The translations under genes and the position numbers were made by a program. Source: Desulfatibacillum sp. (lineage in GTDB: Bacteria; Desulfobacterota; Desulfobacteria; Desulfobacterales; SpSt-501). Taken from it: a stretch of 64,000 bases of DNA. The stretch covers positions 143,113-207,112 of the forward strand of contig DYEU01000018.1 of the NCBI GenBank assembly GCA_020725555.1, written 5' to 3'. Position 1 is the stretch's first letter. The number at the start of each line of letters is the position of its first letter. This document shows positions 1-64,000 of the stretch, in pieces. The notes beneath the pieces were generated by a model. The model searched no databases. It saw only the letters and a list, made by a program, of their open reading frames with translations, and was not told the origin of the DNA.

Positions 1-1078
1 GCCCCGGCGCGGAGGAGACGTGGATTTCGCCGCCGTGCTGTTCCACGATCTGGCGGGTGATGAACAGCCCAAGCCCCGTCCCCCGATCCCCCTTGGAAGA
101 AAAAAAGGGCGTGAACAGCTTGCCCTGGGTTTCCTCGTCCATGCCGGCCCCGTTGTCGAGAACGGTGAATTCGATCCGGTTCTTCTTGGGCCGCAGCCCG
201 AAGACGATGCGGGCCGGCCTGCGGGCGCCGGGGTCCCGGCAGGCATCGAGGGCGTTTTCGAGGAGGTGGGTCAGGGCGGCCTGCAGATAGGCGGGGGACG
301 CCTGGATCCGGCCGGCCCGCGGGTCGAATTCGGTGCTGAACCGGACCCCCGCCGCCGCCATCTTCTCCCTCACGGCGGCGGCGGTCTCTTCGGCCAGGCC
401 GAGCGCGTCGACCCGTTCAAGCTTGAGCTCGCGCTTTTTCGAGTAATAGAGAATGTCCAGAACGACGCGGCGGATCCGCTCCAGCCGCTGCTTGACGACC
501 TCCCAGCCCTCGACGATCTCCTCCCGGCGATCCCGCGCCAGCCCCTGGTCCACGAGGTACACGCCCGCGTCCAACCCGGTGAGCAACCCCTTGAGCGCAT
601 GCGAGATCGAGCCGAGCATCAGGCCGAGTGTGGACAGGTGGCTTTGCAGCTCGCTCTTCTCCGCGACCAGCCGCTCCAGGCGCTGCAGGTACTCCCGGAG
701 CTTTTCCCGGATCTGGATCCGTTCGACGGCGCGCCGCAGCGCGATCTCCAACGCCTCGACGTGGATGGGCTTGGTGATGAAGTCGGTCGCCTCGTGCTTC
801 AGGCTGCGGATCGCGAGGTCCAGGTCGCCGTGGCCGGTGATCATGATCACCTCGGTCTCCGGAGAGCGGTTCTTGATGCGGCGCAGCAGCTCAATCCCGT
901 CGAGGCCCGGCATCTTGATGTCCGTCAGCACGATCGGGGGCTGGAGGGCGGCGAAGCGCTCGAGGGCCTCCTCGCCGTTTTCGGCCTCGACGACTTCGAA
1001 GCCCAGCTCGCCGAGCGGCAGGCGCAGCACCTCCCGGATGTCCCTCTCGTCGTCGACCAGCAGGACCCGGTTATCCAT
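1..1078 (-). CDS. Receiver domain-histidine kinase protein (C-terminus beyond window start)
   Basis: Minus-strand translation from ATG at 1078: [28 protein letters not shown]..., IVLTDIKMPG phosphoacceptor, then HATPase motifs (ENALDAC, DNGAGMDEE, GDRGTGLGLFI). Start overlaps the upstream kinase stop by 8 bp. Confidence 0.85.
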   Translation of the reverse strand, partial: MDNRVLLVDDERDIREVLRLPLGELGFEVVEAENGEEALERFAALQPPIVLTDIKMPGLDGIELLRRIKNRSPETEVIMITGHGDLDLAIRSLKHEATDFITKPIHVEALEIALRRAVERIQIREKLREYLQRLERLVAEKSELQSHLSTLGLMLGSISHALKGLLTGLDAGVYLVDQGLARDRREEIVEGWEVVKQRLERIRRVVLDILYYSKKRELKLERVDALGLAEETAAAVREKMAAAGVRFSTEFDPRAGRIQASPAYLQAALTHLLENALDACRDPGARRPARIVFGLRPKKNRIEFTVLDNGAGMDEETQGKLFTPFFSSKGDRGTGLGLFITRQIVEQHGGEIHVSSAPG

Positions 1079-3380
1079 GGCCGTTCTCCGGCAGAGGGAA
1101 TTCGATCACGAAACAGGCGCCGCCCTCCGGGGCGGGCTTGACGCGGATTGTGCCGCGGCAGTCCTTGACGATGCCGTAGCTGATCGACAGGCCCAGGCCG
1201 GTCCCCTGCCCGGCCTGCTTGGTCGTGAAAAACGGCTCGAAGATCCGCTCGGCGAGGTGCGGCGGTACCCCCACCCCCGTGTCGCGGATCTCGCAGACCA
1301 CGTTCCGCCCGCTGCGGTAGGTGGCGATGTGAATGCGTTTCTCGCCCCCCCCCGCTTCCCGGCCGGCCCAGCGCTCCTCGATCGCGTCCCGCGCGTTGAT
1401 GAGCAAATTGATGAACACCTGCTCCAGCCGGCCCGGGTCGGCGTCGATTTTCGGCAACTCCGGGTCGGTCTCCCAGACCACCTCGATGCACCGCAGCTTG
1501 AGCTGCTGGCTGAAGACATCGAAGGCCCCGTGCAGGACGTCATTCACCTGGACCCGCTCGAGCTTGAGTTCGGACTTGCGGGCGAACTGCCGCAGGTGGT
1601 TGATGATGCGCGTGGCCCGGTCGATGTTCCCGTCGATCTTGCGCAGCATGGCCTCGAGGGTCGCCGGGTCGAGCGGCCGGCCGTCGTCGAGCTTGCGGAT
1701 GAAAAAGCTGCTCGCGGTCTTGATGACCGAGAGGGGCTGGTTGAGCTCGTGGGCGATGCCCGTCGCCATTTCCCCCAGGGTGGCCATCTTGCTCGCGTGA
1801 ATCAGCTGCTGCTCGGTTTCGAGTCGCTTGGTGATGTCGCTGGTCGTCACGAGCAGCACCTCCCGTCCGGGGTACTCGCCCGGGGAGATGCGGATGTTGA
1901 CGAAGATCCGCTTGCCGTCGGCCCGAAGGTGCTTGATCTGGTTGAGCTCGGAAACCCGGGGCAACAGCTCCCGGTAGGATTCCCGTTCCTCCGGGAAAAA
2001 ATAATCCAGAAACGAGCGTTGCAGGGCCTCCTCCCGTGTGTGGCCGTAAACCGTCGTCACGCTGCGGTTGCAGTCGACCACGTCGAGCGTGCGGGCATCC
2101 ACGACGAAGACCGGGTTGGGGATGTGGTTGAAGATCTCGTGATACTTCTTCTCGGAGCGCGCCAGCTGCTCCTCGAGCAGTTTGCGCTCGGTGATGTCCA
2201 GGCTCATCTCGAGCGCGGCGACCACCTCCCCCTGCCGGTTGTGGATGGGGGTCGTCCGAAAAATCCAGTGGGCGACGCTGCCGTCCTTGTTCAACCCGCT
2301 CTCCTCGCCCTGGTGCGGCTGCCCGTCCTCGAACGTCAGGGCCACCGGGCAGCGGGGGCAAGGCTCCTCCCGGCCCTTGTAGGCCCGGTAGCAGGTGTCG
2401 TTCTCGCGGGGCGCGAACCGCTCGGCGAATTCGCGGTTGAAGCGGAGCAGCCGGAAGTTCCGGTCCTGCAGGGTGATCAGGCAGGGGACGTTTTCGAAGA
2501 GGGTCTGGTATTCCTCGCGCTGAGCGTTCAGCTCCCCTTGTTTTTGCGCAATCTCGAGGCTCATCGTCTGGATCGCGCGGGCGAGCTGGCCCATTTCGTC
2601 TCGGCGTGCGACCGGGATGGGGTCGGGCGGCAACCCGCGGGCGATCCGCCGCGTTCCCGCAATCAGGTTCTGGACGGGCCGGTTGACAAACACGACGAGC
2701 AGGACGGCGAGCAGGCCCGAGGTGAGCAGAAAGACCGCCGCGGCCAGCCCGACCACGGCGCGCTTGCCCACGGCCAGCTCCCGGTCGGTGTCGGCGAGCG
2801 AGACCACGACGTCCAGGGCGCCGAGAATTTTCTTGTCTTCGGGGTGGATGTGGCAGGCGCCCGAGGAGCACCCCGGTTCGTTGTAGATCGGGCTGAGGAT
2901 GCCGATCCGGCGCGGCTCGCCGGGGACGGCCAGGATGCGCGTGCGGGAGGGAAGATCCAGATCGACGAGCGGCGGCTCCGTGCGGTGGCAGATGTCGCAG
3001 GCCTCGGCCTTGATGTTGGTTCTCGTGTCCACCTCGGCCGGTCGGTTGGAGAACTTGATCTCCCCCTCCTTGTTGTAGATGCGGATGTTGCGGATCTCGG
3101 GCTGGGTGCCGATGTTGGCGATGATCTGCGTGATGTCGTCGCGGGAATTGAGCATCATCGCGTAGTGCGTGCCCAGGCGGATCGTGTTGGTGAGGCGGTC
3201 GGTCGAGACGACGACGCTTTCCATGAGCTTGCGCTCCTGGTAGCTCGTGTTGAAATAGGCCCACGTCGCGATGGAAACGAACAGCGTCACCCCGACGGCG
3301 GAGATCAACCGCACCACGAGACGGTGCGGCAGCGCCGGAAGCCCCCCACCGCCCTCCCTCGCCTCCAGGCCGGTCTTCAT
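1071..3380 (-). CDS. Membrane sensor histidine kinase with heme-binding periplasmic domain, HAMP-like and PAS domains
   Basis: [11 protein letters not shown]...; N-terminal TM, CDICH and CSSGACH heme motifs, second TM, two PAS regions, [12 protein letters not shown]-box, [11 protein letters not shown]-box, GTGLGLSI G-box. Confidence 0.9.
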
Positions 3381-4306
3381 CGGCGAACCTCCTCCCCGTC
3401 CCTGCGGTCCGCCGCCCCGTCGGGGCTTCGGCCCCGCACCGCGGCCCGCCCCGGAGGCGTCGGGAGGGGAAGGCCGCCTTCCCCCCTGCAGCCGAGCGCC
3501 TCCTGCGGCAACCCCAGAGCGAGGCCGATGAGCTGGGGCAGGTAGAGCACGGTGCGGGCAAGATCGCGGCGCAATCGACGGCTTGCGGGCCCCTGAAAGG
3601 CCACGAGGTTCATCTGGCACATGGGGCAGACCGTGGCCACGGCGTCCGCGCCCCGGGCGTCGTCCAGGATCGCCGCGATGCGCGACAGCCCGGCCTCCCG
3701 TTGGGTGCTGGCCAGCGAGGCCCCGCAGCACGCCCCGCCCGATCGCCAGCGAAACACCTCGGCCCCCAGCGCCCGGATCAGCGGTTCCATCGATGTCGGC
3801 CGCTCGGGGTCGTCGAAGTCGGCATACGGCCGCAGGCACTGGCATCCGTAGTAGGGCGCGATGCGGATTCCCCGAAGGGGCCGGATGACCCGTGCGGCGA
3901 CCCGGTCGGCCCCCACGTCGCAGGCGAGCACGTCGAGGAGGTGCCGCACGCGCGTCCGCCCCTCCGGGCGGAGTTCCTCCACCGACAGCACCTCCCGGAT
4001 GGCGGCCGCCTCGCGCGGATTCGCGCGCATCGCCTGCGCCGCGTGCCGCAGGTTGAGGTAGCAGGCGCTGCAGGGGGCCAGGACGTCCCGCTTCGCCTCC
4101 CGGCGTTCGGCGAGCGCCAGGTTGCGCGCCGGCAGGACCCGGGCGAGCAGCGCGCCGGCGGCCCCGGCCGCGGAGGCGCCGCAGCAGGTCCAGTCGGGGA
4201 TCTCGAGCAACTCCACCCCCAGGGCGGCCAGAACCGCCCGGGTCGAGCGATCGTAGTCGCGCGCGGTGCCTTCCAGCGAACAGCCGGGGTAGTAGTGATA
4301 CCTCAT
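3377..4306 (-). CDS. hdrB: Heterodisulfide reductase subunit B-like protein (CCG domains)
   Basis: MRYHYYPGCSLEGTARDY..., PDWTCCGA, PCSACYLNL, YYGCQCLRP, GACCGASLA, CPMCQMNL: paired cysteine-rich CCG motifs. Confidence 0.9.
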   Translation of the reverse strand: MRYHYYPGCSLEGTARDYDRSTRAVLAALGVELLEIPDWTCCGASAAGAAGALLARVLPARNLALAERREAKRDVLAPCSACYLNLRHAAQAMRANPREAAAIREVLSVEELRPEGRTRVRHLLDVLACDVGADRVAARVIRPLRGIRIAPYYGCQCLRPYADFDDPERPTSMEPLIRALGAEVFRWRSGGACCGASLASTQREAGLSRIAAILDDARGADAVATVCPMCQMNLVAFQGPASRRLRRDLARTVLYLPQLIGLALGLPQEALGCRGEGGLPLPTPPGRAAVRGRSPDGAADRRDGEEVRR

Positions 4307-4863
4307 GGCGCGTTCTCCACCTCGGCCGCCCGGCGGAAGAGGGCCTCCAGGGAGCGGGACGGCCTGCGGCCGAGCGGCAGGGACCCGCGCGCGGCCAGTT
4401 GCAGCCCGAGCGCCGCGTGCCGCAACAGAAGCAGCGGGTTTTTGACCGCGGCGATGTAGTGCATCATGAAGGCCATCTCGTTCACCCTCCCGTTGCGCCG
4501 CACGCTTTCGAGAAACTGGTGATGGAAGGCCGTGACCGCGCGGTAGCGCCTCATCCGCCCGCGGTGTGCGGCTCGCTGGAGGGCGTGCATCGCCTCGGTC
4601 AGCGGCAAGCCGCGCGGGCAGCGCAGGGTGCAGCGGTAGCAGGCCGAGCATAGGGTGAAGGTCCGGCTGCGGAAGATCTCCTCCCCCCGGTCCAGCAGGA
4701 CCAGCCGCCAGAGGCGGCGGGGGGTGAGATCCATGGCGGCGGCGTTCGGGCAGGATCCCGAGCAGGTGCCGCATTGCATGCAGGCCTGGACCATCCGGCG
4801 CACGCGCTCAAGCTCGGCGCCGGCCGGCGGGAGCGAGGAATCCATCACCGGGGGCACGTTCAT
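4303..4863 (-). CDS. hdrC: Heterodisulfide reductase subunit C-like protein (two 4Fe-4S)
   Basis: MNVPPVMDSS...CMQCGTCSGSCPNA...CSACYRCTLRCPRGL; immediately upstream of hdrB with 4-bp overlap. Confidence 0.9.
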   Translation of the reverse strand: MNVPPVMDSSLPPAGAELERVRRMVQACMQCGTCSGSCPNAAAMDLTPRRLWRLVLLDRGEEIFRSRTFTLCSACYRCTLRCPRGLPLTEAMHALQRAAHRGRMRRYRAVTAFHHQFLESVRRNGRVNEMAFMMHYIAAVKNPLLLLRHAALGLQLAARGSLPLGRRPSRSLEALFRRAAEVENAP

Positions 4864-4948
4864 GAACCGTCTCCTTGCCCTGCCGCCCGCGGCCTTCGCC
4901 CCGGGGGGGTCGCGGCCGCGTGAAGCGGGCCTGCGGCCCGACCCGCCC

Positions 4949-7900
4949 TCAGCCGAGAGCCGCCTCGATGACGCCGAACATCTGGCGGGCGGAAAACCCT
5001 TCCAAGGTCGCGGCGTCGTTCGGGCAGACCGCGGCGCAGGCGCCGCATCCTTGGCACATGACCGGGTTGACGACCACCTGCCGGCGCTCGGGGTCCAGCC
5101 GGCGCGCCCCGTAGGGGCAGGCCTCGATGCACTGTTCGCAAAGGCTGCAGAGGCTGCGGCGGATGCGGGCCACGATCCGTCCGGAGGGCAGACGCTCCCG
5201 GCCCAGGATGGCGAGCGCCCGCACGGCGGCGGCTTGCGCCGTGGCGACGGCCTCCGGGATGGTGCGCGGCGAAAGCGCCAGACCGCAGGCAAAGACCCCC
5301 TCCTTCAGACCGTCCACCGGCCGCCACTTCGGGTCGGCTTCCTCGAAGAAGCCGTCGCGGTCCAGCCGGGCGCCGTATGCCTCGGCCAGCTCGCGGGGAA
5401 GGGTCGGCACGACACCGGCCGCCAGGACCACGAGCTGGGCCTCGATTTCGAGGGGCCGCCCGAGGATCGGCTCCTCCACCGTGACGACCGCCGCCCGGCC
5501 GGCCGGCCGGACCTCGGGGGGACGCTCCGGACGGTAGGGGATGAACAGCACGCCCTCTTGGCGCGCCCGGGTGAAGGCCGTCTCGGCGAAGCCGGGGGTC
5601 ATCAGGTCGCGGTAAAGCACGGCAGCGCGGAGGCCGGGGCGTCGCTCCCGGAGGGCCGCGATCTGCCTCAGGGCGGTGGGGCAGCAGACCCGGCTGCAGT
5701 AGTTGCGGGGCTCCCGCCGCGATCCGGCGCACTGGATCATCACGACCGCTTCCAGCGCGGCCGCCTCGAGCGTGCCCGCGGACAGGCTGCGCTCCAGCTC
5801 GGCCTGAGTCATCACGGCCGGGCTTTCGCCCCGACCGAAGCCGTGAACGGGCGCCTCCCGGCCGCCGGTCGCCAGAATGACGACCCCGTGTTCGATGCGC
5901 CGCACATCGCCCTGCGGACCCTCGAGGAGGGTGACGAACGAGCCCACCTCGCCCTCGGCCTGGACGACCCGCGATCGCGTGTGGAGCCGGATGCGGGGAT
6001 GCCTCTTGACCCGGGCTTCCAGGTCCTCCCGCAGGGACGGCACCGGGTGTCCCTCCAGGGTGCGCGTGAGCCAGGCGAGATTCCCGCCCAGCCGGTCGGC
6101 CGCCTCCACCAGATCCACCGCGACGCCGTGGTCGGCGACGGCCAGCGCCGCGGTCATGCCGGCGACACCGCCGCCCACCACCAGCGCTGCCCGCGTGATG
6201 GGGATGGCCTCCGTCTCGCGGGCTTCGGCGTTCTTCAAACGGACCAGGCCGCTTTGCAGGGCGAAGCGGGCGTCATGCGCGTCGGGGCGCGTTTCCCCGG
6301 CCCAGAGCGCCAAGTCGGCCGTCTCGATCCACCCGGCGGGCAGCCCGCTCGCCTCTTCGATCTCCCGGAGCGGGGACGGATGCCGCAGGAGCCGGCAGGC
6401 TCCGAGGAGCAGCCGGTTGGCGCCCGCGCGAGAGAGAAGCGCGGCCAGGCCGAGCCTTCCTTCCGCGGTGCACAACGGGGCGACGGGCTCCACCGCGGCC
6501 ACCTCCGGGTCGCGCCGCAGCGCATGGAGGACCGGATCCGGGAGCGCCGGGGCATCGGCCGAGCGCTCGCAGCGACAGAACACGGCGAGGATGCGGGGCG
6601 GCTCGCCCGCCGGGTGCTCGGAGAGCGCTGCGGGCGGCTTCTCCTCTTCGGCCGCCCCCCCTCCCGCGGCATGGAGGCGGAGCGAGGCCTCCGCGGCGGC
6701 GGCGGAAGCCTGGATCACCGTCTCGGCGATGTCCGCCATGCCGCCGCAGGTCCCCCCGATCAGGATGCCGGGATGCGCCGTGCGGCAGAGGGAAAAGGGC
6801 TCCGGGACGAGGAATCCCCAGGGGTTGAGGGCCAGCCCGAGCCGTTCCGCCGCTTCCGCGACGACCGGGGCCGGACGCCGGCCCACGGCCAGAACCACAA
6901 GATCGAAGGACTCCTCCCGGCATCCTCCGCCGGCCTCGACCCAGCGGATCCGCAGCCCTTTTCCTTCGGGCCCGCGGGTCACCGAGTGCGGCCGGGCCCG
7001 GACGAAGCGCACGCCGTGGAGTTCCTCGGCCCGCTCGCGATAGCGCTGGAACGATTTTCCCGGCGTGCGCACGTCCATGGAAAAGATCGTCGCCTCGAGC
7101 TCTGCTCCGGCGACCGCCTTCGCCCGCAGCGCCTCCTTGATGGAGGCCATGCAGCAGATGCTCGCGCAGAAGTCGGCCCCCTCCTGGAGGTCGCGCGAGC
7201 CCACGCACTGGATCCAGGCGATCCGGCCGACCGGTTGCCGGTCCCGGGGGCGCAGCAGGCGGCCCCCCGTGGGCCCGGTGCCGCTCAGCAGGCGCTCGAA
7301 TTCGAGCTGCGTCAGCACGCCGGCAAGCGCGCCGTAGCCGAAGGGGTTCTTCCCCGAAAGCGGGTCGTAGCCCTCCGAGCCGCCGCAGAGCACCACCGCG
7401 GCGGCCGTCAGGGGCAGGTCCTCCGCGGCGGCGAAGCGCTCGAAGCGCTCCGCCACCTTCGGGATGAGGGAGGCGACATCGAACGGCTTGATGAGGTAGT
7501 CGAGAGCCCCGATCTTCATCGCCTCCACCGCGGTCTCCACCGTGGCGTAGGCGGTCATCATCACGACATCCAGCGCCGGGCGCATCCGCTTCGCACGCTC
7601 GAGCACCTCGACCCCTTCCATGCCGGGCATCTTGATGTCGAGCAGCATGAGATGAAACGACTCCGCCTCGAGAGCGGCGAGCGCCTCGGGGCCCGAGGCG
7701 GCCATGGCCGCGGAAAACCCCTCGGCCTCGAGCCACTCCTTGAGCGAATCGCGCACCGAGAGCTCGTCGTCGACCACGAGAATCCGAAAGGAGCGGCGCT
7801 CGGCGCCCGGCAGACGGATGGCCCCCGTCGGGCAGGCCTCGAGGCAGGCGCCGCAGCGGGTGCAGGCCTCGGGGTCCAAGGCGTAGGCGTCCGGGAAGGC

Positions 7901-8356
7901 GTGCGGTGAAGGCCGGTCGATGGCCTTGCGCAGCGTGAGGCCGGCATTGAACGCGTCGGGCGTTTCCACGGGGCACACCGCGGCGCAGCGGCCGCAGCCG
8001 ACGCAGCGTTCCGGGTCGACCCCCCCCGAGACCCGGCGGAGCGTCACCCGCAGACGACCGGCCTCGCCCTCGATGGCCGCCACCTCGGTGTTCAGCCGCA
8101 GGTCGATCCGCTCGTGGAAGAAGCCGCGGCGCAGGCAATGCGCGGAGGCTGCGTCGCGCTCGATGCGGGGAAGCATGCGGCACAGGCCGCATCGATCCGT
8201 GGGGAACTGGGAGTCGAGCCGACCGAGGAGGCCGGTCGGGTGAGGCGCCCGGTCCACCAGGGTGACGCCGTAGCCGACCTCGGCCAGATCCAAGGCGGCG
8301 CGGATGCCGGCGATTCCGGCCCCGACCACCACGGCCCTTCCGACGCGGCGCTTCAT
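4949..8356 (-). CDS. hdrA: Tandem HdrA-like flavoprotein/polyferredoxin with embedded response-regulator receiver domain
   Basis: MKRRVGRAVVVGAGIAGIRAALDLAE..., multiple CxxCxxCxxxCP clusters, internal RILVVDDELSVRDSL...LMLLDIKMPGMEG...MMTAYA...YLIKPF, then second FAD unit AALVVGGGVAGMTAALAVADHG and terminal ferredoxin. Confidence 0.9.
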   Translation of the reverse strand: MKRRVGRAVVVGAGIAGIRAALDLAEVGYGVTLVDRAPHPTGLLGRLDSQFPTDRCGLCRMLPRIERDAASAHCLRRGFFHERIDLRLNTEVAAIEGEAGRLRVTLRRVSGGVDPERCVGCGRCAAVCPVETPDAFNAGLTLRKAIDRPSPHAFPDAYALDPEACTRCGACLEACPTGAIRLPGAERRSFRILVVDDELSVRDSLKEWLEAEGFSAAMAASGPEALAALEAESFHLMLLDIKMPGMEGVEVLERAKRMRPALDVVMMTAYATVETAVEAMKIGALDYLIKPFDVASLIPKVAERFERFAAAEDLPLTAAAVVLCGGSEGYDPLSGKNPFGYGALAGVLTQLEFERLLSGTGPTGGRLLRPRDRQPVGRIAWIQCVGSRDLQEGADFCASICCMASIKEALRAKAVAGAELEATIFSMDVRTPGKSFQRYRERAEELHGVRFVRARPHSVTRGPEGKGLRIRWVEAGGGCREESFDLVVLAVGRRPAPVVAEAAERLGLALNPWGFLVPEPFSLCRTAHPGILIGGTCGGMADIAETVIQASAAAAEASLRLHAAGGGAAEEEKPPAALSEHPAGEPPRILAVFCRCERSADAPALPDPVLHALRRDPEVAAVEPVAPLCTAEGRLGLAALLSRAGANRLLLGACRLLRHPSPLREIEEASGLPAGWIETADLALWAGETRPDAHDARFALQSGLVRLKNAEARETEAIPITRAALVVGGGVAGMTAALAVADHGVAVDLVEAADRLGGNLAWLTRTLEGHPVPSLREDLEARVKRHPRIRLHTRSRVVQAEGEVGSFVTLLEGPQGDVRRIEHGVVILATGGREAPVHGFGRGESPAVMTQAELERSLSAGTLEAAALEAVVMIQCAGSRREPRNYCSRVCCPTALRQIAALRERRPGLRAAVLYRDLMTPGFAETAFTRARQEGVLFIPYRPERPPEVRPAGRAAVVTVEEPILGRPLEIEAQLVVLAAGVVPTLPRELAEAYGARLDRDGFFEEADPKWRPVDGLKEGVFACGLALSPRTIPEAVATAQAAAVRALAILGRERLPSGRIVARIRRSLCSLCEQCIEACPYGARRLDPERRQVVVNPVMCQGCGACAAVCPNDAATLEGFSARQMFGVIEAALG

Positions 8357-9546
8357 CCCCGTCCTCCTTCGCTCCCGGGCGTGCGGCCAGGACCTCCGCC
8401 GCCGGCCGGGGCGGCCGGAATCCCGACGGCCTCCGTGAACTCCTCTTCGCGGAAGACCGCGAGCGGAGGGGGATCTTCCAGGCTCCGGCCGGCCTCGTAG
8501 CCGAAGGCCTGCTGGGTGCGGCGGGCGACGGTGCGGAAGACCTCCATGACCGCGATCCCCTGCGGGCAGGCGTTCGAGCATTGCCCGCACCCGACACAGG
8601 CCGTGCTCATGTGGGCGAGGCGGGTCAGATGGAAAAAGAGCGTGTCGCTCGGCAGCTTGAGCAGCCCCCCTCGTTCCGCCAAGCGCAGCACGTGGAAGGG
8701 GTCGTGCTCGAAGACGTCGGTCGCGAAGACGCATTCCCGGCAGGTGCATACCGGGCAGGCCACCCGGCAGTTGGTGCAGAGGAGGCAATCGGCGAAATAG
8801 GCCGCGGCCCCCTCGATGGTGGCGACGGCCGCCTCGGTGCGGGCGAAGAGCTCGTCGCGCGCGGCCGCCCGGCGGGCGATGAGGGCGCCGAGCGCCGCCT
8901 CCCGGGAAGGCAGGGGCTCGGCGGGCGGCAGCGCCGCGGCCGCGATCAGGGCTTCGCCGGCGGCCGTGCGGCCCTCGATCTGGAGGAACGTCCCGGCCTC
9001 CCCCCCCAGCAGCCCGATGTGCACGTCGGTGAACGGCGGCACCGGGTGCTCGCAGGCCCGGCAGGCGGGGGACAATCCCGGGTCGGGGGCCTCCCCCGAG
9101 AAGGCCTGCCGCAAAAACCGCTCCGTGTCCCCCGCGGTCTCCGCGCCCCCGGTCCGGAGAAACTCCCGCGTGGGGTAGGCACCGGGGCAGTCGAAGCTGA
9201 TCAGCACCGCCTCGTCGGTTCCCGCCTGCTTGAGCTTCACCATCTCGATGAACGCCCGGACTTCGCAGGGGCGCATCACCGCGGCCCAGCGCACCCCCAT
9301 CGGCTTCCGGCTCAGGCGCGCGGCCAACCGCGCGCCGTTGACCGCGAAGCAAGGCGAGAAGGGGTCGGCGCCCTCGAGCCGCTCCGGGTCGGTCACCAGG
9401 GTCGGCATCCGCAGGCGCTTGCGCGGCAGCGGCTGCGCCACCAGGACGGCCCCCACCGCCTGGGAATCCAGCAGCCGCCGCAGGAACCCGCGGACCGCGG
9501 CCGTGCGATCCCCCTGCCCCATCTCCAGGCGCGCCGTGACTCCCAT
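8353..9546 (-). CDS. FdhB/FrhB-like 4Fe-4S protein (F420-hydrogenase/formate dehydrogenase beta-type)
   Basis: MGVTARLEMGQGDR...; PCEVRAFIEMVKLKQ, CLLCTNCRVACPVCTCREC and CVGCGQCSNACPQGI; located between HdrA and MvhD. Confidence 0.75.
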   Translation of the reverse strand: MGVTARLEMGQGDRTAAVRGFLRRLLDSQAVGAVLVAQPLPRKRLRMPTLVTDPERLEGADPFSPCFAVNGARLAARLSRKPMGVRWAAVMRPCEVRAFIEMVKLKQAGTDEAVLISFDCPGAYPTREFLRTGGAETAGDTERFLRQAFSGEAPDPGLSPACRACEHPVPPFTDVHIGLLGGEAGTFLQIEGRTAAGEALIAAAALPPAEPLPSREAALGALIARRAAARDELFARTEAAVATIEGAAAYFADCLLCTNCRVACPVCTCRECVFATDVFEHDPFHVLRLAERGGLLKLPSDTLFFHLTRLAHMSTACVGCGQCSNACPQGIAVMEVFRTVARRTQQAFGYEAGRSLEDPPPLAVFREEEFTEAVGIPAAPAGGGGPGRTPGSEGGRG

Positions 9547-9574
9547 AGCCTCCCCCTTTCCGGCGAATGTCCGC

Positions 9575-10000
9575 TCAGTAGACCGCCGTCACCGCGGCGG
9601 CCCGGTTGGGTCCGATCTCCCGAAGGCGGGCCACGAGCTCGTGCAGGACCTCCGCGAACCGGATGCCGTCGCTCGCCCCGATCCACGTTAGCCGCAGGCG
9701 CTCGGATTCGATCCCGAAGCACGGCAGGATCTCCTGCAGGAGCTTGATGCGACGGCGGGCCTTGAAGTTCCCGTTCAGGTAATGGCAATCCCCGGGATGG
9801 CAGCCGCTCACGAGCACCCCGTCGGCGCCGTGGAGCAGCGCCTTCAGAATGTACTGCGGGTCCACCATCCCGGTGCACATCACCCGGATCAGGCGCACGT
9901 TCTTGGGAACGCGGAGCCGGGACGTCCCGGCCAGGTCCGCCGCGGTGTAGGTGCACCAGTTGCAGACGAAGGCGATGAGGATGGGCTCGAAGTCCGTCAT
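9575..10000 (-). CDS. mvhD: MvhD-like hydrogenase/electron transfer delta subunit
   Basis: MTDFEPILIAFVCNWCTYTAADLAGTSR...VMCTGMVDPQYILKAL..GADGVLVSGCHPGDCHY: MvhD signature. Confidence 0.93.
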   Translation of the reverse strand: MTDFEPILIAFVCNWCTYTAADLAGTSRLRVPKNVRLIRVMCTGMVDPQYILKALLHGADGVLVSGCHPGDCHYLNGNFKARRRIKLLQEILPCFGIESERLRLTWIGASDGIRFAEVLHELVARLREIGPNRAAAVTAVY

Positions 10001-10049
10001 CGTTCCTCCCGCGCCGTCCACCCCCCCCGGCGCTCCGCCGCGGCAGGGC

Positions 10050-13000
10050 TCAGAGGCCGACCGCGTGCAGGGCGTCGAGGAGGCCGTCGCATTCGGCGAA
10101 GATCTGCTCTTTGCGGAAATGGCTCACCCGCGCGGCACCGCTCGGGCAGCCGGCGGCGCAGCTGCCGCAGCCCTTGCACAGCGCCTCGTTGACCACGGAA
10201 ACGCGCCGCCGCGCGTCGAAGGCGATGGCCGAATAGGGGCACAGCCCGATGCACGTCTGGCAGCCCGCGCACAGATCCGGGTCGATCGAAGAGACGGTCG
10301 ACGGAATCACGACCGAGCCCCGGCCCGCCAGGGCGAGCGCCTTCGCCGCCGCCCCCGAGGCCTGGGCGACGGTGTCGGGAATGTCCTTGGGCCCCTGGCA
10401 GGCGCCCGCCAGGAAAACCCCGTCGGTCGCCGTGTTGAGCGGGCCCAGCTTGGGGTGTTCCTCGAGAAAGAATCCGTCCGCCCCGCGGTTGACCCCGAAG
10501 ATCCGCCCCACCTCGGAGGCGTCCCGGCGTGCCTCCATCGCCGGGCACAGAATCACCAGATCCACCGGGACCCGCAGCAGAATCCCGGAGAGCGTGTCCT
10601 CGGCGACCGCCACGAGCCCCCCCTCCTCGGGGGGCTCGGCGGCCCCCTCGGTGATCTCCGCCACCCGGCCGCGGATGAAAACGGTCCCCTCTTCCTGGCA
10701 GCGCCGATAGAACTCCTCGTAGCCTTTCCCGTAGCAGCGCTGGTCGATGTAGAAATCGTACACCGGGGTCGCCGGCCCCACCTTTTCGTGGATCAGGTGA
10801 CCGTACTTGAGGGCGGCCATGCAGCAAACGCGCGAGCAGTAGGCATGCGCGTTCACGTCCCGGCTGCCGACGCAGTGGACAATGGCCGCGCTGCGCGGGG
10901 GCCGCGTGAACCTCCCGGCCCCGTCGCGCAGCAGAATCCGCCCCCCCGTCGGCCCGGTCGCGTTCGAGAGCCGCTCGAATTCGAGACTCGTGATGACGTT
11001 CGGGTAGCGGCCGTAGCCGAAGGCTTTCAGGGGGGTGGGGTCCATCAGGTCGAAGCCGGTGGCGAGCAGGATGCTGCCGACCTGGACGGAAATCTCCTCC
11101 GCGGCCATGCGGTGATCGATCGCCTTCGCCTCGCAGACCCGCACGCACTCCAGGCACTCGCAGCAGGCACCGCAGTTGAGGCAGCGCCCGGCCTCGGCGC
11201 GTGCCTCCTCCTCGGAAAGGTTGAGATCCACCTCCCCGAAATCTTGCCGGCGCAGGGAGAGCTCCGCTCTCCGGGGGCGAACCCGCATGCGGCGTGCGAC
11301 GGACGGGGGGATCGCGGCCCAGTCGCCTGCGGACGCGGGCCGCTCCTCCGGTCCGGCTCCGACCGCCGCAGGGTCCTGTCCCTGCAGGAAGCGGTCGATC
11401 GCCGCCGCCGCCCGGTGGCCGGCGGCCACGGCCTCGATGACCGTGGCCGGTCCGCTGACCGCATCGCCGCCGGCAAACACCCCGGGGACCGCCGTCTGCA
11501 GCGAGGCGGGCTCGACGGCGATCGTGCCGCGTGGGGTCGTCGGCAACCCCTCCAGCCCCTCCGGGTCGACCCCCTGGCCCACGGCCGCCATGACCGCGTC
11601 GCATTCGATCACGAATTCCGAGCCCGCGACGGGCACGGGCCGTCGCCGCCCCCGTTCATCGGGGGGCCCGGGCTCGGTGCGCAGGCATTCCAGGCCGACC
11701 GTGCGGCCGTCGCGGCGGAGAACGCGGACGGGGGCCGTCAGAAAACGGATCGCCACCCCCTCGGCCAGCGCATCCTCGATTTCCTCGGCGTAGGCGGGCA
11801 TCTCCCGCCGGGTCCGTCGGTAGACGATCACCACGCTCCGGCTTCCTACACGGAGCAGCGCCCGCGCCGCATCCACGGCCACGTTGCCGCCCCCGATGAC
11901 CGCCACCCGATCTCCCAGCCGGGGGCGCTCCCCGAGGTTGACGCGCCGCAGCCATTCGACGGCGTTCACGACCCCGCCCTCGGCTTCGCCGCCGATCCCC
12001 GCGTTCAGCCCGCGGTGGGCGCCGATCGCCACGAACACCGCGGCGTAGCCCGCGGCCGGGAGATCCTCCAGGCGGAAATCCCGCCCGAGGCGCACTCCGG
12101 TCCGGACCTCGATGCCCGTCCGCAGGATGTAGGCGATTTCCCGGTCGAGCACGTCCGGCGGCAAGCGGTAGTCGGGAATCCCGACCCGCAGCATGCCTCC
12201 CAGCCGGTCGAGGGCCTCGAAGATCGTCACCGCATAACCGCGCCGGCGCAAATCGAAGGCCGCCGTGAGGCCCGCCGGCCCGGAGCCGACGACGGCCACC
12301 CGCTGGGGCCGCTCGACGATCGGCGGCGGGGGAAGCTCGTTCCAATCGACCCGGTCCGCCGCGAAGCGCTTGAGGTCTCGGATGGCCAGGGCCTCGTCGA
12401 CATCGGCCCGGCGGCAGCGGCTCTCGCAGGGGTGGGGGCACACCCGGCCCAGGACCCCCGGGAGCGGCAGCCGTTCCAGGATCACCTGCACCGCCTCGCG
12501 CACCTTTCCCTGCCGGATGAGCTGCACATACCCCTGCACGTTGATTCCCGCGGGGCAGGCGGCCTGGCAGGGGGCCCGGTCCTTCTTGACGATGTCAAAG
12601 GCGATCGGGATCGCCTGGGGAAAGGCCCGGCCGATGGCGCGCCGTGTCCCGAGCCCCGCGTCCCAATCGCTGGGGAGTTCCACCGGGCAGACCTTGGCGC
12701 ACTCGCCGCAGCCGGTGCAGACCCCCTCCTTCACGTAGCGCGGATTCCGGCGGATGGTGACGGTGTAGTTGCCGATGAAGCCGCTCACCTCGCGGACCTC
12801 GCTGCCGGTAAGGAGGGTGATGTTCGGATGCTGCGCCACCTCGACCATCTTGGGGGTTCCGATGCACGCGGCGCAGTCGAGCGTGGGGAAGGTCTTGTCG
12901 AACTGCAGCATGCGGCCGCCGATCGTGGTCTGCTTTTCGACGAGAACGACCCGGCGGCCGCCGTTGGCGATGTCGAGCGCGGCCTGCATGCCGGCGATCC

Positions 13001-13442
13001 CGCCCCCGACGACCAGGACATCCGGATGGACGCTCACTTCCCGGGTTTCCAGGGCGTAATGCCGCCTCACGCGCTCGACGGCCGCCGCCACCAGCGTCTT
13101 CGCCTTGCGGGTGGCGGCGTCCTCCTCTTCGGTCACCCAGGAAACCTGCTCGCGCACCGAGGCCATCTGGAAGAAGTACGGGTTGAGCCCGGCCCGTCGG
13201 CAGGCGGCCTGAAAGGTTTTCTCGTGCAGCCGGGGCGAGCAGGAGGCGACCACGACGCGGTCCAGGGCCAGGGTGCGGATGTCGCTTTCGATCAAGTCCT
13301 GGCCCGGGTCCGAGCACATGAACTTGTAGTCGCGCGCCACGACCACCTGCGGCAGCCGCCGCGCAAACTCCGCCACCTCTTCCACCCGAACCCGGTAGGC
13401 GATGTTGATCCCGCAGTGGCAGATGTAGACGCCGATGCGCAT
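10050..13442 (-). CDS. hdrA: HdrA-like protein with inserted NfnB/GltD-like FAD/NAD(P) oxidoreductase module
   Basis: MRIGVYICHCGINIAYRV..., VVGGGIAGMQAALDIA, CTGCGECAKVCP, then insert APCQAACPAGINVQGYVQL...RVAVVGSGPAGLTAAFDL...DRVAVIGGGNVAVDAAR, then C-terminal polyferredoxin. Confidence 0.92.
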   Translation of the reverse strand: MRIGVYICHCGINIAYRVRVEEVAEFARRLPQVVVARDYKFMCSDPGQDLIESDIRTLALDRVVVASCSPRLHEKTFQAACRRAGLNPYFFQMASVREQVSWVTEEEDAATRKAKTLVAAAVERVRRHYALETREVSVHPDVLVVGGGIAGMQAALDIANGGRRVVLVEKQTTIGGRMLQFDKTFPTLDCAACIGTPKMVEVAQHPNITLLTGSEVREVSGFIGNYTVTIRRNPRYVKEGVCTGCGECAKVCPVELPSDWDAGLGTRRAIGRAFPQAIPIAFDIVKKDRAPCQAACPAGINVQGYVQLIRQGKVREAVQVILERLPLPGVLGRVCPHPCESRCRRADVDEALAIRDLKRFAADRVDWNELPPPPIVERPQRVAVVGSGPAGLTAAFDLRRRGYAVTIFEALDRLGGMLRVGIPDYRLPPDVLDREIAYILRTGIEVRTGVRLGRDFRLEDLPAAGYAAVFVAIGAHRGLNAGIGGEAEGGVVNAVEWLRRVNLGERPRLGDRVAVIGGGNVAVDAARALLRVGSRSVVIVYRRTRREMPAYAEEIEDALAEGVAIRFLTAPVRVLRRDGRTVGLECLRTEPGPPDERGRRRPVPVAGSEFVIECDAVMAAVGQGVDPEGLEGLPTTPRGTIAVEPASLQTAVPGVFAGGDAVSGPATVIEAVAAGHRAAAAIDRFLQGQDPAAVGAGPEERPASAGDWAAIPPSVARRMRVRPRRAELSLRRQDFGEVDLNLSEEEARAEAGRCLNCGACCECLECVRVCEAKAIDHRMAAEEISVQVGSILLATGFDLMDPTPLKAFGYGRYPNVITSLEFERLSNATGPTGGRILLRDGAGRFTRPPRSAAIVHCVGSRDVNAHAYCSRVCCMAALKYGHLIHEKVGPATPVYDFYIDQRCYGKGYEEFYRRCQEEGTVFIRGRVAEITEGAAEPPEEGGLVAVAEDTLSGILLRVPVDLVILCPAMEARRDASEVGRIFGVNRGADGFFLEEHPKLGPLNTATDGVFLAGACQGPKDIPDTVAQASGAAAKALALAGRGSVVIPSTVSSIDPDLCAGCQTCIGLCPYSAIAFDARRRVSVVNEALCKGCGSCAAGCPSGAARVSHFRKEQIFAECDGLLDALHAVGL

Positions 13443-13444
13443 CG

Positions 13445-13885
13445 TCACCCCCCTCTGCGCGGCCGCGGGTGCGCGGGGTTCTTGCCGCGGGGTGCGGTGA
13501 GCGCCCGCACCTGACGGAGGAGCTCGTCGGCGGCGAGCGGCCGTTTCAGGAAGACCAGCGCGGCGCAAGGCCCCTCCGGCGCCCTCGGCTCCCTGAGTTT
13601 CGCAGGGAACACCCCCCGCGGATCGACGCTGGCCACGCAAATCACGGGAACCTTGCGCAAACGCAAGTCCCGGCAAAGATCCTGCAGCAGCCCCAGGCTG
13701 GCGACATCCGGCACGGGCAGCGCCATGACGATCAGGTCGGGTCGTTCGTGGCGGGCCAGCTGCATCGCGTCCCGCGCGCTGCCGGCGGCGAGCGGCCGGC
13801 AGCCGCCCGCCGCCAGCAGATTGCAAATCAAGGTGCGCCCGTCGGCCTCCTCGTGGATCACCACCACCTTGACGGGCTTCTCCAT
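13445..13885 (-). CDS. Degenerate (pseudo-)receiver domain protein
   Basis: MEKPVKVVVIHEEADGRTLICNLLAAGG...DLIVMALPVPDVASLG...VFLKRPLAADELL; CheY-like fold pattern, acidic pair and phosphoacceptor Asp apparently missing. Confidence 0.7.
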   Translation of the reverse strand: MEKPVKVVVIHEEADGRTLICNLLAAGGCRPLAAGSARDAMQLARHERPDLIVMALPVPDVASLGLLQDLCRDLRLRKVPVICVASVDPRGVFPAKLREPRAPEGPCAALVFLKRPLAADELLRQVRALTAPRGKNPAHPRPRRGG

Positions 13886-13962
13886 GCGTGACCCCGATGC
13901 GGCTTCCGGCGGCCGGTGCCCCTGCCTGCACCTTGCGCCTAACACGAAGCGTGCCGCCGCGG

Positions 13963-13978
13963 GCTTCGTAAATGCCTC
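13963..13978 (-). promoter_or_regulatory. Possible sigma-54 -24/-12 promoter of the hdr operon
   Basis: Minus strand contains TTGAGGCATTTACGAAGCCC: GG-N10-GC spacing, partial match to TGGCAC-N5-TTGC. Confidence 0.4.
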
Positions 13979-14038
13979 AATAGATTTCCATGGGTTATGA
14001 GGAAGACGCGCAGCGGGAAGCGGCGGGAAGAAAAAAAG

Positions 14039-14132
14039 TGTTGCACAGTATGCAACATAAAAAGCGTTGCATCTAACTGAAAATATTGTCTTTAACAGAC
14101 TATCGCCCCAGAAATGCAACTTGATGCAACAT
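14039..14132. promoter_or_regulatory. Cluster of TGCAAC sites (putative enhancer-binding sites)
   Basis: Perfect inverted repeat TGTTGCA-CAGTA-TGCAACA at 14039-14057; GTTGCAT at 14066-14072; ATGCAAC at 14114-14120 and 14124-14130. Confidence 0.65.
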
Positions 14133-14135
14133 GCG

Positions 14136-15866
14136 TCAGGGAAGGAGGTCGAACCGCTTGAGCTTTCTCCAGAGCGTGGTGCGGTCCATGCCGAGCAGGC
14201 GCGCCGCCCGGGCCTTGTTCCCGCCGCAGCGCCGCAGGGCAGCGGCGATCCGCCGGCGCTCGGCGTTTTCGGCCGCCCCCCCCGCGGCGGTTTGCGGCGG
14301 CCGAGACGGCTTCATCGCCTGCAGGTATTCGGGGAGGTGGCGGCGGCGCAGCACCCCTTCGGGGCACAGAATGAGGGCGTGTTCGAGAATGTTTTCCAGC
14401 TCGCGGATATTTCCCGGATAGCCGTAGTTGAGCAATTGCCGGAGGGCGTTCTCGGAGACTTCCGGAACGGGGATGCCCCGGGATGCGCACAGGCGGCGCA
14501 GGATATGGCGGATGAGCAGGGGCAGGTCTTCGGGGCGTTCCCGGAGCGGCGGAAGCTCGATCCGGAAGACGTTCAGCCGATAATAGAGATCCTCGCGGAA
14601 TTTCCGCCGCGCCACGAGCCGTGCAAGGCTCTGGTTGGAGGCGGCGAGGATGCGCACGTCCACGCGGGTCGTCCGCGGGGACCCCAGGCGGAAAAACGTC
14701 TTCTCCTCGATCACCCGCAGCAGCTTGGCCTGCAGCGCAAGCGGGAGATCCCCGATCTCGTCCAGGAAGAGGGTGCCCCCATCGGCCGCCTGAAATCGCC
14801 CCGGCCGGTCCTCGACCGCGCCGGTGAAGGCCCCCTTGACATAGCCGAACATCTCGGACTCGAGCAGCGTCTCCGGGATGGCCGCGCAGTTGACTTTGAC
14901 GAAGGGGCGGGTCCGGCGGGGGCTCATCTCGTGGATCACCCGCGCCAGCGCGTCCTTGCCGGTCCCGGTCGCCCCCTCGATCAGCACCGTGGCCTCGGTC
15001 CGGGAGACGACACGCACGTTCTCGAAGATGCGCTGCATGGCGGGCGACTTTCCGACCAGGTCGTGGAAGCGGGCCCGGCCCTGGAGCGCCTCGTCGAGCC
15101 GCCGCTCCAGGGTGAGGTCGCTGAAGGTCGCCAGCCCGCCCACGACGGCCCCCTTCTCGTCGCGCAGCGGCAGGTGGCGCATGCGGATCGGCACCCGGAC
15201 CCCGCTGGCGGTGATCAGGCAGCCCTCGCCCTCCGCGCGCGTTTCCCCCCGGGTGATGGTCTCCCGGAGCAGCTCCCCGATGCGGGAGGCCTCCCCCCGA
15301 AAGAGGTCGCCGCAGGGCCGCCCGAGAACGTCCTCGCGGTTGAATTCCGAAATCTTCTCCGCGGCCGTGTTGAAAAAGGTGACGATCCCCGCCCGATCGA
15401 CCGTCAGGATGCCGACCTCGAGGCTGTCCAGGATGTGTTTGAGGCTTCGTTCTTCGTGGTGGATCCGCTGGACCAGGCCGGCGATCGGCCGCAGATCCTG
15501 CAGCACGGTCAGGCAGCCGGCGGGCCGGCGGCGAGCGTCGAAGACCGGCACGGCGACCCGCGTCACCAGGAAGGCGCTCTCCCCTCCGGCGCCGCGCGCC
15601 TCGACCCCGCGTGGGCCTTCGGCGGGGCCTCCGGCCGCGGCGAAGGGGCAGGCCGCCAGGCAGGGAACGCCGAGGAAGACGTCCCGGCAATCCCGGCCCA
15701 GCACGTCCTCGGCGCCCGCCTCGATGATCGCCTGCGCCGTGGCGTTGATCGCCTCGATCCGGCGCTGGGGATCGACCAGGAAGGCCCCGATCCCCAGCTC
15801 GTCGAGGATCTCGAGCCAGGCGGCGCAGGCGATCGTTTTGCCGCGTCCTGTCGGCGCCGGGCTCAT
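14136..15866 (-). CDS. Sigma-54-dependent transcriptional activator with PAS domains
   Basis: MSPAPTGRGKTIACAAWLEILDEL...; EGATGTGKDALARVIH, GAFTGA, GGTLFLDEIGDLP, RFREDLYYRLNVF-like, C-terminal Fis-type HTH. Confidence 0.93.
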   Translation of the reverse strand: MSPAPTGRGKTIACAAWLEILDELGIGAFLVDPQRRIEAINATAQAIIEAGAEDVLGRDCRDVFLGVPCLAACPFAAAGGPAEGPRGVEARGAGGESAFLVTRVAVPVFDARRRPAGCLTVLQDLRPIAGLVQRIHHEERSLKHILDSLEVGILTVDRAGIVTFFNTAAEKISEFNREDVLGRPCGDLFRGEASRIGELLRETITRGETRAEGEGCLITASGVRVPIRMRHLPLRDEKGAVVGGLATFSDLTLERRLDEALQGRARFHDLVGKSPAMQRIFENVRVVSRTEATVLIEGATGTGKDALARVIHEMSPRRTRPFVKVNCAAIPETLLESEMFGYVKGAFTGAVEDRPGRFQAADGGTLFLDEIGDLPLALQAKLLRVIEEKTFFRLGSPRTTRVDVRILAASNQSLARLVARRKFREDLYYRLNVFRIELPPLRERPEDLPLLIRHILRRLCASRGIPVPEVSENALRQLLNYGYPGNIRELENILEHALILCPEGVLRRRHLPEYLQAMKPSRPPQTAAGGAAENAERRRIAAALRRCGGNKARAARLLGMDRTTLWRKLKRFDLLP

Positions 15867-15889
15867 GAGCAGGCTTCCCTTTCCGCCGC

Positions 15890-17437
15890 TCAAGCGGCGG
15901 CGATCGGCAGGGTGATCGTGAAGGCGGCCCCACCCCGGGGCCGGTTTTCCACCTCGATGGTCCCCCCGTGGCGCTCGACGATGCCGTACACCGTGGCCAG
16001 ACCGAGCCCCAGGCCGTATCCCTCTTTCTTGGTGGTGAAAAACGGCTCGAACAGGTGCGGCAGGTGTTCCGCGGGGATCCCCGCTCCCGTATCGGCGACC
16101 CCGACCCGAACCGCGCGGCCCACCGGGTCGGCCGCCAGCCCGATCTCGAGGACTCCGCCGCCGGGCATGGCATCGATGGCGTTGAAGATGAGGTTGATCA
16201 GGCATTGCTGCAGCTGGTTGAAATCGCCGCGGACGCAGGGGAGCCCGGGCGGCACCGTGCATTCCACCCGGATCCCGCTCAGTTCGAGCTTGTGGCGGCT
16301 GAGCAGCAGGCAGCGCCGTACCACCTCGCCGAGGTCGACCGGGGCGAGCGTTTCCTCGGAACGGCGCGAAAACCCGAGCAGGCCGGCCACGATCTGGGAG
16401 CAGCGGGCCGTTTCGCTCTCGGCGATCTCGAGGTAGCGTTTGAATTTCTCGAGACGCGCGCCGCCGGGGGCCCCATCCTGAAGCATCCGCAGCATCAGCT
16501 GGAGGTAGTTGCGGATCCCGGAAAGGGGGTTGTTGATTTCGTGGACGACGCTTGCGGCCAGGCGGCCGAGCGACATCATTTTGTCCTGGTGGAGAATCCG
16601 CGCCTGGTCGGCCAGATCGCGCTCCAGCCGGCGGACCTGGCGCAGGTCGCGGAAGAAGCCCACCAGGCCGTCCGCGTCGCCCTCGACCACGACGGCGGAG
16701 GCCGACACCTGCACGGGGATGTTCCCCTCGCGGGCATGCCGCAGGAGGGTTTCGAAAAGGAAGAGGCGGTTTCTCCCCCCGTAGTGCTCGCTGCGGAAGG
16801 CCTCGAGAAAGCGTTCGAATTCGCCGGGGGCGAAGACTTCCGCGAAGAGCATCCGGTGCAGGGCCTCCTCGCGGCGTACGCCGGTCAGTTGCTCCATGCT
16901 GCGGTTGATGACCATGATCCGCATCCGGCCGTCCGCGCCGAGGATGCCGTCCATGGAGTGCTCGATGAGGCTGCGCTGAAACGACAGCGAGGCGAGGAGC
17001 TGCTGGCTGGTCTCGGCCTTTTCCCGCTCGAGCAGCTGCAGGTAATCCTTCAGGCGCCTGCGGGAGGTGTAGCGCTCTTGCGCGCGCAGGAGCGCCATCC
17101 GCAGGGCCTCGTCGCCGATCGGCTTGGTGATGAAGTCCGAGGCGTCGAGCTGGAGGGCGCGCACGGCGAGGTCGATTTCGCCGTAGGCGGTGGCGACGAT
17201 GACCTCGGTGTCGGGCAGGCGGCGCTTGATCTGCTCGAGGAGCTGCAGCCCGTCCATGCCGGGCATGCGGATGTCGGTGATCACGATCTGCGGCGGCGCC
17301 TCGAGGCAAAGGCGCAGCCCGCTTTCTCCGTCGGCTGCGGTGCGCACGGCGCAGCCCGCGTCGGCGAGAGCGAGGGCGGTCACCTCGCGGATGTCCTCCT
17401 CGTCGTCGATGAGGACGATGTCCCAGCGCTCGGACAC
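15890..17437 (-). CDS. Receiver-PAS-histidine kinase (GTG start)
   Basis: DIVLIDDEEDIREVTALALADAG...VITDIRMPGMDG...FITKPI; SVVHEINNPLSGIRNYLQ H-box; ATPase motifs. GGAGGGGAGGACC precedes GTG at 17437. Confidence 0.85.
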   Translation of the reverse strand: MSERWDIVLIDDEEDIREVTALALADAGCAVRTAADGESGLRLCLEAPPQIVITDIRMPGMDGLQLLEQIKRRLPDTEVIVATAYGEIDLAVRALQLDASDFITKPIGDEALRMALLRAQERYTSRRRLKDYLQLLEREKAETSQQLLASLSFQRSLIEHSMDGILGADGRMRIMVINRSMEQLTGVRREEALHRMLFAEVFAPGEFERFLEAFRSEHYGGRNRLFLFETLLRHAREGNIPVQVSASAVVVEGDADGLVGFFRDLRQVRRLERDLADQARILHQDKMMSLGRLAASVVHEINNPLSGIRNYLQLMLRMLQDGAPGGARLEKFKRYLEIAESETARCSQIVAGLLGFSRRSEETLAPVDLGEVVRRCLLLSRHKLELSGIRVECTVPPGLPCVRGDFNQLQQCLINLIFNAIDAMPGGGVLEIGLAADPVGRAVRVGVADTGAGIPAEHLPHLFEPFFTTKKEGYGLGLGLATVYGIVERHGGTIEVENRPRGGAAFTITLPIAAA

Positions 17438-17584
17438 GGGGAAAGGTCCTCCCCTCCGCGGCAGGCGGGCCAAGGAAAAGACCGAAGCACAGGCGAAGAG
17501 GCGCAAGACGGAGGAAACCCGGAACGAAGCCAGTCTACCACGGTTCTTCGAAAAGAAAAACCCGGGAAGCCCAGGCGAAGGTTA

Positions 17585-17604
17585 TTTTGAAAATATGTTC
17601 AAAA
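17585..17604. promoter_or_regulatory. Palindrome TTTTGAA-N6-TTCAAAA (putative operator)
   Basis: Perfect 7-bp inverted repeat just upstream of TTGACA at 17610-17615. Confidence 0.6.
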
Positions 17605-17609
17605 AAAAC

Positions 17610-17636
17610 TTGACAGCAAAAATTTCGGCATATACT
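17610..17636 (+). promoter_or_regulatory. Putative promoter of the DUF134/NafY cluster
   Basis: TTGACA (17610-17615) and TATACT (17631-17636); spacing of 15 bp is short. Confidence 0.5.
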
Positions 17637-17637
17637 G

Positions 17638-17657
17638 TTATGAACAAAAGTTCATAA
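17638..17657. promoter_or_regulatory. Palindrome TTATGAAC-AAAA-GTTCATAA (putative operator)
   Basis: Perfect 8-bp inverted repeat between promoter and start codon of the DUF134 gene. Confidence 0.65.
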
Positions 17658-17668
17658 AGGAGCCCGTT

Positions 17669-18019
17669 GTGCCTCGCCCTCGCAGATGCCGCTGGATCCG
17701 CCACCAGCCTCCGGTGCAGGCCTTCTTCCCGCAGCAAGCCCTCCCGGGTCCGCTGCGCGGGGTCACGCTGCCCCTCGAAGGGCTCGAAGCCCTGCGCCTG
17801 GTCGATGCCGAGGGATTGGACCAGGATGCGGCGGCGCGCTTCATGGGGGTCTCGCGGCCTACGCTTTCGCGGATTCTGGCCGAGGCCCGGGAGCTCGTCG
17901 CCCGCGCGCTGACGAACGGCTGGGCGATCCGTATCGAGGGGGGCAATGCGCGCTTCACGGAGGAGCCGCCGCCGGCCATCGGCCCCGGCTGGCGGCGCCG
18001 CCGCAGAGGCGGCCTCTGA
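17669..18019 (+). CDS. DUF134 family putative DNA-binding protein (GTG start)
   Basis: (M)PRPRRCRWIRHQPPVQAFFPQ...LEGLEALRLVDAEGLDQDAAARFMGVSRPTLSRILAEARELVARAL: DUF134 signature with HTH. Confidence 0.85.
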   Translation: MPRPRRCRWIRHQPPVQAFFPQQALPGPLRGVTLPLEGLEALRLVDAEGLDQDAAARFMGVSRPTLSRILAEARELVARALTNGWAIRIEGGNARFTEEPPPAIGPGWRRRRRGGL

Positions 18020-18083
18020 GGGCCGCGGAGCTTCTCTCGCGGCGGAAAAAGGAAAACCCACACAAAGAAGAGGAGGTTCCATC

Positions 18084-18422
18084 ATGCCTGGATTCGATCG
18101 CACGGGACCCTGGGGAGAGGGCCCACGGACCGGTTGGGGAATGGGTCGCTGCGCGCCGTCGCCGGCGGAGGCCGACCCGCGGGCCATCCGGCGCGGGCTG
18201 CAGCGCGGTTTTCGCCGGGGCTTCTGTTTCTTCGGGCGCGGCCGCGGCGGAGCCGGATTCGGAGGCGGGTCCCGGTGGGTGCGTCCCGGCCGGGAAATCG
18301 ATCCGCCGGAGGGCGACGTAAGATCGCTCCTTGTCGCGCTCAGCGAACGCCTGGAGCGCATCGAAGCGCGTCTCTCCGCCGCGGCGGGAGAACCCTCCGC
18401 GGCGCGTGGGGAGGATCGATGA
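18084..18422 (+). CDS. DUF5320-like small protein
   Basis: MPGFDRTGPWGEGPRTGWGMGRC N-terminal signature; common neighbour of DUF134/NafY genes; AGGAGG RBS. Confidence 0.75.
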   Translation: MPGFDRTGPWGEGPRTGWGMGRCAPSPAEADPRAIRRGLQRGFRRGFCFFGRGRGGAGFGGGSRWVRPGREIDPPEGDVRSLLVALSERLERIEARLSAAAGEPSAARGEDR

Positions 18423-18505
18423 TGTGAGCAAATGATGAAAAATAAAACTTGACAGGGGGACCTTGGCGACATAGCGTAACAATCAAAAGCTCATTTGGAG
18501 GTCCT

Positions 18506-19249
18506 TTGCCCCGACCGCGCAAATGCCGCTTCGTGGAGGGGGTGCCTGCGGTTCGGCTCTTCAAGCCGCAGGGCATCCCCGCCCGCCAGCTGCCGGAGAT
18601 TTACCTCTTGCTCGAGGGGTTCGAGGCCCTGAGGCTTTCCGACCTCGAGGGGCTGCGTCAGGAAGAGGCCGCCGCGCGCATGCGGGTTTCCCGGCAAACC
18701 TTCGGCCGCTTGCTGGCCGAGGCCCGGCGGGCGGTCGCCGAAGCCCTGGTGAAAGGGCACTGCCTGCGGATCGAGGGCGGCCGGGTGCGGACCGCCGCCG
18801 GGGCGGGGGACCTTCCGGAAACGGCTCCCTCCGCGGAATCCGGCTGCGAGGGAAGCCCGCCAGGAGGCGCCATGAAGGAACGGATCGCAGTCAGCAGCGA
18901 GGGGCGCGACCTCGACAGCCGGGTCGACCCCCGGTTCGGCCGGGCGGCCGGTTTTTTGGTGATCGACCCCGAGACGCTTTCCTTCGAACATTTGGACAAC
19001 CGCGGCGCCCGGAGCATGGGCCAGGGTGCCGGCATCCAGGCCGCGGAGCTCCTTGCGCGGCACGGGGTGACGGTCGTCCTCACGGGCTACGTCGGCCCGA
19101 AAGCCTACCAGGCCCTGGCCGCCGCCGGAATCCGCATCGGCCAGGACCTTGAGGAGTGTACCGTGCGCGAGGCGGTCGAGCGCTACCGGGAAGGCCGCGT
19201 CCGGCTGGCCGAGGGACCCCATCGCCCGCCGGCCGGGGGCCGCCCGTGA
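18506..19249 (+). CDS. DUF134 domain fused to NifX/NafY-type (dinitrogenase iron-molybdenum cofactor) domain (TTG start)
   Basis: (M)PRPRKCRFVEGVPAVRLFKPQG...VSRQTFGRLLAEAR..., then MKERIAVSSEGRDLDSRVDPRFGRAAGFLVID...GAGIQAAELLARHGVTVVLTGYVGPKAYQAL. GGAG precedes TTG. Confidence 0.85.
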   Translation: MPRPRKCRFVEGVPAVRLFKPQGIPARQLPEIYLLLEGFEALRLSDLEGLRQEEAAARMRVSRQTFGRLLAEARRAVAEALVKGHCLRIEGGRVRTAAGAGDLPETAPSAESGCEGSPPGGAMKERIAVSSEGRDLDSRVDPRFGRAAGFLVIDPETLSFEHLDNRGARSMGQGAGIQAAELLARHGVTVVLTGYVGPKAYQALAAAGIRIGQDLEECTVREAVERYREGRVRLAEGPHRPPAGGRP

Positions 19250-20139
19250 TCGTCGCCGTCGCCAGCGGCAAGGGCGGGACCGGCAAGACCACGGTCGCCT
19301 CCTGCCTCGCCTGGGTCTGGAAGGGGCCCGTGCTCGCCGTCGACCTCGACGTCGAGGAGCCCAACCTGCATCTTTTCCTCAAGCCCCGCCTCGACGGCCG
19401 GCGGCCGGCGGCGCTCGAGGTGCCGATCGCCGACGAGGCCCGCTGCACCTTCTGCGGGGCCTGCGCCGATCTCTGCCAGTTCAAGGCGATCACCGTGCTC
19501 GGCTCGGTGCTGCTGGCCTTCCCGGAGATGTGCCACGGCTGCGGCGGCTGCATCGCCGTCTGCCCGCAGGGAGCCCTCGCACCCGGCAGCCGTGAGTTGG
19601 GCGAGGTGCTCTGGGGACACGCGGGCGGCGGCCGCATCGGGTTCTGCATGGGGCGCCTGCGCGTGGGCGAAGCGCTCAGCCCGCCGCTCATGCGCGCGGT
19701 CATCGCGCAGGCCCGGGAGCTCGCCCTCCCCGCCGGGGCCGACGTCGTGATCGACGCCCCGCCGGGAACGAGCTGCCCGGCCATCCAGGCGGTGTCCCCC
19801 GCCGATCTTATCGTGCTCGTCACCGAGCCCACGCCCTTCGGGTTTCACGATTTCCGTCTCGCCCACGAGGCCTTTCTCCCGCTGGGCAAACCGATGGCCG
19901 TCGTGGTGAACCGGGCCGGCCTCGGCGGGGAGGACCTGCACGGCTACTGCCGGCGGGAAAACCTGCCGATCCTCGCCGAGATCCCGCTCGACCGCCGGAT
20001 TGCCCGCGCCTACGCGAAAGGGGACGTGGTCGCCGCCGCGCTCACCGACCTGCACGCCCTCTTCGAGCGGCTGGCGGACCGCATCGGCGGCGTGGCGGAT
20101 GCCCCGCGCCCCGTGCCGGAGGCCGCCCCCCATGCCTGA
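19246..20139 (+). CDS. MinD/Mrp-family P-loop ATPase with ferredoxin insert (GTG start)
   Basis: VIVAVASGKGGTGKTTVASCLAW..., DLDVEEPNLHLFL, CTFCGACADLCQF, CHGCGGCIAVCPQGA. Confidence 0.92.
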   Translation: MIVAVASGKGGTGKTTVASCLAWVWKGPVLAVDLDVEEPNLHLFLKPRLDGRRPAALEVPIADEARCTFCGACADLCQFKAITVLGSVLLAFPEMCHGCGGCIAVCPQGALAPGSRELGEVLWGHAGGGRIGFCMGRLRVGEALSPPLMRAVIAQARELALPAGADVVIDAPPGTSCPAIQAVSPADLIVLVTEPTPFGFHDFRLAHEAFLPLGKPMAVVVNRAGLGGEDLHGYCRRENLPILAEIPLDRRIARAYAKGDVVAAALTDLHALFERLADRIGGVADAPRPVPEAAPHA

Positions 20140-21019
20140 GCTCCTCGTCATCAGCGGCAAGGGCGGAACGGGCAAGACCTCGCTCACGGCGGCCTTTGCG
20201 CATCTGGCCCGCGAAGCCGTTCTCTGCGACCTCGACGTGGACGCACCCGACCTGCACATCCTGCTGGCACCGGAGATCGAAACCCGCGAGGACTTCATCT
20301 CCGGCCACGAGGCGGTGATCGACCCCGCCGCCTGCACGGGGTGCGGGCAATGCGCCGAACGCTGCCGTTTCGGTGCGGTCGTCGCCGAGGGCGCCGGCTG
20401 CCGCATCGACCCGTTGAAGTGCGAGGGCTGCAAGGTCTGCGTCCATTTCTGCCCCGCGGGGGCGATCGCGTTTCCGGCGCGCCGTTGCGGGGAGTGGTAC
20501 CGCTCCCGCACCCGCTTCGGGCCCCTGGTCCACGCCCGGCTGTTGCCCGGGGCGGAAAACTCCGGACGCCTCGTCGCCCTGTTGCGCGAAAAAGCCCGCG
20601 AGCTCGCCCGCAGCGCGGGGTACCGGCTCATCCTCGCCGACGGCGCCCCGGGCATCGGCTGCCCGGTCATCAGCTCGCTCTCCGGGGTCGATGCCGCCGT
20701 GGTGGTCACCGAGCCCACGCCGTCGGGGATCCACGATCTCGAGCGCGTGATCGGCCTGTGCCGCCACTTCCGCGTCCCGGCGGGCGTGATCGTCAACAAG
20801 GCCGACCTGGCGCCGGAAAACACCGCGTCGCTCAAATCCTGGGGCGCCGCGAACGGGATCGCCTGCCTCGGCGAGCTCGGCTACGACGACCGCTTCACCG
20901 CGGCGATGATCCGGCGGCAGGCGGTCACCGAATGTGGCGACGACGGCCCGGCGGCCGAACTGCGCCGAATCTGGGATCGCATCCAGGAATGGATCACCCG
21001 GCAGGCCCGCGCGGCCTGA
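20132..21019 (+). CDS. MinD/Mrp-family P-loop ATPase with ferredoxin insert
   Basis: MPELLVISGKGGTGKTSLTAAFAHLA..., DLDVDAPDLHILL, CTGCGQCAERCRF, CEGCKVCVHFCPAGA. Confidence 0.92.
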   Translation: MPELLVISGKGGTGKTSLTAAFAHLAREAVLCDLDVDAPDLHILLAPEIETREDFISGHEAVIDPAACTGCGQCAERCRFGAVVAEGAGCRIDPLKCEGCKVCVHFCPAGAIAFPARRCGEWYRSRTRFGPLVHARLLPGAENSGRLVALLREKARELARSAGYRLILADGAPGIGCPVISSLSGVDAAVVVTEPTPSGIHDLERVIGLCRHFRVPAGVIVNKADLAPENTASLKSWGAANGIACLGELGYDDRFTAAMIRRQAVTECGDDGPAAELRRIWDRIQEWITRQARAA

Positions 21020-21055
21020 ATCATGGAATCGCTGTCGGAAAGGAGAACCTCACCC

Positions 21056-21436
21056 ATGAACACGGTCATCGCCGTACCCTCGGAAGCCCCCGGCGGCCTG
21101 GACGCCGCGATCGGGGTCCACTTCGGCCACTGCGAGCTCTACACCCTGGTGACGCTGGACGAGGGGCGCATCCGCGCCGTCGAAATCCTCCCCAACGTGC
21201 CGCACGAGCAGGGCGGGTGCATGGCGCCCGTGAGTCACCTGGCGCAGAACCGCGTGCGCGTGCTGCTGGCCGGCGGCATGGGCATGCGGCCCCTCATGGG
21301 GTTCCAGCAGATGGGCATCCAGGTCTTTCACTGCGGGGAGGCACGCACCGTGGGCGAGGCCGTGGCCGCGTTCAGCGAGGGAAAGCTCCAGGAATTCGCA
21401 AGCCGCCACACCTGCGGCGGCGGGGGGGGCAGATAG
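21056..21436 (+). CDS. NifX/NafY-type (ORP-like) metal-cofactor protein
   Basis: MNTVIAVPSEAPGGLDAAIGVHFGHCELYTLVTL...GGMGMRPLMGFQQMGIQVF. Confidence 0.85.
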   Translation: MNTVIAVPSEAPGGLDAAIGVHFGHCELYTLVTLDEGRIRAVEILPNVPHEQGGCMAPVSHLAQNRVRVLLAGGMGMRPLMGFQQMGIQVFHCGEARTVGEAVAAFSEGKLQEFASRHTCGGGGGR

Positions 21437-21449
21437 AAAGGGGTTCCCC

Positions 21450-21710
21450 GTGCCGATCTACGAAATCCGTTGCCCGGATTGCGGCTTCGAGGGGGAGACG
21501 GTCGTCCGCGCCGTCGGCTCGCCGTTGTCCTGCCCCCGCTGCGGCGGAAACCGCCCGCAAAAGCTCATCTCGGCCTCGAGCCCGCTGAGCGGCGCAAGCC
21601 GCCGGCCGCTTCCCGGCCCCCGCGATCACGGCTGCTGCGGCAGCCGGCCGGCCGATGCCGGTTGCGCAGGCCCCGGCTCCTGCTGCGGGAAAGCCGCCCC
21701 GCGGGGCTGA
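21450..21710 (+). CDS. FmdB-type zinc ribbon protein (GTG start)
   Basis: (M)PIYEIRCPDCGFEGETVVRA...CPRCGGNRPQKLISASSPL; CXXC pairs. Confidence 0.85.
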   Translation: MPIYEIRCPDCGFEGETVVRAVGSPLSCPRCGGNRPQKLISASSPLSGASRRPLPGPRDHGCCGSRPADAGCAGPGSCCGKAAPRG

Positions 21711-21726
21711 ACCCCAAGGAGGGGTC

Positions 21727-22110
21727 GTGAACCGCAAGGCCTGCATCCTGGTCGTCTCCGCCGCAGAGGGCGAGCTCGACGAGTTCTGCCGCGTTCTCGC
21801 GGAGGAATCCGGCTGCGAGATCCTCCGCGTCCCGGACGGGAAAACCGCGCTCGGCGAGGCCCGGAGAAAGACGCCCCGGGCCGTGATCCTCGCCGAGGAG
21901 CTGCTCGACATGCCCGGACTCGAGCTGGTGCGGGCGCTTTTGCCGATCCATGCCTTCATCCACACGGCCGTCATGAGCGACCTGCCCGCCGCGGCGTTTC
22001 ACGAGGCGGCGGAAGGCCTGGGGGTCATGGCCCAGCTCCCCGCCGCCCCCCGCGCCGCCGATGCGCGCCGTTTTCTGGAGCGCCTGCAACGGCTGAGTGC
22101 CGGCGGCTGA
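21727..22110 (+). CDS. Degenerate receiver-like protein (GTG start)
   Basis: (M)NRKACILVVSAAEGELDEFCRVLAEESGCEILRVPDGKTALGEARRKTPRAVILAEELLDMPGLELVRALL; CheY-like pattern without the canonical acidic pair. Confidence 0.6.
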   Translation: MNRKACILVVSAAEGELDEFCRVLAEESGCEILRVPDGKTALGEARRKTPRAVILAEELLDMPGLELVRALLPIHAFIHTAVMSDLPAAAFHEAAEGLGVMAQLPAAPRAADARRFLERLQRLSAGG

Positions 22111-22174
22111 GCGGCACATGCGGCAAGCCAAGCTCTGCGAAGCGGGAAGAACGCATGGGGTGGTGCGCCATTTC

Positions 22175-22191
22175 GTCAAGTGACACTTGAC
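22175..22191. promoter_or_regulatory. Palindrome GTCAAGTG-A-CACTTGAC overlapping a TTGACA -35
   Basis: Perfect 8-bp arms with 1-nt spacer; TTGACA at 22187-22192; TATCCC 17 bp downstream; 63 bp upstream of the MerR ATG. Confidence 0.65.
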
Positions 22192-22254
22192 AAATTGAGA
22201 CAGACGGCCTATCCCCCTTGCCGCACCCCGCTTCCCCTCGCCGCCGGAGAGCGC

Positions 22255-23001
22255 ATGGCCGCCAAGGATCTTCGATCACGGGAAAAGGGGCCCCGCACCG
22301 CGGGCCGTATGAGGATGCGCGAGCTGGTGCGCGCGGCCGGGGTCCCGAAATCGACGATTTTGTTCTACCTTGCCGCGGGCCTTCTCCCCCCGCCCCTGCG
22401 CACGGGGCCGAACAGCGCCTGGTACGACCCGGGGTGCGTCACGCGCATCGCGCTCATCCGGCGGCTGCAACGCCGGGAGCGCCTCTCCCTCGCCGAGATC
22501 GCCGCGCGCCTGCAGGGGGAGAAGAAACGCCGGCTGCCGGGCGTCCCGCCCCGGCCCCCCGGGGAGGCGGAAGCCCCCGCGGCCGCGGCCCCCCGGGAGC
22601 GGGCCTGCGACGCGGCGGCCTTTTCCCGCGCCACGGGGATCTCCCCCGGGCTGCTCGACCGGCTGGTGCGGCGCGGGCTTCTGGTCCCCGGCCGCGACGG
22701 GCGCTTCGCCGCGGCGGACATCGCGGCCGGGTGCGCGCTCGGGGCGCTCCTGGAGGAGGGGTGCGACTGGGAGGATCTCGGGGAATACGCGGATGCGGCG
22801 CAGCGGCTCGCCTTGCTCGAGCAACGGCTGCTCGGAGCCGTGCCGGGGGGGACGGAGGAGGCGCGGCGCTCGGCTTCCGCCCGCCTCACCGCGCTGCGCC
22901 GCCACCTCTTCGTGGACCGGCTGGGAGATCGCCTTTCCCGGCGGCACGAGGCGGCGGCCGGCCGGGACCGCGCTCGCGATGCCGAGCCGTGGCTCGATTG
23001 A
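22255..23001 (+). CDS. MerR-family transcriptional regulator
   Basis: MAAKDLRSREKG...RMRELVRAAGVPKSTILFYLAAGLLPPPLRTGPNSAWYDPGCVTRIALIRRLQRRERLSLAEIAARL. Confidence 0.85.
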   Translation: MAAKDLRSREKGPRTAGRMRMRELVRAAGVPKSTILFYLAAGLLPPPLRTGPNSAWYDPGCVTRIALIRRLQRRERLSLAEIAARLQGEKKRRLPGVPPRPPGEAEAPAAAAPRERACDAAAFSRATGISPGLLDRLVRRGLLVPGRDGRFAAADIAAGCALGALLEEGCDWEDLGEYADAAQRLALLEQRLLGAVPGGTEEARRSASARLTALRRHLFVDRLGDRLSRRHEAAAGRDRARDAEPWLD

Positions 23002-23031
23002 GCCCCTGCGCCGCGCCCCGCGGCGGGCAAA

Positions 23032-23229
23032 TCAGGCCGCGCCGCTCGCGCAGCAGCGCGGGTAGGGGTTGAGCAACGCCTCGTAGCAGCCGCTGCAGAG
23101 GCAGAAACCGCGGCCGCCGATGGCGGCGTGCTCGGGGTCCTTCAGCACCAGGCCGCAGGAGGCGCAGACCGCCGCGCTCTCCGCGGGCTTCGGCTTCGAT
23201 GGCCGCTTCGCGTCAGGGGCTTCGCTCAT
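23032..23229 (-). CDS. Small cysteine-rich (zinc-ribbon-like) protein
   Basis: MSEAPDAKRPSKPKPAESAAVCASCGLVLKDPEHAAIGGRGFCLCSGCYEALLNPYPRCCASGAA; CXXC pairs. Confidence 0.6.
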   Translation of the reverse strand: MSEAPDAKRPSKPKPAESAAVCASCGLVLKDPEHAAIGGRGFCLCSGCYEALLNPYPRCCASGAA

Positions 23230-23355
23230 GGGGGGACACCGTCCTTTTCTTCCGGCTTCCGCGACGGATGCGCATCGCGGGGCCCGCGCCGTCCGGGGCG
23301 ACGCGGCCGCTTAGAGAAAGATCAAAAACCGTGCCTCGCCGCCGGGCGGCGGCCC

Positions 23356-23383
23356 ATTGGAAAGCATTTGCATTGCTTCCAAT
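23356..23383. repeat. Intergenic inverted repeat (hairpin)
   Basis: ATTGGAA-A-GCA/TGC-TTCCAAT arms around TTTGCAT; AT-richer island in a GC-rich region. Confidence 0.45.
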
Positions 23384-23582
23384 AGGTTGCCTTTCAGGAC
23401 GGAAAAACCTGCATCGCCGCCCGGGAGAGGCGATCAATGCAAATCTGTCATTTCAACGCGAAATTTAACACAAAAATGTCATTCCCTTTTGACCGGCGGG
23501 CCGGAATGCGGTAGCGTGGCCGGCATGCGCCGGGCAGCCGCACGGCCCGGAGACGACACCGCCTGCCCGAAGGAGGAAAGCC

Positions 23583-24266
23583 ATGAGCGTCAAGGCCACC
23601 TGGCTCAGCCATGCGTGCTTTCTGATCGAAAGCCCCAAGGCCCGTATCCTGATCGACCCCTTTCTCACCGGCAACCCGCTGGCGCCCGTGAAGGCCGAGG
23701 CGGTCGCCGCGGACTACATCCTCGTCTCCCACGGCCACGGCGACCATGTCGGCGACACGGTGGCCATCGCCCAGCGGACCGGCGCGACCGTGGTCTCGAA
23801 TTTCGAGATCCACAACTGGCTGGCCGCCCAGGGCGTGAAACACCTCCACCCCCAGCACATCGGCGGCGGCTTCGACTACCCCTGGGGGCGGCTCAAGCTC
23901 ACCCTCGCCCTCCACGGCTCGGCCCTCCCCGACGGCTCCTACGGCGGGAACCCCTGCGGTTTCCTGCTCACGCTGGAGGGGTGCACGATCTACCATGCCT
24001 GCGACACGGGGCTCTTCGGCGACATGGCGCTGATCGGCGAGGAGGGGATCGACCTCGCCATTCTCCCGATCGGCGACAACTTCACCATGGGCCCCGACGA
24101 CGCCCTGCGGGCCGTGAAGCTCATCCGGCCCAAGCGCGCCGTCCCGATCCACTACGACACCTTCGAGGTGATCCGGCAGGACCCGGGGGCGTGGGCGAAA
24201 CGGGTGGAGCAGGAGACCGCGACGCGCGTGACGGTGATGAAGCCCGGCGAGACGATCGCGCTCTGA
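23583..24266 (+). CDS. UPF0173-type metal-dependent hydrolase (MBL fold)
   Basis: MSVKATWLSHACFLIESPKARILIDPFLTGNPLAP...VSHGHGDHVGDTV...HACDTGLFGDM...PIHYDTF. Confidence 0.92.
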   Translation: MSVKATWLSHACFLIESPKARILIDPFLTGNPLAPVKAEAVAADYILVSHGHGDHVGDTVAIAQRTGATVVSNFEIHNWLAAQGVKHLHPQHIGGGFDYPWGRLKLTLALHGSALPDGSYGGNPCGFLLTLEGCTIYHACDTGLFGDMALIGEEGIDLAILPIGDNFTMGPDDALRAVKLIRPKRAVPIHYDTFEVIRQDPGAWAKRVEQETATRVTVMKPGETIAL

Positions 24267-24270
24267 GGGT

Positions 24271-26217
24271 TCAGGGCCCTCCCTCGCCGCCTTCCCCCGA
24301 AGCGCCCCGCACCCAGGCGAGGGCCTGCGCCGCGTACTCCCCGGCGTGCGTGCACAGCAGCCAGCGGCGCTGGAGCAGGACGTCGGCGAAGCCCAGCTCC
24401 GGCAGCTCGTCGGCGCGGCCGGCCAGCCGGTCCTGGAACCGCTCGAGGCTCGCGGCCGGAAGCGCCGGGTCGACGAGGAGGCCGTCCACGCCCTCGGCCG
24501 CGAGAAGATCGCGCTCCCCCGGCAGACCCGGCCCCCGCCACCAGAGGACCTGGCGCTCCGTTTCGCCCCGGTAGCGCGGTGCGGGGTCGGCCGTGACGAG
24601 CGTGAACCACACGGCCCGGTTGCCGGGCGCCGGGAACTGAAAGCGCAGCTCGCCGTCCAGGAAATGGGGCCGCCGGAGCCGGAGCGCGGACAACAGCTGC
24701 CGCGTGGGCGGGATCTCCCCGGGTTCGAAAAAGACGACCTCCAGGGGGACGAAGGGGTTGGCCGCGGTCGTGACCGCGAGCGCCCGGTGCACTTCGGCGA
24801 GCGGCGTGCCCGGGGGCACGAGCACCTGGTAGGGATGGGTCAGCCGTGCGGCGAGGCGGCGGATCTCCCCCAGCGGCCGTCCGCGGCGAAGGACGAGCTT
24901 GGCGAGAAAGGAGCCGGCCTCGTAGCGGACCCAGAGATCCCCCGCCTCTTCCGGCCCCCGCGGGGAGTCCCCGATCCGCCAGGCGGGGTCGAGCTCGGGC
25001 GGCGGGAAAAAACAGGCCTGCAGCCGCTGCTCGGCGTAATCCCAGGCGGCGAGCAGCTCCTCGGGCCCGAACCCCGCCGTCCGCGTGACGGTGTAGGGCG
25101 GGTGGGGCTCGTAGGAGAGGCCGAGCTCGCGGCTGCGGGCGCGGAAGGCCGTCCCGGGGAGCACGGAGAGGGGAAAGACCTGGACGTCGTCGTTCAACCC
25201 GTGATCGGCGACGAAGTCCACGCTGCGGCGGAACCCCCGGAGATCGTCTCCCGGCAGGCCGGCGATGAGATCGATGCTGGGGGTGATGCCGCGGGCTTTC
25301 AGCCGCCGCACCCCCGCCAGAAAGCCTCTCAGCCGCGTCGGGCGGCCGATCCGGCGCAGCGCGGCCGGGTTCGTGCTCTGCAGGCCGATTTCAAACCAGC
25401 CGAAGCCGGCCGCGGCCAGGAGATCGGCAAGCTCGTCGTCCACCGCCTCGGCGCGGATTTCGCTGAAGAGCGAGACGCGCCGGCCGGCGTTCAGGCGGGC
25501 GATCGCCTGGAGCATCCCGCGCAGGCCGGGGCGGCAGTTGAGCGAGGGATCGAGCACGTAGATCTCCGGGACCCCCCTTTCGATCGCCCAGGAGACGGCC
25601 GCGAGCACCTTCTCCTCCGCGGCGAAGACCAGATCCTTGCGCGACTTGTTGTAGAAGCAGAACCCGCAGCGGTAGGGGCAGCCGCGCTGGGTTTCGAGGA
25701 GCATCAGGTTTTCGCCCCCCGGGTCGAGCAGCCCGTCCAGATACGGGCTCCCGGCGCGGCGGAAGATCTCGGAGGCGGGCTCGGCCCCCCGCCCCGCGGC
25801 CCAGGCCGCGGGGTCGGCCAGGAGGCGGCGGAACAGCGCCTCGCCCTCCCCGAAGACCAGGAAGTCGGCGCGGCCTTCGTAGAACGCCGCCGTGTCGGGG
25901 GTGATCTCCGGCCCGCCGAGCACGATCTTCGCCCCGGTCCGGCGCCGCACCTCGCCGGCGAGGTACACCGCGCGGTCCCGGCTCCAGCAGTGGACCGTGA
26001 AGCCGAGAATCCCGGGCGCCATCCCCGAGAGCAGCGCGACCAGGGCCGCATCCCCGAGATGCGAGGCGAGCCGTTCGGGGAGGATCTCCACGGCGCCGCC
26101 GCAGCGGCCTTCGGCCGCGGCCTGCTTCAGGCAGGCCGCGGCGAGCGGGATGTTCCCGCTGCGGCGGCCGAGGTTGCGCCGCGGGATGGGGAGTTGAACG
26201 AGGACGGCCTGGGGCAT
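24271..26217 (-). CDS. B12-binding/radical SAM protein
   Basis: MPQAVLVQLPIPRRNLGRRSGNIPLAAACLK...; ETQRGCPYRCGFCFYNKSRK (CxxxCxxC), VLGGPEITPDT cobalamin-binding-type region. Confidence 0.9.
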   Translation of the reverse strand: MPQAVLVQLPIPRRNLGRRSGNIPLAAACLKQAAAEGRCGGAVEILPERLASHLGDAALVALLSGMAPGILGFTVHCWSRDRAVYLAGEVRRRTGAKIVLGGPEITPDTAAFYEGRADFLVFGEGEALFRRLLADPAAWAAGRGAEPASEIFRRAGSPYLDGLLDPGGENLMLLETQRGCPYRCGFCFYNKSRKDLVFAAEEKVLAAVSWAIERGVPEIYVLDPSLNCRPGLRGMLQAIARLNAGRRVSLFSEIRAEAVDDELADLLAAAGFGWFEIGLQSTNPAALRRIGRPTRLRGFLAGVRRLKARGITPSIDLIAGLPGDDLRGFRRSVDFVADHGLNDDVQVFPLSVLPGTAFRARSRELGLSYEPHPPYTVTRTAGFGPEELLAAWDYAEQRLQACFFPPPELDPAWRIGDSPRGPEEAGDLWVRYEAGSFLAKLVLRRGRPLGEIRRLAARLTHPYQVLVPPGTPLAEVHRALAVTTAANPFVPLEVVFFEPGEIPPTRQLLSALRLRRPHFLDGELRFQFPAPGNRAVWFTLVTADPAPRYRGETERQVLWWRGPGLPGERDLLAAEGVDGLLVDPALPAASLERFQDRLAGRADELPELGFADVLLQRRWLLCTHAGEYAAQALAWVRGASGEGGEGGP

Positions 26218-26246
26218 CGGCGGGGGCTGGCGACGGGCCGGCGGCT

Positions 26247-26792
26247 CTACCCGCCGGGGGTCGCGTGCGCATGGAGGCGCACAAGGAGCACGACCTCCCA
26301 GGCGATCACCGCCGCGAAAGCGACGAGGGCCGCGGGCAGGAAGTGCCCCGCCCGGATCCCCAGGCCCGGCAGGATCGCCGGCGAGACGACCACGAAGATC
26401 GCGACCGCAATCCCGGTGAAGAGCACCTTGGCGACGACGAAGGCCAGCGGCCCCCGTGCCAGGAAATGGGCCATGACCGGGTTCATCTCCCAGGCGCCGT
26501 GACCGATGAGGTAGAGCGTGAGCACGGCGTCGATCAGGCTGAGGGCAAGGACCCCCAGCGCCCGGGCCGCGATCCGGGCGTCGTAGCGGTCGAGCAGGGT
26601 GACGCGCCGGCGGTCCTCTTCGCGCCGCAGAAAGCGGCGCCGGCCGCCCTGGAGGCCGCGGAGGAGGGCGGGCAAACCGCCCTTGCGGCGGTCCCGTCCG
26701 GAGCGCCTCTCGCGGCGGGCCTCGCCCGCCCGGCTCGGCTCCGGGGGGGGCGGATCCCCATCGGCGGCAGGGAAAGCGGGGTTCGGGGTCAA
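26247..26792 (-). CDS. DUF5658-like membrane protein
   Basis: RRSGRDRRKGG..., SLIDAVLTLYLIGHGAWEMNPVMAHFL, four predicted TM segments. Confidence 0.7.
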   Translation of the reverse strand: MTPNPAFPAADGDPPPPEPSRAGEARRERRSGRDRRKGGLPALLRGLQGGRRRFLRREEDRRRVTLLDRYDARIAARALGVLALSLIDAVLTLYLIGHGAWEMNPVMAHFLARGPLAFVVAKVLFTGIAVAIFVVVSPAILPGLGIRAGHFLPAALVAFAAVIAWEVVLLVRLHAHATPGG

Positions 26793-26911
26793 CGCCTACC
26801 GGTCGCCGCGCGGGGGCGGCGATGGGTCGTTCGTTTTCGCGGGGCGCATCGGGCCGCGGCGGCGCTTCTTCAGTGTTGACAAGGCTCCGCCCTTCGGTTA
26901 GTGGCCGCGTC

Positions 26912-27514
26912 ATGGAGCCCGACCCGGTCGTCCTCGAAAAGACGGAAGCGCTCGCCGAAACGGCCTTTTTGCGCCTGCTCCGACTCTTTTACCACATCCC
27001 CGGCCAAAACGCACGCTCCTGGGTCATGGCCACGCGCCGCAGGCGGCCGCTCTGCCTCGGCGGCCCCCCCGGAGCGCCCGATGCCGTGGTGATCGCACCC
27101 TTCCACACCGGCCTCCGCCGCCTCGTCCTCACCCGCGAGTACCGCCTCCCGCTCGGCGGGTTCGAAATCGGCTTCCCGGCCGGCCTGGTCGAACCCGCCG
27201 AGACGCTCGAGGAGGCGGCCCGCCGCGAGCTGCGCGAGGAAACCGGTCTGGACGTGCTGCGCTTCACGGCGAAGAGCCCGCTGCTCTTCTCCTCGGCCGG
27301 CATGACCGACGAATCGGTCGTCGTGGTCGCCGTGGAGTGCGCGGGCGAGCCGTGCCGCCGGGGGGGGCTTGCGGCCGATGCCGAGCTGATCGAGGTGCTC
27401 CTCGTTTCGCCCGCCGAAGCCGGGGCCCTCTGCGAAGACGCCTCGCTCTATTTCGACGCCAAGGCCTGGCTCATCGCCAGGCGCTTCGCCGCAACCGGCA
27501 GGCTCGAACTCTGA
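26912..27514 (+). CDS. NUDIX hydrolase
   Basis: MEPDPVVLEKTEALAET...; GLVEPAETLEEAARRELREETGL Nudix box. Confidence 0.92.
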   Translation: MEPDPVVLEKTEALAETAFLRLLRLFYHIPGQNARSWVMATRRRRPLCLGGPPGAPDAVVIAPFHTGLRRLVLTREYRLPLGGFEIGFPAGLVEPAETLEEAARRELREETGLDVLRFTAKSPLLFSSAGMTDESVVVVAVECAGEPCRRGGLAADAELIEVLLVSPAEAGALCEDASLYFDAKAWLIARRFAATGRLEL

Positions 27515-27576
27515 GACGGCCGCCGCGGCAAGCCTGCGTGCGGCCTTCCCGTATCCTCCGGATGAGACTGGGAGGG

Positions 27577-27606
27577 GAAGAGGGGGGGCAGCCGACCCCC
27601 CTCTTC
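27577..27606 (+). repeat. Perfect 11-bp stem-loop
   Basis: GAAGAGGGGGG-GCAGCCGA-CCCCCCTCTTC, no U-tract. Confidence 0.6.
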
Positions 27607-27633
27607 ATGGAGGAGAGAGGTTGGAGTAAGGAT

Positions 27634-27717
27634 CGGTTCAAAAGGACCGGGCCGGCCCAAAGGAGGTCGAAAAGACCGACCCTGCAGATCGCGCTGACCT
27701 GCATTCCTTTCGAACCG
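27634..27717 (+). ncRNA. Candidate structured RNA / multibranched element
   Basis: Closing stem CGGTTCAAAAGG (27634-27645) with CCTTTCGAACCG (27706-27717), 11 of 12 pairs, enclosing GGTC-GAAAA-GACC (27665-27677) and TGCAG/CTGCA (27683-27703) hairpins; no convincing ORF. Confidence 0.35.
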
Positions 27718-27756
27718 CCTGTATAGACCCCCGAGACGAAAAAAGGTTACACCCCG

Positions 27757-28731
27757 GTGCGCGAACCCCCCGCGGCAGACGATCGCCTGCGCTCGCTTTT
27801 GCCGAAGTCCGTGCGGCGCGGACACGGGGAGCTCGTGCTCACCGCCTGCGCGTTTCTCGAGCACCGCTTCCCCGCCTCTCTGGAGGCGCTGCCCGAGCAG
27901 GCCGCCCGGACCGCCTTCCACGAATGCTGGCCGCTCGCCGACCGCCTGCGGTTCGTGCAACGGCCGCTTCCCGCCGTCGCCTTCCTCACGCGCATCGCGG
28001 GCCTCCACAAAACCCGCGACGCCGCAGGCCTGGGCCTCCTCGCGCACGCCCTCGCCCGCGGCGAGGCCGTGACCGCGCCGGGCGGGGAGGAGGAGCGGGA
28101 TCTCCGCCGCGTGGCCGAGGCCCTGGACGCCCCGGAGGCCTTTGTCGCCTGGCTCGTCTCCCGCGGCCTGGACCCGCAGCCCGCCCTGCGGGCCGCCGGG
28201 GGCCGTCGCGGCCCGCTCCTCAGGCTGCGGCCCCACGACCGGGCGGTGGCCTTCGCCGGGCTCTACCTGCTCGCCCGGCGGCCGCAGACGCCCCCGCCCG
28301 AGCCCGCCCCGCCGCCGGAGGAGCCCTTCCCGTTCTGGACCGTGTTCGACCGGCACACGGCGGCCGGCCAGCAGGCCCTCCGGGACGTGGCCCGCGACCT
28401 GAAGATCCCCCCGGCGCAGCTCGAGTGGTGTTACGCCCTCTTCGAGGGGCTCCGGCTCCATGCCGAGACCCCCTCCCCGTGGTGGCGCCACTACTGCCGC
28501 GACCGCTTCGCGCGCATCGGCTTGCCCCTCGAGGAGGCTCCCCTGCTCTGGGAGCCGGCCAAGGCCCAGCTGCACGAGGCGCTCGCCGAGGAAGGAAGAA
28601 GGCTCCAGGCCGAGCTCTACCGCTGGAAGCTGGAGCACGGCGAACGGGTCGAGCGCCTGCGGCGCACGGTCGCGGAGTACTGGGCCCGGCTGGAGGAAAC
28701 CCCCAAGAAACAGCCCCCCCTCTTCGACTAG
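27757..28731 (+). CDS. Conserved-looking protein of unknown function
   Basis: 324-aa ORF (GTG start) (M)REPPAADDRLRSLLPKSVRRGHGELVLTACAFLEHRFP...FPFWTVFDRHTAAGQQALRDVARDLKIPPAQLEWCYALFEGLRLHAE...; non-random composition, co-directional. Confidence 0.6.
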   Translation: MREPPAADDRLRSLLPKSVRRGHGELVLTACAFLEHRFPASLEALPEQAARTAFHECWPLADRLRFVQRPLPAVAFLTRIAGLHKTRDAAGLGLLAHALARGEAVTAPGGEEERDLRRVAEALDAPEAFVAWLVSRGLDPQPALRAAGGRRGPLLRLRPHDRAVAFAGLYLLARRPQTPPPEPAPPPEEPFPFWTVFDRHTAAGQQALRDVARDLKIPPAQLEWCYALFEGLRLHAETPSPWWRHYCRDRFARIGLPLEEAPLLWEPAKAQLHEALAEEGRRLQAELYRWKLEHGERVERLRRTVAEYWARLEETPKKQPPLFD

Positions 28732-28772
28732 GGGGAAGGCCCGCAAAACCCCACACGACCCCGGGAGGCCCC

Positions 28773-29372
28773 ATGCCGCCGATCATCGCCGACGCCGAGG
28801 AGCATTTCCGGCAACTCACCCCGCCGGCCGACCCCCTGCTCAAGGAGCTCGAGGCCGAAGCCGCCCGCGAGGGCATCCCCATCGTGGGGCCGGTCGTGGG
28901 GCGGCTGCTCGAGATCCTCGCGGCCGGGGCGGAACGCCTTCTCGAGCTGGGGACGGCCACGGGCTACGCCACCCTGCATCTCGCCCGCGGCGGCCGCGGC
29001 CGGGTCACCACCGTCGAACGGGACGCCTCCCTGGCCGCCCGCGCCCGGGAAAACCTCGCACAGGCCGGGCTGGCGGAGCGCGTGGAGGTCGTCTGCGCCG
29101 AGGCCCTCGCCTGGCTGGCCGGCCAAGAGGGCCCTTTCGATTTTGTCTTTTTCGACATCGAGAAGGACGACTACGCCGCCGCCCTGGCGGCGTGCCGCCG
29201 CCTGGTGCCGCCCGGGGGGCTGCTCGTCGCCGACAACACCGCCTTTCCCGATGCCATGCCCTTCCAGCGCGCCCTGCACGGGGACCCGGGCTGGAGGGCG
29301 GTCTCGCTGCTGGCCTTCCTTCCCGGCCATCGGCCGGAAAAAGACGGCCTGACCCTCGCGCGGCGGCGATAG
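28773..29372 (+). CDS. O-methyltransferase (SAM-dependent, family 3-like)
   Basis: MPPIIADAEEHFRQL..., LLELGTATGYATLHLA, RVTTVERD, FDFVFFDIEKDDYAAAL, GGLLVADN. Confidence 0.9.
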   Translation: MPPIIADAEEHFRQLTPPADPLLKELEAEAAREGIPIVGPVVGRLLEILAAGAERLLELGTATGYATLHLARGGRGRVTTVERDASLAARARENLAQAGLAERVEVVCAEALAWLAGQEGPFDFVFFDIEKDDYAAALAACRRLVPPGGLLVADNTAFPDAMPFQRALHGDPGWRAVSLLAFLPGHRPEKDGLTLARRR

Positions 29373-29388
29373 CGTCCGGGGGGCCGGC

Positions 29389-30059
29389 TCAACGCCCGGG
29401 GGCGGCGGGGTCTTCCGCGGCGGGCGGCCGCGTGGCACGCGGAGCCTTGGGCGGCGGCTTGAGCACCTCGTCGGCCGCACCCTTGCGGGGGGCTTTTCCG
29501 GTGGGCGTGGCGGCGGTTTCTGGGGGTCGCGGCAGTAGATGCTGTTGTTTTCGCGGTACCAGTCGCGGCACTCGTCGGGACGGGGTGTCCGGCCGTGGAT
29601 GACGATCCGCCGGGCGGGGACGGAGTAATAGACGAACCCCTCGCAGGTCCCGTGGCGCAGGAACCATTCCCGGTCGCAGTCCTCCGGCGGGCGGCGGGCC
29701 TGTTCCTCGAGCCGCCGCGCCTCCTCGAGACGGCGCTCGGCCTCCTCGAGACGGCGGCGCGCCTGCCGTTCCCGCTCCTCGGCCCGCGCCTTCTGCTCTT
29801 CGAGCTCCCGGCGCTCGAACTCGCGCAGCGCCTCGCGTTCCGCCTCCCGCCGTTCGCGGTCCGCGGCCGGGTCGTGGGGGGTCTCCGCGACCCGCTCGAG
29901 GATCCGCACCCCCGGGGGCGGGGGCTGGTTGCTGAAGTGCATCACCCCCTGGGCGTCGATCCAGCGGTAGATCTCGCCACCCGCCCAGACGCCATGCGGG
30001 AAGCCGAAGAACAGGAAAACCAGGACGAAAGGCGCGGCACGCGGGATGCGGCGTTTCAT
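29389..30059 (-). CDS. DUF4124-type secreted protein, probably frameshifted near its C-terminus
   Basis: MKRRIPRAAPFVLVFLFFGFPHGVWAGGEIYRWIDAQGVMHFSNQPPPPGVR...; the literal ORF runs to 28728 antisense to the methyltransferase, whereas a neighbouring frame terminates at 29389 as ...DEVLKPPPKAPRATRPPAAEDPAAPGR. Confidence 0.6.
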
Positions 30060-30175
30060 GGGGTCGAAGAGCCCTCCTTCCGGATCGGCCGGTTCCGCCG
30101 CGGCGGGCCCGAAGCGGGCCGGGTTGCACCGCGGCGTCGTTCTCTTTTCTTGGACGTCCGCGGGGCCGGCCGGGG

Positions 30176-31078
30176 TTACCGGCCGGGGCCGTTTCCCCGG
30201 CGTTCGTCGTTTGCCCGGCGGATGATCTCCCAGGCTTCCTCCGCCGTTTCGACGAAGGTCATCAGGTCGAGGTCGGCGGGGGCGATCATGCCCTCGGCGA
30301 CCAGCAGATCGAAATCGACAAGCCGTCGCCAGAATTCGCGCCCGAAGAGCAGGACCGGGATGCGGCGCACCTTGCCCGTCTGGATGAGGGTGAGGGTCTC
30401 GAAGAGCTCGTCGAGCGTGCCGAACCCGCCGGGAAAGACGGCCAGGGCGCGGGCGCGCATGAGGAGATGCATCTTGCGGATCGCGAAATAATGGAACTGG
30501 AAATTGAGCTCGGGCTGGATGTAGGGGTTGGGCAGCTGCTCGTGGGGCAGGACGATGTTCATGCCGACGCTTCCCCCGCCCGCCTCCCGCGCCCCGCGGT
30601 TCGCCGCCTCCATGATCCCGGGGCCGCCGCCGGTCATGACCACCAGGTGGGGGGGTCCCGCGCCGTCCGCCACCAGCCGCCCCAGGCGCCGGGCCTCCTC
30701 GTAGTAGCGACTGAGCGCGACCCGGCGCCGGCAGACCTGCAGGGCCTGCTCCCGGGCGCGGTCACCGGGCGCTCGCCGCGCTTCTTCCTCCGCCCGCTTC
30801 AAGGCCTCCTCGGCCTCGGCCGGCTCGGGGATGCGCGCGCTGCCGAAAACGACGACCGCGGCGTCGATGCCGTGCTCCTGGAGGGTGAGCTCGGGTTTCA
30901 GCAGCTCGAGCTGCAACCGGACCGGCCGCAGCTCGTCGCGCAGGAGAAAATCGGGATCCTGGAAGGCCAGCCGATAGGAGGGCGACTGGCAGTGGGGGGC
31001 CCGGGGCGGGCGGGAGGCCACCTCGGCCGAGACGTGGGCCGAGGGGAAAATCCTCTTGCGGGGATGGTTCGGATTCAC
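30176..31078 (-). CDS. LOG family (TIGR00730-type) protein (GTG start)
   Basis: ...VVVFGSARIPEP, VMTGGGPGIMEAANRGAREAGG, FPGGFGTLDELFE; GGAGG upstream of GTG at 31078. Confidence 0.9.
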   Translation of the reverse strand: MNPNHPRKRIFPSAHVSAEVASRPPRAPHCQSPSYRLAFQDPDFLLRDELRPVRLQLELLKPELTLQEHGIDAAVVVFGSARIPEPAEAEEALKRAEEEARRAPGDRAREQALQVCRRRVALSRYYEEARRLGRLVADGAGPPHLVVMTGGGPGIMEAANRGAREAGGGSVGMNIVLPHEQLPNPYIQPELNFQFHYFAIRKMHLLMRARALAVFPGGFGTLDELFETLTLIQTGKVRRIPVLLFGREFWRRLVDFDLLVAEGMIAPADLDLMTFVETAEEAWEIIRRANDERRGNGPGR

Positions 31079-31372
31079 GGGACACCTCCGGCGGCGGGAA
31101 TCTCCGCTCCAGTGTAGCAGAATCCCTGCCCTTGCGCCAAAGGCCGCCGCATCGCCCGCAAGGGAAGCTTCCGGCGATGCCGTCGTTCCCGGACGGCGCC
31201 GTCCTTCCGGTGGTGTCGCGGCGAGGGCCCGTCGCAGAGGATGCACGCGCATCGGAGAAGCCGCAAGCGAAGAGAAGCAAAAGAGATGCCGTTTCCGCCG
31301 ACGCCGGGGCTTGGGGTGCGTCAATTCCGGCGACGGTTGCATGCCCAGGGCAGCGATGGTAGAGGGCGCCCC

Positions 31373-32527
31373 GTGGACTTCGAATTCGCAACCGCCGGCC
31401 GCATCCTCTTCGGGTTCGGGACGGCCGCGCGCATCGCGCCGGAGGCCGCCGCCCTCGGAGACCGGCTCTTCGTCGTGACCGGCACGACCCCCGGCCGGGC
31501 GGCCTTCCTGGTGGAAGCGCTCGCGTTGCAAGGGTGCGCCGTGAACGCCTTCGCGGTCCGCGGCGAGCCCACCCTCGAAACGGTCGGGAGCGCCCTGGAA
31601 GAAGCCCGGGCGTGGGGGGCCGAGGCGCTGGTCGCGATCGGCGGCGGGGCGGTGATCGACACCGCCAAGGCCGTTTCCGGATGGTTCACGAACCCCGGCG
31701 ACCCGCTCGATTTCCTGGAGGGGATCGGCAAGGGGAAGCCGCTCGAGCGCCCCGGCCTGCCCTGGGTCGCCGTGCCCACGACCGCCGGCAGCGGGGCCGA
31801 GGCGACGCGCAACGCCGTGATCCGCGTCCCTGCCCGGCGCGCGAAGGTGAGCCTGCGCAGCCCGCACCTCCTGCCGCGGCTTGCCGTGGTCGATCCGGGG
31901 CTGACCCTCGAGCTTCCGCCCGCCGTCACGGCCGCAACCGGCATGGACGCCCTCGCGCAGCTGCTCGAGGCCTTCGTCAGCCGCAGGGCGAACCCCCTGA
32001 CCGACGCCCTCTGCCGCGAGGGGATCCCCCGTGCCGCCCGGGCGCTGCCGGTTGCGGTGGCCGACGGAGCCGACCGCCGCGCCCGCGAGGCCATGGCCCT
32101 CGCGAGCCTCTTCGGGGGGATCGCGCTCGCCAACGCGGGGCTGGGCGCCGTCCACGGGCTGGCCGGCCCTTTCGGCGGCATGGCCGCCGCGCCCCACGGC
32201 GCGGTCTGCGGGAGGCTGCTGCCCGCGGTGACGGCGGCCAACGTGGCCGCGCTGCGCGCCCGGGATCCCAAGAGCCGCGCGCTCGAGCGCTATGGGGAGC
32301 TCGCGCGGATGCTCACGGGCAGGCCGGAGGCCGCCCCGGAGGACGCCGCTTGCTGGCTCGCGGAGCGCGTGCGGGAGTTCGGCCTGCCTCGACTTTCGGC
32401 CTACGGCGCCTCCCCGGACCAGGTGCCGGAGCTCATCACCGCGGCGCGCCGAGCCAGCAGCATGCGCGGCAACCCGGTCGAGCTCACCCCGGAGGAGTTG
32501 TCGGCGATCGTGCACCAAAGCCTCTGA
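31373..32527 (+). CDS. Iron-containing alcohol dehydrogenase (GTG start)
   Basis: VDFEFATAGRILFGFGTAARIAPEA..., IGGGAVIDTAKAV, VPTTAGSGAEATRNAVI, MDALAQLLEAFVS, HGLAGPFGG. Confidence 0.92.
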   Translation: MDFEFATAGRILFGFGTAARIAPEAAALGDRLFVVTGTTPGRAAFLVEALALQGCAVNAFAVRGEPTLETVGSALEEARAWGAEALVAIGGGAVIDTAKAVSGWFTNPGDPLDFLEGIGKGKPLERPGLPWVAVPTTAGSGAEATRNAVIRVPARRAKVSLRSPHLLPRLAVVDPGLTLELPPAVTAATGMDALAQLLEAFVSRRANPLTDALCREGIPRAARALPVAVADGADRRAREAMALASLFGGIALANAGLGAVHGLAGPFGGMAAAPHGAVCGRLLPAVTAANVAALRARDPKSRALERYGELARMLTGRPEAAPEDAACWLAERVREFGLPRLSAYGASPDQVPELITAARRASSMRGNPVELTPEELSAIVHQSL

Positions 32528-32549
32528 CCGATCCGGCAGGAGGGGCGCC

Positions 32550-33056
32550 ATGAAGCCGCCTGAAGAATGGCGCGAGCTTCCCCGCAGCGGGAACCACAAC
32601 TGTTTCGGCTGCAGCCCGGTCAACCCGGCGGGGCTGCGCATGCGCTTTTTCAGCGACGGGCAGAGCGTTCTCTCCCGGCTGGTCGTCCCCGACCACCTCT
32701 GCGGCTGGAGCCGCATCGTCCACGGCGGCGTGCTGGGCACGATCCTCGACGAGGTCATGAGCTGGGCGGCGATCCATCTGCTCCAGCGCATCGCGCTCAC
32801 CCGCGCCCTGACCGTCGAATACCTGAAACCGGCGGCGGTCGGGGCCGCGATCGAGGCCCGCGCCTGGGTGCGCGAGGCCGGCGGCAACGACGCCGCCACC
32901 GAGGGCGAAATCCGCGATGCGCAGGGCGATCTCTGCGCCCGCGCCAACGCCCGCTTCAAGGTCTTTTCCCCGGCCGTCGCCCGCCGCTTGCAGATCGCCG
33001 ACGAAGCCTCGATCGCCTGGTTCGAGCGGCTTTTCGCCGCGCCCCGGGAGCCGTAA
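32550..33056 (+). CDS. PaaI-type hotdog thioesterase
   Basis: NHNCFGCSPVNPAGLRMRFF...IVHGGVLGTILDEVMSWAA. Confidence 0.9.
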   Translation: MKPPEEWRELPRSGNHNCFGCSPVNPAGLRMRFFSDGQSVLSRLVVPDHLCGWSRIVHGGVLGTILDEVMSWAAIHLLQRIALTRALTVEYLKPAAVGAAIEARAWVREAGGNDAATEGEIRDAQGDLCARANARFKVFSPAVARRLQIADEASIAWFERLFAAPREP

Positions 33057-33156
33057 CCCTTGTGTCGGAAAATTGACATCCGGCCGCGCGGTTCCTCCCC
33101 GCGGTGCTCCCCCCGCCCCGTTTTCGCCGCGATTTCAAGCCGCGCCCCGTTTGTTT

Positions 33157-33200
33157 CCCGGCATGCGTTTTGCTTAATCCCGGCAAGCGATTTGTTTAGA
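33157..33200. repeat. Imperfect 22-bp tandem repeat upstream of Hint lipoprotein
   Basis: CCCGGCATGCGTTTTGCTTAAT followed directly by CCCGGCAAGCGATTTGTTTAGA, 17 of 22 positions identical. Confidence 0.5.
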
Positions 33201-33382
33201 CGGTGTGCCCGGGGCATCACCGCGGCGGCCCGCCGCCGCCCGGAACAGCCCACCATCAACCGCACCAGGACTTGTCGGCCGCCGACCCGGAAAGGAGGCG
33301 CAGAGGAACAGGGCCGCCGCGCCACCCAGTCCCGGGCAGTGAACAACCCAAAACACGGTAACGAACGAAACAGGAGGGTGGA

Positions 33383-34288
33383 ATGCGTCGTGTTCTTTTT
33401 TGGATGATGCTCTTGGGCTGCGCCTTCGGCGTCACGGCCTGCGAGACGATCCCGATCGGCAATCTTACCGGCGTGTTCAAGGCCGAGCAGGACCCGAACT
33501 CGGCACGCCTCTCGGAGATCAACGCCGAGCTGGCCGCCGCGGAAGCCAAGATGCAGCAGCTTCAAAGCGATCGGGCGGTTGCGGAAGCCCAGCGCAACGA
33601 ATCCTTCATCGAACTCGCCAAAGCGACGGGAACCGGACCCAAGCCGCCGGGCGGCATGGGGGACTTTATGTCCGAAACGCTGACCAGCGATCCCGGCATG
33701 ATGATCGTCATGCACAACAACAACGTGACGGCGGCACGCGAAAAGATGAAGGAGATCGACGCCGAAATGGCCGCGCTGAACGAAAAGGCATCGAAGCTCA
33801 AAGCCGAGCGCGCCCGGCTGGAGCAGGCGATCGCCCAGAGCGCGAAGTCCTCCTTCGACCCCGGGGGCGCCTGTTTCACCCCCGACACGCGGATCCTGCT
33901 GCCCGGCGGGACGAAGAGCATCGCCGCCGCGGCCGCCGGCGAGGAGCTCGTCGCCTACGACGAAACAAGCGGCGCCCTGACCCAACGGCCGATCCTGCAG
34001 ACCTTTCGCGGCCGCGAGGACCACTACTTCCTGCTCAACGGCGAGGTGCGGGCGACCGCCATGCACCGCTTCCTGACCGACCGCGGCTGGGTGCGGGTGA
34101 AGGACCTCGAGATCGGCATGCTGCTCCGCACCACCGAGGGCTGGACCCCGCTTGCGAGCAAGAAGCTGATCGAGGCCGAGGTCGAGGTCTTCAACATGGA
34201 GGTGGCCGCCGAGCAGGATTTCTTCGTCGTGGGCGAAAACCACGCCTACCTGGTCCACAACACCGGGGGCGGCGGCGGCGGGAAATGA
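33383..34288 (+). CDS. Lipoprotein with coiled-coil region and C-terminal Hint/intein-like domain
   Basis: MRRVLFWMMLLGCAFGVTACETIP (lipobox); coiled-coil; GACFTPDTRILLPGG (Cys1), RATAMHRFLTDRGW (TxxH), VFNMEVAAEQDFFVVGENHAYLVHN-T (C-terminal HN followed by Thr). Confidence 0.9.
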   Translation: MRRVLFWMMLLGCAFGVTACETIPIGNLTGVFKAEQDPNSARLSEINAELAAAEAKMQQLQSDRAVAEAQRNESFIELAKATGTGPKPPGGMGDFMSETLTSDPGMMIVMHNNNVTAAREKMKEIDAEMAALNEKASKLKAERARLEQAIAQSAKSSFDPGGACFTPDTRILLPGGTKSIAAAAAGEELVAYDETSGALTQRPILQTFRGREDHYFLLNGEVRATAMHRFLTDRGWVRVKDLEIGMLLRTTEGWTPLASKKLIEAEVEVFNMEVAAEQDFFVVGENHAYLVHNTGGGGGGK

Positions 34289-34348
34289 CCGCCGCCGGTC
34301 CACGTGGCCGTCACCCGCAACCCAACTCGACAGGAGAGGGAAACTCCC

Positions 34349-34894
34349 ATGAAACGATACGCCAAGCTGACCGTTGGGGTCCTTTTGCTGATCCTGATCA
34401 CCGCCGGCGGCGCCCCGGCCGCCTCCGACCCGGGCGGGGTCCAGGGCCTTGCCTGGGCCAAGCCCGCCGATGCCTGCATTCAGGCCGGGCTGTGCGCGAA
34501 CAAGACCCTGCCCCTGGAAAACGCGCTCGCCGGGAAGGAACAATTTTTGGCCGGCCGGATGAAAGAATTTCACGGCCTCCCCGTCCGGGATGCGTCCTTC
34601 GGCTTTCACGAAAACCGCTTCTACACGGCAAACGTCTTCTTTCAGCCCGCCCAGGCGCCCTTCGAGCGCATCCGCGAGGCGCTCACCCGAGAGCACGGCA
34701 CGCCCAAGTCCGCAGACGCCCGCGGCGCCTTCTGGCAACTGGGCAACACCAAGATCCTGCTCTACAAGGGCGAGCATTTCCATGGGCTGACCTACGCCCA
34801 CGCCCCCGAGATGGCCAAAGTCGCCAAGGCCAAGGGCTACCCCCAGCCCCCGGCCCCCGCACCGGCCGCCGCACCGGCGAAAAAGAAAAAGTAA
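34349..34894 (+). CDS. Secreted protein of unknown function
   Basis: MKRYAKLTVGVLLLILITAGGAPAASD signal peptide; KTLPLENALAGKEQFLAGRMKEFHGLPVRDASFGFHENRFYTANVFF; AP-rich/lysine tail; RBS AGGAGAGGG. Confidence 0.75.
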   Translation: MKRYAKLTVGVLLLILITAGGAPAASDPGGVQGLAWAKPADACIQAGLCANKTLPLENALAGKEQFLAGRMKEFHGLPVRDASFGFHENRFYTANVFFQPAQAPFERIREALTREHGTPKSADARGAFWQLGNTKILLYKGEHFHGLTYAHAPEMAKVAKAKGYPQPPAPAPAAAPAKKKK

Positions 34895-35107
34895 GCTCCC
34901 AAACCGCGCGGTGCGCCCGAGGAAACGGGCGCACCGCCCCCCACCCATCGGGCATCCTCCCCCCGCGGCCGCACGGCATCAGCCCGCCGTCTCTTTCCCC
35001 GCGTCCTTGCGCACCGGGGGCGTGGACGACCGGGCCCTCCATGCCTAATCTTCCACCCGAATCCTCCGCCTTCGTCCCGGCGATGGGCGGCGCACGGCGG
35101 GCCGGAC

Positions 35108-35746
35108 ATGGAATGGAGACTCGACCACGGTGCATGCCTCGCCCTCTGGGCCCTCTGGTGCGTGCTGCACAGCGCGTTCGCAGGGCCCGCGACGGCGGCC
35201 GGGCGGCCTCTCGGCGGCGGCCGCGGCGACGGCTACCGCCTGGCCTACAATCTCGTGTCGCTGCTGACGCTCCTGCCCCTCGCCGCCTGGACCCTCGCCA
35301 TCGACACGGAGCCGCTCTTCCGCTGGGCGGGGCCCCTGCGCGCCGCGCAGGCCGTCCTGGTCGCAACCGGGGGGGCCCTGTTCGCGGCCGGCGCCCGGCA
35401 ATACCCCCTCGGGGCCTTCCTGGGGATCGCCCGGGGAGACCGCAACGAGAAAAACGGGCGGCCGTTCGTCACCGGCGGGGTTCTGGGCGCGATCCGGCAT
35501 CCCTGGTACGCGGGGGGGATCCTTTTTCTCTGGGCGCGCGAGGCGAGCGCCTTCGGCCTGGCCCTCAACCTGCTCCTCAGCGCCTACTTCGTCGCCGGCG
35601 CCTTCCACGAGGAGCAAAGGCTCCTTCGCCGTTACGGGGAGGCCTACCGCCGCTACCGGGAGGAGGTCTCCATGTTTTTCCCCTGGAAATGGCTTAGGCG
35701 GCGCCTGCGCGGCCGGGGGAACCCCGGGGGGGCAAACGGCGCCTGA
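35108..35746 (+). CDS. Isoprenylcysteine carboxyl methyltransferase-like/NnrU-like membrane protein
   Basis: GGVLGAIRHPWYAGGILFLW...EEQRLLRRYGEAYRRYREEV; multiple TM. Confidence 0.8.
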   Translation: MEWRLDHGACLALWALWCVLHSAFAGPATAAGRPLGGGRGDGYRLAYNLVSLLTLLPLAAWTLAIDTEPLFRWAGPLRAAQAVLVATGGALFAAGARQYPLGAFLGIARGDRNEKNGRPFVTGGVLGAIRHPWYAGGILFLWAREASAFGLALNLLLSAYFVAGAFHEEQRLLRRYGEAYRRYREEVSMFFPWKWLRRRLRGRGNPGGANGA

Positions 35747-35778
35747 CCCTGCTCGGTCCGGTTCCGCTGCGGCGCCGC

Positions 35779-38493
35779 TCAGCGCCGCCTAAGCGGCGAC
35801 CGCCGGCGCAGGAACTTCTCCGCGCCCACGACCAGGCTCACCATGAGGCTTCCCCCGAGGACGAGAAGCCAGTCGAAAGGCTCCATGGGCCGGCTGCCGA
35901 AGAGCCGGTTGAAGCCCGGGACGTAGGTGAAGGCGAGCTGGAGGACGGCCATGAGCAGCACCCCGCCCCAGAACCAGGGGTTCGAAAACCAGCCGAGCTC
36001 GCGCACCGGCCGGGTGAGCGAGCGGCAGTTGAAGAGATAGGCCGTCTCGCCGAAGACGATCAGGTTCACGGCGAGCGTGCGCGCGAGCTCCACCTCGCCC
36101 CCGCGGAGCGTGACGAGCTCAAACAGCCCGAAGGTCCCGGCCATCAGCAGAAGGCTCACGATCGCGATGCGCGTGAGAAGCACCGGCCCGAGGATCGGCT
36201 CGTTCGCCTCCCGCGGAGGCCGCTGCATGATCCCGGGCTCCTTGGGCTCGAAGGCGAGCGTCAGCCCCAAAAGCACCGCCGTCGTCATGTTGATCCAGAG
36301 GATCTGCAGCGGGAGCACCGGCAGATCGAGGCCGAGGAAGACGGCCAGCATGAGCGCCAGCGACTCCCCGCCGTTCGTGGGGAGCGTCCAGGTGATGAAC
36401 TTGGTGAGGTTGTCGAAGACGCCGCGGCCCTCCTCGACCGCGGCCTCGATCGTCGCGAAGTTGTCGTCGGTGAGGATCATGTCGGCCGCCTCCTTGGAGA
36501 CCTCCGTGCCGTTGATCCCCATGGCGATCCCGATGTCGGCTTTCTTGAGCGCCGGGGCGTCGTTCACGCCGTCGCCGGTCATGGCGACCACGTGGCGCCG
36601 GCGCTGGAGCGCCTCGACGAGCCGGAGCTTCTGCTCGGGGGAGACGCGCGCAAAGACCGCGCTCTGCTCGGCCGCCTCCTCGAGCTCCGGGCCGGAGAGC
36701 CGGGCCAGCTCCCTTCCCGTCAGCACCTCCCGGTCCTGCAGCGGGCAGGTCGCGCCGCACAGGCCGAGCTGCCGGGCGATCGCCGCCGCGGTGCCGGCGT
36801 GATCCCCGGTGATCATCTTGACCCGGATCCCCGCCTCCAGGCACTGCCGCACGGCGCGTTCGGCCTCCGGCCGCGGCGGGTCGATCATGCCGAAAAGCCC
36901 CAGGAAGACGAGCCCCTCCCGGAGATCCTCGGGCCGGAGGCGCTCGGCATCCGGCGGCATCTCGCGGCGGGCGCAGGCGAGCACCCGCAGGCCGGAGGCC
37001 GCCAGGCGCTCGGCCGCCGCGTGCAGCCCGGCCGGGTCGGCGACCTCGGGGGACCCGTCTTGGCCGAGGCGGGTGCCGCAGTCGAGGCAGAGGCTTTCGA
37101 CCGAACCCTTCACGTAGACGACGCGCGGCCGGCCGGGGCCGGCGTCGTGCAGCGTGGCCATGTACTGGCGGGCGGACTCGAAGGGGATGGCGTCGATGCG
37201 CGGCAGCTCCCGGGCGAGCGTTTCGGGATCGAGCCCCGCCTTGCGCGCCGCGACGAGGAGCGCGGCCTCCGTGGGGTCGCCCTCGATCTGGAAGCCCTCG
37301 GGCGTTTCCCGCACATGGGCGTCGTTGCAGAGGACACCCGCCGTGAGGAGCTCCGCGAGGGCCCGGTTCGCCTCCGGCGCCGGCGCGCCGTCGGCCGCCC
37401 GGATCGCGCCCTGCGGCGCCCAGCCGACCCCCGTCACCTCGTAGGCCGAGCCCGCGGCGTGGAGGGCGGTGACGGTCATCTGGTTCTGGGTGAGGGTCCC
37501 GGTCTTGTCGGAGCAGATGACGGTCGTGCTGCCCAGGGTTTCGACGGCGGGCAGCTTGCGGATGATCGCGTTGCGCCGCGCCATGCGGCCGACCCCGATC
37601 GCGAGCGTGATCGTGAGCGCGGCGGGCAGCCCCTCGGGGATCGCGCTCACGGCGAGTGCCACGGCGGCCATGAACATGTCCACCCAGTAATGGCCGTGGA
37701 GGGTGCCCGCGGCGAAGGTGGCCGCGGAGAGCCCGAGGATCACGAAGAGCAGCTGGCGGCTGAAGTGCTCGATCTTGCGGGTGAGCGGGGTGGCCATGAC
37801 TTCGGCGGTGGCGATCAGGCGGTTGATCCGGCCGATCTCGGAGCGGTCTCCCGTGGCGACCACCAGGCCCTTCGCCCTGCCGTGAATGACGAGCGTCGAG
37901 GAATAGGCCATGGAGCGGCGGTCGCCGAGCAGGGCATCCCCGGCTGTGGGCTCGTCGTCTTTGGTGACGGGAAGGCTCTCCCCGGTCAGGGCGCTCTCGT
38001 CGACCCGGAACTCCCGGCACTCGAAGAGCCGCACGTCGGCCGGCACCTTGTCGCCCGACTGCAGCAGAACCACGTCCCCGGGGACGAGCTCCTCGGCCGG
38101 GATGCGCCGCTTTTCCCCGGAGCGCACAACGAGCGCCGTCGCCGTCATGGCGCGCTGCAGCGCCTCGATCGCCCGCAGGGCCTTCGCTTCCTGGGCGAAC
38201 CCGATCGCCGCGTTCACCACGACGACGGCGAGGATGACGCCGGCGTCGACCCCCTCGCCCAAGGCCGCCGTGACCGCGGCGGCCGCAACCAGGATGAGAA
38301 CGAGCGGCTGGTAGAACTGCAGCAGGAAGCGCATCAGCGGCCCGTGGGTCTGGATGGGGCTCAGGCGGTTTGCGCCGCAACGCGCCCGGCGCGCCGCAGC
38401 CTCCTCCGAAGTGAGCCCCCGCTCCCGGTCGCTTTCGAGTTCGGCGGCCGCCTCTTCGATGGGCATGCCGTGCCAGGGTGTTTCCGCGTTCAT
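35779..38493 (-). CDS. P-type (P2, Ca2+/cation-transporting) ATPase
   Basis: [19 protein letters not shown]..., [61 protein letters not shown]. Confidence 0.95.
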
Positions 38494-38613
38494 CGGCCAC
38501 CTCGCCGCCGCGCCCCCGGGACTCGCCCCCGGAGGCGGGATGATTATCCTTTCCTCGTACCAGATCCGGCGTGCCGGGCAAAGACCGAACCGGGTCAACG
38601 GAAGGAGGACCCC

Positions 38614-39156
38614 ATGCGCCTTGCGGGAAAGGAGATCGCGTTTCTCGTCGCCGAGGGGGTCGAGGACCTCGAGTACTACGTGCCGCTTATGCGGCTGCAG
38701 GAAGAAGGCGCCCAGACGGTCACCGCCGCCCTGCAGCCCGAGCCCGTGCGCGGCAAAAACGGGCTGGTCGTGAGGCCCGAGATGGCGATCGCCGCCCTCG
38801 ACCCCGGCCGCCTCGACGGCCTCGTCGTCCCCGGGGGCTGGGCGCCGGACCGGCTGCGCCGCCACCCGGAGGTGACGCGCCTGGTGCGCGAGCTGGACGC
38901 CCGCGGCCGGACGATCGCCTTCATCTGCCACGGCGGCCAAGTCGCCATCTCGGCGGGGATCCTGCGCGGCCGGAGAGCCGGCGGCACGCTCGCCATCCGC
39001 GACGACCTCGTGAACGCCGGGGCGATCTGGGTCGATCGGCCCGCCTTCCGCGACGGCAACCGCGTCTGGGGGCGGGTCGTGGCCGACATCCCCGATTTCT
39101 GCCGCGAGCTCGTCGCCGCCCTGGCGGGGGAGGAGGCGGCCGGCCCGGCCGGGTAA
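38614..39156 (+). CDS. DJ-1/PfpI family protein
   Basis: MRLAGKEIAFLVAEGVEDLEYYVPLMRLQEEG..., DGLVVPGGWAPDRLR, IAFICHGGQVAISAGILRGRR. Confidence 0.93.
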   Translation: MRLAGKEIAFLVAEGVEDLEYYVPLMRLQEEGAQTVTAALQPEPVRGKNGLVVRPEMAIAALDPGRLDGLVVPGGWAPDRLRRHPEVTRLVRELDARGRTIAFICHGGQVAISAGILRGRRAGGTLAIRDDLVNAGAIWVDRPAFRDGNRVWGRVVADIPDFCRELVAALAGEEAAGPAG

Positions 39157-39248
39157 AGTTTTTCCCGGGGAAGGCCGAAAAGGCTTCTGCCGCGTCTTGC
39201 ATCCGCGGCGTATTCCATCCCTTCGGGAAAGGCGTTCCGGGAGAACTC

Positions 39249-39518
39249 ATGAGCGCGGCGACAACCTGCGAACACTGCAAGTTCTGGGTGGAGACGGGCG
39301 GCACCGACGAGGGGCTGGTCGGGGAATGCCGTCACCATGCCCCGCACCCGGCGTGGGGCGAAGGCGGGGGGGCCTTGCGGCTTGCGGTCTGGCCGGTCAC
39401 GCGCGACCGGGACTGGTGCGGCCGATTCGAGGAACGGGGGCTCGCCAACCACGAGATCCTGGAGCGCGTCGCCCTGATCGAGAAGATGGAGGCCGAGCGC
39501 AAGGCGCGCGGCCGCTAA
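39249..39518 (+). CDS. Small cysteine/histidine-rich protein
   Basis: MSAATTCEHCKFWVETGGTDEGLVGECRHHAPHPAWGEGGGALRLAVWPVTRDRDWCGRFEER...; conserved-looking CxxC/CRxxAP/WCGRF pattern. Confidence 0.7.
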   Translation: MSAATTCEHCKFWVETGGTDEGLVGECRHHAPHPAWGEGGGALRLAVWPVTRDRDWCGRFEERGLANHEILERVALIEKMEAERKARGR

Positions 39519-41266
39519 CGCCCTTGCGGGGGGGGTCCCGCAGGCGCCCCGGGAAGCCGGAGCACCTCCTCGATCTCGACCGGCAGGGGGTGATCCGTCA
39601 GGCGGGCGAGGTGCCGCGCGGCCGCGCCGGAAAAGCGCGCCCGCGCGCGCCGCAGCAGCCTCTGGGGGTTTCCCGCCGGCCGCAGCGCGATCTGCAGCAC
39701 GGTGAAGCTGAGCAGGCCGACGAGGAGTGTCGCCCAGAAGCCGTGGGTGAAATAGTCCCCCGGCAAAATGCGGCCCCGGAAAAACGAGACCACCGCCTCG
39801 ACCCCGATCCAGCCGAGCATCCCCACGACCGGCGCGTTGAAGAGCGCCTGCACCGGCCAGGCGGCAAACCGCCGCGCGGTCGCCCCGAGGGTCTCCTCGA
39901 CCCACCCCGGAAAGCGTGAGAGCAGCGGGGCGGCCACGCGCTCCGCGAGTTCCTCCGCCACCCGGGGGTCCCGCACGGCGGGGTCGAAGCCCCCGGCGAC
40001 GAGGCGCTCGGCCGCCTCCGGCCAGGCCGCGAGCAGATGGAGGCGCCAGGCGCGCACCGCCTCCCCCACGGCGGCCGGGGTGTCGCCGAAGGGGAAACGC
40101 GCGGCGCGGCGCCTTCTGGCGGCGGACCTCCAGGGCGCAAGGCGGCCGAAGATCCCGTCCCCCGGGCCGGAGAGCCGGTACCAGAGGAGCAGGAGCCACC
40201 CAAGCGGCCCCGACCAGGCGGCGGCGACCTGGCGCTGCAGGAGGGCGGCCGCCTCGCCGGCGGCGAACCCCTCCCCGCGCTCGAGCACCGCGAGCGCCTG
40301 CTCCAGGGCCCCGGCCTGGGCCCGCGCGAGAAGGGCGCGCGCAGCCTCCAGCGCCGGCCGGCGGACCGTAAGGGCCGCCTCCACCTCCGCGTACAGGAGC
40401 TCCCTCAAGCGCAGGGCGTTTTCCAACCGCCGCTCGGCGCGGCCGGCCGCGGCGGCCGCAGCGAGGCGCTCGCGCAGCTCCGCGAACCGGTCGCCGCCGT
40501 GGCGCGGCTCGGCCCCCGGGTCCCACGCCGGCTCGCGCAGGTGCCGCCGGGCGCTGACGGCGAGCGGCGGCTCCAAGGCGACCCCCCAGGCGGCGGCGAG
40601 GTGGCCGCGGAAGTCGTCGAGGACCGCCCCGCGGCTGTCGGCCTCGTCCAGCCGGTCGCATTTGTTCACCACGATCAGGACCGAGCGGCCGTCGAAGCGC
40701 CGAACCAGCGGCTCCAGGCGATCGACGGCGTCGCGGCGCTTGGGGTTTTCGGCGTCGAAGACGCACAGGAGGAGGTCGGCCTCCTCGACGGCGCGGTCGA
40801 CGGCCGCCCGATGGCGCTCGGCGCCGATCGAATCCGTATCCGGCGTGTCGACGAGGACCATCCCGGCGGGCACCCCCGCGGCCGGAACCGCCGCCGCCTC
40901 CCCGCCCAGCAGGGCGGCGACGGCCTCCGCCTCGCCGGCGGAGGAGGCGAACACCGCCACCCGCTCCGTGGTCGGCCGCCTGCGGCCCGCGGCGGCGATC
41001 TCCTCCCCGCCCGCGAGCGCGTTCACGAGGGTCGATTTGCCCGCCCCCGAGGGGCCGACCAGCACCGCGACGAGCGGGCGCTCCCGGCGCGCGGCGATCG
41101 CGCGCACGGCCCGCAGGGTACCCGCGCAGAGCGCGCGGAGCGCGGCCGCGGGCCGCCAGAGGCTGAGCTTCCCCAAGCGCGCCTCGAGTGCGGCCAGGTC
41201 GGCCGCGATCGCCTCCAGGCGGGCCGCGTCCTCCGGGACGGCCGCCCCGAGCGCCTCACCCCGCAT
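39515..41266 (-). CDS. Dynamin-like GTPase with C-terminal membrane segments
   Basis: VLVGPSGAGKSTLVNALAGGE (G1), LVDTPDTDS (G3), VVNKCDRLDEADS (G4), hydrophobic C-terminal segments. Confidence 0.85.
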   Translation of the reverse strand: MRGEALGAAVPEDAARLEAIAADLAALEARLGKLSLWRPAAALRALCAGTLRAVRAIAARRERPLVAVLVGPSGAGKSTLVNALAGGEEIAAAGRRRPTTERVAVFASSAGEAEAVAALLGGEAAAVPAAGVPAGMVLVDTPDTDSIGAERHRAAVDRAVEEADLLLCVFDAENPKRRDAVDRLEPLVRRFDGRSVLIVVNKCDRLDEADSRGAVLDDFRGHLAAAWGVALEPPLAVSARRHLREPAWDPGAEPRHGGDRFAELRERLAAAAAAGRAERRLENALRLRELLYAEVEAALTVRRPALEAARALLARAQAGALEQALAVLERGEGFAAGEAAALLQRQVAAAWSGPLGWLLLLWYRLSGPGDGIFGRLAPWRSAARRRRAARFPFGDTPAAVGEAVRAWRLHLLAAWPEAAERLVAGGFDPAVRDPRVAEELAERVAAPLLSRFPGWVEETLGATARRFAAWPVQALFNAPVVGMLGWIGVEAVVSFFRGRILPGDYFTHGFWATLLVGLLSFTVLQIALRPAGNPQRLLRRARARFSGAAARHLARLTDHPLPVEIEEVLRLPGAPAGPPPQGR

Positions 41267-43157
41267 CGCGCCCGCCCCCCGTCCCGGCGCCCGCGGAGAG
41301 CGCGGCCTCGATCTCGGCCGCCCGGCTTCGGCCCTCCGCGAGGATCTCCTCGAGCCGCCGCAGCAGAGGCCCGGTCAGGTGCTCTTCGAGCAGGGCCTGG
41401 AGGCGGGCGGAGGACTCCTCCAGCCACGCGGCGGCGATCGGCCCGAGCATTGCCTCGAGCTGGCGGCGGTCCGCCTCCCTCAAGCCGTGGGTCACGGGGA
41501 TGGCGACCAGGGCATAGAGGTCTTTCGCCCCGAAGAGCCCGGCGAGTTTCACCTTGAGCGTGGTCCCGCCCACGGCGTCGCCGGTTGCGAGCACGTAGGT
41601 CACGGCCGCGGCGGCCGGCAGGACGTTCAGCGAGGCCCAGAAGGTCTGCAGCGTCTTCTCCCGCAGCCCCATGCGGCGGCGGAAGCGGCGGGCGAGCCGC
41701 CCGAGCTTCGCCTCCGTCGCCGGCCCCACGGCGCCGATCTCTTCGCGCCGCGCGAGCACCGCGGCGAGCATCTCCCGGAAGGGCCGGCGCGAGAACTCCT
41801 CGAGGGCCGGCCGCATCGCCTCCGGCACGGCGACGGCTCCCCCCGGCGCCGGTCCCGCCTCCGCCCCGGCCGCAAGAGCCGGCTGGAGGAGTTCCTGGTG
41901 GAGGCCGGTCACGGCCGCGACCAGGTCCTCCTCGAGCCGCCGGGCGTAGGTCCGTTCCGCATCCGCCGGCGGCGCTTGGCCCCCGCCGCGGCGCAGGAGC
42001 CCGATCGCGGCGCGGAAGGGAAACTCGATCACGGCGCCCGCACGCCGCATGAACCTCACCGCCGGCGGATCGCCGGCGGCCCAGACCGCGGCGAAACGCC
42101 GCACGACGGCCTCCATCGGAACGTGGGCGAGCGCCCGCCGGATCGCCCGTCCCTGGGCCTGGAGCAGGGCCCCGCGGTAGCCCTCCAGCCGCGCCAGCCC
42201 GGCCCGGGCCCGGAGGAGGAAACCGGCCGCCTGTTCGTGCACGTCGGCCAGGGTCGCGGCATGGATCTCGCGGCGCAGGCGGCCGGGATCGATCGCGGCG
42301 AGCGTCTCCGCGAGACCCGGCGCGCCGGGCTCGAGGGGCGACACCCGGGGCGCGCCCCGCCCCGCGGCGACGCGGTTGTCCTCATCGAGGCGAAAGCGGC
42401 CGACGACCCAGGAAGCGGCGTCCTCCCCGTAGAGGTTGCGGGCCACGGTGCGGGAGTGCTCGGCGACCTCCGCCGCCGGGTAGCCCGCGTAGCAGCGGTA
42501 GACGAGCAGGCAGCGGCGGCGGCCGATCCCGGTCAGGAGGCCCGCGATGAAGTCGGTGTTGTCGCGGTTGGCGTAGGTGGCGTTGGTGAAGAGGTAGATG
42601 AGCAGATCGGCGGCCTCGAGGGCCGCCTGCGCGGCCGGCCGGTTCACGTAGGCGCCCCGGCCGCCGGTGTCGAAGTCGGGGGTGTCGAGCAGGATGACCG
42701 GCGGCGCGCCGGGCCCGGAGACCACAAAGCGCGGCTCGCCCGGCTCGAGGAGCTCTTCCGGCCGGGAAAGCGCCCGCGGGGTCGCACCGAAGGGCCGGCC
42801 CAGGGCGTCGAGAAACCCGGGGGTCCCGGCGAAGGCCGAAGGCACGGCGAAGAGCACGCGGCGGTTCATGCCGGCCCGGCCGCCGACGGGCGAGAAGCGG
42901 CCGCCGGCGAGGGCGTTGAAGAGGGTCGATTTGCCGGCCGAACCCCCGCCGCAGACGGCGGCGACGAGGGGGAAGCGGGGGTCGAAGCGGTGGAGCAGCC
43001 GCCGGTCGATCGCCCGGCTCCAGGGCGCAAGCAGGGCGGCGAGCTCCGGGTCGAGAAGACCGGCAAGACGCGGCAGCCCCTCCCGCAGCCGGAGGAGGCG
43101 GCGGTGGAAGGCTTCCCCGTCCCAGGGGTCGGCGGGGGGCGAAGCGGGCAGGGTCAC
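41256..43157 (-). CDS. Dynamin-like GTPase, second member of tandem pair (GTG start)
   Basis: VAAVCGGGSAGKSTLFNALAGGRFSPVG (G1), VILLDTPDFDTG (G3), no clear NKxD; TM segment TFWASLNVLPAAAAVTYVLAT. Confidence 0.8.
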   Translation of the reverse strand: MTLPASPPADPWDGEAFHRRLLRLREGLPRLAGLLDPELAALLAPWSRAIDRRLLHRFDPRFPLVAAVCGGGSAGKSTLFNALAGGRFSPVGGRAGMNRRVLFAVPSAFAGTPGFLDALGRPFGATPRALSRPEELLEPGEPRFVVSGPGAPPVILLDTPDFDTGGRGAYVNRPAAQAALEAADLLIYLFTNATYANRDNTDFIAGLLTGIGRRRCLLVYRCYAGYPAAEVAEHSRTVARNLYGEDAASWVVGRFRLDEDNRVAAGRGAPRVSPLEPGAPGLAETLAAIDPGRLRREIHAATLADVHEQAAGFLLRARAGLARLEGYRGALLQAQGRAIRRALAHVPMEAVVRRFAAVWAAGDPPAVRFMRRAGAVIEFPFRAAIGLLRRGGGQAPPADAERTYARRLEEDLVAAVTGLHQELLQPALAAGAEAGPAPGGAVAVPEAMRPALEEFSRRPFREMLAAVLARREEIGAVGPATEAKLGRLARRFRRRMGLREKTLQTFWASLNVLPAAAAVTYVLATGDAVGGTTLKVKLAGLFGAKDLYALVAIPVTHGLREADRRQLEAMLGPIAAAWLEESSARLQALLEEHLTGPLLRRLEEILAEGRSRAAEIEAALSAGAGTGGGRDAG

Positions 43158-43370
43158 GGTGCACCTCGTGGTGCGATCCTACTCCAGACCGGCCGGCGAT
43201 TCCACCCCGGGCCGCGGGTCGACCGCCGCCCGCGCCGTTTGCGGGATCCGCGGCAACCGTGGTAAGAGGGGTGCTCCGTCGGCAGGGCGATGTTCTCGTC
43301 GCCGCGCTCGTCGGCCGGCGGCGGGTTCCGGCCCGCGAAGACGGCCGGGGCCGCGGGAAAGGCCCGGGAG

Positions 43371-44747
43371 ATGGAACCCTTCGACTTCCGACCGCTCGTG
43401 AAACCGCGCCGCATCGCCGTCGCCGGGGTCTCCCTCACCAACGACCGCCACCCGGCGAACGTGATCTACAACAAGATCCGGCTGCGCTACCCCGTCCCGG
43501 TGCATGCCGTGAACCCCCGCGGGGGCCGTTTCCTGCGCGACCCCCTCTACGCAAGCATCGCCGAGATCCCCGAGACCCCGGACCTCGTGGTGATCGCCGT
43601 CCGCGCCGAGGCCGTGGCCGCGGTCCTGGCGCAGTGCATCGAGCGCGGCGTGGGCGCGGCGGTCATCGTCTCCGGCGGCTTCGCCGAAAGCGGCCGACCC
43701 GACCTCCAGGAGCGCATCGCGGCCATGGCGCGGGAGGCGCACTTCCCCTTCATCGGGCCGAACTGCCTTGGCGTCTACGCCCCGGGCCGCTTCGACACCT
43801 TCTTTCTCCCCGGCGAGCGCCTGGTCCGCCCCGACCCCGGCGGGGTCGGCTTCGTCAGCCAGAGCGGGGGCGTGCTCGTCGACCAGATGGTCAAGTTCAG
43901 CGCCCAGGGGCTCGGCCTTTCGCTCGCCGTGAGCATCGGCAACAAGGCCGTCGTGCGCGAGATCGATCTGCTGCGCCACTTCGCCGCCGACCCCGCAACG
44001 CGCGTAATCGCCTTCTACGTGGAGGGCTTCGGCCGCAACGAGGGCCGGGCCTTCCTCGAGGCGGCCCAGGCGGCGGGCAAGCCCGTGGTCGTGCTCAAGG
44101 CCGGGAAGACCGACGCCGGCCGGCGGGCGGTCGGAAGCCACACGGCCTCGCTCGCCGGCGACTACCGCGTCTTCTCCGATGCGCTCGCCCAGTTCGGCAT
44201 CGTCGAGGCGCACGACGAGTTCGAGCTCACCTGCTTCTGCGAGTCCCTGAGCCACTACCCGCGGGCCATCGAGGGGCGCGTCGGGGTGGTCACGGTGAGC
44301 GGGGGCCACGGCGCGCTCGCCACCGACATCCTGAGCGGCCTCGGGCTCGAGGTGCCCGCTCTCTCCGCGGCGCTCCAGGCCGAGATCCGCGAGGGCCTCT
44401 CCGCGAACGTCCGCCCCATCGCCGCCCTCGGCAACCCCGTCGATCTCACGGGCAGCTCGACCGACGAGGATTTCCTCGCCGCCGTGGCCGCCCTGGGCGC
44501 CTCCCCGGAGGTGGATTGCATCCTGCTTCTGCTTCTGCCCTACTCGCCGGGGATCAGCGCCGATCTCGGCGCCCGGTTGAGCGAGGTCCATCGCCGCAGC
44601 GGAAAGCCCCTGGTCGCCTACGTGCCGCACGTCGAAAAATACCGCATCCTCATCGAGGGCTTCGAGCTCAACGACGTTCCGGTCGCCCCCTCGGTGGACG
44701 GCGCGGCCTTCATGGTGGAAGCGATGCGGAGGTGCAGGCCGTGTTGA
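43371..44747 (+). CDS. Acyl-CoA synthetase (NDP-forming), alpha-type subunit (CoA-binding/succinyl-CoA ligase-like)
   Basis: MEPFDFRPLVKPRRIAVAGVSLTNDRHPANVIYNKI..., GPNCLGVY, GFVSQSGGV, GSHTASLAG. Confidence 0.9.
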   Translation: MEPFDFRPLVKPRRIAVAGVSLTNDRHPANVIYNKIRLRYPVPVHAVNPRGGRFLRDPLYASIAEIPETPDLVVIAVRAEAVAAVLAQCIERGVGAAVIVSGGFAESGRPDLQERIAAMAREAHFPFIGPNCLGVYAPGRFDTFFLPGERLVRPDPGGVGFVSQSGGVLVDQMVKFSAQGLGLSLAVSIGNKAVVREIDLLRHFAADPATRVIAFYVEGFGRNEGRAFLEAAQAAGKPVVVLKAGKTDAGRRAVGSHTASLAGDYRVFSDALAQFGIVEAHDEFELTCFCESLSHYPRAIEGRVGVVTVSGGHGALATDILSGLGLEVPALSAALQAEIREGLSANVRPIAALGNPVDLTGSSTDEDFLAAVAALGASPEVDCILLLLLPYSPGISADLGARLSEVHRRSGKPLVAYVPHVEKYRILIEGFELNDVPVAPSVDGAAFMVEAMRRCRPC

Positions 44748-45424
44748 AGGAAGCGCCGCCGGGGATCTGGGAAGCCGCGCGCCCGCACGGCTGGGTGCTC
44801 GAGCCGGACGCCCTGCGGCTCCTGGAGGCGGCCGGCGTGCCCGTCGCGCGGCACGCGTTCGCCGCCGGCCTCGAGGAGGCGCTCGCCGCCGCCGCGCGCA
44901 TCGGCTACCCCGTGGTCGCCAAGGTCGTCTCGCCGGCGATCCTGCACAAGAGCGACGTGGGCGGGGTCGAGACCTCGATCCCCGACCCGGCGGGGCTGGC
45001 CGCGGCGTGGGCCCGGCTTGCGCGGCTCGAGGGGTTCCGGGGCGCGCTCGTCGCCGAGCGGCTCTCCGGCCTCGAGCTCATCGTCGGGGCGAAGATCGAC
45101 GAGCAGTTCGGCCCCGTGATCCTCCTCGGCCTGGGGGGGACGGCGGTCGAGATCTACCGCGACGTCGTGACCCGGCTCGCCCCGCTGCGCGAGCGCGATG
45201 TCGCCTCGATGGTCTGCTGCCTGCGGGGCGCACGGCTGCTCACGGGGTACCGGGGCTGCGCGGCGGTCAGCCTGCCGAAGCTCACCGCCGCGCTGCTCGC
45301 CTTCTCGGAGCTCGTGACGGCGATCGCCGAGCGCATCGAGTCGATCGACCTGAACCCGGTCTTCTGCACCCCCGAGCGCTGCGCGGTCGCCGACGCGCGG
45401 ATCGTGCTCGCCCCGGCCCCATGA
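44741..45424 (+). CDS. Acyl-CoA synthetase (NDP-forming), beta-type subunit (ATP-grasp; GTG start)
   Basis: GYPVVAKVVSPAILHKSDVGGVETSI..., ELIVGAKIDEQFGPVILLGLGGTAVEIYRDV, SIDLNPVF; overlaps alpha ORF. Confidence 0.9.
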   Translation: MLKEAPPGIWEAARPHGWVLEPDALRLLEAAGVPVARHAFAAGLEEALAAAARIGYPVVAKVVSPAILHKSDVGGVETSIPDPAGLAAAWARLARLEGFRGALVAERLSGLELIVGAKIDEQFGPVILLGLGGTAVEIYRDVVTRLAPLRERDVASMVCCLRGARLLTGYRGCAAVSLPKLTAALLAFSELVTAIAERIESIDLNPVFCTPERCAVADARIVLAPAP

Positions 45425-46380
45425 GCCCCCCCGCGGCCCTCCGCCCCGCCGGGCTTGCGCCCTACGCCGTCCTCGCCGTCGCCCCGCTCTGCTGGGCCGG
45501 CAACATCGTGCTCGCCCGGGGGGTGGCCGACCTCATCCCGCCGGTCGCTTTCGCCTTCTTCCGCTGGACGCTCGCCTCGCTGCTCCTGTTGCCGTTCGCC
45601 CTGCGCCAGGCGGCCCGCGACCGGCGCGAGATCCGCCGCGGCTGGAAACGGCTCGCCGTCCTGGCGCTTCTGGGGATCTCGGGGTTCAACACCCTCCTCT
45701 ACGCCGCGGTGCACACCACGACGGCGATCAACGGCGCGCTTCTCCAGACGAGCATGCCGGCCGTGATCGTCCTCCTCAGCCTGCTCCTGCACCGCGAACG
45801 CGTCTCCCGAGCCCAGCTCGCGGGGGTGCTTCTCTGCATCGCGGGCGCGGCCGGAATCGTGCTGCGCGGCGACCCGCGGCGGCTGGCGCAGTTCGATCTC
45901 GTGCCCGGGGACCTCCTGATGGCGGCGGCGGTCGTCCTCTACGCGCTCTATTCCGTCCTGCTGCGCCGGCGGCCGCCGCTCCACCCTCTGAGCCTGCTCG
46001 CCGCCACCTTCGCCTTCGGGGCGGCGGCCCTCTTCCCCGCCTTCCTCGCGGAGTGCGCCCTGTACGGCGCCCCCGCGCTCGACGGCCGGGTTGCCGCCAG
46101 CGTCCTCTACGTCGCCCTCTTTCCCTCGATCGTCGCCTATTTCTGCTGGAACCGCGGCATCGACCGGCTGGGCCCCAACCGTGCCGGCCTCTTCATCAAC
46201 CTCATCCCCGTCTTCGCCGCGCTGCTCTCGGTGGCGCTGCTCGGCGAGCGCGTCCAGGGCTTTCACCTCGCGGGCCTGGCGCTGATCGCCGGCGGGATGA
46301 TCCTGTTCTATCGCCGCGGCGGTCCGGAACGCCGCACCCGGCGGGAGCCCGCCGCCACCGGACCGCCCGCCCGGGAGTGA
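45421..46380 (+). CDS. EamA/DMT-family transporter
   Basis: Ten hydrophobic segments; LCWAGNIVLARGVADLIPPVAFAFFRW; second EamA repeat ALYSVLLRRR... Confidence 0.9.
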   Translation: MSPPAALRPAGLAPYAVLAVAPLCWAGNIVLARGVADLIPPVAFAFFRWTLASLLLLPFALRQAARDRREIRRGWKRLAVLALLGISGFNTLLYAAVHTTTAINGALLQTSMPAVIVLLSLLLHRERVSRAQLAGVLLCIAGAAGIVLRGDPRRLAQFDLVPGDLLMAAAVVLYALYSVLLRRRPPLHPLSLLAATFAFGAAALFPAFLAECALYGAPALDGRVAASVLYVALFPSIVAYFCWNRGIDRLGPNRAGLFINLIPVFAALLSVALLGERVQGFHLAGLALIAGGMILFYRRGGPERRTRREPAATGPPARE

Positions 46381-46384
46381 CCGC

Positions 46385-48541
46385 ATGGAAACGAAACGCC
46401 CCCCCTTCGCCCGCCTCCCCGGCCGCCGGCCCCTCGTGGCGGCGGCGCTCGTGCTCGGCCTGCTCGGCCTTGGCGCCGCGACCGGCTTCGCCTCCTCCGC
46501 CGGGCCCGCGCCCGCCGCCGAGGAGAAGCCCGCGGAGGCGCCCGTGATTTCCATCGCCCCGGACATGGACGACGCCCTGCGCAAGGAGGCCGCCCAGGTC
46601 GGCGCCGAGCTGCGCAAGCAGGCGCTCGTGCTCTCGCGCTGGACGCCTCTCGGCTGGGACCTCGACACCCTGCACCACCTCTCGCGCTGGTTCCTCGAGC
46701 TGCCCCTGCGCCTGCCGGAGTTCGCTGAACGGGCGCGGGCCGAGGGCCGCACCCTGGGGATCGCCGGCTCGCTGCTCGTGCTCCTCTTTCTCGCCGCCCT
46801 GTTCTACAGCGTCTTCGGGCGCCAGCGCGTCATGCGCGCCATCGAGAACGTCCTGGGGCCGGTGCGGGCGCGCATCCCCGAGGCGCTCTACCCCTTCTTC
46901 CTCGCCGCCCTGCGGGTCCTGACCGCCGCGGCCATCCCCCTGGTCCTGCTCGGGCTCTACCGGGCGATCACCGCGGTGGTCATCTACCGCGCCGCCTGGT
47001 TCACCCTCACCGGGGAGCTGCTCCTGCTCTGGTCGGCGGCCTCGCTCGTCATCGCGCTCCTGCGGGAGCTCTTGACCGCGGGGATCTTTCCCACGACGGC
47101 CGCCCACGGCCGGCGGGTCTTCCGCACCGCCCGCCCGCTGCTCCTCGGCCTGTTCCTCGCGATCGCCTTCACCTGGGCCGCCGAGGCCTTCCGCTTCCGC
47201 GCCGACGTGATCGCCTTCATCCGGTTCGCCGTCTCCGTGGCCTTCGTCTGCCTCTTTCTCCTGCTGATGCTGCAGAAGCGGGCGCTGCTTTCCTTCCTGC
47301 CGGACCTGCCCTACCCGAGCTATCGCACCTACCTCCGGCTCCTCGACCGCTTCTTCTACCCCCTGGTCGGGGTCTCCTTCCTGCTTGCGCTCCTGTGGTG
47401 CTTCGGCTTCCGGGAGGCCGGCCGGGTGCTCCTCGTCAAGATCTGGTTCACCGTCGCCGCCCTCGCCGTCCTCACCGGCGTCTACCACGGGCTGCGCCTC
47501 GGGCTGCAGCGCTGGGCGGAGCGGGTCCCCGCGGAGGACGAGGGCGCGCAGGCGCTGGTCCGGTCGCTGCGGGCGCTGCTCCTCTACGCCGCGGGGATCG
47601 CCACGGTCGGCATCGGCTTGAACCTCCTCGGCCTGCTCGACCTCGTCGCGCGCATCTTCTCCTTCCCCGTCGTCGTGATCGGGGGGGCGCCGATCTCCGT
47701 CTGGGTCGTCGTTAAGGCGGCGCTGATCGTCTGCTTCTTCGTCCTGGGGGCGCGGCTCCTTCAGGCGGTTCTCGACTACAAGGCCTACCCCGCCTTCGGC
47801 GTGCACCCGGGAACGGGCTTCGCGCTGAACACCCTGGTGCGCTACGCGACGATCGGCGCCGGCACCCTGATCGCCCTCGACAGCGTGGGGGTCGACCTGC
47901 GGCTGATCCTCGTCTTCGCCGGCGCGATCGGCATCGGCGTGGGGCTCGGGCTCCAGAACCTCGCCGCCAACCTGATCGCGGGCTTCATCGTCCTCTTCGG
48001 GGGCAAGGTGCGGCGCGGGGACTGGATCGAGGTCGGGGGCCACCTCGGCGAGGTGATCGACATCTCGCTGCTCGCCACCCGCATCCGCACCCGCCAGAAC
48101 GTGGAATACCTCGCGCCCAACTCGAGCCTGATCGCCAACACGATCGTCAACTACTCGCTCTCCTCGCCGATGGTCTGGGTCGGCCTGAACGTGGGGGTCG
48201 CCTACGGTTCCGACCCGCGCGCGGTCGAGCGCATCCTGCTCGAGGTGGCCCGGCGCGAGCCCCTGGTCTCGCCGGCCCAGCCGCCGCGCGTGCTCTTCAC
48301 GGAGTTCGCCGACAGCGCCCTGGTCTTCCGGCTGCTCGTCTGGATCGATGTCCGCCGCGTCGCCGAGGGGGTGTTGAAGAGCGCGCTCTACTTCGCGATC
48401 TTCGAGGAATTCCGCAAGGCGGGCATCGAAATCCCCTTCCCGCAGCGGGACCTCCACATCCGGAGCCTCCCGCCGCAGGCCGCCGCCCCGCCGGTCATGG
48501 CCGGAAGCGCCGCAGAAAGCCCCGGTCCAGGCGGTCCTTGA
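46385..48541 (+). CDS. MscS-family mechanosensitive channel (large, multi-TM)
   Basis: GAIGIGVGLGLQNLAANLIAGFIVLFGGKVRRGDWIEVGGHLGEVIDISLLATRIRTRQNVEYLAPNSSLIANTIVNYS. Confidence 0.93.
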   Translation: METKRPPFARLPGRRPLVAAALVLGLLGLGAATGFASSAGPAPAAEEKPAEAPVISIAPDMDDALRKEAAQVGAELRKQALVLSRWTPLGWDLDTLHHLSRWFLELPLRLPEFAERARAEGRTLGIAGSLLVLLFLAALFYSVFGRQRVMRAIENVLGPVRARIPEALYPFFLAALRVLTAAAIPLVLLGLYRAITAVVIYRAAWFTLTGELLLLWSAASLVIALLRELLTAGIFPTTAAHGRRVFRTARPLLLGLFLAIAFTWAAEAFRFRADVIAFIRFAVSVAFVCLFLLLMLQKRALLSFLPDLPYPSYRTYLRLLDRFFYPLVGVSFLLALLWCFGFREAGRVLLVKIWFTVAALAVLTGVYHGLRLGLQRWAERVPAEDEGAQALVRSLRALLLYAAGIATVGIGLNLLGLLDLVARIFSFPVVVIGGAPISVWVVVKAALIVCFFVLGARLLQAVLDYKAYPAFGVHPGTGFALNTLVRYATIGAGTLIALDSVGVDLRLILVFAGAIGIGVGLGLQNLAANLIAGFIVLFGGKVRRGDWIEVGGHLGEVIDISLLATRIRTRQNVEYLAPNSSLIANTIVNYSLSSPMVWVGLNVGVAYGSDPRAVERILLEVARREPLVSPAQPPRVLFTEFADSALVFRLLVWIDVRRVAEGVLKSALYFAIFEEFRKAGIEIPFPQRDLHIRSLPPQAAAPPVMAGSAAESPGPGGP

Positions 48542-49586
48542 GCCGGAAGCCCGCACGGCCGTCGAACACCCACCCGCGCCAGTGGACGAGCGCGCGGCCG
48601 TCGCCCAGGTTGAAGGCGAGGAGAAAGCGCCGCTGCGGCCGGAAGGGGACCGGCGAGCCGCCGAAGAAGAACGCCCGAAGGTTGGCGTAGAGCACGGGGT
48701 TCTGCCGCACCGCGTAGACGCCGACCTTGGGAAGCGGGCGGGGGTCGAAGTGGATGCAGTCGCCCCCGCCGTAGATCTCGGGGTGGGCAACCGACTGCAG
48801 GTAGCCGTTGACCCGGAGAGCCCCCTCGGCGTCGGTCGGCAGCCCCGAATCCGCAAAGAGCGGCGGGGGCCGCACCCCGACGGCGAGGAGCAGCACCGCG
48901 CAGGCCAGCCGCGTACCCGAGGAGAGCAGGGCCTCCCCGGCCTCCGCCGCGACCACCCGCTCCCCCTCCCGCAGCCGAACGCCCCGCTCGCGAAGCGCCG
49001 CGGCCGCGCGGCGCCGGAGCCGGGGCGAAAACCCCGCGAGCAGCCCCTCCCCGGCGACGAGAGTGACCTCCGCCTGCGGCGAGAGGGCGCGCGCGGCGCA
49101 GGCCACCTCGAGGCCGGCCGGCCCGCCGCCCGCGACCGCGACCGCCGTCCGCCCCGCCGCCAGACACGCGCTCAAGGCCTGTCGCGCCGCGAGCAGGTTC
49201 TCGATCGGCTTCACGGGGAAGAGCGCGGCGTGGGGGGCGAGCCGCGGGTCGACGGGAACGAGGCTGCCGACGTTGAAGGAAGCGGCGTCGTAGGGGAGAG
49301 CGCCGCCGGAGGCCAGCACGATCCTGCGCGCGGCGGGGTCGACGGCCACGGCGCGGTCTTCGCGGAACTCCGCCCCGCGGGCGAGGGCCAGGGCCCGCAC
49401 CGCGACACGCGCCTCCTCGGGGCGGTAGGCGCCGGCGAGCAGGCCCGGCCCCATGCCGGAGTAGTAGTGCACGGCCGCCGGGCCGACGACCGTGACCCGC
49501 ACCCCGCGGGAGGTGAACTCCTCGAGCCGCCGGAGCACGGTGAGGTGGGCGTGCCCGGCGCCCACGAGCACGAGCCGGCCGCGCAC
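48495..49586 (-). CDS. NDH-2/SelD-type FAD-dependent pyridine nucleotide oxidoreductase
   Basis: [23 protein letters not shown]..., [31 protein letters not shown]. Confidence 0.85.
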
Positions 49587-49615
49587 GGCTTGCCCCCCGT
49601 CACCTGCGGGCGCCC

Positions 49616-50917
49616 TCAGGCGCCCGGCCCGGCGGCCATCAGGGCCTCGATCTCCTCGACCTCCCGCGGGATCCCCGCGGTGAGATCGACCGGCCCCTCC
49701 GGGGTGATCCAGATGTCGTTTTCGATCCGCACGCCGATCGTTTCCTCCCGCAGGTAGAGCCCCGGCTCGCAGGTGAGGACCATGCCGGCCTGAAAGGGGT
49801 CCTCGGGGTCGACGGCGTCGTGGACGTCGAGGCCGAGCCCGTGCGAGATGCCGTGGGGAAACCAGGTCTTGTAGAGGGGGCGCTCGGCGGGCTGATCGCG
49901 CAGCTCCGCGCGCGAGATGACCCCCAGCCCGACGAGCTCCTCCTCCACGAGACGGCGGACCTCCTCGTGGTAGGCGGCCCAGGGGGTGCCCGGCCGCATC
50001 AGGGCGATCGCCGCCTTCTGCACCCGCAGCACGGCCTCGTAGACTTGGCGCTGCCGCGGGCTGAAGCGGCCGCTCACGGGCACCGTGCGCGAGAGGTCGC
50101 CCGCGTAGTGCGCGTACTCGGCGCCGAAGTCGAGCAGCACGAGCTCCCCCGCGCGGCAGCAGCGGTCGTTGTGCACGTAATGGAGGACGCAGGCGTTCTC
50201 GCCCGAGGCGACGATCGGCTCGAAGGCGGGGCCCCGCGAGCGCCGGCGCAGGAACTCGTGGACGATCTCGGCCTCGATCTCGAACTCCCAGACGCCGGGG
50301 CGGATGAAGCCGAGCAGCCGGCGGAAGGCGGCGCCGGTGATCTCCGCCGCCTGCCGGATGAGCTCGATTTCGATCGGGGATTTCACCGCCCGCAGGCGCC
50401 TGAGCAGCGGGGCGAGCCGCTCGTAGCGGTGCAGCGGAAACCGGCCAAGGCAGCGGCGGGCAAAGCGCGCATCGCGCGTTTCGACCTCGCTTGCGGCGCG
50501 GGGGTGCTCGTTGGCGTTCAGGTAGATCCGCTCGGCCTCGAGCGCCAGGCGGCGGAAGGCGGCCTCGAACTCGAGGACCGAGCGCACCGTCGCCACGCCG
50601 GAGCGCCGGCGCGCCTCCTCGAAGGCGAGCGGGGCCCCCTCCCAGAGGGCCAGGCGCTCGTCGGCGGGCCGCACGAAGAGGATTTCGCGGTCCCCCGCCT
50701 CGCGCGCCTGGGGGAAGAGCAGCAGCACCGTCTCTTCCTGGTCGATGCCGCAGAGGTAGAAGAGATCGCTCTGCTGCCGGAAGGGGTGGACGCCGTCGCC
50801 GCTCGTGGGCATGCGGTCGTTGCCGTGCAGCACGGCGAGGGAGCGGGGCTCAAGCAGGGCGGCCAGCCGGTTTCGGTTGGCGGCGAAGAACGCGGGGTCG
50901 ATGGGCGGGGTGCGCAT
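49616..50917 (-). CDS. Xaa-Pro aminopeptidase (M24B family)
   Basis: [34 protein letters not shown]...; [55 protein letters not shown]. Confidence 0.93.
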
Positions 50918-50995
50918 CAGCAGGCTCCGTCCGGGGGCTGCGCCGCGGGGACCCGTTTGCCAACCGTTTCCGCGCGGCTTATGTTTGCCTTCGCC

Positions 50996-53900
50996 ATGAC
51001 CACCGAGGCCATCGTCATCCGGGGCGCCCGGCAGCACAACCTCAAGAACCTCGATCTCGATCTTCCCCTGCACCGGCTGATCGCCGTCACCGGGGTGAGC
51101 GGTTCGGGCAAGTCCTCTTTCGCCTTCGACACCCTCTACGCCGAGGGCCAGCGGCGCTACGTGGAGACCTTTTCGCCCTACGCACGGCAGTTCCTGGACC
51201 GCATGGACCGGCCCCAGGCGGACCGCATCGAGGGGATCCCGCCCGCGATCGCCATCGACCAGAAGGAGCCGGTGCGCACCTCCCGCTCCACCGTGGGGAC
51301 GATGACGGAAATCACCGACTCCGTCAAGCTCCTCTTCGCGCGGCGCGGAAGGCTGCACTGCCGCAGCTGCGGCCGCCCGGTCGAGCCCGAAACCCCCGAG
51401 CACCTCTGGCGCCGCCTGCGGGAGCTGCCCGCGGGGACGCCCGTGCTGCTCTCCTTTCCCTTCCCGAGCCACGGGGCGGGGGCGGCGGAGCTGCGCGAGG
51501 CGCTCGCCCCGAACGGCTTCGACCGCATCGTCCGCGAGGGCCGCGTCCTTCCGCTCGAGGAGCTGGGGCCGGGGGGGGGCGAAGCCGAAATCGACGTCCT
51601 CGCCGACCGCTTCGCCTTCCGGCCCGAGGAGCAAGCGCGCATCCTCGACTCGATCGACCTCGCCTTCCGCTTCGGCTCCGGCCGCCTCTCCCTGTGGCTC
51701 CCCGGCCGCCCCCCGGAGGCCTACAGCAACCGCCTGGAGTGCGCCGCCTGCGGCATCGCCTATCCCCCGCCCCAGCCCAACCTCTTTTCCTTCAACAGCC
51801 CGCTCGGCGCCTGCCCGACCTGCCGCGGCTTCGGCCGGACGATCGGGATCGATCTCGACCTCATCGTGCCCGACCCGCAGCGCTCGCTCGCGCAGGGGGC
51901 GATCCGGCCCTTCGGCGGCCGGCGCGAGGGGAAACCCGAGTACGCCGACCTCGAGCGCTTCTGCCGGCGCGAGGGGATCCCCCTCGAGGCGCCCTTCTCC
52001 TCCCTGAGCCCGGCCCACCGCCGCGCCATCGTGGAGGGCACGCCCGACTACTACGGCATCCGCGGCTACTTCCAGTGGCTGGAGAGCCGCGCCTACAAGA
52101 TGCACGTCCGGGTGCTGCTTTCGCGCTACCGCGCCTACGATCTCTGCCCGGATTGCGGCGGCGCCCGCTTCCGCGGGGAAAGCCTGCTCTACCGCCTGGG
52201 CGGCCGGACGATCGCCGAGATCTACGGCCTGACGATCGACGAGGCCGCCTCCTTCTTCGGGGGACTCGAGGTCCCCGCCGCCGACGAGGCCGCCCGCCGC
52301 ATCCTCGCCGAGATCGAGCGGCGCCTGCACTACCTGCGCGAGGTGGGCCTCGGCTACCTGACCCTCGATCGCCCCTCGCGCACGCTCTCGGGCGGCGAGG
52401 TCCAGCGGGTCGCCCTCACCGCGGCCCTGGGGTCCTCGCTCGTCAACACGCTCTACGTGCTCGACGAGCCGAGCGTCGGGCTCCACCCGCGCGACGTCGG
52501 CCGCCTGGTCCGCATCCTGAAACGGCTGCGCGACCTGCCGAACACGGTGGTCGTCGTCGAGCACGACCCGCAGATCATCCGCGAAAGCGACTGGATCCTC
52601 GACCTCGGCCCGCGCGCCGGATCGCAGGGGGGGGAGATCCAGTATTTCGGGCCCGCCGCCGGGATTCCCGACACCCTCACCGGGGAATACCTGAAGGGCA
52701 AGCGCCGCCTCCCGCTCCCGGCCGCGCGGCGCCCCCCGGCCTCCCGCTGGATCGTCGTGCGCGGGGCGGCCGAGCACAACCTGAAGGAGATCGACGTCCG
52801 CATCCCCGTCGGCCGGTTCACCTGCCTCACGGGGGTCTCGGGGTCCGGGAAATCGACGCTCGTCGAAGCCGTGCTCCACCCCGCCGTGCAGCGCGCCCTC
52901 GGCGAGCCGGCCGAACGGCCGGGCCGGCACCGCGGCCTCGAGGGGGTCGAGGCGATCGAGGCGGTACGCCTGGTCGACCAGCGCCCCATCGGCCGCACCC
53001 CCCGCGCCAACGCCCTCACCTACACCCGCGCCTTCGACGGCGTGCGGCGCCTGCTCGCCGCGACCGAGGACGCCCGGCGCGCCGGGTTCGGGCCGGGCCA
53101 CTTCTCCTTCAACGTGCCGGGCGGCCGCTGCGAGACCTGCCGCGGCGAAGGCTACGAAACGGTGGAGATGCAGTTCCTCTCCGATGTCCGCCTGCCCTGC
53201 CCGGACTGCGGCGGCCGGCGCTTCCGTCCCGAGGTGCTCGCCGTGCGCTTCCAGGGCCGCACGGTGGGCGAGATCCTCGAGATGACGGTCGATGAGACCC
53301 TCGCGTTCTTCGCCGCCGAGCCCGCCGTCCGGGGCCCGCTCGCCCCCCTGGCCGCCGTCGGCTTGGGCTACCTGCGCCTCGGGCAGCCCCTGAGCACGCT
53401 CTCCGGCGGCGAGGCCCAGCGCCTCAAGCTCGCCCGCCACCTCCCGGGGGAGGGCGAAGAGGCCCGGCCGACCCTCTTTCTCTTCGACGAGCCGACCACC
53501 GGCCTTCACGCCGAGGACGTCCGCCTGCTGCTGCTCTGCCTGCAGCGGCTGGTCGACGCGGGGCACACCGTGCTCGTCGTCGAGCACCACCTGGGCGTCA
53601 TCCGCGCCGCCGACTGGGTGATCGACCTCGGCCCCGAGGGCGGCGAGGCCGGCGGCCGCATCGTGGCCGAGGGGCCGCCCGAGGCGATCGCCGCCGCGCC
53701 GGAGTCCCGCACGGGGGCCTTCCTGCGCGGGGAGGACGCCCCCCCCGCGGCCGCGGCCGTCGCCGAGGGGGCCGCCCCCTGGGGCCGCACGCCCGGGCCG
53801 CCGGCGATCGAGCTCCGCGGGGTCCGCGAGCACAACCTGAAGAACCTGAACCTCGCGCTGCCCCACCGCCGCCTGATCGTCCTCACCGGGGTTTCGGGAT

Positions 53901-56338
53901 CGGGCAAATCGACGCTCGCCTTCGACGTCCTCTTCGCCGAGGGGCAGCGGCGCTACCTCGAAAGCCTCACCCCCTATGTCCGCCAGTTCATGAAGATCCT
54001 GGAGCGGCCCGACCTCGACCTCGCCGAGGGGCTGTCGCCGACGGTGGCGATCGAGCAGCGGATCAGCCATTCCGGCCGGCGCTCCACGGTGGCGACCCTG
54101 ACCGAGATCTACCATTTCCTGCGCCTGCTCTACGCCCGGCTGGGCACCCCCCATTGCCCGCAGTGCGGCCGCCCCCTGGAACCCCGGACGGTGGAGTCGA
54201 TCGTGGCCCGCATCCGGCGCCGCTTCGGGCGCCGGCCGGCCCGGCTCCTCGCCCTCAAGGTGGCCGGCCGCAAGGGGTTCCACCGCGAGCTCCTCGAGCG
54301 CGCCCGGCGCCGCGGCTTCGCGGAGGCCCGGATCGACGGCCGCTGGACGCCCCTTGCGCCGGGCCTGGCGCTCGACCGCTACCGGGAGCACACGATCGAG
54401 CTCCTGGCCGCGCGGCTGCCCGCGCCCAACCTGCCGGCCGCCGTGCGGCGCGCCCTCGAGGAAGGCTCCGGCCACATCGCCGTGGTGGACGAGGCCGGCG
54501 CGGAGGAATCCTTCAGCCTCCACGGCGTCTGCCCGCGCTGCGGCATCGCCGTCGAACCCCCCGACCCGCGGCTGTTTTCCTTCAACAGCCCCCGCGGGGC
54601 CTGCCCCGCCTGCCAGGGGCTCGGCGTGATCGCCCCGGAGGAGGGGGGCGGGGAGGCGGCGGCCGCCCCCTGCCCGGCCTGCGGCGGAAGCCGCCTCAAA
54701 CCGCAGGCGCTCGCCGTGCGCCTCGGGGGGCGCTCGATCGGGGACTGGGTGCGGATGCCGGCCGCGGCGATGCGGCGCGCGCTCGGCGGGCTCGCCTTCC
54801 CGGCCCGCAGCCGGCCGCTCGCCGCCCCCCTGCTCGCCGAGATCGACGGCCGCCTCGAACTGCTCGAACGCCTGGGGTTGGGCTACCTCGCCCTCGGACG
54901 CAGCGGCGAGACGCTCTCGGGCGGGGAGGCCCAGCGCGTGCGGCTCGCCGCCCAGCTCGGCTCCAATCTCGCGGGGGTGACCTACATCCTCGACGAGCCG
55001 ACGATCGGGCTGCACCCGCGCGACGGCGCGCGCCTCGTCGGCGCCCTGCGCGCCCTCCGCGACCGCGGCAACACGGTCATCGTGGTCGAGCACGACGAGG
55101 AGACCATCCGCGCCGCCGACCTGATCGTGGACTTGGGGCCCGGGGCCGGCGCCGCGGGCGGGCGGGTCGTCGCCCGGGGGGGGCTCGAGGAGCTGCGCCG
55201 CTGCCCCGAATCGCAAACCGGAGCGTGGGTCGCCTCCGGCGGCCGCCGGATCACCTCGCGGCTGCGCCCCTGGCGGGACCGCCCGGCGGTGCGCGTCCTG
55301 GGCGCCGCGGCGAACAACCTCCGGGGCATCGACGCCGCCTTCCCCCTGGGGACGCTGATCGCGGTCACCGGCGTGTCCGGGTCGGGGAAGTCCTCGCTTC
55401 TCAAGGAGACCCTCTTCCGGGGGCTGCGCAACCGGCTGCTGCGCCGCCGCGACCCGTCCGTCCCCTGCCGCGGCATCGAGGGCGGGGAGACGCTGCGCCG
55501 CGTGCTCGAGGTGGACCACAGCCCGATCGGCCGCACCCCGCGTTCCGTCCCCGCGACCTACATCGGCGTCTTGGACGACATCCGCCGCCTCTTCGCCGCC
55601 ACACCCGCGGCCCGCGCCCGCGGCTGGCGCGCCGCCCGCTTCTCCTTCAACGTCGCCGGCGGCCGCTGCGAGGCCTGCCAGGGCCAGGGCCGGCCGCGGG
55701 TCGAGATGAGCTTCCTGCCCGATGTCTACGTCCCCTGCGAGGTCTGCGGCGGAAGCCGCTTCCGCGCCGAGACCCTGGAAGTCCGCTACCGGGGCAAGAC
55801 GATCGCCGAGGTGCTGGAGATGACCTTCGCCGAGGCCCTGGCGCTCTTCGAGGCCGTTCCCGCCGTCTCCCGGCCGCTCCGCTTCGTCTGCGACGTGGGG
55901 CTCGATTACCTGCGCCTCGGCCAGCCCAGCCCCACCCTCTCCGGCGGGGAGGCGCAGCGGATCAAGCTCGCCGAGCAGCTCGCGCGGCCGCCCGACGGGC
56001 CCTGTTTCTACATCCTCGATGAGCCCACGACGGGCCTGCACCTCGCCGACGTGCGCCGCCTGCTCGACGTGCTCCAGGCGCTCGTCGAGCTCGGCCACAC
56101 GGTCGCGGTGATCGAGCACCACCTCGCCGTCGTCGCCGAGGCCGACCTGGTGATCGACCTCGGGCCCGAAGGCGGCGAGGCCGGCGGCCGGATCGTCGCC
56201 GTCGGCTCGCCCCGCGAGCTGCTCGCGAAGGCCGCGGTCTCGCACACCGCCCGCAGCCTGAAGCGCTGGCTCGCGGGGGAGGACCCCGGCGCCGCCGCGC
56301 GCGCCGGCGGGGTTGCCCGGGCCGGGGGATTCGGGTAG
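50996..56338 (+). CDS. uvrA: Fused double-length UvrA (two UvrA units in one polypeptide)
   Basis: 1780 aa; four GVSGSGKS[ST] Walker A motifs and four LSGGE signatures; [16 protein letters not shown] and second start-like [16 protein letters not shown]; zinc-binding CxxC modules. Confidence 0.95.
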
Positions 56339-56393
56339 ACTCCACCGCGGCGGGTTTCGCCCGGATCCCCGCCCGCCCGGAAGGCCGCGTTCC

Positions 56394-58799
56394 ATGCCCC
56401 GACGTCTCGAGCTCAAGCCCGCCGAGCTGCGCCGCGTCTGCCCGCCCGCCCGGTTTTCCTTCGAGGACACCGCCGAGCTCCCCTCCCTCGACCGCGTCAT
56501 CGGCCAGGAGCGGGCCGTGCAGGCGATCGAGTTCGGCCTCACGGTCCGCGGCGAGGGCTACCACGTCTTCGTCAGCGGCCCGGAGGGCACGGGCCGCCAC
56601 ACGATCGTGCGCGACCTCGTGCAGCGCTTCGCGCGCACCCGGCCCGCGCCCGACGACTGGTGCCTGGTCCACAACTTCGAGGACGAGTTCCGGCCGCACG
56701 CCGTGGCGCTGCCGGCGGGCCGCGGCCCGGCCTTCGCCAAGACCATCCACCGCCTGGTCGAGGACCTGCAGCGGGAGATCCCCGCCGCCTTCGAGGCCGA
56801 GGACCACCGCAAGCGCATCGAGGCCCTCAAGGCCCGGCACGCGGCCCGCCGGCAGGCGGTCTTCCAGAAAATCGAGCGCCGCGCCGCCGAATGGGAGCTG
56901 CGCATCGACTCGGAGAACCGCGAGTTCCCGATCGTCCCGCTGCTCGAGGGCCGGCCGCTTTCCCCGGAGGAGATCCCGGGGCTGCCGGAGGAGACCCGCG
57001 CGGAGATCGACGGCCGCGTGCGGCGCATGCAGGCCGAGATGGAAAAGGCCGGCCGCCTGCTGGAGGCCTCGAACCGCCGGCTGCGGGCGGGGATCGAGCG
57101 GCTGATGAACCAGGCGGTCTCCCAGCTCCTGCGCCGGCGGCTCGCCCCGCTGCGCCGGCAGTACGCCGGCCGCAAGGCCGTCCTCGACCACCTGGCGGCG
57201 CTCCAGGCGGACATCGTCGAAAACTTCCACCGCTTCGTCCCCGCCGAGCGCAAGGAGGAGGATGCCGAGGAGCCCTCCGCCGCGGGCCGCACGCCGCTGC
57301 TCCCCTACCGGGTGAACGTGCTCGTTCACCGCCCCGCCTTGCGGGGCGCGCCCGTCGTCTACGAGGGCCACCCGACCTACGTCAACCTCTTCGGCCGGAT
57401 CGAAAAGCGCCTGAGCGCGGCCGGGCCGAGCGCGGATTTCACCCGCGTGCTCGCCGGCTCGCTGTTGCGGGCGAACGGCGGCTACCTGATCGTCGAGATC
57501 GAGCCGCTTCTCGCCGCGCCGGGGGCCTGGGAGGCGCTCAAGCGCGCCCTCCTGGAACGCAAGGCCGACATCGAGGACCCCTCCGAGGACTCCTCGCCCG
57601 CGGTCACCCCGCTGCGGCCCGCGCCGATCCCCCTGGAGGTCAAGGTCATCCTGCTCGGCACCTACGAGACCTTCGCCTTCCTGCAGAACTTCGACCCGCG
57701 CTTCAACAAAATCTTCCGCGTCCGCGCCGACTTCGACGAGGAGGTCGAGCGCACCGCCGAGACGGAGCAGCTCTACGCCCGGTTCATCGCGCGCGTCTGC
57801 CGCGAGGAGAAGCTTTTGCCCTTCGACCGGCGGGCGGCGGCGGCCGTGGTCGAGTTCGGCCAGAAGCTCGCCGAGCACCAGCACAAGCTCTCGCTCCGCT
57901 TCGGCGTGCTGCTCGGGGTGCTCCAGGAGGCCGACCACTGGGCCCGCGCCCAGCGCGCCCGCCGTGTCTCCGACCGCCACGTCTTCCGCGCCTTCCGCGA
58001 GCACCGCTTCCGCTACAGCCTCTACGAGCAGAAGGTCCTCGAGTCGTTCCGCGACGGGGTGATCCGCATCGAGGTGAGCGGCGAGCGGGTGGGCCAGATC
58101 AACGGCCTGGCCGTCTACCAGATCGGCGAATACGCCTTCGGCCGGCCGGTGCGCATCACGGCGGAGGCCTTCCTGGGCAAGGCCGGGGTGATCAACATCG
58201 AGCGCGAGGTGGAGCTGAGCGGCCGCACCCACGACAAGGGGGTGCTCATCCTCTCGGGCTTCCTGGGCGGCCGCTTCGCCCGCAGCCACCCCCTCAACCT
58301 CTCGATCAGCCTCACCTTCGAGCAGCACTACAGCGAAGTCGACGGCGACAGCGCCTCCGCGGCCGAGCTCTTCGCGATCCTTTCCTGCCTCGCGGGCGTC
58401 CCCCTGCGGCAGGGGATCGCCGTCACCGGCTCGGTGGACCAGAAGGGCGAGATCCAGGCGATCGGCGGCGTGAACCAGAAAATCGAGGGGTTCTTCGACG
58501 TCTGCCGCGACAAGGGCCTGGACGGCGGCCAGGGGGTGATCCTGCCCGCGGCGAACGTGCGCCACCTGATGCTCCGGCGCGACGTCGTCGAGGCCGTGCG
58601 CCGCAAGCGCTTCCACGTTTGGGCGATCCGCACCGTGGAGGAGGGGATCGAGCTGCTGACCGGCGTGCGGGCGGGGCGGGCGGACCGGCGCGGGCGCTAT
58701 CCCGCGGGGAGCCTCTTCGCGGAGATCGAGCGCCGCCTCAAGCGCTTCGCCGAGCGCGGCCGCCGCTTCGCCGCCGGGGAGGGCGGGGAGGAGGCCTGA
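56394..58799 (+). CDS. LonB-like AAA protease (AAA_32/Lon_C type)
   Basis: LDRVIGQERAVQAIEFGL..., GPEGTGRHTIVRDL, ...SLTFEQHYSEVDGDSASAAELFAILS catalytic Ser region, GVNQKIEGFFDVC. Confidence 0.92.
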   Translation: MPRRLELKPAELRRVCPPARFSFEDTAELPSLDRVIGQERAVQAIEFGLTVRGEGYHVFVSGPEGTGRHTIVRDLVQRFARTRPAPDDWCLVHNFEDEFRPHAVALPAGRGPAFAKTIHRLVEDLQREIPAAFEAEDHRKRIEALKARHAARRQAVFQKIERRAAEWELRIDSENREFPIVPLLEGRPLSPEEIPGLPEETRAEIDGRVRRMQAEMEKAGRLLEASNRRLRAGIERLMNQAVSQLLRRRLAPLRRQYAGRKAVLDHLAALQADIVENFHRFVPAERKEEDAEEPSAAGRTPLLPYRVNVLVHRPALRGAPVVYEGHPTYVNLFGRIEKRLSAAGPSADFTRVLAGSLLRANGGYLIVEIEPLLAAPGAWEALKRALLERKADIEDPSEDSSPAVTPLRPAPIPLEVKVILLGTYETFAFLQNFDPRFNKIFRVRADFDEEVERTAETEQLYARFIARVCREEKLLPFDRRAAAAVVEFGQKLAEHQHKLSLRFGVLLGVLQEADHWARAQRARRVSDRHVFRAFREHRFRYSLYEQKVLESFRDGVIRIEVSGERVGQINGLAVYQIGEYAFGRPVRITAEAFLGKAGVINIEREVELSGRTHDKGVLILSGFLGGRFARSHPLNLSISLTFEQHYSEVDGDSASAAELFAILSCLAGVPLRQGIAVTGSVDQKGEIQAIGGVNQKIEGFFDVCRDKGLDGGQGVILPAANVRHLMLRRDVVEAVRRKRFHVWAIRTVEEGIELLTGVRAGRADRRGRYPAGSLFAEIERRLKRFAERGRRFAAGEGGEEA

Positions 58800-58803
58800 G
58801 GCG

Positions 58804-59808
58804 CTAGCGGCCCGCGCCGCGGCCCAGGGCGTTGTTCACGGCGATCCCGGCCTGGTCGGCGACGGCGAGGGCGAACTGGATGTCGTGCTCCGAGAAGTAG
58901 CGCACCTCGGCCGAGAGCAGCCGGAGGATGCCCAGCGTCTCCTCGCCCGCGGCGATCGGGACGGCGAGAATGCCGCGGATCCCCTCCCGGGCGGCCTCCT
59001 CGTGGTAGCGCGTGTGCACGTCGGCCGTCGCGTCCGGGATGACGACGGGCTCCCCCTGGAGCAGGTAGTGGGTGGCCGGCTCGTCGTCGAGGCCGCCGCG
59101 TTCCAGGTAGGCCCGGCTCAGGCCGTGGGCCGCCTTCAGGTCGAGGCGGCCCTCGCGCGGGTCGAAGAGGCGGATCGTGCAGGCCTTGAGCCCCATCACC
59201 TCGGGCAGCCGGCGGACGATCCGCTGGACGATCTCCTCGAGCCGCTCCGCGGAGTGGATCGCGCGGGCGATCTCGCCGACGGCCTTGAAGTAGCCGAGCT
59301 GCCGCTCGAGCTCGGTGAAGGCGCGGGCGTTCTCGATGGCGACCCCGCATTGCCCGGCGAGCCCGCCGGCGAACTCGAGCTCCTCGTCCGTGAAGCGGCG
59401 CGGGGTGCGGCTGAGGAGCCGCAGCACCCCGGCGGCCTTCCCGCGGATGGGGATCGGGGCCGCAATCAGGCTGCGGACGCCCTCGGCCCGGGCCGCCTCG
59501 TGGTAGGCGATGCGCGGGTCGGAGGTCGCGTCCTCGACCGCGATGGGCCGCCCCTCGAGCGCCTCCAGCACGCTCGGCTCGCGGTCGACCGGCCCGCGGC
59601 GCAGGTATTCCTCGCTCAGCCCGTGGGCGGCGCGCAGGACGAGACGGCCGCTTCCGGGGTCGATCAGCCGCAGGGTCGCGGCGTCGACCCCGAAGACGGC
59701 CGGGACGCGCTCCACGATGAGCCGGAAGAGGCGGTCGAGGTCGAGGGTGGAGGTGAGGGCCTGCGTCACATCCAGGAGAAGACGAAGGTAGGAGTCACCG
59801 CGTTCCAT
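58804..59808 (-). CDS. Protein with two tandem GAF domains
   Basis: MERGDSYLRLLLDVTQALTSTLDLDRLFRLIVERVP...; two internally homologous GAF repeats (ATLRLIDPGSGRLVLRAAHGLSEEYL / CTIRLFDPREGRLDLKAAHGLSRAYL); no output domain. Confidence 0.85.
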   Translation of the reverse strand: MERGDSYLRLLLDVTQALTSTLDLDRLFRLIVERVPAVFGVDAATLRLIDPGSGRLVLRAAHGLSEEYLRRGPVDREPSVLEALEGRPIAVEDATSDPRIAYHEAARAEGVRSLIAAPIPIRGKAAGVLRLLSRTPRRFTDEELEFAGGLAGQCGVAIENARAFTELERQLGYFKAVGEIARAIHSAERLEEIVQRIVRRLPEVMGLKACTIRLFDPREGRLDLKAAHGLSRAYLERGGLDDEPATHYLLQGEPVVIPDATADVHTRYHEEAAREGIRGILAVPIAAGEETLGILRLLSAEVRYFSEHDIQFALAVADQAGIAVNNALGRGAGR

Positions 59809-59895
59809 CGAAGGCCTCCGCAATCGAAGTCGCCTCGCCCGGCCGGGGCGGCGGGGCTTTCCCGGCCGGGGCGGGGCTTCCCCGACGATACCGAA

Positions 59896-60921
59896 GTGCA
59901 GGCGAAATGCCAAACGGTTCTTCCGCCCTGGCTGCAGCCGACCCCTCAAGGCCTGTTCTGTGCGCCCGCGGCGTGCTTCATCGACCCCCGGCGGCCGGTC
60001 GCCCGGGCGGTGGTGACCCACGCCCACGCCGACCACGCGCGCCCCGGCTGCGGCTCCTACCTCGCCAACCCGGAGACGGCCCGGCTCCTTCGCCTGCGGC
60101 TGGGCGCGGCCATCGCCGTGCAGGAGCTTCCCTACGGCGAGATCCTGGACCTCGGCGGGGTGCGCCTGTCGCTTCACCCCTCGGGCCACATCCGCGGCGC
60201 AGCCCAGGTGCGCTTGGAGCACCGGGGCGAGGTCTGGGTGGTCACCGGGGACGTGAAGACCGCCCCCGACCCCACCTGCCTTCCCTACGAGCCCGTGCGC
60301 GGCCACGGCCTCGTCCTCGAGTCGACCTTCGGCCTGCCCGTCTTCCGCTGGCCCGAGCCCGCGGCGGTGGTCGCCGAACTCCTCGACTGGTGGCGGGGGA
60401 ACGCGGCCGAGGGGCGGACGAGCCTGCTCTTCGCCTACGCCCTGGGCAAGGCCCAGCGGATCCTCGCCGCACTCCCCGCGGGGGCGGGGCCCATCTTCCT
60501 CCACCCCGCCCTCGAGGCCCCGACGGCGGCCTACCGCGCGGAGGGCGTGCGCCTGGCCCCGGCCCGGCGCCTCGCCGCGGCCGGCGCGCGGGGCGACCTC
60601 GCGGCCGCCCTGGTCCTCGCCCCCCCGTCCGCGGCCGCCGCCCCCGGGCCGGGGCGGAGCCCGGCCGCGCGGGCCTTCGCCTCGGGGTGGATGCAGCTGC
60701 GCGGGTTGCGCCGGCGCCGGGCGCTCGACCGGGGCTTTGTGCTCTCGGACCACGCCGACTGGCCCGGGCTGCTCGCGGTGGTCCGGCAAAGCGGCGCGGA
60801 GCGCGTGCTCCTCGTCCACGGCAGCGCCCCGGAGCTTGCGCGCTTCCTGAAGGAGCAGGGCCTGCGGGCCGAAGCCGCGCCGCAGGAGGCGGCGGGCGAA
60901 GAGGACGAGGCGCCGCCGTGA
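59896..60921 (+). CDS. Ligase-associated MBL-fold DNA exonuclease (GTG start)
   Basis: ACFIDPRRPVARAVVTHAHADHARPGCGSYLANPET..., HPSGHIRGAAQVRLEHRGEVWVVTGDVK, VLSDHADWPGL; followed directly by DNA ligase. Confidence 0.88.
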   Translation: MQAKCQTVLPPWLQPTPQGLFCAPAACFIDPRRPVARAVVTHAHADHARPGCGSYLANPETARLLRLRLGAAIAVQELPYGEILDLGGVRLSLHPSGHIRGAAQVRLEHRGEVWVVTGDVKTAPDPTCLPYEPVRGHGLVLESTFGLPVFRWPEPAAVVAELLDWWRGNAAEGRTSLLFAYALGKAQRILAALPAGAGPIFLHPALEAPTAAYRAEGVRLAPARRLAAAGARGDLAAALVLAPPSAAAAPGPGRSPAARAFASGWMQLRGLRRRRALDRGFVLSDHADWPGLLAVVRQSGAERVLLVHGSAPELARFLKEQGLRAEAAPQEAAGEEDEAPP

Positions 60922-62518
60922 AGCGCTTCGCCCGCCTCGTCGCCGCGCTCGACCGCTGCCGGCGCACCCGCGAGCAGGTCGCGGCGCTCGCGGACTACTT
61001 CCGCGACGCCCCGCCGGAGGATGCGGCCTGGGCGGCGTGCCTGCTTTTGGGGCGCAGGCCGCGGCCGGCCGTGCCGACCGCCCGCCTGCGGCGCTTCGCC
61101 GCCGCCGCGGCCGGGATCCCGGAGTGGCTTTTTGCGGCCTGCTACGAGCGGGTGGGGGATCTCGCCGAGACGATCACCCTGCTGTTGCCCGAGGGCCGGG
61201 GCCTCGAGGGGGTGCCCCTGCACGCCTGGCTCGAAGAGCGCCTGCCCGCGCTGCGCGGGCTTGAGGAGGAGGCCCAGCGCGGATGCGTCCTCGAGGCCTG
61301 GCGCGGCCTCGACCGCACGGCGCGGCTAGTGTGGATCAAGTTCGTGACCGGCGGGTTCCGGGTCGGGGTCGCGCAGGGCAAGCTGGTCCGGGCCCTCGCC
61401 CGGGTTTCGGGGCTGGAGGAGGCCCGGCTCGCCTCCCGCCTGGCGGGCGGCCTCCACCCCACGGCTGCCGCCTGGCGGCGGCTTTTGCAGCCGGCGGGGG
61501 CCGAGGACGACGACCCCGGCCGGCCCCTGCCCTTCTGCCTCGCACACCCCCTGGATCGCCCCCTCGAGGCCCTGGGCGACCCGGACCGGTGGCGGGTCGA
61601 GTGGAAATGGGACGGGGTCCGCGCCCAGATCGTCCGCCGCGGGGCGGAGGCCCTCCTCTGGTCGCGCGGCGGGGAGGTCCTCAACGCCTCCTTCCCGGAG
61701 ATCGCCGCGGCGGCGATGCGGCTCCCCGGGGGCACCGTGCTCGACGGCGAACTCCTCGCCTTCCGCGCGGGCCGGCCGCTCGGCTTCGAGCGGCTGCAGC
61801 GCCGCCTGGGACGCCGCGACCCCGGCCCGCGGCTGCTGGCCGAGATCCCCGCCGTCTGGATGGGCTACGACCTCCTCGCGCGCGACGGCACGGACCTCCG
61901 GGACCACCCGCTTGATGCGCGCCGTGCGGGGCTCGAGGAGCTGCTTAAGACGGCGGGCGACCCCCGCCTCGCCCTCTCCCCGCTCCTCGCCGTCGCCGGC
62001 TGGGGCGAGTTGCGCCGTCTGCGCGACGAAGCCCGCCGCCGCGGCGCCGAGGGGCTGCTGCTCAAGCGCCGGGATGCCCCCTACGCCATGGGCAGGCGCC
62101 GCGGAATCTGGTACAAGTGGAAGGCGGACCCCTTCCGGGTCGACGCCGTCCTCACCTACGCCCGGCGGGGGCACGGCCGGCGCGCCGGGTTGTTCACGGA
62201 CTACACCTTCTCGGTGTGGGACGGGGGAGAGCTCGTCCCCTTCGCCCGCGCCTACTCGGGCCTCGACGCGGCGGAGATCCGCGCCGTGGACCGCTTCGTC
62301 CGCCGCAATGCGCGCGAGCGCTTCGGGCCGGTGCGCGCGGTGCGCCCGGAGCTCGTCTGCGAGATCGCCTTCGAGGACATCCGGCGCTCGGCGCGCCACA
62401 AGTCCGGGGTGGCGGTGCGCTTTCCGCGCATCGTGCGCCTGCGGCCCGACAAGAAAGCCGCGGAGGCCGACACCGTCGCCGCCCTGCGGGCCCTGCTTAA
62501 GGAGAAAGAGACCGCGCC

Positions 62519-63903
<1,385 letters not shown>

Positions 63904-63904
<1 letters not shown>

Positions 63905-64000
63905 TGGGCGACCGCGAGGCGGCGACCGGGGCCGGCCCGGGCGGGGAGGAACGCGGCGACCGGCTGGTAAGCTTTCTTTTGGCGGGCGGGAGCGTGCGCG
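63904..64000 (+). CDS. Start of next gene (truncated by window end)
   Basis: ATG at 63904 overlapping the asnS stop: MGDREAATGAGPGGEERGDRLVSFLLAGGSVR... Confidence 0.4.

Follow-up and report, generated by a model that had tools for sequence, protein, structure and literature searches.

A conserved receiver domain embedded in a double HdrA protein as a candidate two-component switch for the ferredoxin branch of a predicted electron-bifurcating complex

We analyzed a DNA stretch of 64,000 nucleotides from Desulfatibacillum sp. (referred to as the window) and found that it encodes a single-chain double HdrA protein with a complete response-regulator receiver (REC) domain embedded in its first HdrA module, in the following termed HdrA-REC. 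Its architecture, intact active sites, conservation and gene linkage are read directly from the sequences. The interpretation we favor, with a probability of roughly 0.55, is that redox-sensing kinases would phosphorylate HdrA-REC itself and thereby gate the ferredoxin branch of a bifurcating complex. The genome of the window's organism, which we infer to be a Desulfobacterales-type sulfur-compound reducer, also carries dsrA.

The HdrA-REC gene (4949-8356, minus strand) is an uninterrupted open frame starting with ATG at 8356 and encoding 1135 aa, with HdrA and Response_reg matches in Pfam and NCBIfam. The best solved relatives of the regions flanking the receiver are the methanogen HdrA chains 8rvu and 5odc (E ~1e-100), while those of the insert itself are CheY-like receivers. 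Aligned with chain 8rvu_a, aa 7-181 correspond to HdrA residues 153-317 and aa 312-464 to residues 323-473; aa 584-722 match the HdrA N-terminal domain weakly, with its four cysteines conserved, and aa 958-1134 match the end of HdrA including the C-terminal ferredoxin domain. Based on these segment matches, the chain consists of two HdrA modules, delimited by the 8rvu_a alignment and cysteine conservation. Module 1 (aa 1-560; 6677-8356, minus) comprises a FAD motif, the inserted ferredoxin domain, REC and the remaining FAD domain; it retains the CxxC, with C59 as the equivalent of Cys197, and the N-terminal domain is absent. Module 2 (aa 584-1115; 5012-6607, minus) contains the N-terminal domain with four cysteines, a FAD motif and the C-terminal ferredoxin domain, the predicted input from MvhD, and is devoid of the inserted ferredoxin domain. 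Taken across both modules, the inserted ferredoxin, the C-terminal ferredoxin and the N-terminal cluster domain are present once each, with conserved cysteines, and the two FAD motifs (GxGxxG, TrxR-like fold; PF07992 matched) are invariant in all copies scored. The NCBIfam HdrA scores stay far below their cut-offs (560 bits versus 1100 for NF040770, 457 versus 1400 for NF041778), so the protein is homologous to HdrA and not a methanogen equivalog. The original prediction of a tandem HdrA-like protein at 4949-8356 thus stands with regard to the two modules, with the correction that the gene lies on the minus strand and that only the first module carries REC.

The REC domain spans aa 192-301 (7454-7783, minus), where PF00072 scores 101.1 bits (cut-off 30.2, E=5e-29) with HdrA segments on either side according to Pfam, NCBIfam and the 8rvu_a alignment. 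This agrees with the complete CheY-like receiver proposed from the sequence, except that the range then given (7425-7788) includes linker in addition to the domain. The inserted ferredoxin domain (aa 112-181; 7814-8023, minus), with eight invariant cysteines, aligns up to HdrA residue 317 of 8rvu_a; REC and its linkers stand in for the five-residue connection from this domain to the rest of the FAD domain, and the insertion point falls between residues 317 and 323, where the inserted ferredoxin rejoins the FAD domain. The residues of the standard receiver active site are all present in HdrA-REC of the window, as originally quoted: D196-D197 (7766-7771), the predicted phospho-acceptor Asp240 (codon 7637-7639), T268 (7553-7555) and K290 (7487-7489), all on the minus strand. 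An AlphaFold model of the full-length protein, built from 4 sequences, supports a receiver of five beta-alpha units in the 7454-7783 region but not its placement (pLDDT 57, pTM 0.37), so that the structure prediction envisaged for the fusion answered only the first of these two points.

The search query for the fusion ran from ferredoxin through REC into HdrA, and full-length matches across both junctions were counted. Both junctions were matched in 25/58 order-level relatives and in 14/395 genomes phylum-wide. At the class level, a profile of REC with both junctions matched 139/390 genomes, two of which hold only a REC flanked by universal stress protein (USP) domains; this leaves about 137/390, of which a few are truncated where the contig stops. 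About a third of the sampled class genomes therefore carry the HdrA-REC fusion, and the expectation of similar architectures in other Desulfobacterota proved right. A scan of named genomes gave at least three fusions (L107, L108, L120) among the matches listed. The fusion was not found in 199 genomes sampled from the phylum of a locus labelled Acidobacteriota (0/199) or in 198 from that of a locus labelled Nitrospirae (0/198), each at that search's sensitivity, and the scan of viral sequences showed none. These full-length matches across both junctions, and the recurrence of the fusion in 119 loci of independent assemblies, rule out chance or a chimeric assembly, against which the fusion had to be checked. 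That HdrA-REC is an artefact of assembly or annotation can, given this recurrence, be practically dismissed.

Among the 119 fusion loci read, 118 were readable for the active site, one being disrupted. The residue set is DDDTK in 115/118, a single copy reads DEDTK, and the copies of two sister genomes read DPDAH; a phosphorylatable set is hence kept in 116/118 copies, and both FAD motifs as well as the Fe-S cysteines of both modules are essentially invariant. An always-degenerate receiver, raised at the outset as an objection, is ruled out by these 115 intact sites together with the DEDTK copy. A degenerate REC was seen in the HdrA fusions of L105 and L106 and in a third, more distant genome, L301: the acidic pair and the threonine are lost, and the lysine is lost in two of them. 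In the tree, the degenerate RECs of L105 and L106 nest among intact fusions, which indicates secondary loss. Their genomes are free of the heme kinase described below; the L301 genome does have one, elsewhere in the genome, so the correlation between degenerate receiver and missing kinase is not clean. The operon itself offers a comparison: at its head lies a free-standing receiver-like protein (frame 13445-14119, minus, with the true start probably inside it), whose PF00072 score of 22.6 bits is below the cut-off and which also occurs upstream in 42 other fusion loci. Its phospho-acceptor position is Asp in 19/43 copies, Asn in 18 and lost in the others, and judged by these residues it is apparently drifting to a pseudo-receiver. 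Since the embedded REC is intact in 116/118 copies while the free receiver of the same operon drifts, the former appears to be kept functional and under constraint.

HdrA-REC is part of a conserved gene order HdrL-MvhD-FrhB-HdrA(REC)-HdrC-HdrB. Upstream in the window and on the same minus strand are an FrhB/FdhB-like Fe-S protein (8353-9546; weak PF04432 and Fer4 matches), MvhD/FlpD (9575-10021; PF02662, 176 bits) and HdrL (10050-13448; Pfam, NCBIfam), an HdrA whose ferredoxin domain is interrupted by an NAD(P)H-binding module resembling NfnB/GltD; they adjoin HdrA-REC in 100/102, 97/99 and 82/84 loci, respectively. Downstream follow an HdrC-like protein (4303-4908, minus; TIGR03290 74 bits, below the equivalog cut-off) and an HdrB-like protein with two CCG domains (3377-4330, minus; PF02754, TIGR03288 144 bits), conserved in 88/106 and 82/101 loci; the FrhB and HdrCB assignments are at family level. 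Several neighbours overlap by a few bases (HdrL/receiver-like protein, HdrA-REC/FrhB, HdrB/kinase and kinase/REC-kinase), consistent with a single transcript. The HdrL of this operon is a bacterial protein, almost always adjoining HdrA-REC, whose NfnB/GltD-like insert resembles that of ANME-1 HdrA9-11. HdrCB is missing downstream in L071, L073, L077, L086, L237 and about 13 others, and several of these loci encode a long HdrC-matching protein upstream of HdrL, as if it were a replacement. Conversely, L222 and L229 have HdrC and HdrB after HdrA-REC, with HdrL, MvhD and FrhB not nearby.

Two kinase genes complete the operon in the window. The first (1071-3380, minus) encodes a membrane histidine kinase with a periplasmic sensor, HAMP, two PAS domains, HisKA and HATPase (Pfam); the second (2-1078, minus) encodes a REC-histidine kinase that continues past the window start (Pfam; locus L303). 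The sensor carries the heme-c motifs CxxCH and CX4CH, both present in 63/63 homologues covering them, and the phospho-His is present in 67/67. The proposed heme-type sensor kinase is thereby borne out at motif level, as a predicted c-type heme sensor with a complete transmitter. Both kinases are conserved partners: the heme kinase adjoins 69/91 fusion loci and the REC-kinase 56/81. As 22/91 loci are without a neighbouring heme kinase, some of them having other kinases, the pairing with HdrA-REC is not strict. Genome-wide, the heme sensor occurs in 20/27 genomes with an intact fusion versus 4/20 class genomes without a detected one (Fisher p=0.0004, with genomes treated as if unrelated; in one of these four, the locus is cut by a contig end). 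The window's own genome holds a second heme sensor kinase, 52% identical, on contig C10 (L302:8328-10607), next to several receivers, a REC-kinase, a double USP protein and membrane redox-complex-like genes, so this type of sensor apparently works with a further electron-transfer complex too.

Relatives without the receiver also exist. In L307-L309 the double HdrA passes from the ferredoxin motif straight into the FAD domain, and the heme kinase is absent from these three operons; the contrast "no receiver, no kinase" rests on these three loci. Receiver-less double-HdrA junctions were detected in 24/390 class genomes, and 14 of these, the ones amenable to extraction, group as a single clade (0.997) in a tree with the REC-bearing copies whose root support is 0.25. 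The existence of such complexes implies that the receiver is not needed for the chemistry of the complex and points to regulation. Nearly the same REC, 59-64% identical including the linkers, was also observed between two USP domains (USP-REC-USP; L102:13695-15017, L054:949-2346, also L238, L243, L248, L256, L261 and L313-L315), with genes often adjoining the HdrA-REC operon or its kinase. Here, the hosts are universal stress proteins and not HdrA. The RECs of L102, L238, L243, L248, L256 and L261 score 185-200, compared with at most 144 for other RECs, and the USP RECs nest among the HdrA RECs in the tree, with weak basal support. Being as close as HdrA ones, they suggest a mobile regulatory cassette, with the same kinases perhaps serving both hosts.

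Response regulators with enzymatic outputs, such as CheB and PleD, have a REC linked directly to an enzyme. In HdrA-REC, by contrast, the receiver is inserted inside the catalytic chain and the output is a respiratory redox enzyme. With the HdrA of methanogen HdrABC-MvhADG (5odc, 8rvu) it has in common the FAD domain, the inserted ferredoxin, the N- and C-terminal cluster domains and the MvhD, HdrB and HdrC alongside, but it differs in having two modules per chain, complementary domain loss and a REC after the inserted ferredoxin, the domain through which electrons are proposed to reach free ferredoxin in the methanogen enzyme (PMC9012536). The complementary pattern of N-terminal domain and Cys197 is shared with the fused or tandem HdrA pairs of ANME (HdrA3/4) and Moorella (MetFV-HdrABC-MvhD) (PMC9012536); the two modules stand in the opposite order here, however, and that paper describes no receiver (PMC9012536). 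Large inserts in or at the inserted ferredoxin domain have a precedent in ANME-1 HdrA9-11 and in HdrL of Desulfobacterium autotrophicum with its NfnB/NADH module, the same kind of gene as the HdrL upstream in the window; those inserts are catalytic, whereas that of HdrA-REC is a receiver. One fusion locus, L284, which lies in a genome assigned to the window's order and encodes the fusion with HdrL, MvhD, FrhB, HdrC and HdrB, fits the published locus VIII of D. autotrophicum HRM2, given as hdrL/hdrA4/hdrCB (PMC2702500), and is very probably this locus; the main-text passages on hdrA4 make no mention of a receiver (PMC2702500). We found no published description of an HdrA with a receiver, CheY or response regulator in the open papers searched, consistent with no characterised example having been known at the outset. 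HdrA fusions and receiver-driven enzymes are each known; none of the open papers searched was found to describe the two joined as they are here across much of a class.

In the mechanism we propose, HdrA-REC would sit at the centre of a flavin-based complex in the cytoplasm that bifurcates or confurcates electrons, HdrL-MvhD-FrhB-HdrA-HdrC-HdrB, and whose activity a two-component system would set post-translationally. Electrons from MvhD would enter module 2 via the C-terminal ferredoxin domain and pass through the N-terminal Fe-S cluster of this module, completed by a cysteine of module 1. From there they would reach the inserted ferredoxin domain, of which the chain has just one and through which they are predicted to leave to soluble ferredoxin. 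The co-encoded membrane kinase with its periplasmic c-heme motifs, together with the REC-kinase, would phosphorylate Asp240; the phosphorylated REC might then shift where the ferredoxin domain is hinged, moving or locking this domain, so that the ferredoxin branch would be opened or closed according to the periplasmic redox state. Phosphoryl transfer, the identity and pairing of the kinases, gating, the sign of the effect, the direction of electron flow and the substrates are what we infer here. Because the full-length model is too weak for contacts between receiver and ferredoxin domain, the gating step is drawn solely from the insertion point.

The main rival to gating is that REC phosphorylation controls assembly or partner choice, involving HdrBC, HdrL, FrhB or a USP-REC-USP protein, and not electron flow within HdrA. 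REC is a common interaction module, and the close RECs in USP-REC-USP proteins beside the same operons (L102, L238, L243, L248, L256, L261, L314, L315) suggest that both kinds of protein may use it for docking or dimerisation; moreover, roughly one locus in five has no HdrCB downstream, so the partners of HdrA-REC vary. The insertion at the electron-exit domain argues for gating instead, and assembly would be served equally well by a terminal fusion; we regard control of assembly as unlikely, yet as the alternative to be taken most seriously. A reversed flow of information, in which REC reports the redox state or occupancy of HdrA to the kinases, as a phosphate sink or by redox-dependent dephosphorylation, appears less probable still. 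HdrA would then be a phosphorelay input and the local NtrC-type regulator its output, and there are indeed Sigma-54 activators and several kinases in or beside the operon; however, the operon kinases own sensor inputs (c-heme motifs, PAS), and phosphate sinks are usually free RECs, of which the operon head already has one.

Receivers can also act without phosphorylation, which is a point against the favored mechanism. In L105, L106 and L301 the enzyme evidently tolerates the loss of the active site. To regard REC in general as a purely structural or relic spacer that has lost phosphorylation is nevertheless improbable, even more so than the reversed flow, in view of the 116/118 intact active sites across dozens of families and of the nested position of L105 and L106, which marks theirs as a secondary loss. 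Phosphorylation-dependent gating of the ferredoxin branch is thus the reading we retain. Its class-wide form, that is, direct two-component control of bifurcation in which the c-heme kinase reads the periplasmic redox state and a phosphate on the enzyme gates the ferredoxin branch, is put forward more tentatively, with the odds slightly against it.

To our knowledge, the regulation of flavin-based electron bifurcation in anaerobes is an open question. In about one in three genomes sampled from a major class of sulfate reducers, the enzyme contains a phosphorylatable switch beside its predicted ferredoxin outlet, usually encoded near a heme redox sensor. The receiver-less and degenerate-receiver versions are natural controls with which the idea that phosphorylation controls bifurcation can be put to a direct test, very probably in D. 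autotrophicum, which is cultured and completely sequenced. If the proposal is true, signalling would act on energy-conserving electron flow within seconds and without transcription, and many Desulfobacterales sulfate reducers may tune their electron flow directly by phosphorylation, not via gene expression.
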